Assembly (NCBI GenBank): GCA_017938285.1
Contig: JAGBBW010000051.1
Location: forward strand, 1-39,914
Length of the DNA: 39,914 nucleotides
Direction: 5' to 3'
Origin: Lachnospiraceae bacterium
Lineage (GTDB): Bacteria; Bacillota; Clostridia; Lachnospirales; Lachnospiraceae
This document shows positions 1 to 39,914 of the stretch, piece by piece (positions within the stretch are counted from its first letter, which is position 1; the number at the start of each line of letters is the position of its first letter). The notes beneath the pieces are model-generated. The model saw only the letters and a program-made list of their open reading frames with translations, was not told the DNA's origin and ran no database searches. Both the position numbers and the translations under genes were made by a program.

Positions 1-65
1 TTCGGAATAAATACAATATGGTACTGGCATTTCCATTTAGTATGTGATAAACTTTGATTGTCCAT
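1..65 (-). CDS. tnpA: IS200/IS605-family transposase TnpA, N-terminus only (runs off left edge)
   Basis: Reading leftwards from an ATG at 65, the first 21 codons encode MDNQSLSHTKWKCQYHIVF and two further residues. This matches the conserved start of IS200-type Y1 (HUH) transposases, which act on single-stranded DNA at subterminal hairpins. A good Shine-Dalgarno (GGAGG, 74-78 on the complement) precedes it. The catalytic HUH and tyrosine lie outside the window, so activity cannot be judged. The family call rests on the N-terminal motif plus the typical upstream hairpins described separately. Confidence 0.85.
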   Translation of the reverse strand, partial: MDNQSLSHTKWKCQYHIVFIP

Positions 66-72
66 TGGGACC

Positions 73-128
73 GCCTCCTATCCTTTGAGTTTGGCTTGCG
101 ACACCATTCTCATTGTATCATAGGAGGC
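73..128 (-). promoter_or_regulatory. Hairpin sequestering the tnpA ribosome-binding site
   Basis: On the minus strand, GCCTCCTAT (128-120) is the exact complement of ATAGGAGGC (81-73), which contains the tnpA Shine-Dalgarno. A transcript entering tnpA could therefore hide its ribosome site in a 9-bp stem with a 38-nt loop. RBS sequestration of this kind is known for IS200 tnpA; here it is inferred from pairing alone. Confidence 0.6.
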
Positions 129-168
129 TTTATTTTCATATCCTTATCGTTTCCACTTACTCTATTCT

Positions 169-185
169 CCCCAGCATAGCTGGGG
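169..185. repeat. Subterminal hairpin of the IS200/IS605 element end
   Basis: CCCCAGC-ATA-GCTGGGG is a perfect 7-bp hairpin about 100 bp upstream of tnpA. IS200/IS605 elements carry such a hairpin at each end as the TnpA recognition site, and the cleavage point lies a few to about 20 nt outside it. The element boundary is thus probably around 190-205, although a second small hairpin (CGTAGC-CACC-GCTACG, 231-246) could still belong to it. The other end is not in the window. Confidence 0.6.
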
Positions 186-249
186 GATTAGACTTTTCAT
201 TTAGCCACCTGCTGCGTTGGTGTCAGTCAACGTAGCCACCGCTACGTCT

Positions 250-508
250 CCTTCCACCGCCTTACAGAGTGACCAAATATTCAGCACTTTTTACCATAAT
301 TAACAGACGGTCAGCACACTAGAATTTGACCAAAAATCATTCGTAATTTTCCTCTCACGCTCTTCTACTTTGCACATTTTTATATTTTTCATCAGTTTGC
401 GCATGTAAACTTTGCACAATATTTCGTTTTGTTTAGTTTTGTGCAAATATATCTTGCACATATATTCAACATATATTATAATGCTATTCAAAGGAAGGTG
501 AAGTTTAA
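250..508 (+). promoter_or_regulatory. Promoter region of the DUF4143 ATPase with repeated TTGCACA motifs
   Basis: A sigma-A promoter TTGCAC (454-459), 17-bp spacer, TATAAT (477-482) lies upstream of the ATPase start at 509. Its Shine-Dalgarno AAGGAAGG is at about 490-497. The motif TTTGCACA or TTGCACA occurs near 369, 409 and 454, and inverted (TTGTGCAA) near 438, so regulator binding is possible. No gene is seen between the insertion-element end and this promoter. Confidence 0.55.
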
Positions 509-1729
509 ATGAAATTAAAGCGAGAACTTTATTTACAACAACTCAGACCATTTTACGAATCAGATATTATCAAAGTAATTACCGGTGTTAGACGTGCCGG
601 TAAATCAGTTTTACTAAAAACTATTACAGAAGAATTAGTTGCCAACGGCATAGAAGACTCCCATATCATCTATATCAACCTGGAAGATATGGATTATGAA
701 TACATCCAGAATGCATCCGACTTGAACAAAGAAATCAAAGCACGTATCCGGGATGAAGATAAATACTATATTTTCCTGGATGAAATTCAGCATATTACCG
801 ATTTTGAAAAGGCACTGGCTTCTTTCCGTGCAACCTTAAATGTATCGCTGTTCGTTACCGGAAGTAACTCCACTCTTTTATCCGGCGAACTGGCAACCCT
901 GCTTACCGGACGAACCGTAGAATTTGAAATTCTTCCGTTTTCTTTTTCCGAACTGAAAGAGTACTTAGAAATCAACAACAAACCATTTTCAGAAGATGTA
1001 TTTTTTGACTATCTTAAATGGGGTGGGTTCCCTCTCCGTTTTGATTATGCTGACGAAACAGCCATTCGCAGATATTTAGGAAATCTGTATGAAAGCATTG
1101 TAAATCGCGATATCATTAAAAAATCCGGCAACATGGACAAAAAACAATTTATGGATATTTCCTTGTACATCCTTGCCAATGCTGGAAAAGAATTTTCAGC
1201 CGATAACATCTGCACCTATTATGAACATCAAAACAATAAACCGATTGCCCGAAGAACCATATATAATTATCTGGATAAGATGAAAAAAGCCTACCTGATT
1301 CACGGCGTACCCCGATATAATATCATCGGCAAAGCTGCATTAAAGAACCGTGAGAAATACTATGCCGTAGATCTGGGATTCCGGACCATCAATACAAATA
1401 CCATCAATTTCGAGGACACTTTTTTCTTGGAAAACATCATTTACAACGAACTGCTTACCCGTGGCTATAATGTGTTCACCGGAAAAACCTATAAAGGTGA
1501 AATCGATTTTGTTGCAATAAAAGATGGTAAAAAATGTTTTATTCAGGTTTCTTATCTCCTTGCCTCTGCTGAAACAATCAAGCGAGAGTTTGGTGCCTAC
1601 GATAAGATTACCGATGCTTCTCCAAAATATGTACTTTCCCTCGACAAAATAGATATGAGCCAGAACGGTATTGTTCATATGAACATTATCGATTTCCTCC
1701 TTCACAAAAAGGATTTAATGCTCACATAG
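509..1729 (+). CDS. AAA-family ATPase with DUF4143 C-terminal domain
   Basis: A 406-residue protein with Walker A GVRRAGKS (residues 26-33) and Walker B YYIFLDEIQ (86-94). A GSNSTLLSGE segment follows near residue 117. The C-terminal DUF4143 part ends in a nuclease-fold-like stretch (GEIDFVAIKDGKKCFIQV). The architecture (AAA_14 plus DUF4143) is widespread in gut bacteria and its cellular role is not established, so only ATP binding is safely inferred. It is a single gene with its own promoter upstream and a terminator just downstream. A paralogue of the same architecture lies at 28108-29298. Confidence 0.9.
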   Translation: MKLKRELYLQQLRPFYESDIIKVITGVRRAGKSVLLKTITEELVANGIEDSHIIYINLEDMDYEYIQNASDLNKEIKARIRDEDKYYIFLDEIQHITDFEKALASFRATLNVSLFVTGSNSTLLSGELATLLTGRTVEFEILPFSFSELKEYLEINNKPFSEDVFFDYLKWGGFPLRFDYADETAIRRYLGNLYESIVNRDIIKKSGNMDKKQFMDISLYILANAGKEFSADNICTYYEHQNNKPIARRTIYNYLDKMKKAYLIHGVPRYNIIGKAALKNREKYYAVDLGFRTINTNTINFEDTFFLENIIYNELLTRGYNVFTGKTYKGEIDFVAIKDGKKCFIQVSYLLASAETIKREFGAYDKITDASPKYVLSLDKIDMSQNGIVHMNIIDFLLHKKDLMLT

Positions 1730-1752
1730 TTTCTTAATTACCATGCCTTGCA

Positions 1753-1789
1753 AAGCCAGCGGAGAAAATAACTGCTGGCTTCTTTTTTA
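1753..1789 (+). terminator. Rho-independent terminator after the DUF4143 ATPase
   Basis: AAGCCAGC (1753-1760) pairs with GCTGGCTT (1774-1781) and is followed by a T-run at 1783-1788. Confidence 0.8.
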
Positions 1790-1923
1790 CTCAATAACTC
1801 CATAACGATTCTTTTTCCTGTTCGTTTTTCCTTTTGTTGAATTTAGCATATTTGTAGCGGATAGTCCATGTGAATTTGCAATTTGCTTGTATTCTTATTA
1901 ATAATATCTCCAAAAGCGATTTC

Positions 1924-1952
1924 TTGAAAAAACACCTGGTCTGTGCTACTAT
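1924..1952 (+). promoter_or_regulatory. Sigma-A promoter of the PIG-L-type gene
   Basis: TTGAAA (1924-1929), 17-bp spacer, TACTAT (1947-1952), about 48 nt before the start at 2000. This supports the downstream ATG rather than the upstream in-frame one at 1943, which overlaps the -10. Confidence 0.65.
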
Positions 1953-1999
1953 GGTTACGTTGTCATAAAATACTATTTTATAAACCATGGAGATTCACT

Positions 2000-3571
2000 A
2001 TGAAAAAACTACTCACCTTCGCTGCGCTTCTTTGCTCCCTGCTGCTTGCCGGACCTGCAAAAAGCGTGTATGCTGACGAACTTACCCCGAATCTGGAGCT
2101 TTCCAACGGCGGAAACACCAGTAAACTGACCGACACGTCCCACTACACCTCTGTCACCTTTCAGAGTGGTGACACCATTACCGTAACTTCTTCCGATGGC
2201 TCTGCCATTCATGGCATTTACATCAGCTGGGACTCCCCTGCGGTTTCCTGGACGCTGACCACGGACAGCGGTGACCTTGCCTGTGGTGCGGATGGTTTTC
2301 TGCATGAATATGTGGCACTGGAACAGCCAACGGCGAGCCTCACCATCCACATTCCACAGAATTCCATGCGGGTGGATGGCATCCGGATCTTTGGCGAAGG
2401 GGAACTGCCACACGATGTACAGGTCTGGAATCCTCCTTGTGAGCGGGCAGACATCATGGTCGTGTCTTCCCACTCTGATGATGAAATCCTGTTTTTCGGC
2501 GGTGTCCTGCCAACCTATTCTTATCTGCATGATGCGGACATCCAGGTCGTTTATATGTGCGAATTCTGGACCAGCACCAGAGTCCGGGAGCATGAGAAAC
2601 TGGATGGTCTCTGGGAAGCGGGTATCCGGTTTTATCCGGTGTGCGGAAATTTTTATGATGTCTATTCGGAAACGCTGAAACAGGCAAAGCAGCAGTACAG
2701 TTATGATAAACTGACGGAATATCTCGTAAAACAGATCCGGGAATCCCAGCCACAGGTGATTGTTACCCACGATATATTCGGGGAATATGGACACGGATTC
2801 CACATGCTGACCTGCCAGGCGCTGATGTCTGCGGTGAGTCTGGCGGCAGAGGAAGCCAGTTATCCGGATTCTGCCGCACTGTATGGTGTGTGGGATACGC
2901 CAAAAACTTACCTGCACATTCTGGATGTGAATCCTGTCACACTGGATTTGCGGGTTCCTATTGAAGAGGATTATGCGGGCAGAACTGCTCTTGATATTTT
3001 AAAGGCGGCTTACAAAAAGCATGTTTCCCAGCAGTACTGCTGGTTTTATGTTTCGGATGAGTATGAGTACAGCTGTGCCGAATTTGGTCTGTACCGCACG
3101 CTGGTTGGTCCCGATACCACCAATGACCTGCTCTGCAATCTGAAAACCTATAAAGTGCAGGCAGCAGAGGAAGCCGCACGACTGGAAGCGGAGCGGATTG
3201 CGGAGGAAGAACGGCTGGCGGCAGAAGAAGCCGCGCGGATTGAAGCGGAACGGCTGGCAGAAGAAAAACGGCTCGCTGAGGAAGAAGCAGCTCGCATCGA
3301 AGCGGAACGGGCAGCGGAAGAAAAGCGGCTCGCTGAGGAAGAAACAGCTCGCATCGAAGCAGAACTTCTGGAAAAGGAACGGCTGACGGTTGAAGCCGCA
3401 CAGCTCAAAGAAGACCATGCTGCTGTTTTTGCTGCCAGCCAGGAGCTTACAAAAGAACTGGAACAGGCAAATACCCGGACTACTGTTTTCGCTGTCTGTG
3501 CGGGAATCTGTCTGGTGGCGGCTATCGTTCTTTTCGTTTTGCTGGTACTTTCCAAACGAAAGCAGCACTAA
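2000..3571 (+). CDS. Secreted PIG-L family deacetylase with coiled coil and C-terminal membrane anchor
   Basis: The start at 2000 is preferred (GGAG just upstream; signal peptide MKKLLTFAALLCSLLLAGPA follows directly). An upstream in-frame ATG at 1943 would bury the signal. The 523-residue protein has a signal peptide (1-25), a beta-rich domain (30-140) and a PIG-L/LmbE domain with HSDDE (158-162; usually HPDDE), THD (256-258) and GHGFH (264-268), the zinc-ligand motifs of N-acetylglucosamine deacetylases. An EAARIEAERLAEEKRL-type coiled coil (387-490) and one membrane helix (495-517) with a KRKQH tail follow. It is probably an outward-facing enzyme on a stalk acting on an amino-sugar polymer or glycoconjugate; the substrate is unknown. 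The gene stands alone between terminators. Confidence 0.8.
   Translation: MKKLLTFAALLCSLLLAGPAKSVYADELTPNLELSNGGNTSKLTDTSHYTSVTFQSGDTITVTSSDGSAIHGIYISWDSPAVSWTLTTDSGDLACGADGFLHEYVALEQPTASLTIHIPQNSMRVDGIRIFGEGELPHDVQVWNPPCERADIMVVSSHSDDEILFFGGVLPTYSYLHDADIQVVYMCEFWTSTRVREHEKLDGLWEAGIRFYPVCGNFYDVYSETLKQAKQQYSYDKLTEYLVKQIRESQPQVIVTHDIFGEYGHGFHMLTCQALMSAVSLAAEEASYPDSAALYGVWDTPKTYLHILDVNPVTLDLRVPIEEDYAGRTALDILKAAYKKHVSQQYCWFYVSDEYEYSCAEFGLYRTLVGPDTTNDLLCNLKTYKVQAAEEAARLEAERIAEEERLAAEEAARIEAERLAEEKRLAEEEAARIEAERAAEEKRLAEEETARIEAELLEKERLTVEAAQLKEDHAAVFAASQELTKELEQANTRTTVFAVCAGICLVAAIVLFVLLVLSKRKQH
3170..3375 (+). repeat. In-frame tandem repeat encoding an E/A/R-rich coiled coil
   Basis: Roughly 57-60-nt units (GAAGAAGCCGCACGACTGGA and variants) repeat three to four times within the PIG-L gene. 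They encode repeats of the type EEAARIEAERLAEEKRLA. Such repeats change copy number easily, so the length of the stalk may vary among strains. Confidence 0.75.
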
Positions 3572-3584
3572 TTATTGTACAAAA

Positions 3585-3635
3585 AGAGAAGCCCGGGATT
3601 TTCAGAACCATCCGGGCTTCTCTTCTCGTTTTTTG
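3585..3635. terminator. Bidirectional terminator between convergent genes
   Basis: AGAGAAGCCCGG (3585-3596) pairs with CCGGGCTTCTCT (3612-3623). A T-run follows on the plus strand (3629-3635) and an A-run precedes it (3581-3585), so it can serve both the PIG-L gene and the convergent AraC gene. Confidence 0.85.
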
Positions 3636-3651
3636 TATTGCTGGTTTCTTA

Positions 3652-4452
3652 CTATTCTTCTTTTTTTCTCCGCACCTGGCTTGGTGAAACCCCGTATGCT
3701 TTTTTAAATGTATACGAAAAATAATTTCCATCGTTAAAGCCACAGGCGTAGGCAACTTCGCTCACTGCCCGTCCTGTTTCATGCTTCAGCATATCTTCTG
3801 CTTTCTGCAGCCGGAACCCTGTCAGATATTCCTTAAAACCAATTCCTGCCTCCTGCTTAAACACTCTGGACAAATGTTCCGGGCTGATGGAAAGGAGTTC
3901 TGCAATAGTAGAAAGTTTTACATCATTCATGTAATTATTCTGAATATATTCCATAGCGGTCCGGATAATATTACTGCCCTCCGGCTGGGTTTCATGCTCA
4001 TTTTTATGACGAAGAATCACAAGAAACAGCTCCGCAGTATAACATTTCAAGGCATCTGCAGAAAAAGCATCCGGGTGGCTGTATTCGTATTCGATTTTTG
4101 CAAACAGTTCCTCTATCCGACTGATCACCTTATGATTGCGGTAATGGTATCCTACGGTTGGAATCCGGTCTGCGACAGAAGCCGGAATGTACTCATACGA
4201 ACAGTTTACCAGCAGACGGGTGTGGGGAACCCCTCCATAATTGGTACGGTGGCTGGTGTTACCGGGAATCAGAATAACATCTCCGGTAACAACACGGCAT
4301 GTATGGTCATCAATCATATAGTTGCAGGAGCCTTCCTTCATGTAATAAATTTCAAACTCCTCATGGTCATGACGGGTAGATTCATGGTCTACGATGTCAA
4401 CAACCTTGCTGTAATAATAATCCTGAATATATTGGGTAACGGGTTCTTTCAT
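3652..4452 (-). CDS. AraC family transcriptional regulator with cupin sensor domain
   Basis: A 266-residue protein. The N-terminal half is a cupin-like AraC ligand-binding domain with HDHEEFEIYYMKEG near residues 28-41 and GDVILIPGNTSHR near 57-69. The C-terminal 100 residues hold two helix-turn-helix motifs, including VAYACGFNDGNYFSYTFKK and the GVSPSQVRR tail. This layout is typical of sugar-responsive activators in Firmicutes. It is divergent from the TetR/ABC operon, and no sugar-utilisation gene is adjacent, so the target is unknown. The promoter on the minus strand is TTGCGT (4508-4503), 17-bp spacer, TACGAT (4485-4480). Confidence 0.88.
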   Translation of the reverse strand: MKEPVTQYIQDYYYSKVVDIVDHESTRHDHEEFEIYYMKEGSCNYMIDDHTCRVVTGDVILIPGNTSHRTNYGGVPHTRLLVNCSYEYIPASVADRIPTVGYHYRNHKVISRIEELFAKIEYEYSHPDAFSADALKCYTAELFLVILRHKNEHETQPEGSNIIRTAMEYIQNNYMNDVKLSTIAELLSISPEHLSRVFKQEAGIGFKEYLTGFRLQKAEDMLKHETGRAVSEVAYACGFNDGNYFSYTFKKAYGVSPSQVRRKKEE

Positions 4453-4532
4453 CCGCCTGGAACCTCCGTTTTTTTATTTATCGTACCACTTGAGAGGAAA
4501 AAACGCAAGGAAAGGAAAATTTTTAACCCCTC

Positions 4533-4561
4533 TTGACAAATCTTTTTTTATCCACTATATT
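4533..4561 (+). promoter_or_regulatory. Sigma-A promoter of the TetR/ABC operon
   Basis: TTGACA (4533-4538), 17-bp spacer, TATATT (4556-4561), followed by AAGGAGG at about 4598-4604 and the start codon at 4613. Near-consensus in both boxes. Confidence 0.8.
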
Positions 4562-4612
4562 AAAATTATCGTTTTAAAACATCTGTTGCATTTTATAAAG
4601 GAGGATCGTATT

Positions 4613-5194
4613 ATGCCGCCAAAAGCAAAATTTACAAGAGAAGAGATTCTGGAAATGGCTCTATGTATTACAAAAGAACTGGGTATCGAGGCTGTTACCG
4701 CCAGAGAACTGGGTAACCGTCTGGGAAGCTCTGCACGGCCCATTTTCACCGTATTTGAAAATATGGAAGAAGTAAAAGAACTGGTGATTGCCCGCGCCAG
4801 AGCACTTTATGACACTTATGTCGAGGAAGGACTGCAGAGTGAGAAGGCATTCCAGGGGGTTGGAATTGCCTACATCCGGTTTGCCATGGAACAGCCAAAA
4901 CTGTTCCAGCTGCTTTTTATGAGTCCGGTTCCGGAAGGTAATGATATCTTAAGTATTCTTCCGGTGATTGATGAAAATTATGGAAAGATTTTAAACTCCG
5001 TACAGGAACCGTATGGTCTGGAACCGGAGGCAGCGGAGCGGATTTACCAGCATTTATGGACCTATACCCACGGTATTGCCACCATGTTTGCCACCGGCCT
5101 CTGCAGCTACACCATGGAACAGCTTGTAGAACGTTTAACAGAAGTATTCCGGGGACTTCTGCTTCTGGAGAAAGGGAGGCTGAAAAAACAATGA
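4613..5194 (+). CDS. TetR/AcrR family transcriptional regulator
   Basis: The start at 4613 follows AAGGAGG; an upstream in-frame ATG at 4490 lies before the promoter and is not used. The 193-residue protein has an N-terminal TetR helix-turn-helix (FTREEILEMALCITKELG, then AVTARELGNRLG and SARPIFTVFENMEEVKEL). A helical C-terminal ligand/dimer domain follows. The stop overlaps the next start (ATGA, 5191-5194), so it is translationally coupled to the ABC ATPase and probably autoregulates the export operon. Confidence 0.88.
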   Translation: MPPKAKFTREEILEMALCITKELGIEAVTARELGNRLGSSARPIFTVFENMEEVKELVIARARALYDTYVEEGLQSEKAFQGVGIAYIRFAMEQPKLFQLLFMSPVPEGNDILSILPVIDENYGKILNSVQEPYGLEPEAAERIYQHLWTYTHGIATMFATGLCSYTMEQLVERLTEVFRGLLLLEKGRLKKQ

Positions 5195-5883
5195 TTCAGA
5201 TTAAAAACCTGCATAAGTTTTATGGTACGGGAGAAAGCCGGACGGAGATATTAAAAGGGGTTTCCCTGGATATTTCAGATGGTGATTTTATAGTACTTCT
5301 TGGCACTTCCGGTTCTGGTAAATCCACACTTTTAAACGTTATTTCCGGTCTGGAGCCTGCGGATGAGGGGACGATTTCTTATGATGACAAGACAATCCAC
5401 AACATGACGGATAAAGAACTCACCAATTTCCGCAGGGAAACAATTGGATACGTGTTTCAGCAGTATTTTCTTCTCCCAAACCTGAATGTAACGCAGAATA
5501 TCAAAATGGGAGCAGACCTTGCAAATAACAAAGAATACTTCAAACTGCTGGAAGCGGTTGGGCTTGCGGACAAAGGCAAAAAATATCCCCATGAACTCAG
5601 CGGCGGGGAACAGCAACGGGTATCCATTGCAAGGGCACTGGCAAAATCACCGAAGGTATTGTTTCTGGATGAGCCTACCGGAGCATTGGACGAAGCAACC
5701 GGACGCATGGTACTGGATTACCTCTGTAAGCTGCAAAAAGAATTAAAGTTTACTATGGTAATGGTTACCCATAATCAGAATATTGCAGAACTGGCAGATA
5801 TGGTAATTTCCATGAACAGCGGAAAAATTGTAACCCAATATCGTAATGAAACCCCAAAATCAGCACATGAAATAGCATGGTAA
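5191..5883 (+). CDS. ABC transporter ATP-binding protein, MacB/LolD-like
   Basis: The start at 5191 overlaps the TetR stop by 4 nt. The 230-residue protein has Walker [10 protein letters not shown] (38-46), the Q-loop at YVFQQ (87-91), signature LSGGEQQR (136-143) and Walker [13 protein letters not shown] (156-167). It belongs to the MacB/LolD/FtsE-type group that partners FtsX-like permeases in peptide or drug export and lipid handling. The partner permease follows 9 nt downstream but is frameshifted. Confidence 0.92.
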
Positions 5884-5892
5884 GGAGAACGT

Positions 5893-7081
5893 ATGATAAT
5901 TAGTCTGAAAGATATTTACAAAATGACCGGTATGCTGATTGTCAGCTTCTGCGCTGTCCTGGTGTGTGCCATGTTTCTGAATTATTATCTGGATTTAATC
6001 CAGGTGGAGGAGCAGCTCATTACAGAAATGGCGAGAACCTTTTTTAACGCTTTGTGCAGTACCTCCAAAGTCGTCAGTATTGTGTCCGGCGGGCTGCCTG
6101 CTTCTGACAACCGTGGTTCTGCTCTGCTTTTATATTGGACACTATATTGATACCCACCAAAAACAGCTGGGGATTCTGAAAGCCCTGGGATATTCCAGAG
6201 GTGCCATTGCAAAACACTTCGGAATTTTCGGTCTGCCAATACTGACTGGAACCTCTCTTGGTTATGCCGGGGCACACGCACTTATGCCCACCTTGTACGA
6301 AATACAGAATAAAGACGGATGGCTGCCAGATGTCCCGGTTTCCTTTCATCCTGGTCTGTGCTTTCTTCTGACCCTGGTTCCTGCTCTTTTCTTTTCCCTG
6401 CTGGCCATCGGTTACAGTTCCCTGCGGCTGAAAATACCTGCCCTGTGGCTGATAAGAGAGCAGCCGGCAAAACCGTATGTTCCTCATACTGGACGCTCAC
6501 GCCGGACAAAGTTACAGAAGAATCCTTCTGTTCCCTGCAAAAAAGAAAATCGTCTGTCCTTTTTGCAGGAGCTGGAAAAAAGTAATGTCCGTCAGAAAAA
6601 GTCCCTGGTCTTTTTTATTACCTTCTCTGTATTCTGTTTTGCCGCAATGACACAGATGTCCAGCCAGATGGAAGCACTGTCCAGTAAAATGATGGAACTT
6701 ATGGTACTTGGCATTGGTCTGGTTCTGGCGGTGGTAACTCTGTTTATTGCCACCACTTCCGTTATCAAAGCAAATCAAAAGACGATTACCATGATGAAAG
6801 TCTTTGGCTACAGCACAAAGGAATGTTCCCAGGCTGTACTGGGTGGATACCGTCCGTGGGCGTATTTGGGATTTGCATTAGGTTCTGTCTACCAGTATGT
6901 GCTTTTGAAACTGGTACTGCTGTTCGTCTTCCATGATGTCCCAGGCGTGCCGGAATACCACTTTGATGTACCGGTCCTGCTCCTGACACTGGCAGCATTT
7001 GTAGTTCTGTATGAAGGAATTATGAAGTTGTATACAAAACAGATGGAACGATTCACCGTAAAAGAAATTATGATGGAGTGA
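5893..7081 (+). pseudogene. FtsX-like permease, interrupted by a single-base frameshift
   Basis: The first frame (5893-6150) encodes an N-terminal membrane helix (ISLKDIYKMTGMLIVSFCAV) and reaches KVVSIVSGG. The matching continuation GCLLLTTVVLLCFYIGHYI lies in the frame running to 7081. The reading switches at the G run 6091-6093: removing one base restores about 395 codons with no stop. The distal part has the FtsX core (QLGILKALGYSRGAIAKHFG) and several membrane segments. The gene is the permease partner of the ATPase at 5191. Either it is inactivated in this strain or the G run is a sequencing error. Confidence 0.8.
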
Positions 7082-7142
7082 ATTATTTTGATATAAGAAC
7101 AGTTTTTCAGTGAAACTTCCATGCCGCACACTGTCACTTACC

Positions 7143-7195
7143 AAATGGGGCTGCCGCAGGAAATAAAATTTCCATGCGACAACCCCATTTTTTCG
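7143..7195. terminator. Bidirectional terminator between the FtsX-like gene and the transporter operon
   Basis: AAATGGGG (7143-7150) pairs with CCCCATTT (7183-7190), with further inner pairing (GGAAAT / ATTTCC). A T-run follows on the plus strand. It ends the long minus-strand sugar-transport operon as well. Confidence 0.8.
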
Positions 7196-7212
7196 TTTTA
7201 ATTACCTATTGC

Positions 7213-8307
7213 TTACTTTCTTCCATCCTCAATAACAAATTCTGTTTCCCCATCAAACAGGTAAACATTTTTATAAGGAATGGAAAACTTAATCCGTGTA
7301 TCCATTTTCGGTGTATCATGCGGATCTACCTTTAAGATAGACTTTACATCATCAATGTCCACGTATACGTTTGTGTTATCACCTAATAATTCGGTCAGTT
7401 CCACATCCGCCTCCAGCACATAGCTGTCTGCCTGTGCTCCAAGCTCTGTACCTTCCGGACGGAAACCAAGTACCAACTTTTTCCCTTCATAAGAAGCCAG
7501 TTTATCAGACTTTAATACCGCATTCAGGTCAAGTTCATTCTTACCAACTTTAATCTTTCCATTCTTTACGTTGGAAGATACAAAGTTCATTGGCGGCTCA
7601 CCGATGAAGCCCGCTACGAACATATTAACCGGCTTGAAATATAAATCATACGGAGAACCAACCTGCTGGATATAACCATCTTTCATGCAGACAATACGGT
7701 CTGCCATGGTCATGGCTTCGGTCTGGTCATGGGTTACATAAATAGTGGTTGCTCCAACCTTTCTATGAATATCTGTAATTTCAGATCTCATGGTTACTCG
7801 CTGCTTGGCATCAAGATTGGACAGCGGTTCATCCATTAAGAAAATACCAACTTTACGGATGATGGCACGACCAACGGCAACTCTCTGTCTCTGACCACCG
7901 GACAGGGCTCTCGGCTTTCTGTCAAGGTAATCAGTAAGACCAAGAATTTTTGCAGTTTCCTGTACCTTACGTTCAATAATATCATCATCTACGCCCTGCA
8001 GGGAAAGTCCGAATGCCATGTTGTCATATACGGACATATGCGGATAAAGCGCATAACTCTGGAATACCATGGCAATTTCACGTTCCCGGGGACCCATCTC
8101 GTTGGCACGCTTGCCATCAATACAGAATTCACCGTTACTGATGTTTTCCAGACCTGCTATCATACGAAGCGTAGTAGACTTACCACATCCCGAAGGACCG
8201 ACAAATACAATGAACTCGCCCCGTTCAATCTCTAAATTAAAGTCATGAACAGCGTGAAACCCATTCGGATAGATTTTGTTTATTCCTTTTAAACTGAGGT
8301 ATGCCAT
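7213..8307 (-). CDS. Sugar ABC transporter ATPase, MsmK/UgpC type (copy 2)
   Basis: A 364-residue protein with Walker A GPSGCGKST (37-45), signature LSGGQRQRVAVGRA, Walker B IFLMDEPLSNLDAK and a switch His in YVTHDQTEAMT. The C-terminal 120 residues form the MalK-like regulatory OB/TOBE domain (VNMFVAGFIGEPPMNFV onwards). The family energises carbohydrate CUT1 importers and can serve several permeases. It is the last gene of the operon, 30 nt after a small membrane protein, and a close paralogue of the ATPase at 9540. AAGGAG precedes the start. Confidence 0.93.
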   Translation of the reverse strand: MAYLSLKGINKIYPNGFHAVHDFNLEIERGEFIVFVGPSGCGKSTTLRMIAGLENISNGEFCIDGKRANEMGPREREIAMVFQSYALYPHMSVYDNMAFGLSLQGVDDDIIERKVQETAKILGLTDYLDRKPRALSGGQRQRVAVGRAIIRKVGIFLMDEPLSNLDAKQRVTMRSEITDIHRKVGATTIYVTHDQTEAMTMADRIVCMKDGYIQQVGSPYDLYFKPVNMFVAGFIGEPPMNFVSSNVKNGKIKVGKNELDLNAVLKSDKLASYEGKKLVLGFRPEGTELGAQADSYVLEADVELTELLGDNTNVYVDIDDVKSILKVDPHDTPKMDTRIKFSIPYKNVYLFDGETEFVIEDGRK

Positions 8308-8337
8308 AATAAACTCCTTACCTGTAAATTTTTGAAG

Positions 8338-8976
8338 CTATTTACTCTTTTCTTTCGCGTCGGATACAATTTTAATCATCGTATTCTTCATCGTGATGAA
8401 AATCATATCAATTGCCATATAGGATAATCCGAACAGCAGCGGTTCTACTGCTATATACAACTCTGCCTCCGTACCCTTTATGTTGTTCAGCACAACGTTC
8501 AGAATATTATAAAACCAGATTACACCAATCAATATAATCAACGCATAGAAAATGTTGGCAAAGAATGTCCAGTATTTCTTCTTTGGGAACATCATCCATT
8601 TGTCGTTCTGCCCTTCGTATGTTGCCAGAAAGCGAAAGGCATTATTTACAAAAATATCTGTTACCATACCCATGACAATTGCCAGAACCACTATCATATC
8701 CAGCATATTTGTCACATAAAGACCAAGTCCCCAGAATATGAAGAAACATACTGCTCCGTTAAACCAGAACTTGATAAACAGGGACTTTACCCAGGATGGA
8801 ATTTTATCCAGGAAGCCTTTGCTCCTGTACTTCCTGCCGGGATCTTCCTTCGTTTTCGGATACGACTTTTTATCTGCGTTGACCAGACGGTCCACCGCAT
8901 CCGTCTTCAGCTTGTAATAATCCTCCGACGATTGTTTCTTAGGAGTATGGTTTTTTGTGTCTTTCTTTTTTGCCAT
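8338..8976 (-). CDS. Unrecognised membrane protein D in the sugar-transport operon
   Basis: A 212-residue protein that I do not recognise. It has a highly charged, Lys-rich N-terminus (residues 1-60, KKKDTKNHTPKKQ) followed by about four membrane helices (roughly 70-90, 95-112, 135-160 and 178-198) and a basic tail. It starts 7 nt after protein C and ends 30 nt before the second ATPase, so it is firmly in the operon. It could be an accessory subunit or a regulator of the permease complex; no motif supports a particular function. Confidence 0.75.
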   Translation of the reverse strand: MAKKKDTKNHTPKKQSSEDYYKLKTDAVDRLVNADKKSYPKTKEDPGRKYRSKGFLDKIPSWVKSLFIKFWFNGAVCFFIFWGLGLYVTNMLDMIVVLAIVMGMVTDIFVNNAFRFLATYEGQNDKWMMFPKKKYWTFFANIFYALIILIGVIWFYNILNVVLNNIKGTEAELYIAVEPLLFGLSYMAIDMIFITMKNTMIKIVSDAKEKSK

Positions 8977-8983
8977 TTATAAC

Positions 8984-9523
8984 TTATTCCTCGTCACTTA
9001 ATTCAATAGCACCAAGGTTGCCATTATCTTCTACTTCAATCGAAGTATTAATCTTCTTTAACAGCTTCGCATACACCGGCTCCAGTACGATAAGCACTGC
9101 ACTGACAACGGTTGCAATAATGTGCTGGATCATAACGTACTGTGCTTCCAGAATATAGAAGGTTGCCACCGTAACCTGAATCGGACTTTCCTGTCTGGTT
9201 GTTGCCGCAATAATACGTCCATAATATACGTAATCTGCAAAAATCATAATGGCATACATCACAAGAATCAGGGCAATCATTAACCAGTTCGGCTTTTTAC
9301 GCTTTGGATATGCACTGAACAGACAGACATATACCAGCATGGAAAGCAGCATGGAAGCAAATGCACAAAGACCCATATTAGGACCATACACCTTTGCTGT
9401 CGTATTGGAAATTGCGGTCAGGTTAAGTGAAAAAATACAAAATGCAACCGTATGTGCCAGAAGCGGAATCACCTGTGGATTCTTCTTTAAGGCAACCAGA
9501 AATTTTCTAATTATTTCTTTCAT
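8984..9523 (-). CDS. Unrecognised membrane protein C in the sugar-transport operon
   Basis: The ATG at 9523 is preferred over an in-frame TTG at 9535, because AAAGGA abuts the TTG directly. The 179-residue protein has about four membrane helices (near residues 20-40, 50-70, 82-100 and 125-150). It ends in an acidic tail (SIEVEDNGNLGAIELSDEE). No family is recognised. It lies directly behind the first ATPase and ahead of protein D, forming a membrane-protein pair like that at 10634-11727. Confidence 0.72.
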   Translation of the reverse strand: MKEIIRKFLVALKKNPQVIPLLAHTVAFCIFSLNLTAISNTTAKVYGPNMGLCAFASMLLSMLVYVCLFSAYPKRKKPNWLMIALILVMYAIMIFADYVYYGRIIAATTRQESPIQVTVATFYILEAQYVMIQHIIATVVSAVLIVLEPVYAKLLKKINTSIEVEDNGNLGAIELSDEE

Positions 9524-9539
9524 AATAATACCCAATCCT

Positions 9540-10598
9540 TTATCTTATTGCGTTGGTAGTTTCCTTATCGAAGAAGTGCATACGATCAAAGGATACACTT
9601 ACCTCATCTCCCGGCTTATAGTTCGACCATTCACGGAATTTGGCTGTTGCCTTGTGTCCGCCGATGGAACCATGAACCAGCGTTGTCTGACCAAGATTTT
9701 CGTTGATAGTAACCGTAAGTGTCATATCGCTTCCCTTCACAATGTTTTCCGGACGAACACCAAGGGTAATCGTCTTTCCGACATAATTCTTCAGGGTAGC
9801 TTTATCGCTGTCCTTTAAGGTTACAGTAAATCCACTTCCCACCAGTCTGCCTTCTTCTACTTTACACTCGAAGAAATTCATTGGCGGAAGTCCGATAAAG
9901 GAAGCAACAAACAGATTGGCAGGAGTATCATAAAGTTCCAACGGGCTTCCAATCTGCTGCACATAACCCATGGACATGCAGACAATTCTGTCTGCCAGCG
10001 TCAGGGCTTCTGTCTGGTCATGGGTTACATATAACATGGTAGCACCGAGACGCTTATGAAGAAGAAGAATTTCTCTTCTGGTCGCACCACGGAGCTTTGC
10101 ATCCAGATTGGATAATGGTTCGTCAAAGAGGAATACCTTTGGGGTACGAACAATCGCACGACCCATGGCAACTCGCTGTCTCTGACCACCGGACAGCTGC
10201 TTTGGCTTTTTGTTCAGCTGGTCAGTAAGACCAAGAATCTCTGCCGCAGCAAGTACCTTTTCATGAATGACATTTGGATCTTCGTGACGTAATGTCAGGG
10301 AAAATGCCATGTTTTCATAAATTGTCATATGAGCATATAACGCATAGTTCTGGAACACCATTGCGATATCTCTGTCCTTTGGCGGCTTCTGGGTAACATC
10401 TTCACCATCAATAATCAGCTGACCAGAGGAAATATCCTCAAGACCGGCAATCATACGGAGTGTTGTAGACTTACCACAGCCGGAAGGACCAACCAGTACA
10501 ATGAACTCGCCATCTTTAATATCAATGTTGAAATCAAAAACGGCCTGCACATTGTTGTCATAAATTTTATTTACATTTTTTAAACTTAAGGAAGCCAT
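9540..10598 (-). CDS. Sugar ABC transporter ATPase, MsmK/UgpC type (copy 1)
   Basis: A 352-residue protein with Walker A GPSGCGKST (37-45), signature LSGGQRQRVAMGRA, Walker B VFLFDEPLSNLDAKLRG and switch region YVTHDQTEALT. The C-terminal TOBE/OB regulatory domain begins near ANLFVASFIGLPPMNFF. It is closely related to the ATPase at 7213 but clearly diverged, so the operon carries two different MalK-like subunits for one visible permease pair. Start supported by AAAGG upstream. Confidence 0.93.
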   Translation of the reverse strand: MASLSLKNVNKIYDNNVQAVFDFNIDIKDGEFIVLVGPSGCGKSTTLRMIAGLEDISSGQLIIDGEDVTQKPPKDRDIAMVFQNYALYAHMTIYENMAFSLTLRHEDPNVIHEKVLAAAEILGLTDQLNKKPKQLSGGQRQRVAMGRAIVRTPKVFLFDEPLSNLDAKLRGATRREILLLHKRLGATMLYVTHDQTEALTLADRIVCMSMGYVQQIGSPLELYDTPANLFVASFIGLPPMNFFECKVEEGRLVGSGFTVTLKDSDKATLKNYVGKTITLGVRPENIVKGSDMTLTVTINENLGQTTLVHGSIGGHKATAKFREWSNYKPGDEVSVSFDRMHFFDKETTNAIR

Positions 10599-10633
10599 AG
10601 TTTACGCCTTTCTTTAGGGACTTTTGGTTTCGT

Positions 10634-11119
10634 CTATGCGAGTCCGTTTTCTTTCATGTAGCTTGTCAGCATATTTGTCTTGTATGCGCTGATGATTCCG
10701 GAAATAATACATGCCACACCGGAAGCAGCCAAGCAGAACACAACATAAGCAAACTGCTTATCATCCATAACAGTAGTTTCTACACCATTCAATATGGTAA
10801 GAGCACTGTGCGCCATACGTGGAATACCAAGGATTCTCACAAACTGCATTACACCTACTCCCATAATGAAATAGGAATAACCCAGCTTATAATTCTTCAC
10901 ACCTTCCGAGGAAAGGAATGCGGATAAGAGGAATACAAGGTTATACAGTACGGATAAACCAATCGTAATCGTGTAGTAGTAGTTATTGACATCCGAACTG
11001 TAGATGCTTACAAAATATAAAACATCAAATAAAATTCCTACATACGCCAGATTGGCGGAGAGTTTGTTTTTCGTATAACGCAGGCGGTCCTTTTTAATTG
11101 TTTTTACATCCCGTGTCAT
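10634..11119 (-). CDS. Unrecognised membrane protein B in the sugar-transport operon
   Basis: A 161-residue protein with a basic N-terminus (TRDVKTIKKDRLRYTKNK) and about four membrane helices (near 23-43, 48-70, 78-98 and 122-145). The start codon overlaps the stop of protein A by 4 nt, so the two are translationally coupled and probably work as a pair. The first ATPase follows after 35 nt. No known family is recognised. Confidence 0.75.
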   Translation of the reverse strand: MTRDVKTIKKDRLRYTKNKLSANLAYVGILFDVLYFVSIYSSDVNNYYYTITIGLSVLYNLVFLLSAFLSSEGVKNYKLGYSYFIMGVGVMQFVRILGIPRMAHSALTILNGVETTVMDDKQFAYVVFCLAASGVACIISGIISAYKTNMLTSYMKENGLA

Positions 11120-11727
11120 GCCGTTTTTCCCTCCTTACCGGCTTTTACCAGTTTCTTTTCTGCATTCATTAACAGCACCTTCCACACCAGATTCACTACG
11201 TTCAGTGCGGTAACCACTAACAGAATGCCGAATACAACCGTGCTGGCATCAAACCAAAATGTAGATTCGGTATAGGAGAATTTCAGCATCTCCGACCACA
11301 TTTTCATGGATTCAAAATCCACCCCGGTCACATACCGTTCCTTATATGTAAATATATTGCTGAGTGCCCAGCCCGATACAGCCACAGCCGCCACGGTACT
11401 GACACCAACAGTGATGTAATTTGCGATGTAATATTTTCTGCGGTTATGGTTCTGGAACACAAACTGCGCAGCACCCAGGAGAATTAAAATAAGACCAGCC
11501 ATTGTAAAATCCCGGTTAAACTCCTGCATATCATAATAAATCTCAGCACCCGGCACCATCAGAGTGGACGGGTCCGCCTGATACCGGTAATAATCTTCGG
11601 CATAATAGCCTAATCTGTTCTCATACAGGTCTGTCATAAGACCTAAAGAATATACAAATACAAGCGTAGCGGCTAAAATAAATGCATAGCACAAAATACG
11701 CTGGAGAATCATTTGTTTTTTGTACAT
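11116..11727 (-). CDS. Unrecognised membrane protein A in the sugar-transport operon
   Basis: The ATG at 11727 is preferred to one at 11739, because GGAG lies 7 nt upstream of it. The 203-residue protein has about four membrane helices (near 8-30, 72-92, 100-122 and 158-182). A Tyr/Asp-rich external loop lies between the first two (YYAEDYYRYQADPS). It is coupled to protein B by an ATGA overlap. It lies downstream of the binding-protein gene, beyond the hairpin at 11849-11880. Family not recognised. Confidence 0.75.
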   Translation of the reverse strand: MYKKQMILQRILCYAFILAATLVFVYSLGLMTDLYENRLGYYAEDYYRYQADPSTLMVPGAEIYYDMQEFNRDFTMAGLILILLGAAQFVFQNHNRRKYYIANYITVGVSTVAAVAVSGWALSNIFTYKERYVTGVDFESMKMWSEMLKFSYTESTFWFDASTVVFGILLVVTALNVVNLVWKVLLMNAEKKLVKAGKEGKTA

Positions 11728-11848
11728 ATCTGTCTCCATTCTTCGCCAGGAGCCGGCAAAGTTAATTCACGTTGCCATTCGCTCGGCAACAAGGCATAAT
11801 TTTTTTACAACAGGAAGCTTCTGCATAACTAGAAGTTTTCTTGTATTT

Positions 11849-11880
11849 CCGGGTGGAGGAGCTGAAACTCCTCCACCTGG
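11849..11880 (-). promoter_or_regulatory. Strong intercistronic hairpin after the binding-protein gene
   Basis: GGTGGAGGAG (11852-11861) pairs perfectly with CTCCTCCACC (11868-11877), extended to 13 bp at the base. In the operon direction (minus) it is not followed by a T-run, so it is more likely a 3' mRNA stabiliser or partial attenuator. That would let the binding protein be made in excess over the downstream genes, as in malE-malF. Confidence 0.6.
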
Positions 11881-11916
11881 ACTTTTCTTACTTGTCTGCC
11901 AACTTAATTGACGATA

Positions 11917-14133
11917 TTACTTTGTAATTGTTGCATAGTAAGCAACTAACTTATCCCATGCCTTCTGCTTCATAGCAAGGTAAGCGCTGCCATTCCATGT
12001 ATTGGTGATTGTGTTTACGATTTCATCTCTGCTGGATGTACCTTCACCTGTGTATCCCTTAACGATGATATCACAGAACAGGTTTTCGCCACCCTTGGAG
12101 GAGGAGAACTTACCACTGGAGGAAAGTTCTGTATAACCCTTGATAATTTCGTTTTCCTGGTTTGTTGTAGGAAGAACGGTAGGGATGGATGTATACCATG
12201 CATTGTCTGTAACAGCTAATTCCGGATGCTTGATAGTACCAAGACCGATTGCTGTGGAGATGTAACCTGCACCTTCCTTACCTACAGCATGTGTACACTG
12301 ATACTCGAATGCCTGGCTCTTTGCGAAAGATAAAGTAGAACCAAGGTACTGACGAGCGTAGTTTGTGTAGTTACCGGAAGCCTTTTCCCAAAGTTCAGCG
12401 AAAGTTGCGTCAGCGATAACAGGCATTTCTGTACCGTTGAAGTTGAATGTTACATAAGAACCGTCAGCATTTGTCTTAATGAATGCGTCAGGACCATAGG
12501 ACATGAGGATCATACCCTTATCGCTGTAAGCGTAGTCAATCAGCTTAAGTGCTGCATTCAGCTTGTTTGTATCACTGCCGATACCATCCTTGGAAATTCC
12601 CCATCCATCTGTCTTAACAGATCTCCAGGACTCTGTAAATCTCATGAAAACGCCGTTAGCGTCTGTACCATCGAACCACTTAGCTACAGGAACCATAACT
12701 GCCATGTACTTTTCGCCATCCTGTAACTGTGTCTCATTGTAAACAGTCTGTGTCTGGTTGTAGTCATAGTGCATAAAACCAGCATCGTTAGCAAGCATTG
12801 TCTTTGTATCTGTGTCTTCCATGTTCATGAAAGAAGTAGAAATAAGACCTTCTTTTGCAATTGCATTCATTCTTTCCAGAGCTGCATAAGTATCAGCTTC
12901 CTGACGTGCATCGTGAAGCTTGCCGTCAGCACCTAAGTACAGGTAATCCTGTCTGGATTCCAGACCACGTACACCAAAGAGTGTTCCAACAAAACGGAAC
13001 ATATCTACTCTTCTCTGGTTGTTGTCATCTTCTCTGGAGAAGAGACCCTGAACTGTGTCAGTACCATTAAGAGTCTGTGGATTAGCAACTACACAACGAA
13101 GGAGTGCTACTAATTCATCTGCATCCCATGCTGCATTCTGACCAATGAAGAGGTCAGCTCTGTTTTCGCCATAGTAACCATTGTAAGCTGCGTCAATGTA
13201 ATCACGAAGCATGTTGACAGCGTCAACACCTGTTACAGTACCTGCTGCAAGAGCGTCATTCATCTTCTGAACGATATTGCCTGCTGCATCATAATTCTTT
13301 TCGATTGTTTCTACTGCGGAACCATCTGCCTTAACAACGTCTACGGAAACCTTGCCGCTGGTTGGCATGTATGGTGTGTAAACTGCTGCGTTTACATTCT
13401 TGGAAGCATCTGCTGTGAAAGCACCTGCGCCATTTAACAGCTTCTCTACCCAGTCAGTTCTCATAAGAGGCATACGCTCGATATCGTTTACACCATCAAA
13501 GTATGGGGAGAAGTAGATAGCACCTGTGTTTGTATCACCGGTAATGGACAGACGAACGATTGGGTTCGCATCCAGATATGCCTTGAAGTTTGGCATATAA
13601 TCAAGGTAATCCGCAATATTTACCAGCTTACCTGCTACACCTGCTTCGGAAAGCTGGGTAGCGGAACCACTCACTAAATCAACCTGGTCAAGCTGTTCCT
13701 GCCAGTACTTGAATTCGTTTGTTGCACTATTACCCTGGTACTTATTTTCGAAAGTTACCTTAAGTACGTTCTGTACTTCCACCCAGGTAGGCTTTAAATC
13801 GCCGGCATGGTATGTATTACCATCTGCAAGTGTAACACCTTCACCTGCAACTTCTGCGTCAAAGAATAAACCTGTCTTGGCGTTGTTATAACCGGTAGCC
13901 ATACGAAGCACGGTACCCTCTGCATACTCGAGCTCCTTTGCTGGTGCAGGAGTTGCTGTAGCTTCTGCCTGCTGCTTATCATTGTTTGCACCGGCATTAT
14001 TATCTGTTGAGCCAGCGTTGTTTTCTGTACTTGGTGCTGTTGTCGGTTCAAGGTCTTCTACCTTAGGACCACATGCAATCATACCAACAGACATTGCCAG
14101 TACAAGAACTAAAGAAAGAATTTTCTTTTTCAT
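11917..14133 (-). CDS. Extracellular solute-binding lipoprotein, LplA-like (carbohydrate ABC importer)
   Basis: A 738-residue protein with a lipoprotein signal (MKKKILSLVLVLAMSVGMIA then Cys21). A low-complexity Thr/Asn/Ala linker (about 25-70) follows, then a family-1-type binding protein fold. It is much longer than typical 420-550-residue binding proteins, suggesting a large oligosaccharide ligand. GGAGGG precedes the start. It sits directly after the LplC-type permease and before the hairpin at 11849, so it is the high-expression component of the importer. The ligand cannot be read from the sequence; the GH4 neighbour hints at a glycoside or uronide. Confidence 0.87.
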   Translation of the reverse strand: MKKKILSLVLVLAMSVGMIACGPKVEDLEPTTAPSTENNAGSTDNNAGANNDKQQAEATATPAPAKELEYAEGTVLRMATGYNNAKTGLFFDAEVAGEGVTLADGNTYHAGDLKPTWVEVQNVLKVTFENKYQGNSATNEFKYWQEQLDQVDLVSGSATQLSEAGVAGKLVNIADYLDYMPNFKAYLDANPIVRLSITGDTNTGAIYFSPYFDGVNDIERMPLMRTDWVEKLLNGAGAFTADASKNVNAAVYTPYMPTSGKVSVDVVKADGSAVETIEKNYDAAGNIVQKMNDALAAGTVTGVDAVNMLRDYIDAAYNGYYGENRADLFIGQNAAWDADELVALLRCVVANPQTLNGTDTVQGLFSREDDNNQRRVDMFRFVGTLFGVRGLESRQDYLYLGADGKLHDARQEADTYAALERMNAIAKEGLISTSFMNMEDTDTKTMLANDAGFMHYDYNQTQTVYNETQLQDGEKYMAVMVPVAKWFDGTDANGVFMRFTESWRSVKTDGWGISKDGIGSDTNKLNAALKLIDYAYSDKGMILMSYGPDAFIKTNADGSYVTFNFNGTEMPVIADATFAELWEKASGNYTNYARQYLGSTLSFAKSQAFEYQCTHAVGKEGAGYISTAIGLGTIKHPELAVTDNAWYTSIPTVLPTTNQENEIIKGYTELSSSGKFSSSKGGENLFCDIIVKGYTGEGTSSRDEIVNTITNTWNGSAYLAMKQKAWDKLVAYYATITK

Positions 14134-14195
14134 GTTTTTTTACCCTCCATTTATAATTCTTTTCTTTATCATTAATGCTTATCGCAATAATAACC

Positions 14196-15086
14196 TTACT
14201 CTTTCACACCACCCATATTTACGCCCTTGGCGAAATATTTCTGGATGAATGGATAAATAATCAGTACCGGAATAATGGAACATACAATCAGTGCATAAAT
14301 AACGGAATCTGCCGCATACGCTTCATTCCATGCACTCATGATATCCGGATCCTGGAATTCTTCCAGTTTCAGACGGATGAATACCTGTAATGGATGCTCA
14401 TTTAAGTTGCTGATCATCTGTCTTGCCCAGAAGTAACCGTTCCATCTGGAAATTGCAAAGAACAGTGCTACTGTTGCAATCGTGGACTTACTCATTGGAA
14501 TGTAAACGCGGGTCAGAACCTGGAATTCTGTAGCACCATCCACGATGGCAGCTTCTTCGATTTCACCAGGAACGCCTTCAAATGCGTTACGGAGTAAGAT
14601 AATATTCATGGCAGCCATACCCATGGCAATAACTACCAGCCATTTGTCATCGGTAATACCTACGGCATTAAATACTTCCTTTGTATTTAAGTAGTTCAGA
14701 TACTGAGGTACCAGACCTGCGGAGAACCACATGGTAAATACGAGGAAGAAATTAAATGTCTTACGGAACAGCAGTCTCTTTTTGGAAAGAGCGTAGGCAC
14801 CAAGGATGGAAGTACCCATGGACCAGAGCGTACCGTAGAAAGTAATAAACAATGTATTGGTATAAGAGTTCCAGAACATGTTGTTGTTGAACATGTTGCC
14901 AAAGGCTTCAAACTGGAGATCCTTCGGGAATAACACCAGCTGGCCGTACTCTACTGCTTCACGTCCGCTGATAGCAGCAGAAATCGCATACAGGAACGGA
15001 TACAGACAACAGATAGCAAATACAATTAAAAATACATGGCTTAATATTTTAAATATCAGCTCGGATATTTCAAGCTTTCTTTTCAT
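14196..15086 (-). CDS. Carbohydrate ABC transporter permease, LplC type
   Basis: A 296-residue protein with six predicted membrane helices. The EAA loop EIEEAAIVDGATEFQVLTRV near residues 180-199 contacts the ATPase. The first helix (LSHVFLIVFAICCLYPFLYA) and the C-terminal KYFAKGVNMGGVKE are typical of LplC/YtcP-like CUT1 permeases. It begins 15 nt after the LplB-type gene with a clear GGAGG. Confidence 0.92.
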   Translation of the reverse strand: MKRKLEISELIFKILSHVFLIVFAICCLYPFLYAISAAISGREAVEYGQLVLFPKDLQFEAFGNMFNNNMFWNSYTNTLFITFYGTLWSMGTSILGAYALSKKRLLFRKTFNFFLVFTMWFSAGLVPQYLNYLNTKEVFNAVGITDDKWLVVIAMGMAAMNIILLRNAFEGVPGEIEEAAIVDGATEFQVLTRVYIPMSKSTIATVALFFAISRWNGYFWARQMISNLNEHPLQVFIRLKLEEFQDPDIMSAWNEAYAADSVIYALIVCSIIPVLIIYPFIQKYFAKGVNMGGVKE

Positions 15087-15101
15087 AACAGATGTGCCTC
15101 C

Positions 15102-16160
15102 TTAGTATAATGAAACATCAGATGCTTTACGTGCAATTGTGTTGGCTGCAATAACGAGGAGCATCCCCACCACGTTATTTAACATTTCCGCCGCCGACGC
15201 AATACCAACCAGGCCATCTGTGATACCATAACGCTGAGCAAAAGTGGAAACTACATCAGCAGTTACATACGTGTTTGTATTGTAAAGTAACAGAACCTTT
15301 TCGTATCCGACATTCAGCAGGGAACCGATACGGTTGATTAACATAATAACGATGGTGGAAAGGATGGATGGAAGCACTACGTACTTCATCTGTGCCATCT
15401 TGCCGGCACCATCAATCTGCGCTGCTTCATAGCTGGTAGGCGAAATTGCAATAATCGCTGCGAAGAATACGATACTGTCGTAACCTGCACCCTCCCAGAT
15501 ACCACTGATCTGGTAAATTGCCCGGAAGAAACCAGGATTGTTCAGCAGACCTGCTGCACCGGTTTCCTGACTGATAATTCCAAGCTGTACAAGAAATCTT
15601 GAAATAACACCCATTTCCATTCCTGCCAGTGGAGATGCCTGACGTACCAGCATGGTAACCAGAGAGGTCATAACTACGGTAGACATGAACTTTGGCAGAT
15701 AGGTAGCAACCTGTAAAAAGCTTCGCATAATATTGGAGCGGATTTCATTGAAGAACAACGCAACAATAATCGGCATTGGGAAGCCAAAACACAATCCGTA
15801 AAAGCTTAAAAGGAATGTATTACGGAAGGCAGCCCAGAATGTTGTGGACAGGGAAGTTCCGCCTGAAAACAACTGTTTAAAATAAGTAAAACCTGCATAC
15901 AGCTGATCCGCCACATCCAAAGTAGAATCATCCACTTTGAAACATCCCAGCAGCTCATACATTGGGAAGTAGCGCCAGAACAGGAATACCAGAATCATCG
16001 GCAGAAGCATAAGGTACAAACGCCAGTCTTTTGCGATGGTTCTTGCCACGTTGAGCCAGTAATGTTTTTCTACATCATCCCGGACCAACTGCTCCGCGTC
16101 CTCCTTGTAGGTTCCCGTACCTGCGTCATAAACGAGGTAGTCATCGGCTTTCATTTTCAT
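15102..16160 (-). CDS. Carbohydrate ABC transporter permease, LplB type
   Basis: The ATG at 16160 is chosen because AAGGAGGC lies directly upstream; an earlier in-frame ATG at 16184 would include the ribosome site. The 352-residue protein carries the LplB hallmark LFWRYFPMYELLGCF near residue 65. It has six membrane helices and the EAA loop TSYEAAQIDGAGKMAQMKYV. It pairs with the LplC-type permease to form the channel. Confidence 0.92.
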   Translation of the reverse strand: MKMKADDYLVYDAGTGTYKEDAEQLVRDDVEKHYWLNVARTIAKDWRLYLMLLPMILVFLFWRYFPMYELLGCFKVDDSTLDVADQLYAGFTYFKQLFSGGTSLSTTFWAAFRNTFLLSFYGLCFGFPMPIIVALFFNEIRSNIMRSFLQVATYLPKFMSTVVMTSLVTMLVRQASPLAGMEMGVISRFLVQLGIISQETGAAGLLNNPGFFRAIYQISGIWEGAGYDSIVFFAAIIAISPTSYEAAQIDGAGKMAQMKYVVLPSILSTIVIMLINRIGSLLNVGYEKVLLLYNTNTYVTADVVSTFAQRYGITDGLVGIASAAEMLNNVVGMLLVIAANTIARKASDVSLY

Positions 16161-16174
16161 AATATGCCTCCTTA

Positions 16175-16235
16175 AGTTTTGCAAAGCAAAATGCGAGCCT
16201 GCTCATGCAGAGCACAGGGTTTGCATTGCAACCCC
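16175..16235 (-). repeat. Leader with two hairpins and a partial copy of the structured repeat
   Basis: Between the membrane-protein gene at 16293 and the LplB-type gene, the minus strand carries GGGGTTGC-AAT-GCAAACCC (16235-16217 region). Then come GAGCAGGCTC and TTTTGC-TTT-GCAAAACTT (16204-16175). The latter block matches the third stem of the repeat at 18861-18887 in sequence, but its closing 3' arm is missing. It ends immediately before the ribosome site. Confidence 0.55.
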
Positions 16236-16292
16236 GGCATTTTCCTCACGTAGTTTTAAACGTATGCTAATATAGGTAAAAAATAATTTTTA

Positions 16293-16895
16293 CTAATATT
16301 CTTCCTCTTCCGGCACCGGTTCCTCTTCCGCTGCCTTCCGTTCCCTTTCCAGCCGGAACAGATATGCCTTCTGGTCCTCCAGCATGCCGTCCGTCTTCCG
16401 GAACAGGAGCAGGACGAGAATGGTAAACACCAGTGTCATAATGTCCGTGGTGGCGTATACCAGCAGTGCCATGATATCACCGCCAAAAACAAGGGAAACC
16501 AGCCACCGTCCCAGTGCCATGCCAAGGTATGCCGTTGTCCCGAACACCAGAAGCTTTGGAACACTGCCCCGGATACCATCTTTGCCAAAACGCTTCACCC
16601 AGAACAGGGAACCCAGTGCACCTAAATTTCCAATGCAGTAAATCAGGTACTGTTCTTTAGTGGCTCCGGATATGGCACAAAACGCAAAGCCACTGGCAAA
16701 TGCCGTAAAGACTGCCTGCCAGCCCCACCGCATCATGGTCACACAGACCATGGCAAGCCCGATGGACATGGCAATCGGCTGAAGAACAAACCACTTGTTC
16801 GTAGCCGCTGTCGTAATTCCTTCAAAAATAATTGTAAGCGCTACCAGAATAATAACATCCATGGTGCGGTATTGTTTAAATGTAATCTGATTCAT
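16293..16895 (-). CDS. Unrecognised five-helix membrane protein heading the transport operon
   Basis: A 200-residue protein with about five membrane helices (near 13-30, 38-56, 60-76, 112-135 and 140-165) and an acidic/charged tail (RLERERKAAEEEPVPEEEEY). The helix pattern and short loops recall ECF-type S components or other small membrane sensors, but there is no diagnostic motif. The ribosome site is weak. It is preceded by a 209-nt region with a cre site and inverted repeats, so it is probably the first gene of the transporter transcript. Confidence 0.72.
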   Translation of the reverse strand: MNQITFKQYRTMDVIILVALTIIFEGITTAATNKWFVLQPIAMSIGLAMVCVTMMRWGWQAVFTAFASGFAFCAISGATKEQYLIYCIGNLGALGSLFWVKRFGKDGIRGSVPKLLVFGTTAYLGMALGRWLVSLVFGGDIMALLVYATTDIMTLVFTILVLLLFRKTDGMLEDQKAYLFRLERERKAAEEEPVPEEEEY

Positions 16896-17104
16896 ATATG
16901 TAATTCTGCTTCTCTACCTCAATCATCTGGATATAGTCATATTGTACAACATGCACTATATTTTTTCCTTGATTTTTTTGATTCAACTTTGAAAATATCT
17001 TTGTTTTTTTGATGTGATTAAACATTTTTGCATTTGAATGCAAATTTTTCCACGGTTTTTTTGTAGATTTTGCACAATATTTTTGTAAGCGTTTACACTT
17101 GAGC
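16896..17104 (-). promoter_or_regulatory. Regulatory region of the transporter operon: cre site and two inverted repeats
   Basis: TGTAAACGCTTACA (complement of 17084-17097) fits the CcpA cre consensus, missing only the outer base. TTTGCATT-TG-AATGCAAA (17027-17044) is a perfect 8-bp inverted repeat. CATATTGTACAACATG (16938-16953) is a near-palindrome. No convincing -35/-10 pair was found, so the start of transcription is uncertain, but catabolite control of the operon is likely. Confidence 0.6.
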
Positions 17105-18505
17105 CTATACGAAATATGCATCCAGGTCAAAATACGGCTCTAAATATTTCCTTGTATTCAGACACATTTCCCGGAACAGTTCTTTCGACTCTTTTATGGT
17201 TAAGCAGTTACACAATGGCTGATTGACAAACGCCTGGTACACCTTGTCCAGATTTCTTTCCCGGATTCCCTCATAAGCATTATCAATATTGACACAGCAC
17301 CGGTGTACCAGATTGCTGACTCCTGCCGGCAGCGGTTTTGACACCACCGGACGGACACAGTCATTGGAAAATACACAATTTGTCTCCACAATGGAGCCCG
17401 CCGGCATTTGCGGCATCTGTCCCTGATTCGGCATATTGACATTCGTTACCACCGTACCAAAGCCCAACAATGCCTTTAACATATCCACTGCCTCTTCTTC
17501 CGATTTTTCCACCGGAAATTCCTTTCTTCCCTCTGCCATTTCTATGGTATCCGCAATCTTTTTTTCCTGGTCCTGCTCCCGCCAGTCCACGCTGGTCAGA
17601 CCAAACTGCCACTCCTTCACCGTTTCCGGGTCCTTTAAATACCAGTTGTTTGGCAGAAATTCCGCAATATGCCGGTCTCCTGCCGCCGCCAGCGCACCAT
17701 ACCGTTCAAATAAATCAAACTTCATTTTATTTCCATAGGCAAACGGATCTGTTTTAAAAGCGAAGCGGTCTTCTCCAGCCCTCTCAAAATATCCTTCTTC
17801 CCCAAATTTTGCAGCAAATTCAGGTACCAGCGCCAGCAGGTCCATATCCTGGTATTTTGCCTCCGTAATCCATGTAAAATGATTGACACCGCTGGCATCG
17901 GTATAAATCTGACTGCGGTCCACAGAAATCCCCCGCAGCTCCTTTAACATCACCGTCAGCAGTTCCTGGGCATGGAACACCTCATGACAGCAGCCAAATG
18001 CTTTGATCTCCGGAAATACATCATACAGGGTTTTCACGCAGATGCTCATCGGATTTGTAAAATTCACCACCCAGGCCTTTGGGCAGATTTTCTTTATCTT
18101 TTCTGCAAATTCTTCATACAATGGCACCGTACGCATGGCACGTAAAATTCCACCCGGACCCGCCGTGTCCCCTACCGACTGGTAAATGCCGTATTTTTCC
18201 GGTGTATGGACATCACTGCGCATTTCTTTAAACGTGCCCGGAAGGATGGACAAAAGTACAAACGTGGCACCGGACAGTGCTTCCTCCAGCCGGTCATACA
18301 CCTTATATTCAAATACCGAATTTGTTTTTGGATTTTCGTTAATGCGGGCACCGATTTTCGCGTTGCGCTCTGCCGCCTCCCGGTCAATGTCATACAGGGC
18401 AATTTCACCGGACATGCCTTCCGCCACGGCAAGGTCTGCCATGAAGATGCGGGCCCAGAGCTTGGAGCCGCCGCCGATGTAACAGATTTTAATGGTACGG
18501 TTCAT
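17105..18505 (-). CDS. Glycoside hydrolase family 4 protein (LplD/alpha-galacturonidase or alpha-glucosidase-like)
   Basis: A 466-residue protein with the GH4 NAD-binding start IKICYIGGGSKLW (GGGS at 11-14), GGILRAMRTVP (118-128), NFTNPM (148-153), metal-binding CHEV (173-176) and NHFTW (207-211). GH4 enzymes use NAD+, Mn2+ and redox-elimination chemistry. The CHxx motif sorts non-phosphorylated substrates from the CNxP phosphoglycosidases, so a free glycoside is expected. LplB, LplC and a binding lipoprotein downstream mirror Bacillus lplABCD, whose LplD has been reported to act on alpha-galacturonides; that substrate is a hypothesis here. AAAGGAGG precedes the start and the -10 carries a cre site. 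Confidence 0.9.
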   Translation of the reverse strand: MNRTIKICYIGGGSKLWARIFMADLAVAEGMSGEIALYDIDREAAERNAKIGARINENPKTNSVFEYKVYDRLEEALSGATFVLLSILPGTFKEMRSDVHTPEKYGIYQSVGDTAGPGGILRAMRTVPLYEEFAEKIKKICPKAWVVNFTNPMSICVKTLYDVFPEIKAFGCCHEVFHAQELLTVMLKELRGISVDRSQIYTDASGVNHFTWITEAKYQDMDLLALVPEFAAKFGEEGYFERAGEDRFAFKTDPFAYGNKMKFDLFERYGALAAAGDRHIAEFLPNNWYLKDPETVKEWQFGLTSVDWREQDQEKKIADTIEMAEGRKEFPVEKSEEEAVDMLKALLGFGTVVTNVNMPNQGQMPQMPAGSIVETNCVFSNDCVRPVVSKPLPAGVSNLVHRCCVNIDNAYEGIRERNLDKVYQAFVNQPLCNCLTIKESKELFREMCLNTRKYLEPYFDLDAYFV

Positions 18506-18532
18506 AGGGAGCCTCCTTTAGGGTTTTCTTTT

Positions 18533-18561
18533 ATTGTAAACGCTTTCATAGTTCTTGTCCA
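18533..18561 (-). promoter_or_regulatory. GH4 promoter with overlapping CcpA cre site
   Basis: On the minus strand, TGGACA (18561-18556), 17-bp spacer, TACAAT (18538-18533). The sequence ATGAAAGCGTTTACA (18549-18535) matches the cre consensus WTGNAANCGNWNNCW at every position and covers the -10, predicting carbon catabolite repression by blocking RNA polymerase. Confidence 0.82.
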
Positions 18562-18594
18562 GAAAAAATATTTTCAGCTATATTTTATCTTATG

Positions 18595-18774
18595 GCAGGT
18601 TCTCCCTGTACCATATCCGTGTCCGCCTAACTCTTCCTACACCTGTCCGCCCCTGTCGGACGCAGCCATAGAGAACTACCTTTATACGATAGACTTTCAA
18701 TGGCTGTGTTCGCCAAGGGCGGACAGGTGCGTCAGAGATGTCGGACACTTGGATATGGTACAGGGAGAACCTGC
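18595..18774. repeat. 180-nt long hairpin (inverted repeat)
   Basis: A perfect 24-bp pair closes the structure (18595-18618 with 18751-18774). Then come GTGTCCG (18619-18625) with CGGACAC (18742-18748), ACCTGTCCGCCC (18641-18652) with GGGCGGACAGGT (18717-18728), and CAGCCAT (18663-18669) with ATGGCTG (18700-18706). It contains no gene. It lies between the GH4 promoter and the structured repeat copy. A fold-back mobile element (MITE-like) or a stable RNA are both possible; TTATG occurs at both flanks but not symmetrically. Confidence 0.8.
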
Positions 18775-18795
18775 GAGTTATGTTGTGACAAGCTG

Positions 18796-18938
18796 GTTAC
18801 TGTTCACAGAGCACTCAGACACTTGCTGTCGGAGTGCGAAAGAATATGATTCAGGTGTGAGCAGGCTCCTTTTGCGAAGCAAAACTTTAAATGAGCCTGC
18901 GAATCGTTACTGTTTATGAGGTACGAATGAACAGTAAC
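18796..18938 (+). ncRNA. Structured repeat element, copy 1 (candidate structured RNA)
   Basis: The outer stem is GTTACTGTTCA (18796-18806) with TGAACAGTAAC (18928-18938). The second stem is GCACTC (18811-18816) with GAGTGC (18832-18837), and its loop holds CACTTGCTG. The third stem is GCAGGCTC (18861-18868) with GAGCCTGC (18893-18900), topped by TTTTGC-GAA-GCAAAA. Loop CACTTG (18820-18825) can pair with CAGGTG (18852-18857) as a pseudoknot. The second copy at 30761-30894 keeps all stems with different bases. Sits upstream of the esterase promoter in the same orientation. Confidence 0.65.
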
Positions 18939-18976
18939 ACAAGCTGACGAAAAAAGTTACTGTTTATTTGAAGCAG

Positions 18977-19005
18977 TAGACTTTTGAAAATAATAGAGGT
19001 ATAAT
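18977..19005 (+). promoter_or_regulatory. Promoter of the esterase gene
   Basis: TAGACT (18977-18982), 17-bp spacer, TATAAT (19000-19005), about 53 nt before the start codon at 19059. The interval 18939-18976 contains a third GTTACTGTT copy (18956-18964) but no gene. Confidence 0.6.
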
Positions 19006-19058
19006 CACATACTGGAAACAAAACAACAATATCAAATATTTACAACTACAGGTGCACC

Positions 19059-19976
19059 ATGGGAATACAAATCAGAGAAGCAAAAAGTGAAGAAATGAAA
19101 AAGAACATCCGCATCGTCCAACAGATGACAAAGAGAATGGGCTTTGATGAGAATATGGATAAAGTCAACTGGTCCTTTGTACGGTTGATTTCTAATTTTG
19201 GTTATCAATTTATGCCCAAAGAAAAGGGTGTAACGTATACCAAAGTAAAGCTGGGAAAAACAAAAGCACTGGTTTCCGAATACGGACAGGCAGACGATAC
19301 GAATCTTATTCTGTACATTCATGGCGGAGGCTTTGTTTCTGGAAGCGCCGCCTCCTCAAAGGGTTACAGCTCCATGCTGGCAAAATATTCCGGCTATAAA
19401 GTAATTGCCGTTGATTATGCCCTGGCACCGGAACATGCTTTTCCGAAAGGATTTGAGGACTGTTATCATGCCTTTTGTAAAATTATACGCCAATACCCAA
19501 AGGCTAAAATCACTTTGGCCGGAGAGAGTGCAGGTGCCAATTTGTGTCTTGCCCTTGCATTAAAAGCAAAGAGCACAAAGAAAATTTCCTGTATTTTGGT
19601 CCATAGTCCCATTATTGATTTTACCGGCAGTCTGGACAGAAGCGAACACGAAATAGATGATTTTACCGTAAAAGAAGGGTGTCTGAAACCACTGAATGAC
19701 ATTTATGTGAAAAATCACAAGGCAGGTCACCCTTACATTTCTCCATTGTTTGGTGATTACAATGACTTTCCACCAACGTTTATTACTTGCGACCACAATG
19801 AAACACTTTATGCCGATGCAAAAGCATTGTACAAAAAATGTGAACAGGCGAATGTAGAAGCTGAATTAATAGAAGTAAAAGGAACATTCCATGCATTTGC
19901 CACGATTGGAACCGGAACACCCGAAACAGAGCAGATTTTAAAAGAAACCATAGCATTTATAAAGAAACACGCATAA
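19059..19976 (+). CDS. Alpha/beta hydrolase, hormone-sensitive-lipase-like esterase
   Basis: A 305-residue protein with the oxyanion-hole motif HGGGF (residues 88-92) and nucleophile GESAGAN near 149-155. An acidic residue lies in the TFITCDHNETLY region (near 240) and the catalytic His in FHAF near 275. This is the HSL/bacterial carboxylesterase (family IV) pattern, cytoplasmic with no signal peptide. Substrates of the family are short acyl or acetyl esters; a role in deacetylating imported sugars is conceivable because the sugar locus lies divergently upstream, but that is inference. The ribosome site is weak (AGGTG). Confidence 0.88.
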   Translation: MGIQIREAKSEEMKKNIRIVQQMTKRMGFDENMDKVNWSFVRLISNFGYQFMPKEKGVTYTKVKLGKTKALVSEYGQADDTNLILYIHGGGFVSGSAASSKGYSSMLAKYSGYKVIAVDYALAPEHAFPKGFEDCYHAFCKIIRQYPKAKITLAGESAGANLCLALALKAKSTKKISCILVHSPIIDFTGSLDRSEHEIDDFTVKEGCLKPLNDIYVKNHKAGHPYISPLFGDYNDFPPTFITCDHNETLYADAKALYKKCEQANVEAELIEVKGTFHAFATIGTGTPETEQILKETIAFIKKHA

Positions 19977-20034
19977 ATAAAGCATTGCAAAGAATCTTTG
20001 CGCCCCATTTTACCCCATGTAAAACACGGATTGC

Positions 20035-20062
20035 TTGTCAAATATGGATTCCCGTCTAAAAT
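20035..20062 (+). promoter_or_regulatory. Promoter of the XRE/MATE pair
   Basis: TTGTCA (20035-20040), 16-bp spacer, TAAAAT (20057-20062), followed by AAGGAGG and the start at 20086. Confidence 0.55.
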
Positions 20063-20085
20063 AAAACCGTAAGGAGGAAACAGTC

Positions 20086-20574
20086 ATGCAGTTAGGTCAG
20101 ACCATCGTAAACATAAGAAAAGAGCACCAGATGACCCAGGAACAGTTTGCTGCAAAATTTAATGTAACCCGACAAACAGTTTCTAACTGGGAGAATGAAA
20201 AGAGTTATCCTGATTTATTGACCCTGGTAAAAATCAGTGATGAATTCAATTGTTCTCTCGACACCATGTTAAAGGAGAATCCAGAAATGACAGAAAAAAT
20301 GAATAACAATATGAAATACGGGGAATCCCATGGCTACATTGGAGGAATATGCTCCATCTTTCTTTTTATTTTTGTGACAGAAATGCTGATTATGAATATG
20401 GGCAGCTGGTACATACTGCTCGGCTATTTTTTAATTATTTTTGCAAACGCAGACGGAATAAAGCTTGTACTGAAGGACTTAAAGAAAGAAACGCTCAAAA
20501 CAAAGCTGCAGTTTGCCGGTATTCTGCTGCTGACCGTAGTGATTTCCAGCGGAGTACTTTACTATATTAAGTAA
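20086..20574 (+). CDS. XRE family regulator with two membrane helices
   Basis: A 162-residue protein. Residues 5-60 form a Cro/CI-type helix-turn-helix (MTQEQFAAKFNVTRQTVSNW, then DLLTLVKISDEFNCSLD). Two or three hydrophobic helices follow in the C-terminal half (SIFLFIFVTEMLIMNMG, WYILLGYFLIIFA and FAGILLLTVVISSGVLYYI), so it is a membrane-tethered regulator. The MATE exporter starts 46 nt downstream, suggesting control of that gene. A strong AAGGAGG is present. Confidence 0.88.
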   Translation: MQLGQTIVNIRKEHQMTQEQFAAKFNVTRQTVSNWENEKSYPDLLTLVKISDEFNCSLDTMLKENPEMTEKMNNNMKYGESHGYIGGICSIFLFIFVTEMLIMNMGSWYILLGYFLIIFANADGIKLVLKDLKKETLKTKLQFAGILLLTVVISSGVLYYIK

Positions 20575-20620
20575 TCCTACGCACCCATTTATTATACCTG
20601 TAACTAAAAGGAAGTGACCT

Positions 20621-21967
20621 ATGAAAGACATGACCAAGGGCTCTGCCCTGAACCACCTCTGTGCTTACGCCCTGCCATTGCTCCTCGGCAACTGGTTCCA
20701 GATGGGCTACAACGCCATCGACTCCATTATTGCCGGGCGTTTCATCGGCAAAGACGCTCTCGCTGCGGTAGGCATTGCCTCTCCGCTGATGAACCTGACG
20801 ATTTTATCCATCTCCGGCCTCTGCATCGGTGCCGGGGTTCTTTTGAGTGAGTTTTTTGGTGCCAAAGACTGGAACTCCCTGCGGACCCAGTTCTCCACCA
20901 CCCTGCTCTCCGGTGGTCTCATAAGTATTCTGGTTGCTGCCCTTGGTATCCTGTTTACTACTCCAATCCTTAAGCTGCTCTCTGTACCGGAAGAAATTCT
21001 TCCCACAACTGCGCTTTACGTGGGAATTACCTTCCTTGGCACACCGTTCACTTTCTTTTATAATGCCCTGTCTGCCGCCCTGAAAAGCGTGGGAGACTCT
21101 AAAACACCATTAAAATTTCTGATGTTCGCTTCGATTTTAAACGGTATTCTGGACATCATTTTTATTGGTGGGCTTGGCTTTGGCATTATCTGCAGTGCCA
21201 CCACCACCGTCATTGCGGAGGCTTTTTCTGCCCTGCTTGCCGCTCTGTACCTCATCCGGCATATCCCGGAACTTTGTCCTCAGAAAGGAGAATGGACGAT
21301 TAACCGGGAATATTTGAAAAAGACTTTCCAGTTTGGCGGTGTTTCTGCCCTGCAGCAGTCGGTCCAGCCCATTGGCAAAATTCTGATTCAGAGCCAGGTC
21401 AACGCCCTTGGTGTCAATGTTATCGCTGCCTTCAACGCTGTGTCCCGCATTGATGCCTTCGCCCTTGTTCCGGGACAGAGCATCGGTCAGGCCGTGACCA
21501 CCTACATTGCCCAGAACCGCGGAGCAGACAAAAAAGAACGTATTGCCGGAGGATACCGCACCGGAGTCTGCCTGGAAATTGCCTACTGGCTGTTCTTCGC
21601 CACCATTACCTTTTTCTTCAAACGAAATATTATGTCCTGGTTTGTCACCGGAGAAGATTCTGCCGCCATCATTGATATCGGCGTGGAATACCTGTCCCTT
21701 ATGGTAATTTTCTACCTGTGGCCTGCCATGACCAACTGCGTCCAGGGCTTTTTCCGTGGCATGGGAAAATTAAAAATCACCCTGTTCGGCACCTTTATCC
21801 AGACCAGCATCCGGGTCGTTATGACCTATACCCTCGCTCCGTCCATGGGAATCCGTGGAATTGCCCTTGCCTGTGCCGCCGGCTGGACCATGATGTTATT
21901 ATGGGAAATTCCGTTGTGTATCCGGGAAATTTATCTTATACGGAAACAACACAGCCAAACCCTTTAA
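20621..21967 (+). CDS. MATE family efflux transporter
   Basis: A 448-residue protein with twelve predicted membrane helices in two homologous halves. The characteristic MATE segments are WFQMGYNAIDSIIAGRFIG near residue 26 and FNAVSRIDAFALVPGQSIGQ near 274. It exports cationic drugs or metabolites by Na+ or H+ exchange. The start follows AAGGAAGTG. Its stop lies 4 nt from the stop of the convergent gene at 21972, with no terminator between. Confidence 0.93.
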   Translation: MKDMTKGSALNHLCAYALPLLLGNWFQMGYNAIDSIIAGRFIGKDALAAVGIASPLMNLTILSISGLCIGAGVLLSEFFGAKDWNSLRTQFSTTLLSGGLISILVAALGILFTTPILKLLSVPEEILPTTALYVGITFLGTPFTFFYNALSAALKSVGDSKTPLKFLMFASILNGILDIIFIGGLGFGIICSATTTVIAEAFSALLAALYLIRHIPELCPQKGEWTINREYLKKTFQFGGVSALQQSVQPIGKILIQSQVNALGVNVIAAFNAVSRIDAFALVPGQSIGQAVTTYIAQNRGADKKERIAGGYRTGVCLEIAYWLFFATITFFFKRNIMSWFVTGEDSAAIIDIGVEYLSLMVIFYLWPAMTNCVQGFFRGMGKLKITLFGTFIQTSIRVVMTYTLAPSMGIRGIALACAAGWTMMLLWEIPLCIREIYLIRKQHSQTL

Positions 21968-21971
21968 GCCC

Positions 21972-22655
21972 TTATTTTTTCACATAGCCTGCAACAAACC
22001 CGGTGGAGCGTTCTCCCTTGTGACTTTCGAACCAAGGGTCAATTCCCCACGCTTTGGAAATTGCCATAACAGAATCCTCGTTTGCAAACTCCACGGTTTC
22101 CCAGTCATCCTCCTCTGACGTAAGATAGGAACCAAACCCAAGCTCCCGCTCCTCCGGTGTCATCTCTCCTTCGCTTTCCACCTCGCCGGACTCACCAAGG
22201 AAATAATATCTGCGGACCGTCTCCCCCTTCTTAAACTTTGCCCAGGTATGTAAATCCACAATCCGGTACGTGGCAAAAAACAACATTTCATCAAACAACC
22301 CTGCCGTTTCCCGCAACCGTTCCACATCATCTGCCAGTTCTTCCATATCACTGACAATCACATAACCATCCATAACCGGACTGACAAAAACCTTTCCAAA
22401 CCGTCTGACCTCCAGACCGGATTCCCAGTTTGCCACCTGCACATTCCCAAGCTGCAGCTTTTCCATCACTTCCTCCGGTGTACTGTTTTTCACCGCCAGC
22501 CAGGAGGTTTTGTATCCAAGAAATGCCGGTTCGTCCGGTTCTGTCGTAATGGTTAGTCCTGGCATCCGCAGTACCTTTGGGACTTCTGCCTTTTGCTTTT
22601 CAGATGTAGTTTCCCCAGTCCTGCTGCGCTTCTTAAAAAAATCAAATAATCCCAT
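21972..22655 (-). CDS. Protein of unknown function, MGLFDFF start
   Basis: The start at 22655 is chosen because GGAGG lies 7 nt upstream; a longer frame from 22703 would overlap the upstream gene. The 227-residue soluble protein begins MGLFDFFKKRSRTGE, a start seen in many small uncharacterised Firmicute proteins, and continues as an acidic alpha/beta domain. There is no signal peptide or membrane helix. It has no motif I can assign. It follows the serine hydrolase by 25 nt and is probably co-transcribed with it. Confidence 0.75.
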   Translation of the reverse strand: MGLFDFFKKRSRTGETTSEKQKAEVPKVLRMPGLTITTEPDEPAFLGYKTSWLAVKNSTPEEVMEKLQLGNVQVANWESGLEVRRFGKVFVSPVMDGYVIVSDMEELADDVERLRETAGLFDEMLFFATYRIVDLHTWAKFKKGETVRRYYFLGESGEVESEGEMTPEERELGFGSYLTSEEDDWETVEFANEDSVMAISKAWGIDPWFESHKGERSTGFVAGYVKK

Positions 22656-22680
22656 CACTGCCTCCTGTAAATTCACCATG

Positions 22681-23856
22681 CTATAAACTTTCCAGCGCCC
22701 CATACGTCACTGCCCGGACCTTCCGGGTCAGTTCCCAGAAGCCAGTTCCGCACCGCTGGATAAAAAACAGCAGCACCATGTTCTCCTCCGGGTTCACTGT
22801 CACATAGTTCCCGGTCCAGCCGTCCCAGCCGAACTCACCAATACTTCCATTGGTCCCTGCCAGGCCTTTGTCCTCCAGACACCGCATCAAGCAGCCATAC
22901 CCATACCCCTGCACACTGTCCCAGTTATAGTTCGTCCGTTGTTCTTCCGTCAGATGGTTCTGTGCCATAAATTCCACCGTTTTTTCACCCAGAATCCGTA
23001 CATTTCCAAGCTTTCCTTTGTTCAAAAGCATTTGCGCAAACTTTGCATAATCGTCTATTGTGGAAACCATTCCGGCACCACCGGATTCAAACGCCACATC
23101 TGACTTATAATATTCCCCCAGGTGGCTGCGGTTTAATGGGTGCAGCCCCTTCGCTGCCTCATCCCACTCATACGCCGTAGCAAAACGGTCCCATTTTTCC
23201 TCCGGCACAAAAAATCCGGTGTCTGTCATGCCAAGAGGCGCAAAAATTTCCTCCTGTAAAAACTGCCCGAACTTCTTTCCGGAAACCGCCTCCACCACAG
23301 CCCCCAGGATATCCGCTGAAAATCCGTACATCCACTGCTCTCCCGGCTGGAATACAAGGGGAAGCTTTGCAATTTCCTGCATCCATTCCATGGTATCCAC
23401 AATCTCTCCTGCCTCTCTCCGGGCTATCAGCTCCCGGAATACTTTGTCCATCCGGCGTCCGGTCTCCAGCTCTTCACAAGGGTAAGGAATGCCCGTAGTC
23501 ATGTTCAGGCAGTCCCAGATAGTAAAATCACGGTTTGCCGGAACCTCTCCTGCCTCTGTCCAGACCGTCATGTTCCGGAAACATGGAAGATAGTTACACA
23601 CCGCGTCCCTGATATCCAGCTCACCCCGCTCAAACAGAATCATTACCGCTGCTGCCGTCACCGGCTTTGACATGGAATACATGTGAAAAATGGTGTCCCG
23701 CCGCATTGGTATATGACGTTCTTTGTCAGATTCCCCGTACACTTTTCTGTATTTTTCCTCGCCGTCTTTGAGAACAAGAAGACTGGCACCGGCAATTTCC
23801 CCGGCAGCTATGTAATGGTTGACTAAATTATCAATCGTGGATGAATAGTGGAACAT
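22681..23856 (-). CDS. Serine hydrolase, beta-lactamase class C-like family
   Basis: The ATG at 23856 follows AGGAGG; an in-frame ATG at 23892 lacks a ribosome site. The 391-residue protein has the SxxK nucleophile motif SMSK (61-64) followed by PVTAAAVMILFERGELD, and the tyrosine motif region WMYGFSADILGAVVEAVSG. No signal peptide is visible, so it is a cytoplasmic EstB-like esterase or peptidase rather than a secreted penicillin-hydrolysing enzyme. The substrate is unknown. Confidence 0.88.
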   Translation of the reverse strand: MFHYSSTIDNLVNHYIAAGEIAGASLLVLKDGEEKYRKVYGESDKERHIPMRRDTIFHMYSMSKPVTAAAVMILFERGELDIRDAVCNYLPCFRNMTVWTEAGEVPANRDFTIWDCLNMTTGIPYPCEELETGRRMDKVFRELIARREAGEIVDTMEWMQEIAKLPLVFQPGEQWMYGFSADILGAVVEAVSGKKFGQFLQEEIFAPLGMTDTGFFVPEEKWDRFATAYEWDEAAKGLHPLNRSHLGEYYKSDVAFESGGAGMVSTIDDYAKFAQMLLNKGKLGNVRILGEKTVEFMAQNHLTEEQRTNYNWDSVQGYGYGCLMRCLEDKGLAGTNGSIGEFGWDGWTGNYVTVNPEENMVLLFFIQRCGTGFWELTRKVRAVTYGALESL

Positions 23857-23956
23857 AAGCACCTCCTGTTTTTTCAGTAACTTTAGAATCATATCCTTTT
23901 ATCTGTAGGATACCTTTTGTGAATGGGTTCGTCAAGCGGGATTTTGCTTTGCAAAA

Positions 23957-24019
23957 GGCTTTTGGAAACACCGTATCCGAAAGCATACTTTTCCGATACA
24001 GGCATCATTTCCAAAAGCC
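23957..24019 (-). terminator. Long imperfect hairpin after the chemotaxis receptor gene
   Basis: GGCTTTTGGAAA (23957-23968) pairs with TTTCCAAAAGCC (24008-24019). An inner arm GTATCCGAAA (23973-23982) pairs nine of ten with TTTCCGATAC. In the minus direction it is followed by TTTTGC, a short T-run. Next to it is ATTTTGC-TTT-GCAAAA (23941-23956), the same palindrome type as in the structured repeats. Confidence 0.55.
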
Positions 24020-24043
24020 CCAATTCAGCAATCTGTTCTTTTT

Positions 24044-25786
24044 TTAGTACAATTTAAATTTATTTACCTGCTCCGCCAGCTCAGCCGCCCGTGCCGCCAG
24101 TTCCTCGCTGGTTGCCAGGCTTTCTTCTGCGGAAGCCGCATTTTCCTGGGTAATCGCCGATACCTGGCCAATTCCCTCTTCTACCTGCTTTAATAATGCC
24201 GCCTGCTCCTCTGCAGTCTCCTTGGAGCCTTTTGCAGTACCTGCAAAAACCGTCATTTCTTTAATAATTTCATCAAACGCCACCGCTGTGGAAGCTGTAA
24301 TTTCGTTACCCTTTTCAATCTCTGCCACTGTCTTTTCAATCAGTTCCTTTGTGCTGACTGCTGCCTGGGCACTGTCCATTGCCAGCTTTCCAATCTGGTC
24401 AGCTACCACTGCAAAGCCACGGCCTGCTTCCCCGGCCCTTGCCGCCTCAATAGAAGCATTCAGTGACAACAGACTGGTCTGGTCCGCAATCTCCTCAATA
24501 GCGGTAATAATATTGGAAATTTCTGCAGAAATGTCTTTGATACGCTGCATTTCCTCCTGTAATTCCTGTACCTGCTCCCGCTTAACTTCTGCCCCACGGA
24601 CAGAAGCCATAACACCTTCATAGCCCTGCTCTGCCTGTTTTGCATTTTCCATTGCCATATTGCTGATGGTATTGATGGTGGCGGTCAGTTCTTCCACGGA
24701 ACCTGCCTGCTGCTCTGTGCTGTACGCCAGTTCATTGGCAGCTGTTGCTACTTCATCCGCACCCTTGTCTACCTGGCCGGAAACATCATTAATATTCGTC
24801 AGCGTTTTATTAAATTCCTTCAATATGTACATAAAAGATTCTTTAATGGTAGAGAAATCCCCAAGGAAATCTGTGATTTCCCCAAAATTCTTTGTCAGAT
24901 CTCCTTTTGCCATATCAGACAGAATACCGGAAATTTCGGTTATGTAGCCATTCAGTGTCTGCATGGTAGTCCTCATGGCGTCAGCCAGTATTCCAAGTTC
25001 ATCCTGGGATTCGTGTTTTATTCCCGTGTATGCCTCCATTTCACCCTGCTGCATTGCCGCTGCTGCCTGGGTAATCTCTCCCAGAGGCTCACAGATCATC
25101 TTTGTTACCTTCTTTGTAATGCGGATTGCCATAAACGTTACCAGTGCCAGCTCCGCAATACCCACAATAACAAGAAGGAAGGAAATCTGGGAAGCATGCA
25201 CACAGTATTCCCTGCTGACAGCCATAATCTCATCTGCCAGAACTTCCACTTCCTCATAGATTTCTTCCACGGTAGCACTGACTGTTTCCGAATAATAATA
25301 ACCGGCAGATTCTATCCTGCCCTTGGAAAGCATATCTACAATAATATCAATATCTTCCCGCATACCAGTCATTCTGGTGTGGATGGCTTCCAGCTTCTCT
25401 TTACTTTCCTCCGAAATTAACGACTCCATCAGTATACCATACGCCTCTTCCAGACTTGCCCAGTCTGCTTCAATGGCAGCAACCGTATCCCCCGCAATTT
25501 TGTCCACATCCGCCAGAATCAGACTGCCCTCCGCCCTGGCATAGTTGATTTCCTTCGGAATATCATTCAGGGAATACCGAATTTCTCCAATATAAAAGGC
25601 GTTTCTTACCGGTCCCTGGTACATTCTCTCCACATATCGTTCAATTCCTATCATACAGCCAAGCAGAATAGCCATAATAATAGCACTGCACAAAATTATC
25701 AGTCCATGTGATATCGTCAGTTTTTTCTTAATCGGTGCATTTTTTAACATTTCCCCAAAACTGGTTTTGCTTTTCTTTTTCCCCAT
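24044..25786 (-). CDS. Methyl-accepting chemotaxis protein
   Basis: The start at 25786 is preferred (AAGG upstream); an in-frame ATG at 25831 has no ribosome site. The 580-residue protein has a first membrane helix ([21 protein letters not shown]), an outer four-helix-bundle sensor of about 150 residues and a second helix ([19 protein letters not shown]). A HAMP domain and a long coiled-coil signalling domain follow, with the conserved tip [20 protein letters not shown]. It lacks a C-terminal methyltransferase-docking pentapeptide. No other chemotaxis gene is nearby, so it is an orphan receptor. Confidence 0.93.
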
Positions 25787-25843
25787 AAATACCTTCGCCT
25801 TTCCTGAATATAACTTGTTCACTCCATACAACTAATCATATTC

Positions 25844-25897
25844 ATTCTACAATATCTTCCTTTCAGGCGTCAAGTACTTTTTGTAAGCACTTACAAA
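25844..25897 (-). promoter_or_regulatory. Chemotaxis-receptor promoter with upstream palindrome
   Basis: On the minus strand, TTGACG (25873-25868), 18-bp spacer, TAGAAT (25849-25844). Just upstream is the perfect palindrome TTTGTAAG-CA-CTTACAAA (25880-25897), which resembles a cre or LacI-family operator but has TG in place of the central CG. Confidence 0.6.
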
Positions 25898-25898
25898 C

Positions 25899-26666
25899 TT
25901 ATTTTTCCAGCAAATCCCCATCTACCAGTTCCAGACCGTATTCCCTGCAGAGTGCCTGTCCCCGGGCAATACCCTCTGCATTTAACAGCTGCGCCGGAGA
26001 ATGGGCATCAATACCAATCACCGCTTTATTTCCCGTTTCCTTCGCCAGTTCCAGAAACCGCTTTGCCGGATACTGTCTGCCTTCGGATAACCCAAGAATA
26101 TTGATTTCCACCGGAATATCCGCTTCCTTCAGAGCTGCACACAGCCGCCGCATCTCCTCCCGGTATAGCTGCCCGTCTCCGGTAAAATTCACCAGGTCCG
26201 GATGTGCCACATACAGATACCGTCCGGATCGTATCCCATCAATCACCGTATCCACATAGCCCTTCAGCACCTCCGGCTCCGGGTGTTTCCATCCGGTATA
26301 AACCGAATCATATTCCGTTCCAAGGAAATGCTGTCCCATAATCATATAATCCAGCGGATATCCCTTCAACAGCTCATCCTGCGCCGGAAGCAGTTCCGGA
26401 CAGTGCTCCGTTTCAAACCCAATATAAATCTTAATATCCCTCTCGTACTCTTTTTTCAGGGATTCCAGACTGTAAAAATACCCATCCACCTCCGAAGGTG
26501 CCAGCCGCATGTTGGACACATAATCCTTCCTTGGAAATATCCATGGACAATGGTCGGAAAAACCGAGAATTTTCAGTCCTGCCTGAATGGCTGCTTCCAC
26601 ATACTCCTTATCCTCCCCGGAAGCATGTCCGCATCGCTTTGTATGTGTATGATAATTTGCTAACAT
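25899..26666 (-). CDS. PHP-domain phosphatase, histidinol-phosphatase-like
   Basis: A 255-residue protein. PHP metal-binding motifs are visible in order: HTHT (residues 6-9), GFSDHCP (36-42), GFETEH, MGQHFLG, HPDLVNF and GIDAHSP. This is the HisK/HisJ-like branch. No histidine-biosynthesis genes are adjacent, so the phosphoester substrate is uncertain. It is 20 nt downstream of the DUF512 gene and probably in the same transcript. Confidence 0.88.
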   Translation of the reverse strand: MLANYHTHTKRCGHASGEDKEYVEAAIQAGLKILGFSDHCPWIFPRKDYVSNMRLAPSEVDGYFYSLESLKKEYERDIKIYIGFETEHCPELLPAQDELLKGYPLDYMIMGQHFLGTEYDSVYTGWKHPEPEVLKGYVDTVIDGIRSGRYLYVAHPDLVNFTGDGQLYREEMRRLCAALKEADIPVEINILGLSEGRQYPAKRFLELAKETGNKAVIGIDAHSPAQLLNAEGIARGQALCREYGLELVDGDLLEK

Positions 26667-26686
26667 AACTGCCTCTCTTTCTTCTC

Positions 26687-28108
26687 TTAAAACTCCTGTT
26701 TCCGGTCATACGCCTGGATGTACACAAAATTCCCATTATCCCGGCTGTCATGATACTGCGGATTCAGCACTGCCTCAATAAAATCACTGCCTTTGGCTCC
26801 TGCTGCCACAACCTTAAGTCCCAGTGCTGCTTCCACTTCGTCCGTTGTCACATCATCCAGAAATACTTTTTCTCCGGTACGAAGCATATTGCCGGGAATC
26901 ATAACCGCATCTCCCAGATTCACACCGGACTCCTGCTTTTCTTTTAACTGTTTCACTAAATCCTGTCCGGTAACCAGTCCGGACACCGTAATGGTTTCTC
27001 CAAAAAACTCATTGCGAATCCAGAATACATTGACGGTAAGTCCCGGAAAATGTTCCATCAGCCGTTGTGCAAAATTCTTCAGCATTGGATACGCCAGCTT
27101 TCCGGTGGCAATTGTCACGGTCCGGTGAAGGTTTTCCTTTAACTGCACATATATTTCCCTGTTTACCAGCTGTTCCAGTGCCTCATCAAACTCCGTTTTC
27201 AACAGCCGCATCATGCCGACACCGTTTTCCAGCTGGATATAACCGTCATACCGGTCCTCCTCCGGAAACTCCCGCTCTGCCGTGATGTACCACTCGTCAC
27301 TGGCGTGGATAAAATGCAGCCCAAACTCCTCATAGCATTTCTGCTGGTAACTCTCAATCAAATCAATAATTTCCCCTGCTTCTTCCTTCGTAAACAGTTC
27401 CAGCGGATACAGACCCTCCCGGTATTTTGTAATGCCTGCCGGAACCACGGAAACACTGCGCATATACGGCAGATATGCCATCAAATCTTCAATACTGCGC
27501 TTTAATTCCGCCCCATCATTCACACCCTTGCAGCACACAATCTGACCGTTCATTTCAATCTGGTTTTCATACAATCTCTGAATGTACTTTAACTTCTCCC
27601 CGGCAAACCGGTTCGACAGCATTTTGCAGCGCAGCTCCGGATTGGTGGTCTGCACGGAAATATTGATTGGCGCCAGATGAAGCCGGATAATGCGGTCGAT
27701 ATCCTTATCCTTCATGTTGGTCAGCGTAATATAATTGCCCTGCATGAAGGAAAGTCTGGAATCATCATCCTTAAAATACAGCGTCTCCCGCATACCCGGC
27801 GGCATCTGGTCAATAAAGCAGAAAATACACTTATTTGTACAGGAGCGGTACTCACTCATCAGTTCATTTTCAAACTGGATGCCGAGGTCGTCATCATACT
27901 CCTTGTCCACCTCCAGTAACCACTCTTCCCCATCCGGCTTGCGCACCAGCACCTCCAGATATTCGTCCTTTATCATACAACGGTAATCAAAGACATCCTC
28001 TATTTCCTGATTGTTAATGGCAAGCAGGACATCCCCTGCCTCTACTTCCAGTTCCTCGGCAATGGAACCGGGTTCTACAAATTTTATGATATGTTCCGAA
28101 TGTTTCAT
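26687..28108 (-). CDS. DUF512 radical-SAM protein with N-terminal PDZ-like domain
   Basis: A 473-residue protein. The N-terminus is PDZ-like (EPGSIAEELEVEAGDVLLAI, 12-31). CTNKCIFC places cysteines at 90, 94 and 97, giving the CxxxCxxC cluster of radical-SAM enzymes. A DUF512 domain follows. The family is common in Firmicutes and cyanobacteria and its reaction is not settled. The start shares one base with the stop of the upstream ATPase gene and the GGAG ribosome site lies within that gene, so the two are co-translated. Confidence 0.92.
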   Translation of the reverse strand: MKHSEHIIKFVEPGSIAEELEVEAGDVLLAINNQEIEDVFDYRCMIKDEYLEVLVRKPDGEEWLLEVDKEYDDDLGIQFENELMSEYRSCTNKCIFCFIDQMPPGMRETLYFKDDDSRLSFMQGNYITLTNMKDKDIDRIIRLHLAPINISVQTTNPELRCKMLSNRFAGEKLKYIQRLYENQIEMNGQIVCCKGVNDGAELKRSIEDLMAYLPYMRSVSVVPAGITKYREGLYPLELFTKEEAGEIIDLIESYQQKCYEEFGLHFIHASDEWYITAEREFPEEDRYDGYIQLENGVGMMRLLKTEFDEALEQLVNREIYVQLKENLHRTVTIATGKLAYPMLKNFAQRLMEHFPGLTVNVFWIRNEFFGETITVSGLVTGQDLVKQLKEKQESGVNLGDAVMIPGNMLRTGEKVFLDDVTTDEVEAALGLKVVAAGAKGSDFIEAVLNPQYHDSRDNGNFVYIQAYDRKQEF

Positions 28109-29298
28109 CAGGACTCTCCTTCCATTAAAAAGTCATAAATATTTATCTGATTAATTCCATCCTCGCCCAGTGGAATCTCGTCCATGGACAAAATAAATTT
28201 AGGATAATTATCTGTAATTTTTTTCAAAGGACGAATTTCCCGCTCAAACGTTGCCGGGTCCAGTACGGTGGCTGCCACCTGGTAATACGCCTTTTCGTCC
28301 CCTTTCTGCACCATAAAGTTTACTTCTTCTGTTTCCACCTTTCCAACGGATATCCGGTATCCTCTGCGCAGCAGTTCCAGATATACAATGTTTTCCAGCA
28401 CATGTCCAAAATCCCGCAGTTTCGTTCCAAGCAGATGGGTACGGAATCCCATATCCACAAGATAATATTTGCCTAACGACTGCAGAAATTGTTTTCCTTT
28501 TACATCATACCGCTCCGCTTCATATAACACAAACGCTTCCTGAAGAGTTTTCAGGTAGTTATCTACCGTTACGGATGTAGTTTTTCTCCCCATGCTTGTA
28601 AGCGTATCTGCGATTTTTTTGGAAGAAACCATATTTCCTATATTATCCGCCAGAAAACACAGAATCGATTCCAAAAGCTTCACATCCGCAATTTTTTTTC
28701 TGTCAACAATATCCTTCAGCAAAACCGTATGAAAAATACCTGCAATATACTCCTGATAAGCCTCTTCCTCCTCAATCCGGCTGGCATACGGGAAACCGCC
28801 CCTCAGAAAATAATTCTGGAACGCCTGTTTTTTTTCCAGACCTGTAGCCTCCACATACTCCCGGAACGAAAAAGGCAGCATACTGATTTCCACATACCGT
28901 CCGGATAATAACGTAGCAAGTTCCCCGGAAAGTATATAGGCATTGGAGCCTGTCATATAAATATCCACATTTTCCTTCAAATACAGACTGTCCACTGCCT
29001 TTTGAAACTCCGGCACCAGCTGTATTTCATCCAGAAAAATATAATATCTCTGTTCTTTTGTCAGACGCTCTGTAATATATTCATACAGACGGTGATACTC
29101 ACGCAGCGCCTCATTCTGTAAGTCATCCAAAAGGAGAAAAATACACTGCTCTTCTTTGATTCCCTGTCCCAGCAGATATTCTTTATACTGTTTTAATAAC
29201 GTGGATTTTCCACATCGGCGCACTCCGGTAACAACCTTGATTACCTGCTTATCTTTCCACCGTTTCAATTTTTCCATGTAATTATCTCTTTGAATCAT
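28108..29298 (-). CDS. AAA-family ATPase with DUF4143 domain (second copy)
   Basis: A 396-residue protein with Walker A GVRRCGKS (25-32), Walker B YYIFLDEIQ near 87-95 and the GSNAYILSGELATLLSGR segment. The DUF4143 C-terminus ends in a nuclease-like part (VETEEVNFMVQKGDEKAYYQV). It has the same architecture as 509-1729 but is only moderately similar, so it is an old paralogue rather than a recent duplicate. GGAG precedes the start. Confidence 0.9.
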   Translation of the reverse strand: MIQRDNYMEKLKRWKDKQVIKVVTGVRRCGKSTLLKQYKEYLLGQGIKEEQCIFLLLDDLQNEALREYHRLYEYITERLTKEQRYYIFLDEIQLVPEFQKAVDSLYLKENVDIYMTGSNAYILSGELATLLSGRYVEISMLPFSFREYVEATGLEKKQAFQNYFLRGGFPYASRIEEEEAYQEYIAGIFHTVLLKDIVDRKKIADVKLLESILCFLADNIGNMVSSKKIADTLTSMGRKTTSVTVDNYLKTLQEAFVLYEAERYDVKGKQFLQSLGKYYLVDMGFRTHLLGTKLRDFGHVLENIVYLELLRRGYRISVGKVETEEVNFMVQKGDEKAYYQVAATVLDPATFEREIRPLKKITDNYPKFILSMDEIPLGEDGINQINIYDFLMEGES

Positions 29299-29327
29299 CC
29301 GCTTTCTCCTTCCTTCTCATTTCTTAT

Positions 29328-29394
29328 ACTATACTTTAAATACAAAAAATATTCAAGAGTTTTTAAAGTCAACTTTAAAAACTCTTGAATATTT
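29328..29394 (-). promoter_or_regulatory. 23-bp palindrome overlapping the promoter of the second DUF4143 ATPase
   Basis: Perfect 23-nt arms (29347-29369 and 29372-29394) are separated by two bases. On the minus strand the arm is followed by a TTTTTTG stretch, so it can act as an AT-rich terminator for the anti-sigma operon. The same sequence carries TTGAAT (29356-29351), a 17-bp spacer and TATAGT (29333-29328), a promoter for the ATPase gene. Terminator, operator or both are possible. Confidence 0.7.
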
Positions 29395-29420
29395 CATTTT
29401 TTTATATCAAACTTCATTTT

Positions 29421-30224
29421 CTATACTCTTTTTCTTTTATCTGCCACCAGAAACGCCACCATTCCCACGCCTCCAATACAAAGCGTCCGCACGGTAGCCT
29501 CCCACAGGGTCTGAACCGCCTGTGTCAGTTCCGACATATACCCCATCTGGACACAGTAGGACATCATCAGAAAAATGCCTGTCAGACATACGTTTACGAC
29601 CACACTGGCTGTTCTGCCCTGCTTTACGGTCCGTACCATCTGCAACAGATACACAACAAAGCACAGAACCGCTGCTGCCACCATCTGCTTATACAAAAAA
29701 GGTCCGGTTACTTCCCGTGGCACCTGAAACACCGGTTTCCCTTTCAATATGCAGGAAAAACCATAAAACATCATGCCAGCGCCATACCCTGCTGCCAGCA
29801 CTGCGCCTGCCAGGGACATTATATCCCATTTATCCAGCACCCGCATCTTGGTCTGGTTCCGTCCTGCCAGCCAGCTTGCCGCCATACAGACCGGCAGTGC
29901 CACATAAAGTGCCAGCAGCGGTATCTGCATATTATTGTCAGAGCTGAACACAAACAGCATCAATACGGTCATCACCAGACACAGCCCAAAGCCTGCCATA
30001 CTGCGATGCAGATTCTGCCGCACCACCTTCTTTGCCGCATCCAGCTGCTCCACCTCCAGCCGCTTTGCCGAAATCTCCGTACCCTGAAGCAGCTTCAGCG
30101 TCTTTTTGCACTCCTCACAGTCCGTCACATGCTCCTCTATCCACAGTCTGCTCGCCTCCGAGCAGATTTTATCCACATACGACGGCATTAAATCTTTCAC
30201 AATATCACATTCCTGTTTCTTCAT
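29421..30224 (-). CDS. Anti-sigma factor with N-terminal zinc finger (zf-HC2) and membrane helices
   Basis: The ATG at 30224 is preferred over an in-frame GTG at 30233, because AAGGA sits 11 nt upstream of the ATG. The 267-residue protein begins with the anti-sigma zinc motif (HVTDCEEC, H-x3-C-x2-C) and then has about six hydrophobic helices. It overlaps the sigma gene by 20 nt, the usual sigma/anti-sigma coupling. It is expected to hold the sigma factor at the membrane until a signal arrives. Confidence 0.88.
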   Translation of the reverse strand: MKKQECDIVKDLMPSYVDKICSEASRLWIEEHVTDCEECKKTLKLLQGTEISAKRLEVEQLDAAKKVVRQNLHRSMAGFGLCLVMTVLMLFVFSSDNNMQIPLLALYVALPVCMAASWLAGRNQTKMRVLDKWDIMSLAGAVLAAGYGAGMMFYGFSCILKGKPVFQVPREVTGPFLYKQMVAAAVLCFVVYLLQMVRTVKQGRTASVVVNVCLTGIFLMMSYCVQMGYMSELTQAVQTLWEATVRTLCIGGVGMVAFLVADKRKRV

Positions 30225-30693
30225 CCCTGCCACATCCTTTCAGTAAAAGTTCCTTGGCCCGGTAAAAATTCACCCGCGCCCAGTTTTCGCTCTTTCCCAT
30301 AATTTCCCCGATTTCCCGGTAGGACAAATCACTCATGACCCGGAGGTACATCACTTCCTTCATCTGTTCCGGCAGCCGGTGCAGCTCCTTTAGGCAGTCA
30401 ATCAGCTCCACCCTCGTCATCGCTGCCTGCTCCGTATTTTCCTTTGCCGGCAGTGTTTCGTCCGGCTCCGCCGGAATCTGCTTTCCTGCCTTTGCAAAAT
30501 ACTGATACAGCAGATGCTTTGCTATCTGACACAACCAGGTGGAGATTTTGCAGCTGTTATCAAACCGTTCCAGCGACTCGTAAGCCCGCAGAAAGGTTTC
30601 CTGGGTCAGGTCCTTGGTCAGCTCCTCGTCCTTACACATGGAATAAAGGTAATGGGACACAATTTTCACATTTTCCCGGTATAATGTTTCCAT
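30205..30693 (-). CDS. ECF sigma factor (sigma-70 family)
   Basis: A 162-residue protein. Region 2 contains DLTQETFLRAYESLERFD and STWLCQIAKHLLYQYF. Region 4 contains LPEQMKEVMYLRVMSDLSYR and EIGEIMGKSENWARVNFYRA, a helix-turn-helix for the -35 box. GGAGG precedes the start. The anti-sigma gene follows with an overlap. Two upstream elements (see 30732-30933) look like ECF promoters, suggesting autoregulation. Confidence 0.92.
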   Translation of the reverse strand: METLYRENVKIVSHYLYSMCKDEELTKDLTQETFLRAYESLERFDNSCKISTWLCQIAKHLLYQYFAKAGKQIPAEPDETLPAKENTEQAAMTRVELIDCLKELHRLPEQMKEVMYLRVMSDLSYREIGEIMGKSENWARVNFYRAKELLLKGCGRDEETGM

Positions 30694-30731
30694 CTGTGCC
30701 TCCTTCTTCGCTTCTTTCGTTATAACGTAAC

Positions 30732-30758
30732 TTTCCGGTACCTTACTATTTCGTTACA
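30732..30758 (-). promoter_or_regulatory. Candidate ECF promoter P1, proximal to the sigma gene
   Basis: Minus strand: TGTAAC (30758-30753), 15-bp spacer, CGGAAA (30737-30732), about 40 nt before the sigma start. The same pair with the same spacing occurs at 30907-30933. Confidence 0.6.
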
Positions 30759-30760
30759 CC

Positions 30761-30894
30761 GTAACTATTCAGTACCTTCATAGTTATGTTTCGCAAATCC
30801 ATGAAAATTTGCTTCGCAAATGGGATTTGCTCACACCTGAATCACTGTCATACGACCTCATCAGCAAGTGATTCGGTCTATGCTGAACAATTAC
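30761..30894 (-). ncRNA. Structured repeat element, copy 2 (candidate structured RNA)
   Basis: Read on the minus strand. The outer stem is GTAATTGTTCAG (30894-30883) with CTGAATAGTTAC (30772-30761), including two G-T wobbles. The second stem is GACC (30878-30875) with GGTC (30857-30854) and its loop again contains CACTTGCTG. The third stem is GCAAATCC (30830-30823) with GGATTTGC (30800-30793) around TTTGCGAAGCAAA. The blocks CACTTGCTG, TGATTCAGGTGTGAGCA, TTTGCGAAGCAAA, TTGCGAA and AGGTAC are shared with copy 1. It lies between promoters P2 and P1 of the sigma operon, same orientation. Confidence 0.65.
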
Positions 30895-30906
30895 GTTACA
30901 TCTATA

Positions 30907-30933
30907 TATCCGTTTTTACAGGGATTCGTTACA
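30907..30933 (-). promoter_or_regulatory. Candidate ECF promoter P2, upstream of the structured repeat
   Basis: Minus strand: TGTAAC (30933-30928), 15-bp spacer, CGGATA (30912-30907). The following GAA after TGTAAC is also shared with P1. Transcription from here would run through structured repeat copy 2 into the sigma gene. Confidence 0.55.
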
Positions 30934-30977
30934 AATTTTTTTAAAAATTCTAATAATTAAATGCCAGACCGTCAACA

Positions 30978-31006
30978 TTGCAGGAAAGGAACTTTTGTGA
31001 TATGCT
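30978..31006 (+). promoter_or_regulatory. Promoter of the Uma2 gene
   Basis: TTGCAG (30978-30983), 17-bp spacer, TATGCT (31001-31006); the ribosome site AAAGGAG precedes the start at 31054. Divergent from the sigma operon. Confidence 0.5.
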
Positions 31007-31053
31007 GATAATAGAAAAAACATTTTTTATTTCATGGAAAGGAGTGACCCTGT

Positions 31054-31605
31054 ATGCCATTAGCAAAAACCATGGATTCCTATACCGAGGAAGATTATTA
31101 TAATCTGCCGGAAGATATCCGCGCCGAACTGATCGACGGACAGATTTATTATCAGGCAGCACCGAGCCGTATTCACCAGAAGCTGGTAATGCTGCTCTCA
31201 AAGACTATAGCAAACTACATTGATGCCAAAGGCGGCTCCTACGAAGTATACCCTGCCCCATTTGCTGTAAAACTCCGCAAAGACCGGAAAAATATTGTGG
31301 AGCCGGATATCAGTGTTATCTGCGACAAAAACAAGCTGACGAAAGAAGGCTGCCTTGGCGCACCGGACTGGATTATTGAAATTGTTTCCCCTGGTAACTC
31401 CAGTCATGACTATGTACGCAAGCTCACTCTTTACATGGATGCCAAAGTACGGGAGTACTGGATTGTTGACCCGGAAAAGGAGCATGTGGTTGTTTACCAT
31501 CTGGAAAAAAAGCTGTTTGATATGACAACCTATACATTCCGGGATATTGTTCCTGTCCACATTTATGAGGATTTTTCCATCGACTTTAAACGTGTGGAAC
31601 TTTAA
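31054..31605 (+). CDS. Uma2 family restriction-endonuclease-fold protein
   Basis: A 183-residue protein of the Uma2 (DUF820) type. It has the PD-(D/E)XK nuclease-fold elements IRAELIDGQIYY (N-terminal Glu), EPDISVIC and WIIEIVSPGN. The family is greatly expanded in cyanobacteria and present in Lachnospiraceae; its DNA target and role are not established. It is a single gene with its own ribosome site and a shared terminator downstream. Confidence 0.9.
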   Translation: MPLAKTMDSYTEEDYYNLPEDIRAELIDGQIYYQAAPSRIHQKLVMLLSKTIANYIDAKGGSYEVYPAPFAVKLRKDRKNIVEPDISVICDKNKLTKEGCLGAPDWIIEIVSPGNSSHDYVRKLTLYMDAKVREYWIVDPEKEHVVVYHLEKKLFDMTTYTFRDIVPVHIYEDFSIDFKRVEL

Positions 31606-31634
31606 AACTTTCACTCCTCAAAATACACAGAACA

Positions 31635-31705
31635 GGGCTGCTGTAAAACGCTTTCAGAATCACCTCCAAAAGCAGGTTTCAGCAGCCCTTGCTCTTATTT
31701 TTTTG
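31635..31705. terminator. Bidirectional terminator between Uma2 and nitroreductase genes
   Basis: GGGCTGCTG (31635-31643) pairs with CAGCAGCCC (31680-31688), with additional inner pairs. A T-run at 31697-31704 follows on the plus strand. Confidence 0.75.
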
Positions 31706-31711
31706 TTTCTC

Positions 31712-32254
31712 TTATAAAAACTGTACCAGCTGCTCCACTTCTTTTCTTGCCGGAGCCTGTGGCTCTTCTGCCGGATAACCAATGGCAACTACCGCACCAA
31801 CCTTCTGACCTTCCGGAAGTGACACTGCCTCTGCGATTTTTTCCTCGTCAAAAATCCCCATAATACAGGTGCCCAGTCCTTTTTCATGGGCAGCAAGACA
31901 GAACGTCTGTGTTGCGATACCAGCATCAAACATTTCCCAACGGTCTTCCTTGGATGTACTGAACGAACCGTCACGCTCGTAACCGGAACGCTTCTCCACG
32001 TAGGCTACAACCACCAGCGCCGGGGCCTTGGTCAGAGTCTTTGTGTTAAAAGCGAACTCCATCATGCAGTTTTCTGCAATATTCTGCTTTACTGCTGCAT
32101 CCTGCACCACATAATAACGGGCAGTCTGGGTGTTTTTCCAGCTTGGGGCAAAACGTGCCAGGTCAACGACTTCCTTTAAAACTTCCTGGGAAATCTGGTC
32201 CTCCTTGTAATTTCTGATACTTCTTCTTGTTTTGATACAATCGGTGGTATTCAT
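31712..32254 (-). CDS. Nitroreductase family protein
   Basis: A 180-residue protein with the FMN-binding start KTRRSIRNYKEDQIS and the conserved ARFAPSWKNTQTARYYVV. EKGLGTCIMGIFDEEKIAE lies near the dimer interface, with VGAVVAIGYPAEEP close to the end. These are small FMN oxidoreductases; the substrate (nitro, quinone or flavin) is not readable. It is monocistronic by position. Confidence 0.92.
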   Translation of the reverse strand: MNTTDCIKTRRSIRNYKEDQISQEVLKEVVDLARFAPSWKNTQTARYYVVQDAAVKQNIAENCMMEFAFNTKTLTKAPALVVVAYVEKRSGYERDGSFSTSKEDRWEMFDAGIATQTFCLAAHEKGLGTCIMGIFDEEKIAEAVSLPEGQKVGAVVAIGYPAEEPQAPARKEVEQLVQFL

Positions 32255-32377
32255 GTGTTTTCCTTCCTTTATTTTTTGTATTCACAGAATTTATTTTCCT
32301 ATTCACATTCCAGTACCGCTTTCCTTCTGAGCATTTACTGGTGCTGGGAAAGGAAATAATTTCTTTAGTTTTAAATT

Positions 32378-32896
32378 CTACTCTTCATTTTCTATCTGTT
32401 TAACCAATCTCAAATAGAAGAGAAACATAATTACTGCCCCTGACATCTGCCCCAGACAAATGCCTGCACATATCACCTTGGAATCTATCAGGACCGCAAG
32501 ACCAAATCCTACCGCCATAAGAATCGCCGCCCATGCCGAATAATACAACCGTCTTGCCTGATACCTCTTTCTCTCCAGTTCTTTTGCTGCACGGGCTGTT
32601 TCTTTATTTTTTAACCCATTTTCTTCTTTTTTCTCTTCTGGCTCTTCGGGCTCGGTTTCTCCCAGACCACTTTCTTTCTGATTAGAACTGTCCGATATGC
32701 CCTCTTCCCGCACCAGATAGTCCGTTGTCACTCCGAATAACTCACAAAGCTGCACTAAATTCGGAATATCCGGCAGTGTGCTGCCAAGCTCCCACCGGGA
32801 CACTGCCTGTCTGGATACCTCTAATTTTTCCGCCAGCTCCTCCTGGGAAAATCCCCTGGCTTTTCTCAATCTTACCAATTTTTCTTCAAACTTCAT
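32378..32896 (-). CDS. XRE family regulator with C-terminal membrane segments
   Basis: A 172-residue protein. A helix-turn-helix lies at residues 8-60 (RKARGFSQEELAEKLEVSRQ, then VSRWELGSTLPDIPNL). A Glu/Lys-rich linker (75-110) is followed by two membrane helices (AWAAILMAVGFGLAVLI and GICLGQMSGAVIMFLFYL). A good GGAGG precedes the start. The target is unknown; it is followed by the nitroreductase gene but 123 nt separate them. Confidence 0.88.
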   Translation of the reverse strand: MKFEEKLVRLRKARGFSQEELAEKLEVSRQAVSRWELGSTLPDIPNLVQLCELFGVTTDYLVREEGISDSSNQKESGLGETEPEEPEEKKEENGLKNKETARAAKELERKRYQARRLYYSAWAAILMAVGFGLAVLIDSKVICAGICLGQMSGAVIMFLFYLRLVKQIENEE

Positions 32897-33077
32897 ACTG
32901 AATACCTCCCTGCGTTAATACCCACATTGTAGCTTTTCCACCCCGGGAATGCCATAACCCAGGTAAAACAATTCCGCAACCAAACGTAACAGAAAAAGAA
33001 TATTGGGTTGCGACACAAGGATTATCACTACTCTCTGCTTATTATCATAATACATTTCTCTATTTTTTTCAATAAAA

Positions 33078-34016
33078 CTATAATGTTTTCCAACAGCGTT
33101 CTTTCATAAATGTTGCAATAACGTTGATTTCCTCACCCTCATAATATTTTACAAGTAATTGCTTGAACTCTGGCACTTCCTTTTCAGGAATTACCAAAAA
33201 ACCACCACCATGTGAAATGAGATAATGATTGGCAAAAATGACAGAGGCTCGTTTATTGCCATCCAGGAATATCTGAGTCTTCATACAGTAAAGACACAGT
33301 TTGATAGCAATGTTAATAGCATCATCCTTTTCCCCGACAATCTCCAGGATTCTTTCTTTTACATCCAATTCGTTAGGAAGTGGTGGAACATAAGACGAAC
33401 CGCCTATGGTAACAGGAATTCCCCGGATTCGACCGCCCTCTGCAAAAAAACCTTCATTAACAAGTCTTGCAATGTAGCTGAGCATATAATAATCAGAACG
33501 ACTGGCAATAACATCACGATCCAGAATAAATTCCCATGCGTGCTTCAAATTCAAAATCTTTTGCACATCAGTTGCCGTCATGCCAGATACTTTTCCATTT
33601 TCTATAATTTCTTCTGTCTGAGGAAAGGATGTCGCAACTCCTTCCAAAACAGCCTGGTCATAGATATTCATTTTCATATTCGCACGTGCAAATGCTATGT
33701 TGTTTATAACATCGGCAGGAAGTTCATTCTCTGAATATCCGACTGCCGCAAGTTGCTTTTCAATGCTGCGGAGTGATTTTCTGATTTCACGAATTTCTCT
33801 GGCGTTACGAAGAAGCAAATTATACAATTCTTCGGTATATGTTCCTACATAAACAGATGTCTGTCTGCCCGCTACACGTTTTCTTACATAAAGATATTTT
33901 CCATCTCCACGTTCCTTGATTTCAGGTGTACCATCGTAGGGCATCAAATTCAGTCTTGCCTGAAGGTCTGCGCGACTTCTGAGCAATTCCTGTATTTCAT
34001 TATATTGTACTGCCAT
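33078..34016 (-). CDS. Fic-domain protein, variant motif QIFLDGNKR
   Basis: The ATG at 34016 follows GGAGG; a frame from 34040 would include the ribosome site. The 312-residue protein has an N-terminal helical region, an EGVATSFPQTEEI stretch (125-137) that may act as the inhibitory segment, and the Fic core with IRGIPVTIGG. The catalytic loop is QIFLDGNKR (248-256), where the usual HxFxDGN(G/K)R histidine is glutamine. Fic proteins transfer AMP or other phosphate-containing groups to proteins; without the His, canonical AMPylation is doubtful. It has a palindromic operator at its promoter. Confidence 0.88.
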   Translation of the reverse strand: MAVQYNEIQELLRSRADLQARLNLMPYDGTPEIKERGDGKYLYVRKRVAGRQTSVYVGTYTEELYNLLLRNAREIREIRKSLRSIEKQLAAVGYSENELPADVINNIAFARANMKMNIYDQAVLEGVATSFPQTEEIIENGKVSGMTATDVQKILNLKHAWEFILDRDVIASRSDYYMLSYIARLVNEGFFAEGGRIRGIPVTIGGSSYVPPLPNELDVKERILEIVGEKDDAINIAIKLCLYCMKTQIFLDGNKRASVIFANHYLISHGGGFLVIPEKEVPEFKQLLVKYYEGEEINVIATFMKERCWKTL

Positions 34017-34051
34017 TGTTTCTCCTCCTTTAGGGAGCAATATTTCAAATG

Positions 34052-34097
34052 ATTATATCAAAATGCTCCCCAATAGTCAACGTATATTGGGGAGCAT
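34052..34097 (-). promoter_or_regulatory. Fic promoter embedded in a palindromic operator
   Basis: Minus strand: TTGACT (34080-34075), 17-bp spacer, TATAAT (34057-34052). ATGCTCCCCAATA (34063-34075) and TATTGGGGAGCAT (34085-34097) are perfect 13-bp inverted arms around the -35. A related half-site TAGGGAGCAATA lies at 34031-34042 near the ribosome site. Confidence 0.75.
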
Positions 34098-34241
34098 TAT
34101 CATAATTTTATACACATGATTATTCCCCAATTACATAAATACACTACATAATATGTCCCGATTTCCATGTTATATTCATAACCATTCAATCCCTTCCTAA
34201 TTACGATTTGTGAAAGAGCCTGGCTTAACATGATAAATCAC

Positions 34242-34270
34242 TTGACTCCCATCCCTCCGTCCGCTACAAT
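34242..34270 (+). promoter_or_regulatory. Promoter of the S-component/kinase operon
   Basis: TTGACT (34242-34247), 17-bp spacer, TACAAT (34265-34270); GGAGG precedes the start at 34323. Confidence 0.65.
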
Positions 34271-34322
34271 ACATTATGAACAATTATTTTTTACTTATTA
34301 TACTTACCGGAGGAACTTTTCC

Positions 34323-34859
34323 ATGAAACATACCCGCAACCTGGTGTTATCTGCCCTTTTCCTCTCCCTTGGTCTGGTCCTGCCCTTTCTTACCGGACAA
34401 ATACCGGAAATCGGTTCCATGCTGTTACCTATGCACATTCCCGTACTTTTGTGCGGTTTCATCTGCGGATGGCCTTATGGCCTTTTTATTGGTCTTATCA
34501 CGCCACTGCTTCGCAGTCTGCTGTTTACCATGCCTCCCATGTTTCCAAAAGCAGTTTCCATGGCAGTGGAACTGGCCGGCTACGGTTTCTTTTCCGGACT
34601 TTTCTTTCGTCTTCTGCCACTGAAGAATACTCTGCGGATTTACATCAGCCTGATTGGCTCCATGCTTCTTGGCCGCATACTGTATGGACTGGTATGCATT
34701 CCCCTGCTTGGCATGGCGGGAGCCCCTTACAGCTTTGAGATATTCCTGACTTCCACCCTGCTGGACGCAGTTCCGGGAATTCTTCTCCAGCTGCTATTGA
34801 TACCTGTCATACTTCTTGCCCTGCAAAAAGCAAAACTGCTAGAAAGGAACTACACATGA
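34323..34859 (+). CDS. ECF transporter S component-like membrane protein
   Basis: The start at 34323 follows GGAGG; an in-frame ATG at 34230 lies upstream of the promoter and is rejected. The 178-residue, very hydrophobic protein has about six helices and the ECF S-component look (LVLSALFLSLGLVLPFL, MHIPVLLCGFICGWPYG and GLITPLLRSLLF). Such proteins capture vitamins or precursors and share an ATPase/T module encoded elsewhere. The stop overlaps the next start (ATGA, 34856-34859), tying it to a kinase that could trap the substrate by phosphorylation. Confidence 0.8.
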   Translation: MKHTRNLVLSALFLSLGLVLPFLTGQIPEIGSMLLPMHIPVLLCGFICGWPYGLFIGLITPLLRSLLFTMPPMFPKAVSMAVELAGYGFFSGLFFRLLPLKNTLRIYISLIGSMLLGRILYGLVCIPLLGMAGAPYSFEIFLTSTLLDAVPGILLQLLLIPVILLALQKAKLLERNYT

Positions 34860-35425
34860 AACAGCTTCTTGCCTGCATAAAAAATGAACTGGCAGCCTCC
34901 AGGAAACGTCCTTTCCTGATTGCCATAGACGGTTGCTGCGGCAGTGGCAAAACCACACTTGCCGCCTTTTTGCAGAAACAGCTGGACTGCTCTGTCTTTC
35001 ACATGGATGATTTTTTCCTGCAGCCACAGCAGCGTACTACCGAACGCCTGACTGCTCCCGGTGGAAATGTGGACTATGAACGGTTTCAGAAGGAAGTACT
35101 GGACCACATTCAAGACACCGCCGGAGTAACCCATCAAATCTACAACTGTAGTACAGGTACACTTGCCGACATCGCTGCAATCCCATACCATGATATTGTA
35201 ATTGTCGAAGGAGCCTACAGCCAGCACCCCTATTTTAAAAACTGTTATGATTTGAGGATTTTTCTGGATATTCCAAAAGAAGAACAGGAACAGCGCATCC
35301 GTATGCGCAACGGAGAGACCAGATGGACCATGTTCCGTGATAAATGGATTCCGATGGAAAACAGATATTTTGAGACATTTCAGATAAAAGAAAACAGCGA
35401 TTATGCTGTCAGCATACAACTTTAA
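34856..35425 (+). CDS. Uridine-kinase-like P-loop kinase
   Basis: A 189-residue protein with P-loop GCCGSGKTT (26-34), the substrate motif HMDDFFLQP near 56 and NVDYERF near 78. A lid-like RIRMRNGETRW region lies near 147-157. It resembles the uridine kinase/phosphoribulokinase family. It is translationally coupled to the S component, so a nucleoside or vitamin salvage kinase is likely; the exact substrate is unknown. Confidence 0.82.
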   Translation: MKQLLACIKNELAASRKRPFLIAIDGCCGSGKTTLAAFLQKQLDCSVFHMDDFFLQPQQRTTERLTAPGGNVDYERFQKEVLDHIQDTAGVTHQIYNCSTGTLADIAAIPYHDIVIVEGAYSQHPYFKNCYDLRIFLDIPKEEQEQRIRMRNGETRWTMFRDKWIPMENRYFETFQIKENSDYAVSIQL

Positions 35426-35442
35426 TCCGGACAGGAAAAACC

Positions 35443-35477
35443 AACCGGGGTTGTTTCTTCAACAGCCCCGGTTTTCT
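35443..35477 (+). terminator. Terminator of the S-component/kinase operon
   Basis: AACCGGGGTTGTT (35443-35455) pairs with AACAGCCCCGGTT (35461-35473) over 13 bp with one wobble and a TCTTC-type loop. A short T-stretch follows on the plus strand, and there are A-residues upstream for the convergent gene. Confidence 0.85.
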
Positions 35478-35531
35478 AAAAAAAGATTCATTCATTGTTT
35501 CCTCAGAAGCCTCCAGCGGATCGCACGAATT

Positions 35532-36332
35532 TTACTTACTTTCCATAATCTTCTGATGCAGCTCCGTAAACAGCTCGTTATACCGCACCACACCTTCCGA
35601 CAGCTTCGTTACACCCACATACAGAATCAGCGGAATTTCCTTTCCTTCAAATACAATCGGTTCTCCGTTCTTTGCCCGGACCTTCTCTGCAATTGCCTCC
35701 GCATACGTAATATCTGTGCTGTTTGTCACTACCACAAACTCATCTGCACCAATACGGAACACAACATCCTCTTCCCCTGCTGCCGCATCGAGACGCTCCA
35801 ACTCCGTCAGAATCGCCAGATCCCCTGCCTTGTGGGAAATATCATTAATCTCCATCAGATGATGGATGTCACTGCATACAAAATAACATCCTCTGCGCTG
35901 TACAAATAAATCATATAATTCACTGATATCTACACGTTTTCCACTGCTCATAAATTCATCTCCATTCTCCACCGGCAAAAGCCTTCGTGGGTAAAGTTCC
36001 GTAAACCGTGTCTTACCACGGAATTCGGAAGGATTACAGTTCCAGACCTGTTTAAATGCGCGGGTGAAAGACTCGTTGGTGCTGTAGCCAAACTGCAAAG
36101 CCACCGCCAGCACACTGGCCTCCGGCTCTGCAAACAAAAGCTTTGCCGCTTTCATCATCCGGCGCCGCACTACATAGTCATGCACGCTGATGTGCATCAC
36201 GCATCGAAACAGTTTTTCCAGGGTGGATTTAGAACAATAACAGGCTCCTGCCACCGCCTCTGTCCGAACGTCTTCTTCCAGATGGTTTTCCAGATACTCT
36301 AATGCAGTTGCAAGAAGCTCCATATTACCCAT
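35532..36332 (-). CDS. AraC-type regulator fused to a degenerate GGDEF-like domain
   Basis: A 266-residue protein. Here the DNA-binding domain is N-terminal (residues 5-110), with GYSTNESFTRAFKQVWNCNP as the second helix-turn-helix signature. The C-terminal half (135-266) has a GGDEF-like fold whose signature reads IGADEF (194-199). The Ala in place of the second Gly makes cyclase activity unlikely, so it may bind a ligand instead. AGGAGG precedes the start. It is divergent from the DeoR gene. Confidence 0.82.
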   Translation of the reverse strand: MGNMELLATALEYLENHLEEDVRTEAVAGACYCSKSTLEKLFRCVMHISVHDYVVRRRMMKAAKLLFAEPEASVLAVALQFGYSTNESFTRAFKQVWNCNPSEFRGKTRFTELYPRRLLPVENGDEFMSSGKRVDISELYDLFVQRRGCYFVCSDIHHLMEINDISHKAGDLAILTELERLDAAAGEEDVVFRIGADEFVVVTNSTDITYAEAIAEKVRAKNGEPIVFEGKEIPLILYVGVTKLSEGVVRYNELFTELHQKIMESK

Positions 36333-36466
36333 GTCAAATCCTCCTTGTTTTCCTCCTGGTTTTTATTTCTTTCTCCGCTTAAGCTTGTCTTTATTGTAGC
36401 AGAAATTATCGAATCCTGCTTGACATTTTGAATATAAAATAGACGCAGCTTTATTTACCGATTATA

Positions 36467-36495
36467 TTGACTTATTACCGTTTATGTGGTATTAT
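36467..36495 (+). promoter_or_regulatory. Promoter and direct-repeat operator of the DeoR gene
   Basis: TTGACT (36467-36472), 17-bp spacer, TATTAT (36490-36495). TTACCG occurs twice flanking the -35 (36455-36460 and 36475-36480), 20 bp apart, a possible autoregulatory site. Confidence 0.6.
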
Positions 36496-36564
36496 GTCAC
36501 TATCAAATTCTATAAAGCACCAAAAAAGCATATATTTAAATAAAACCAGTAAAGGAGTCCTACT

Positions 36565-37377
36565 ATGTTAATGGAAGAAAGACAAAAAGAAATTGCAGAG
36601 CATATTGAACAGAACGGTAAAATTACCATTGCTGAAATTACCTCCCGCTACGATATTTCCAGTGAATCCGCCCGCCGGGATTTGCGTATTCTGGAAGCCC
36701 AGGGGTTATGTAAGCGTACCCACGGCGGTGCCCTCCGTCCGGTACAGGTCAGCGTCCGTCCGCCCTTCGACCGTAATTTTGACGAACTTCCGGTATTTGA
36801 GAACTACAATGAGATTGCCAGAAAAGCAGCCTCCTTTATCAAGGAAAACGACATCGTATACCTCACCGGTGGTTCCTTCGGCTTTTTAATGCTGCGTTAC
36901 CTGCCAACGGAGTTCCACTACACTCTTGTAGTGAACTCTGTTGATATTGCCAACCGTCTCCGTAGTATGGCTAATGCAGAGATTTATGTTGCCGGGGGAA
37001 AAATGCGGCAGAGCGGCAGCGTGGTGGACAGCATGGCAGTGGACTTTGTCAGCCGTATGCACTTTGATTTGTGCTTTATTACCGGAGGCGGCCTGACTGC
37101 GGAATTCGGACTTTCCAACGGTACCGATGAGACTGCCTCATTCCAGCGCAAAATCATGGAAAACAGCAGGAAAAAGATTCTTCTGCTGCCAAGCCAGAAA
37201 GTAGGCGTGGATTCCTTTATTAAAGTATGTGACATCAAAAAATTTGATTTGCTGATTACCGACTGGGACTGTGCCGAAGAAGAACTGGCAAAAATCGAAG
37301 AAAAAGGAACGGAAGTTTTCGTTGTACAGCAGGCGGCTTTATCTGTGGAATCCTATGGAAACGAACTGCCTCAGTAA
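36565..37377 (+). CDS. DeoR/GlpR family transcriptional regulator
   Basis: A 270-residue protein. The N-terminal DeoR helix-turn-helix is MEERQKEIAEHIEQNGKITI followed by SSESARRDLRILEAQGLCKR and HGGA. The C-terminal DeoR sensor (DeoRC) domain includes NDIVYLTGGSFGFLML, LVVNSVDIANRL and FITGGGLTAEFGLSN. DeoRC domains bind sugar phosphates. No sugar gene follows directly, so its regulon is elsewhere. AAAGGAG precedes the start. Confidence 0.92.
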   Translation: MLMEERQKEIAEHIEQNGKITIAEITSRYDISSESARRDLRILEAQGLCKRTHGGALRPVQVSVRPPFDRNFDELPVFENYNEIARKAASFIKENDIVYLTGGSFGFLMLRYLPTEFHYTLVVNSVDIANRLRSMANAEIYVAGGKMRQSGSVVDSMAVDFVSRMHFDLCFITGGGLTAEFGLSNGTDETASFQRKIMENSRKKILLLPSQKVGVDSFIKVCDIKKFDLLITDWDCAEEELAKIEEKGTEVFVVQQAALSVESYGNELPQ

Positions 37378-37380
37378 CCG

Positions 37381-37470
37381 CTGCTGCTCTCCCGTGGCAT
37401 TGCAGGAATGCAGTTTGATACGGTAATGAAAATCTGTAACATACTGGGGATTGAGCCGGCAGAGTTATAA
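37381..37470 (+). pseudogene. Remnant of an XRE-type helix-turn-helix gene (C-terminal end)
   Basis: The frame from 37381 reads SRGIAGMQFDTVMKICNILG and ends IEPAEL-stop, the typical C-terminal end of a small XRE helix-turn-helix domain. There is no start codon or N-terminal half; the sequence directly abuts the DeoR stop. It looks like a deletion scar. Confidence 0.65.
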
Positions 37471-37531
37471 CCCATGTCTGCTGCCCCAGTGATTCCGGCA
37501 AACAGCCATAGTCCGAACTATAATTCATTAT

Positions 37532-38074
37532 CTACCATCTCCAATACATTGCTCCATTGCATTGACATAATCTAATAAAAAAGGTATTTATATCTGAGGC
37601 AATATATTCCCATTCACCTGATGGATAGCTTACATCTCCATCTATAATATAATTTCTTTCTTTTTGTAAATCTAACAACAACACATCATCACTAAATAAA
37701 CACTGAAGAAAACAAAAACACTTATTCGGAATATCGTAACCATCCTCCTTCATTTCCTGTGTCACTTCTTCTATTTCTTCAAGACTTAACAATTTATATC
37801 CATCATCTTCATACTCTGATTTATATATAATTGCACCATCTGAAGTTAATAGAAACTCTTTATAAGCATTAGGCAAACTGCATTCATATCTATTCTCAAA
37901 AGATTGAATAGCTTCGGATGTTGCTGGAGCATTCCACATAAAGCAATATGTTTTTTCTCCCAACACTGTTTTTACCACTACATTTTCACTTACCCTTTTT
38001 ACTAATTCTTTTAAGATATTCAACTCTGGCTCCTCCTGTCTCTGCATTTTTATTGTCCATAACTGTTCCACCAT
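37532..38074 (-). CDS. SMI1/KNR4 (SUKH) family immunity protein
   Basis: A 180-residue protein with the SUKH core: ATSEAIQSFENRYECSLPN, AYKEFLLTSDGAIIY, LLSLEEIEEV and a late hydrophobic Phe/Trp-rich part. SUKH proteins neutralise toxins delivered by RHS/CDI-type systems. It lies directly behind an RHS-repeat remnant, as expected for an immunity gene. The start is uncertain because no clear ribosome site is seen; TATAAT lies just upstream (near 38088). The base composition is much more AT-rich than the neighbouring chromosome, suggesting transfer. Confidence 0.8.
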   Translation of the reverse strand: MVEQLWTIKMQRQEEPELNILKELVKRVSENVVVKTVLGEKTYCFMWNAPATSEAIQSFENRYECSLPNAYKEFLLTSDGAIIYKSEYEDDGYKLLSLEEIEEVTQEMKEDGYDIPNKCFCFLQCLFSDDVLLLDLQKERNYIIDGDVSYPSGEWEYIASDINTFFIRLCQCNGAMYWRW

Positions 38075-38094
38075 GGTGTAACAACTATATTATA

Positions 38095-38274
38095 TCACAA
38101 CAACATACCATTCTTCGTTTCGCTTAACAGACGGTCCAGTTCATCGTAGGTGTAGGAAAGGCTTTCTGTACCGTAGCCTGCACCACCGATGGTCTGTGTC
38201 AACAGGCTTCCGTTCCTGTCATACGTGTTTGTTTCGTTGTATTGTACCGTTCCGGATGCCGAAGTAACGATTAC
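38095..38274 (-). pseudogene. RHS/YD-repeat protein fragment
   Basis: The minus-strand frame between stops encodes VTSASGTVQYNETNTYDRNG and later SLSYTYDELDRLLSETKNG, two YD-repeat units (xYDxxGxL and YTYDxLDRL). These are diagnostic of RHS/WapA shell proteins. Only about 60 codons remain, starting immediately after the FGE-like stop and ending before the SUKH gene. It is more GC-rich than its AT-rich flanks. It is a recombination scar left by toxin-tip exchange. Confidence 0.85.
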
Positions 38275-39083
38275 TCATTATTCAAATCATACACTAATCT
38301 AAATCCACATTCACCATCTACTAATCCTTTTGAACACATTCTCATTGCTGACATACACCATATCCACTCATCTGCTTGCCATGGCCAAAAATATGCTCCA
38401 CCACCTTTTATTACAAATCCTTCTGTTTGTGATGAACTATTATTTTTCTTATACAAATCACTACACCATTCTCCTGTATAAATACCATATAAACCAAACT
38501 TGTTACTATTTATGGAATTTAAATCTGAAAAATCAAAACTCAACCATTTTTCTAATTCCATTTCATCAGGTAACTGATTTCCAAACGAAAACAAATCCGA
38601 ACTTCCGGCTCGTACAAAATATTCCCACTCATTTTCTGTCGGTAGTCTTAAATTAAGTTGCTCACACAAAAAATCAACCTGATCTTTTCTAAGATATGCC
38701 GCAAAATTTTCTTCACCATTAAAACATTTAATATCCAAATACTTTTGCACAAATGAATTTAAAACAGGCGTTCTGGTAACCAACATATCTGATACAAAAA
38801 TCCCCTCTTCAACTTCCATTTCAGTATCTTCAAAGAAAATATCTCTATTAATTTTTTTGGCGTGTCTTTTTTCTTTAACAGTAAGACCTTTTGTATATAC
38901 TCCTTCTGGTATATATACAAACTCTAAATCAAGTGGTGAATAATTCGCTATAATACTATTATTTTCAATTCTTATTTCAAACAATGTAGTTTTAACTCCC
39001 AATTTTTCTATTAAATACATTCTTTTTGTATTCAAATCATACTCATTCATCGTATGATTTTTTTCTATCTTGGAAATATCCAT
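38271..39083 (-). CDS. FGE/SUMF1-like protein without catalytic cysteines, in immunity-gene position
   Basis: A 270-residue protein. FGE-sulfatase domain marks are LEFVYIPEGVYTKG (53-66), LRLPTENEWEYFVRAG (145-160), NKFGLYGIYTGEWCSDLY (194-211), GGGAYFWPWQADEW (227-240) and CGFRLV (259-264). Active formylglycine-generating enzymes have a Cys pair after the GG motif; here that stretch has none, so it is probably a non-catalytic FGE/C-type-lectin-fold protein. The start overlaps the end of the toxin tip by 19 nt, with AAGGAG in the toxin gene, so the pair is co-translated. That is the place of an immunity gene, but immunity is inference. Confidence 0.75.
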   Translation of the reverse strand: MDISKIEKNHTMNEYDLNTKRMYLIEKLGVKTTLFEIRIENNSIIANYSPLDLEFVYIPEGVYTKGLTVKEKRHAKKINRDIFFEDTEMEVEEGIFVSDMLVTRTPVLNSFVQKYLDIKCFNGEENFAAYLRKDQVDFLCEQLNLRLPTENEWEYFVRAGSSDLFSFGNQLPDEMELEKWLSFDFSDLNSINSNKFGLYGIYTGEWCSDLYKKNNSSSQTEGFVIKGGGAYFWPWQADEWIWCMSAMRMCSKGLVDGECGFRLVYDLNNE

Positions 39084-39679
39084 GGATTTGAGTCTCCTTC
39101 TTTAAAATATAAAATATTAACATCATTATCCGTTGCAAAATCTTGCATTGCTTTTTGACATTCTCTTGAAGGTTTCACACTTCTTCCTAAATTACAAGGC
39201 GATTTAGTACCATAAATAACTATTGTTTCCCCGGCAGAAACAGTTCCTTTTTCAGTTAGTTCATCTAATATTTTCCTTTCTGTGTAAGTTTGTAACTGTT
39301 CCCCCCAAGACAATATCCGCCCTGGTTTTGTTCCACCACTTCGTGATACTCCTGAATCGACCACATTTCCATGTTCATCCAATTGTTGCCATTTTGCCAT
39401 ATGTCCTTTGGCATTTTTTCCACCCTTCTCTGCAAAAAACTGCAAATTCATTTTCAAAGGAAATGTAGGATTTTCCGTAACCTCTTCTACGACATCATCC
39501 GCTTTTTTAAACAGATTATCCCAGGCACCCTTCGCTTTGTCCATCAAACTGCTAGCACCGCTTTTAACTGCATCCACCAGTTCCGAAGCCTTGGTTTTTA
39601 CCTTGGTCGTTGCCTCAGAAAACACCTCTGTGACTTTAAATCGGAGATACTCCGTGACTATTGAAGCCACGAAGAACAT
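39065..39679 (-). CDS. Polymorphic-toxin C-terminal tip, deaminase-like (orphan cassette)
   Basis: A 204-residue reading frame. Residues 1-70 look like the post-RHS helical segment. KMNLQFFA (76-83) is the pretoxin motif common before Firmicute toxin tips. SWGEQLQTYTERKIL (124-138), GETIVIYGTKSPC (150-162) and ECQKAM (173-178) then match the Pput_2613-like deaminase layout (HTE...PCxxC). Two oddities are Tyr in place of the zinc His and an insertion between the PC and C cysteines. There is no RHS shell or signal upstream; a stop lies four codons before the ATG and the ribosome site is poor, so it is an orphan cassette, perhaps silent. Confidence 0.7.
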   Translation of the reverse strand: MFFVASIVTEYLRFKVTEVFSEATTKVKTKASELVDAVKSGASSLMDKAKGAWDNLFKKADDVVEEVTENPTFPLKMNLQFFAEKGGKNAKGHMAKWQQLDEHGNVVDSGVSRSGGTKPGRILSWGEQLQTYTERKILDELTEKGTVSAGETIVIYGTKSPCNLGRSVKPSRECQKAMQDFATDNDVNILYFKEGDSNPWIFPR

Positions 39680-39688
39680 CTCCGATTT
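39638..39688 (-). repeat. Hairpin over the toxin-tip start codon
   Basis: AAATCGGAGAT (39638-39648) and ATCTCCGATTT (39678-39688) are perfect 11-bp inverted arms. The second arm includes the ATG and the only GGAG ribosome-like sequence. It could block translation of the orphan toxin frame, or mark the junction of cassette exchange. Confidence 0.5.
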
Positions 39689-39764
39689 TGTTTATGTTTG
39701 GAAATCAAAAGAATATTTCATCTCCCTTGTTGGATGCCCTTGTAACATGAGTGTCTAAATAACA

Positions 39765-39914
39765 CTATCCCCTAAACATATTCATATTTTCATTTAAATA
39801 TTTAAGCAATTTTTCTTCCATAGGGCGATGATCTTCACATGGCATATATCTTACAAGATTACTTATTATGTCTGGATATTCAAACTCTGCATATACATCT
39901 TCTGTAACATCAAA
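39765..39914 (-). CDS. C-terminal end of a small unknown protein (runs off right edge), possible immunity protein
   Basis: An open frame enters from the right edge and stops at 39765-39767. It gives 49 residues that begin FDVTEDVYAEFEYPDIISNL and end NENMNMFRG. No family is recognised from this piece. Acidic, small proteins in this spot of RHS loci are usually immunity proteins for the preceding toxin tip, but the identity is not shown. Confidence 0.55.
   Translation of the reverse strand, partial: FDVTEDVYAEFEYPDIISNLVRYMPCEDHRPMEEKLLKYLNENMNMFRG

Follow-up and report, generated by a model that had tools for sequence, protein, structure and literature searches.

Two structured repeats in a 39,914-nt stretch of DNA from a Lachnospiraceae bacterium (contig JAGBBW010000051.1, hereafter the window) are copies of a MITE, a non-autonomous transposon too short to hold a transposase gene. 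The MITE is abundant and keeps its inner fold by compensatory change, apparently also through a change of ends. Short bacterial transposon relics are usually viewed as passive DNA, made of ends and filler. An element this small would not be expected to preserve an internal shape, but the Lachnospiraceae MITE does. It becomes testable whether bacterial transposons of this size carry RNAs that promote their own spread or serve the host.

Ends, target duplications and copies

The initial annotation described two copies of a structured repeat, and their coordinates, strands and common sequence blocks are all confirmed (Table 1). The mobility of the element was missed there.

Table 1. Parts of the two MITE copies in the window
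Feature	Position	Strand	Remark
Copy 1, complete 143-nt element	18796-18938	+	
Copy 1, left target-site duplication (ACAAGCTG)	18788-18795	+	exact 8-bp repeat of 18939-18946
Copy 1, right target-site duplication	18939-18946	+	
Copy 1, left terminal inverted repeat GTTACTGTTCA	18796-18806	+	
Copy 1, hairpin P2, loop CACTTGCTG	18811-18837	+	covarying helix pairs
Copy 1, conserved linker (GAAAGAATATGATTCAGGTGTGA), taken as unpaired	18838-18860	+	
Copy 1, two-part hairpin P3 (GCAGGCTC..TTTTGC-GAA-GCAAAA..GAGCCTGC)	18861-18900	+	covarying helix pairs
Copy 1, hairpin P4, 3' strand = right terminal inverted repeat	18906-18938	+	covariation, solo copies of P4
Copy 2, complete 134-nt element	30761-30894	-	
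Copy 2, 5' target-site duplication (GATGTAAC)	30895-30902	-	7/8 match to 30753-30760
Copy 2, 3' target-site duplication (GGTGTAAC)	30753-30760	-	
Copy 2, left terminal inverted repeat GTAATTGTTCAG	30883-30894	-	
Copy 2, hairpin P2	30854-30878	-	
Copy 2, hairpin P3	30793-30830	-	
Copy 2, hairpin P4 / right terminal inverted repeat	30761-30787	-	

The MITE is 131 to 156 nt long in 72 of 73 copies, the remaining copy being truncated at 126, and its GTTACTGTTCA / GTAACTGTTCAG ends form terminal inverted repeats. Of 72 flanked copies, 34 have an exact 8-bp target duplication, versus 3 of 5112 mismatched controls, and at offsets of 1-2 bases exact duplications are found in at most 2 of the 72. The genome that holds the window contains 34 matches to copy 1, and many single copies in it are truncated or decayed. 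The G+C content of element copies ranges from 0.35 to 0.54. In the richest four of ten relatives the end motif greatly outnumbers its reversed-pattern control (378 versus 16, 278 versus 17, 218 versus 11 and 138 versus 8). Other short elements carry the same ends as the MITE. A second family of 185 bp has similar ends and gave matches in 3 of the 31 genomes searched; no parent of it was seen in those 31 genomes. Solo P4 hairpins of 27-33 bp with the same ends also occur, one with an exact target duplication and the others with 6-7 of 8 positions matching. The P4 hairpin is therefore at least part of the moving unit.

As the initial annotation stated, both copies precede a gene that reads in the same direction as the copy: an alpha/beta hydrolase gene (19059-19976) in the case of copy 1 and a sigma-70 gene (30693-30205) in that of copy 2. 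The best promoter-like site before the alpha/beta hydrolase gene is at 18977-19005, and copy 1 is upstream of it. An ordinary RNA family, cis-regulatory or free-standing, that has nothing to do with transposition and whose copies merely look repeated would fit the conserved fold and the many copies close to genes. This explanation is very improbable because it is contradicted by the exact target duplications. The number of matches in a single genome, the solo and truncated derivatives, the presence of these ends on other short elements, and the lack of relationship between the genes adjoining copy 1 and copy 2 also argue against it.

No full-length parent or transposase bounded by the MITE ends was found within the 2.13 Mb of loci examined. 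Parent candidates with 7-of-8 duplications proved to be the end of one short element paired with a stray or neighbouring end. A 1.3-kb candidate in one genome (G232) is an insertion inside a small element; its ORFs suggest that the insertion is IS4-like. IS66-family insertion sequences have GTAA ends and create 8-bp duplications, and the MITE resembles them in both. DDE_Tnp_IS66 was present in 6 of 10 element-bearing genomes and in none of G222, G225, G373 and G140, all of which have many copies. The IS66 matches fetched were fragments or near contig ends, and no paired ends were seen around them. Transposase_mut (IS256) was found in 4 of 6 genomes, with no match in the genome of the window or in G222. 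With this patchy presence, and no shared ends seen, neither IS66 nor IS256 is favoured as the parent. REP/RAYT repeats are associated with a Y1 transposase and have no target duplication; the MITE differs from them in its 8-bp duplications.

Inner fold and covariation

The interior of the element consists of hairpin P2 (loop CAYTTRCTG), a linker, hairpin P3 and the 3' hairpin P4. Compared with dinucleotide-preserving shuffles the fold has a z of -5.1 in copy 1 and -4.35 in copy 2, and for each copy none of 200 shuffles was as good. The observation that the stems differ in bases yet stay paired holds for both copies and extends to 13 copies of the same genome. In these, 93.5% of 480 cells are paired, both sides have changed in 17 of 40 pairs, and the covariation score is 0.436 versus a shuffled mean of 0.191.

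A covariance-model search, which the initial annotation proposed as a check, recovered many further copies across Lachnospiraceae. Models with these stems had matches in 59 of 334 genera in one search and in 67 of 317 Lachnospiraceae genera sampled in another. In a tree-aware test 15 column pairs had E<0.05 in the model-fitted alignment (67 sequences) and 16 were significant in the MAFFT alignment (57 sequences). All are Watson-Crick pairs of the helices of hairpins P2, P3 and P4. With many further copies and significant covariation, the proposed constraint on a folded single-strand shape is upheld. Among the outcomes that the initial annotation named as refuting it was a match to an insertion-sequence end, and this is borne out in part: the outer stem is the terminal inverted repeat of a transposon with 8-bp duplications, and its ends recur on solo hairpins and on further short elements. 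The inner fold, by contrast, passes the covariation test.

Three further pairings were not supported by covariation. The P2 loop was suggested to form a pseudoknot with the linker, from letters that are indeed present in both copies. Some such helix, 4-7 bp long, is possible in 68 of 71 copies, but the columns concerned do not covary. Complementarity between loop and linker over the 71 copies is 11.82, which is above the 10.34 with shuffled linkers but barely above the 11.61 with the linker of another copy, where 198 of 2000 permutations were at least as high. Covariation is likewise lacking for two pairings that a column scan proposed, one a small helix in the linker (GAA/TTC) and the other CGT/GTG. 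A known RNA family was rejected, as Rfam 15 gave no gathering match in the window. At E up to 5 in four element-bearing loci the sole match to the element was GA-cis, at 22.4 bits and below its cut-off of 34.7.

Template switching at DNA quasi-palindromes is a known process. During replication it could correct the hairpins and produce the compensatory changes as a mutational by-product, with no selection on function. Such a process could explain the joint changes of P4 and its partner strand in the GTTACAG..CTGTAAC subtype. As an account of the whole fold it is improbable, because conservation is higher in the unpaired columns, those of loops and linker, than in the paired columns (0.79 versus 0.63) and the stem models match in so many genera. 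G-U cells also exceed A-C cells, 45 versus 17, in pairs that are >80% Watson-Crick in the alignment fitted to the plus-strand model. Over all model pairs the counts in that alignment are 62 A-C versus 48 G-U, with 44 of the A-C cells in pair 18-80, which we judge to be wrongly assigned. The inner fold may act as RNA or as single-stranded DNA, and the G-U excess fits both.

The core between different ends and the possible role of the fold

In the main group the P2-linker-P3 core lies between GTWACTGTTCA-type ends with 8-bp duplications. In one genus (G625, G716 and G207) the same core is enclosed by unrelated ends, of the TATG..TTCTTGAAC type and with TA as their boundary. In another (G690, with one copy of G646) P2 is exchanged, and P3, P4 and the ends are kept. 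Tentatively, the P2-linker-P3 core might be a parasitic or symbiotic RNA module. Its spread would not depend on a particular transposon, it would change from one transposase to another, and it would be retained for the action of its RNA, although we hold this to be rather unlikely.

Copies between same-strand genes point with the genes in 69 cases versus 25. The bias in a second set of 76 copies (28 versus 17) is weaker and not significant (p 0.14). Divergent and convergent gaps show no preference for the G-rich strand (15 versus 20 and 8 versus 9). Among copies whose same-strand flanking genes run against the rest of the locus, only 7 of 15 point with the genes, and among those whose flanking genes disagree with base skew only 7 of 13 do. 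These counts do not tell an effect of local transcription from a regional one. Genes were called by a crude ORF rule throughout; the median distance is 68 nt to the upstream gene and 48 nt to the downstream gene.

The fold could instead be a DNA structure with no RNA involved, formed by extruded or single-strand hairpins that the transposase recognises or that excision needs. The right end is contained in P4, and the P4 pairing covaries more strongly than the end-to-end pairing (185-241, E 0.004, versus 3-241, E about 4). The solo P4 hairpins with target duplications point the same way, and the G-U excess equally fits a fold of one DNA strand. This account is nevertheless unlikely, if still to be taken seriously. 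The solo hairpins have apparently moved without P2 and P3, and the P2-P3 core is retained even where the ends differ. The orientation bias, seen between same-strand genes and absent from divergent and convergent gaps, also speaks against it, with the reservation that genes and region are not separated in the discordant copies.

From these sequence comparisons, an RNA role of the inner fold is likely. To the fuller reading we give about an even chance: the MITE carries a conserved fold that acts as plus-strand RNA and lets fold-keeping copies persist and spread. The MITE would be moved by a transposase encoded elsewhere, and the fold, in a fixed orientation between the ends, would work as RNA of its plus strand. 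Neighbouring promoters would transcribe it into host mRNAs. There it may protect either the element or the transcript, acting for instance as a module for processing, protein binding or insulation, and fold-keeping copies would thereby persist and spread. Since truncation or decay is common among single copies in the genome of the window, selection would act on spreading lineages.

Related elements and distribution

The structured MITE family is new; no description of it was found in the literature searched, from which differently worded papers could escape. The closest comparison, made by description, is with the BOX elements of Streptococcus pneumoniae. These are described as short, dispersed elements of modular build that have terminal inverted repeats, are flanked by target duplications, are predicted to fold as RNA, occur also as single modules and tend to be oriented with the coding direction (PMC3049150), all of which the Lachnospiraceae MITE shares. 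BOX elements differ in host family, in their boxA, boxB and boxC modules and in having ends paired to each other (PMC3049150), whereas in the MITE, as far as these descriptions go, a P2-linker-P3 core precedes a 3' hairpin, which contains the right end. The tree-aware covariation test and the occurrence of the same core between different ends go beyond what is described for BOX.

MITEs in general are described as small elements with no transposase gene, with terminal inverted repeats, direct repeats and stable stem-loop transcripts (PMC10969869), and these features are common to the Lachnospiraceae MITE, whose transcripts are predicted. The review speaks of thermodynamically stable stem-loops, and its main text does not mention covariation, Clostridia or Lachnospiraceae. 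A survey of stem-loop repeats in 40 bacterial genomes reported 92 families (PMC2267715), which by description likewise share a secondary structure within each family and include many intergenic repeats. For annotators the MITE is a family to mask or model, as its intergenic copies in Lachnospiraceae could pass for riboswitches.

Of 396 Lachnospiraceae genomes, 76 carry the core, and the element occurs in many members of the family that live in the gut. Contigs NZ_JADNOP010000001, 3 and 4 of the gut commensal Fusicatenibacter saccharivorans contain copies. A plasmid collection searched with copy 2 gave no match, and viral contigs searched with one exact core pattern gave 0 matches. A phage collection searched with copy 1 yielded 7 matching contigs, all unannotated and of faecal origin.

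Terminal inverted repeats and target site duplications

The two structured repeats of the window lie where the initial annotation placed them, with the shared blocks that it listed, and they have further relatives. Copy 1 as query recovered 34 matches in its own genome (3.23 Mb, 154 contigs), several of full length and others covering the 5' end only or the 3' end only. A second subtype, represented by copy 2, has five further full copies in this genome, and a third subtype occurs at G000:C21. When the most conserved block was used as a search pattern (up to 3 mismatches), 21 places matched, compared with 2 for the reversed control.

The element consists of a left terminal inverted repeat, hairpins P2 and P3 separated by a linker, and a 3' hairpin P4 that includes the right terminal inverted repeat. 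The outer stem of the initial annotation is indeed paired, but it is the terminal inverted repeat of a transposon. Among 73 copies the 8-bp target duplication is exact in 34 and matches at 7 or 8 of 8 positions in 48. Shifting the flanks by 1-2 bases left no more than 2 of 72 exact, and mismatched flank pairs gave 3 of 5112. Solo hairpins of 27-33 bp correspond to P4 alone, as in L061, L063, L018 and others (Table); L061 has an exact duplication and other solo hairpins have partial ones.

The same ends delimit other short families of 45, 91, 144 and 185 bp in this genome. Judged by eye, the inner fold is absent from the L066, L087 and L080 families. Allowing up to one mismatch, this genome has 109 occurrences of the end motif GTAACTRTTCAG and 22 of its reversed control. 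In relatives, GTWACTRTTCA matches exceed the control in G276 (378 versus 16), G250 (278 versus 17), G222 (218 versus 11), G067 (138 versus 8), G225 (81 versus 4), G140 (34 versus 6), G118 (27 versus 5), G003 (17 versus 7) and G232 (14 versus 8), while G104 falls below its own control (9 versus 18). The terminal inverted repeats, 8-bp duplications, solo hairpins and excess of the end motif identify the repeat as a Miniature Inverted-repeat Transposable Element (MITE). A scan of 2.13 Mb for GTWWC ends with exact 8-bp duplications yielded 114 placements (overlapping loci unmerged), all below 200 bp and 92 of them at 100-149 bp, with no transposase-sized element among them; the set is not a random sample because it was largely taken from around copies.

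The tandem in L342 is arranged as if the repeating unit were the element plus its target duplication. The inserted element of G232, which we take to be IS4-like from the look of its ORFs, may target the hairpins of these small elements.

Table. Coordinates of the copies and of associated features
Feature	Position	Strand	Length	Remarks
Copy 1	window 18796-18938	+	143 nt	ACAAGCTG on both sides (8-bp target duplication); divergent gap, family-4 glycosidase gene / alpha/beta hydrolase gene
Copy 2	window 30761-30894	-	134 nt	flanked by GATGTAAC and GGTGTAAC; divergent gap, Uma2 gene / sigma-70 gene
Inverted repeat	window 18595-18774		180 bp	separate, directly upstream of copy 1; 24-base arms (GCAGGTTCTCCCTGTACCATATCC and complement); may be another small element
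Promoter-like site	window 18977-19005			downstream of copy 1; consensus match only
Promoter-like site	window 30975-30947			upstream of copy 2; consensus match only
Hairpin	window ~29344-29396			between two genes; sub-threshold microRNA-model matches; candidate terminator or further small element
Solo P4 hairpin L061	G000:C12:31074			duplication TCTTTTCC
Solo P4 hairpin L063	G000:C17:12226
Solo P4 hairpin L018	G000:C82:66-99
Other short family L066	G000:C31:4966-5150		185 bp	GTAACTATTCAG-type end
Other short family L087	G000:C84:5800-5890		91 bp	GTAACTATTCAG-type end
Other short family L080	G000:C73:14289-14432		144 bp	GTAACTATTCAG-type end
Three copies in direct tandem	L342:1371-1772 (G250:C4)			8-bp AAAAGATA-like spacer between copies
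Presumed IS4-like element	L307:2600-4200 (G232:C1)			ends CAATGTCATTTAGTTAA; inserted within a small element of the MITE kind
Same CAATGTCATTTAGTTAA end sequence	L307 about 5219 (G232:C1)			abuts right end of core copy
Solo TA-type hairpin	L389 right flank (G625:C1)			right after core copy
Copies with different hairpin for P2	L363-L370 (G690:C2)
Contig filed as phage	MT839507.1:191-334			element present; six other such records

Changed ends, exchanged domains and distribution

A TA type with other ends occurs in one genus (G625, G716 and G207). The G625 genome, in two contigs, has 13 matching copies, of which 11 start like TATGACTTCTTGAAC and end like TTCAAGAATGTA or TTCAAAAATGTA; the remaining two, L371 and L391, differ from these. 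TA is found at the left edge of 10 of the 11 and at the right edge of 10 of the 11, and no 8-bp duplication was seen by eye at their edges. With narrower model edges L373 shows an 8/8 repeat, which is taken to be where an adjacent TA-type element begins, not a duplication. In L375 (G716), which has TA-type ends, the linker hardly differs from the main-group linker, and L438 (G207) has ends similar to the TA type. Four genomes with the same genus code (G522, G553, G652 and G701) have the usual GTTAC-like ends. The covariance model R2, built without copies from the TA-type genomes, still scored the best G625 copy at 8.2e-14 and the copy at G207:C19 at 3.9e-15. Among 32 unpaired columns that are well conserved in main-group copies, the majority base is unchanged at 21 in the seven G625 and G716 rows. 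In G690 a different hairpin replaces P2 while P3, P4 and the ends are kept, along with the 8-bp duplications (exact in 5 of 8 copies, 7/8 in the other 3). The retention of the core with changed ends and the exchange of P2 indicate that the element is modular. The solo TA-type hairpin beside L389 is a counterpart of the P4 hairpins that stand alone in the main type.

Within the same family, model R1 found the element in 69 of 397 genomes and the core model R3 in 76 of 396. At the order level, R2 identified 36 of 392 genomes; 35 belong to that family and G623 to a different one. These searches scored 8-10 candidates per genome, so they give minimum copy numbers; a deeper search of three genomes gave 16, 13 and 3 matches at E <=0.01. 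A pattern scan of named genomes found at least 118 stretches. Among the 80 matches listed, names are those of Lachnospiraceae, those of genera placed in that family (Fusicatenibacter, Blautia, Roseburia, Butyrivibrio, Catenibacillus, Lachnoclostridium and several Candidatus genera), or no more specific than Eubacteriales, Clostridia, Clostridiales or bacterium. One exact core pattern had no match in a viral contig collection, and copy 2 had none by blastn in a plasmid collection. The seven unannotated faecal contigs filed as phage that carry the element could be either phage or stray chromosome.

Covariation of the inner fold

Both window copies fold better than their shuffles (z -5.1 for copy 1 and -4.35 for copy 2; 0 of 200 shuffles as good for each). 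Comparison of the window with Rfam gave no family at gathering level. At E <=5, four element-bearing loci gave six weak matches, five on a neighbouring hairpin of one locus and one on the element itself (GA-cis, 22.4 bits, below the cut-off of 34.7).

In 13 own-genome copies, 93.5% of cells are paired over 40 pairs, and 17 pairs have changed on both sides, a count reached in 1 of 500 shuffles. Pairing falls to 27-39% of cells when partners are slid by 1-3 columns. One measure is contrary: the copies show 35 further pair types, fewer than the 38.3 that shuffles give on average. Model R1 was built from these copies, and 73 copies fitted to it were reduced to 67. Covariation was assessed with our own R-scape-like script, not R-scape itself (G-test with product correction, FastTree tree, 200 null alignments with parsimony substitutions re-placed on the tree). 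The compensatory changes originally proposed from two copies were upheld in the 67 sequences, with 15 pairs at E<0.05, every one in P2, P3 or P4. Because this alignment had been fitted to the structure, the test was repeated on 57 core sequences lacking P4, aligned with MAFFT. P2 and P3 again supplied the 16 highest-ranking pairs, each with E<0.05, and the first non-helix pair had E 0.16. It is almost certain that the repeat is a MITE whose inner fold is under evolutionary constraint. Hairpin-templated mutation is a rival explanation for the stem changes themselves; unpaired columns are the better conserved, at 0.79 against 0.63 in paired ones.

The pseudoknot suggested between the P2 loop and the linker is not supported; its column pairs lack covariation in the MAFFT alignment. 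Loop-linker complementarity is 11.82 within a copy and 10.34 with a shuffled linker, but hardly lower, 11.61, with the linker of another copy. In 198 of 2000 permutations the value was no lower than within copies. Such pairing is possible.

Strand asymmetry, orientation and a possible role as RNA

In helix pairs that are more than 80% Watson-Crick, G-U outnumbers A-C by 45 to 17 (naive p 0.0005, uncorrected for relatedness). The direction is reversed over all model pairs (48 versus 62). Pair 18-80, taken as wrongly assigned, holds 44 of the A-C cells, and only 28 of 72 copies have a Watson-Crick pair there.

Orientation was counted in 168 non-redundant copies with genes called by a simple ORF rule; 10 copies overlap an ORF. 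Between two same-strand genes 69 copies point with the genes and 25 against. Sense copies outnumber antisense copies both upstream (109 versus 66) and downstream (93 versus 46) of genes. Neither the G-rich strand (15 versus 20 in 35 divergent gaps, 8 versus 9 in 17 convergent gaps) nor the direction of the remaining genes (15 versus 17 and 7 versus 7) reveals a preference, which speaks against a replication effect. In same-strand cases where the flanking genes conflict with the rest of the locus, the element follows the flanking genes in 7 of 15, and in 7 of 13 where they conflict with base skew, so these cases do not separate transcription from regional effects. A second set of 76 copies shows the same direction of the orientation bias without significance (28 versus 17, p 0.14; 51 versus 40; 34 versus 22).

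Action as RNA is the best reading of the fold, one with about an even chance of being right, in view of the asymmetry between strands, the bias in orientation, the conservation of the loops and the persistence of the core where the ends have changed. One rival is that the fold serves as single-stranded DNA in transposition; the other is hairpin-templated mutation. As RNA, the fold would work at the level of the transcript, as a module protecting or processing the host mRNA in which it lies. Riboswitch-like or terminator-like roles are considered conceivable in a review of prokaryotic MITEs (PMC10969869).

The closest known kind is the BOX repeat of pneumococcus, a modular, structured element that has ends and target duplications; 60.8% of BOX repeats occur on the leading strand, as coding bias would predict (PMC3049150). 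The Lachnospiraceae MITE differs from BOX in architecture and host. A search of the literature listed no description of the Lachnospiraceae MITE; papers outside its coverage or worded differently may escape it.

Both window copies lie in divergent gaps. Judging by the positions of the promoter-like sites, transcription of the hydrolase gene need not include copy 1, and copy 2 could lie in the leader of the sigma gene.
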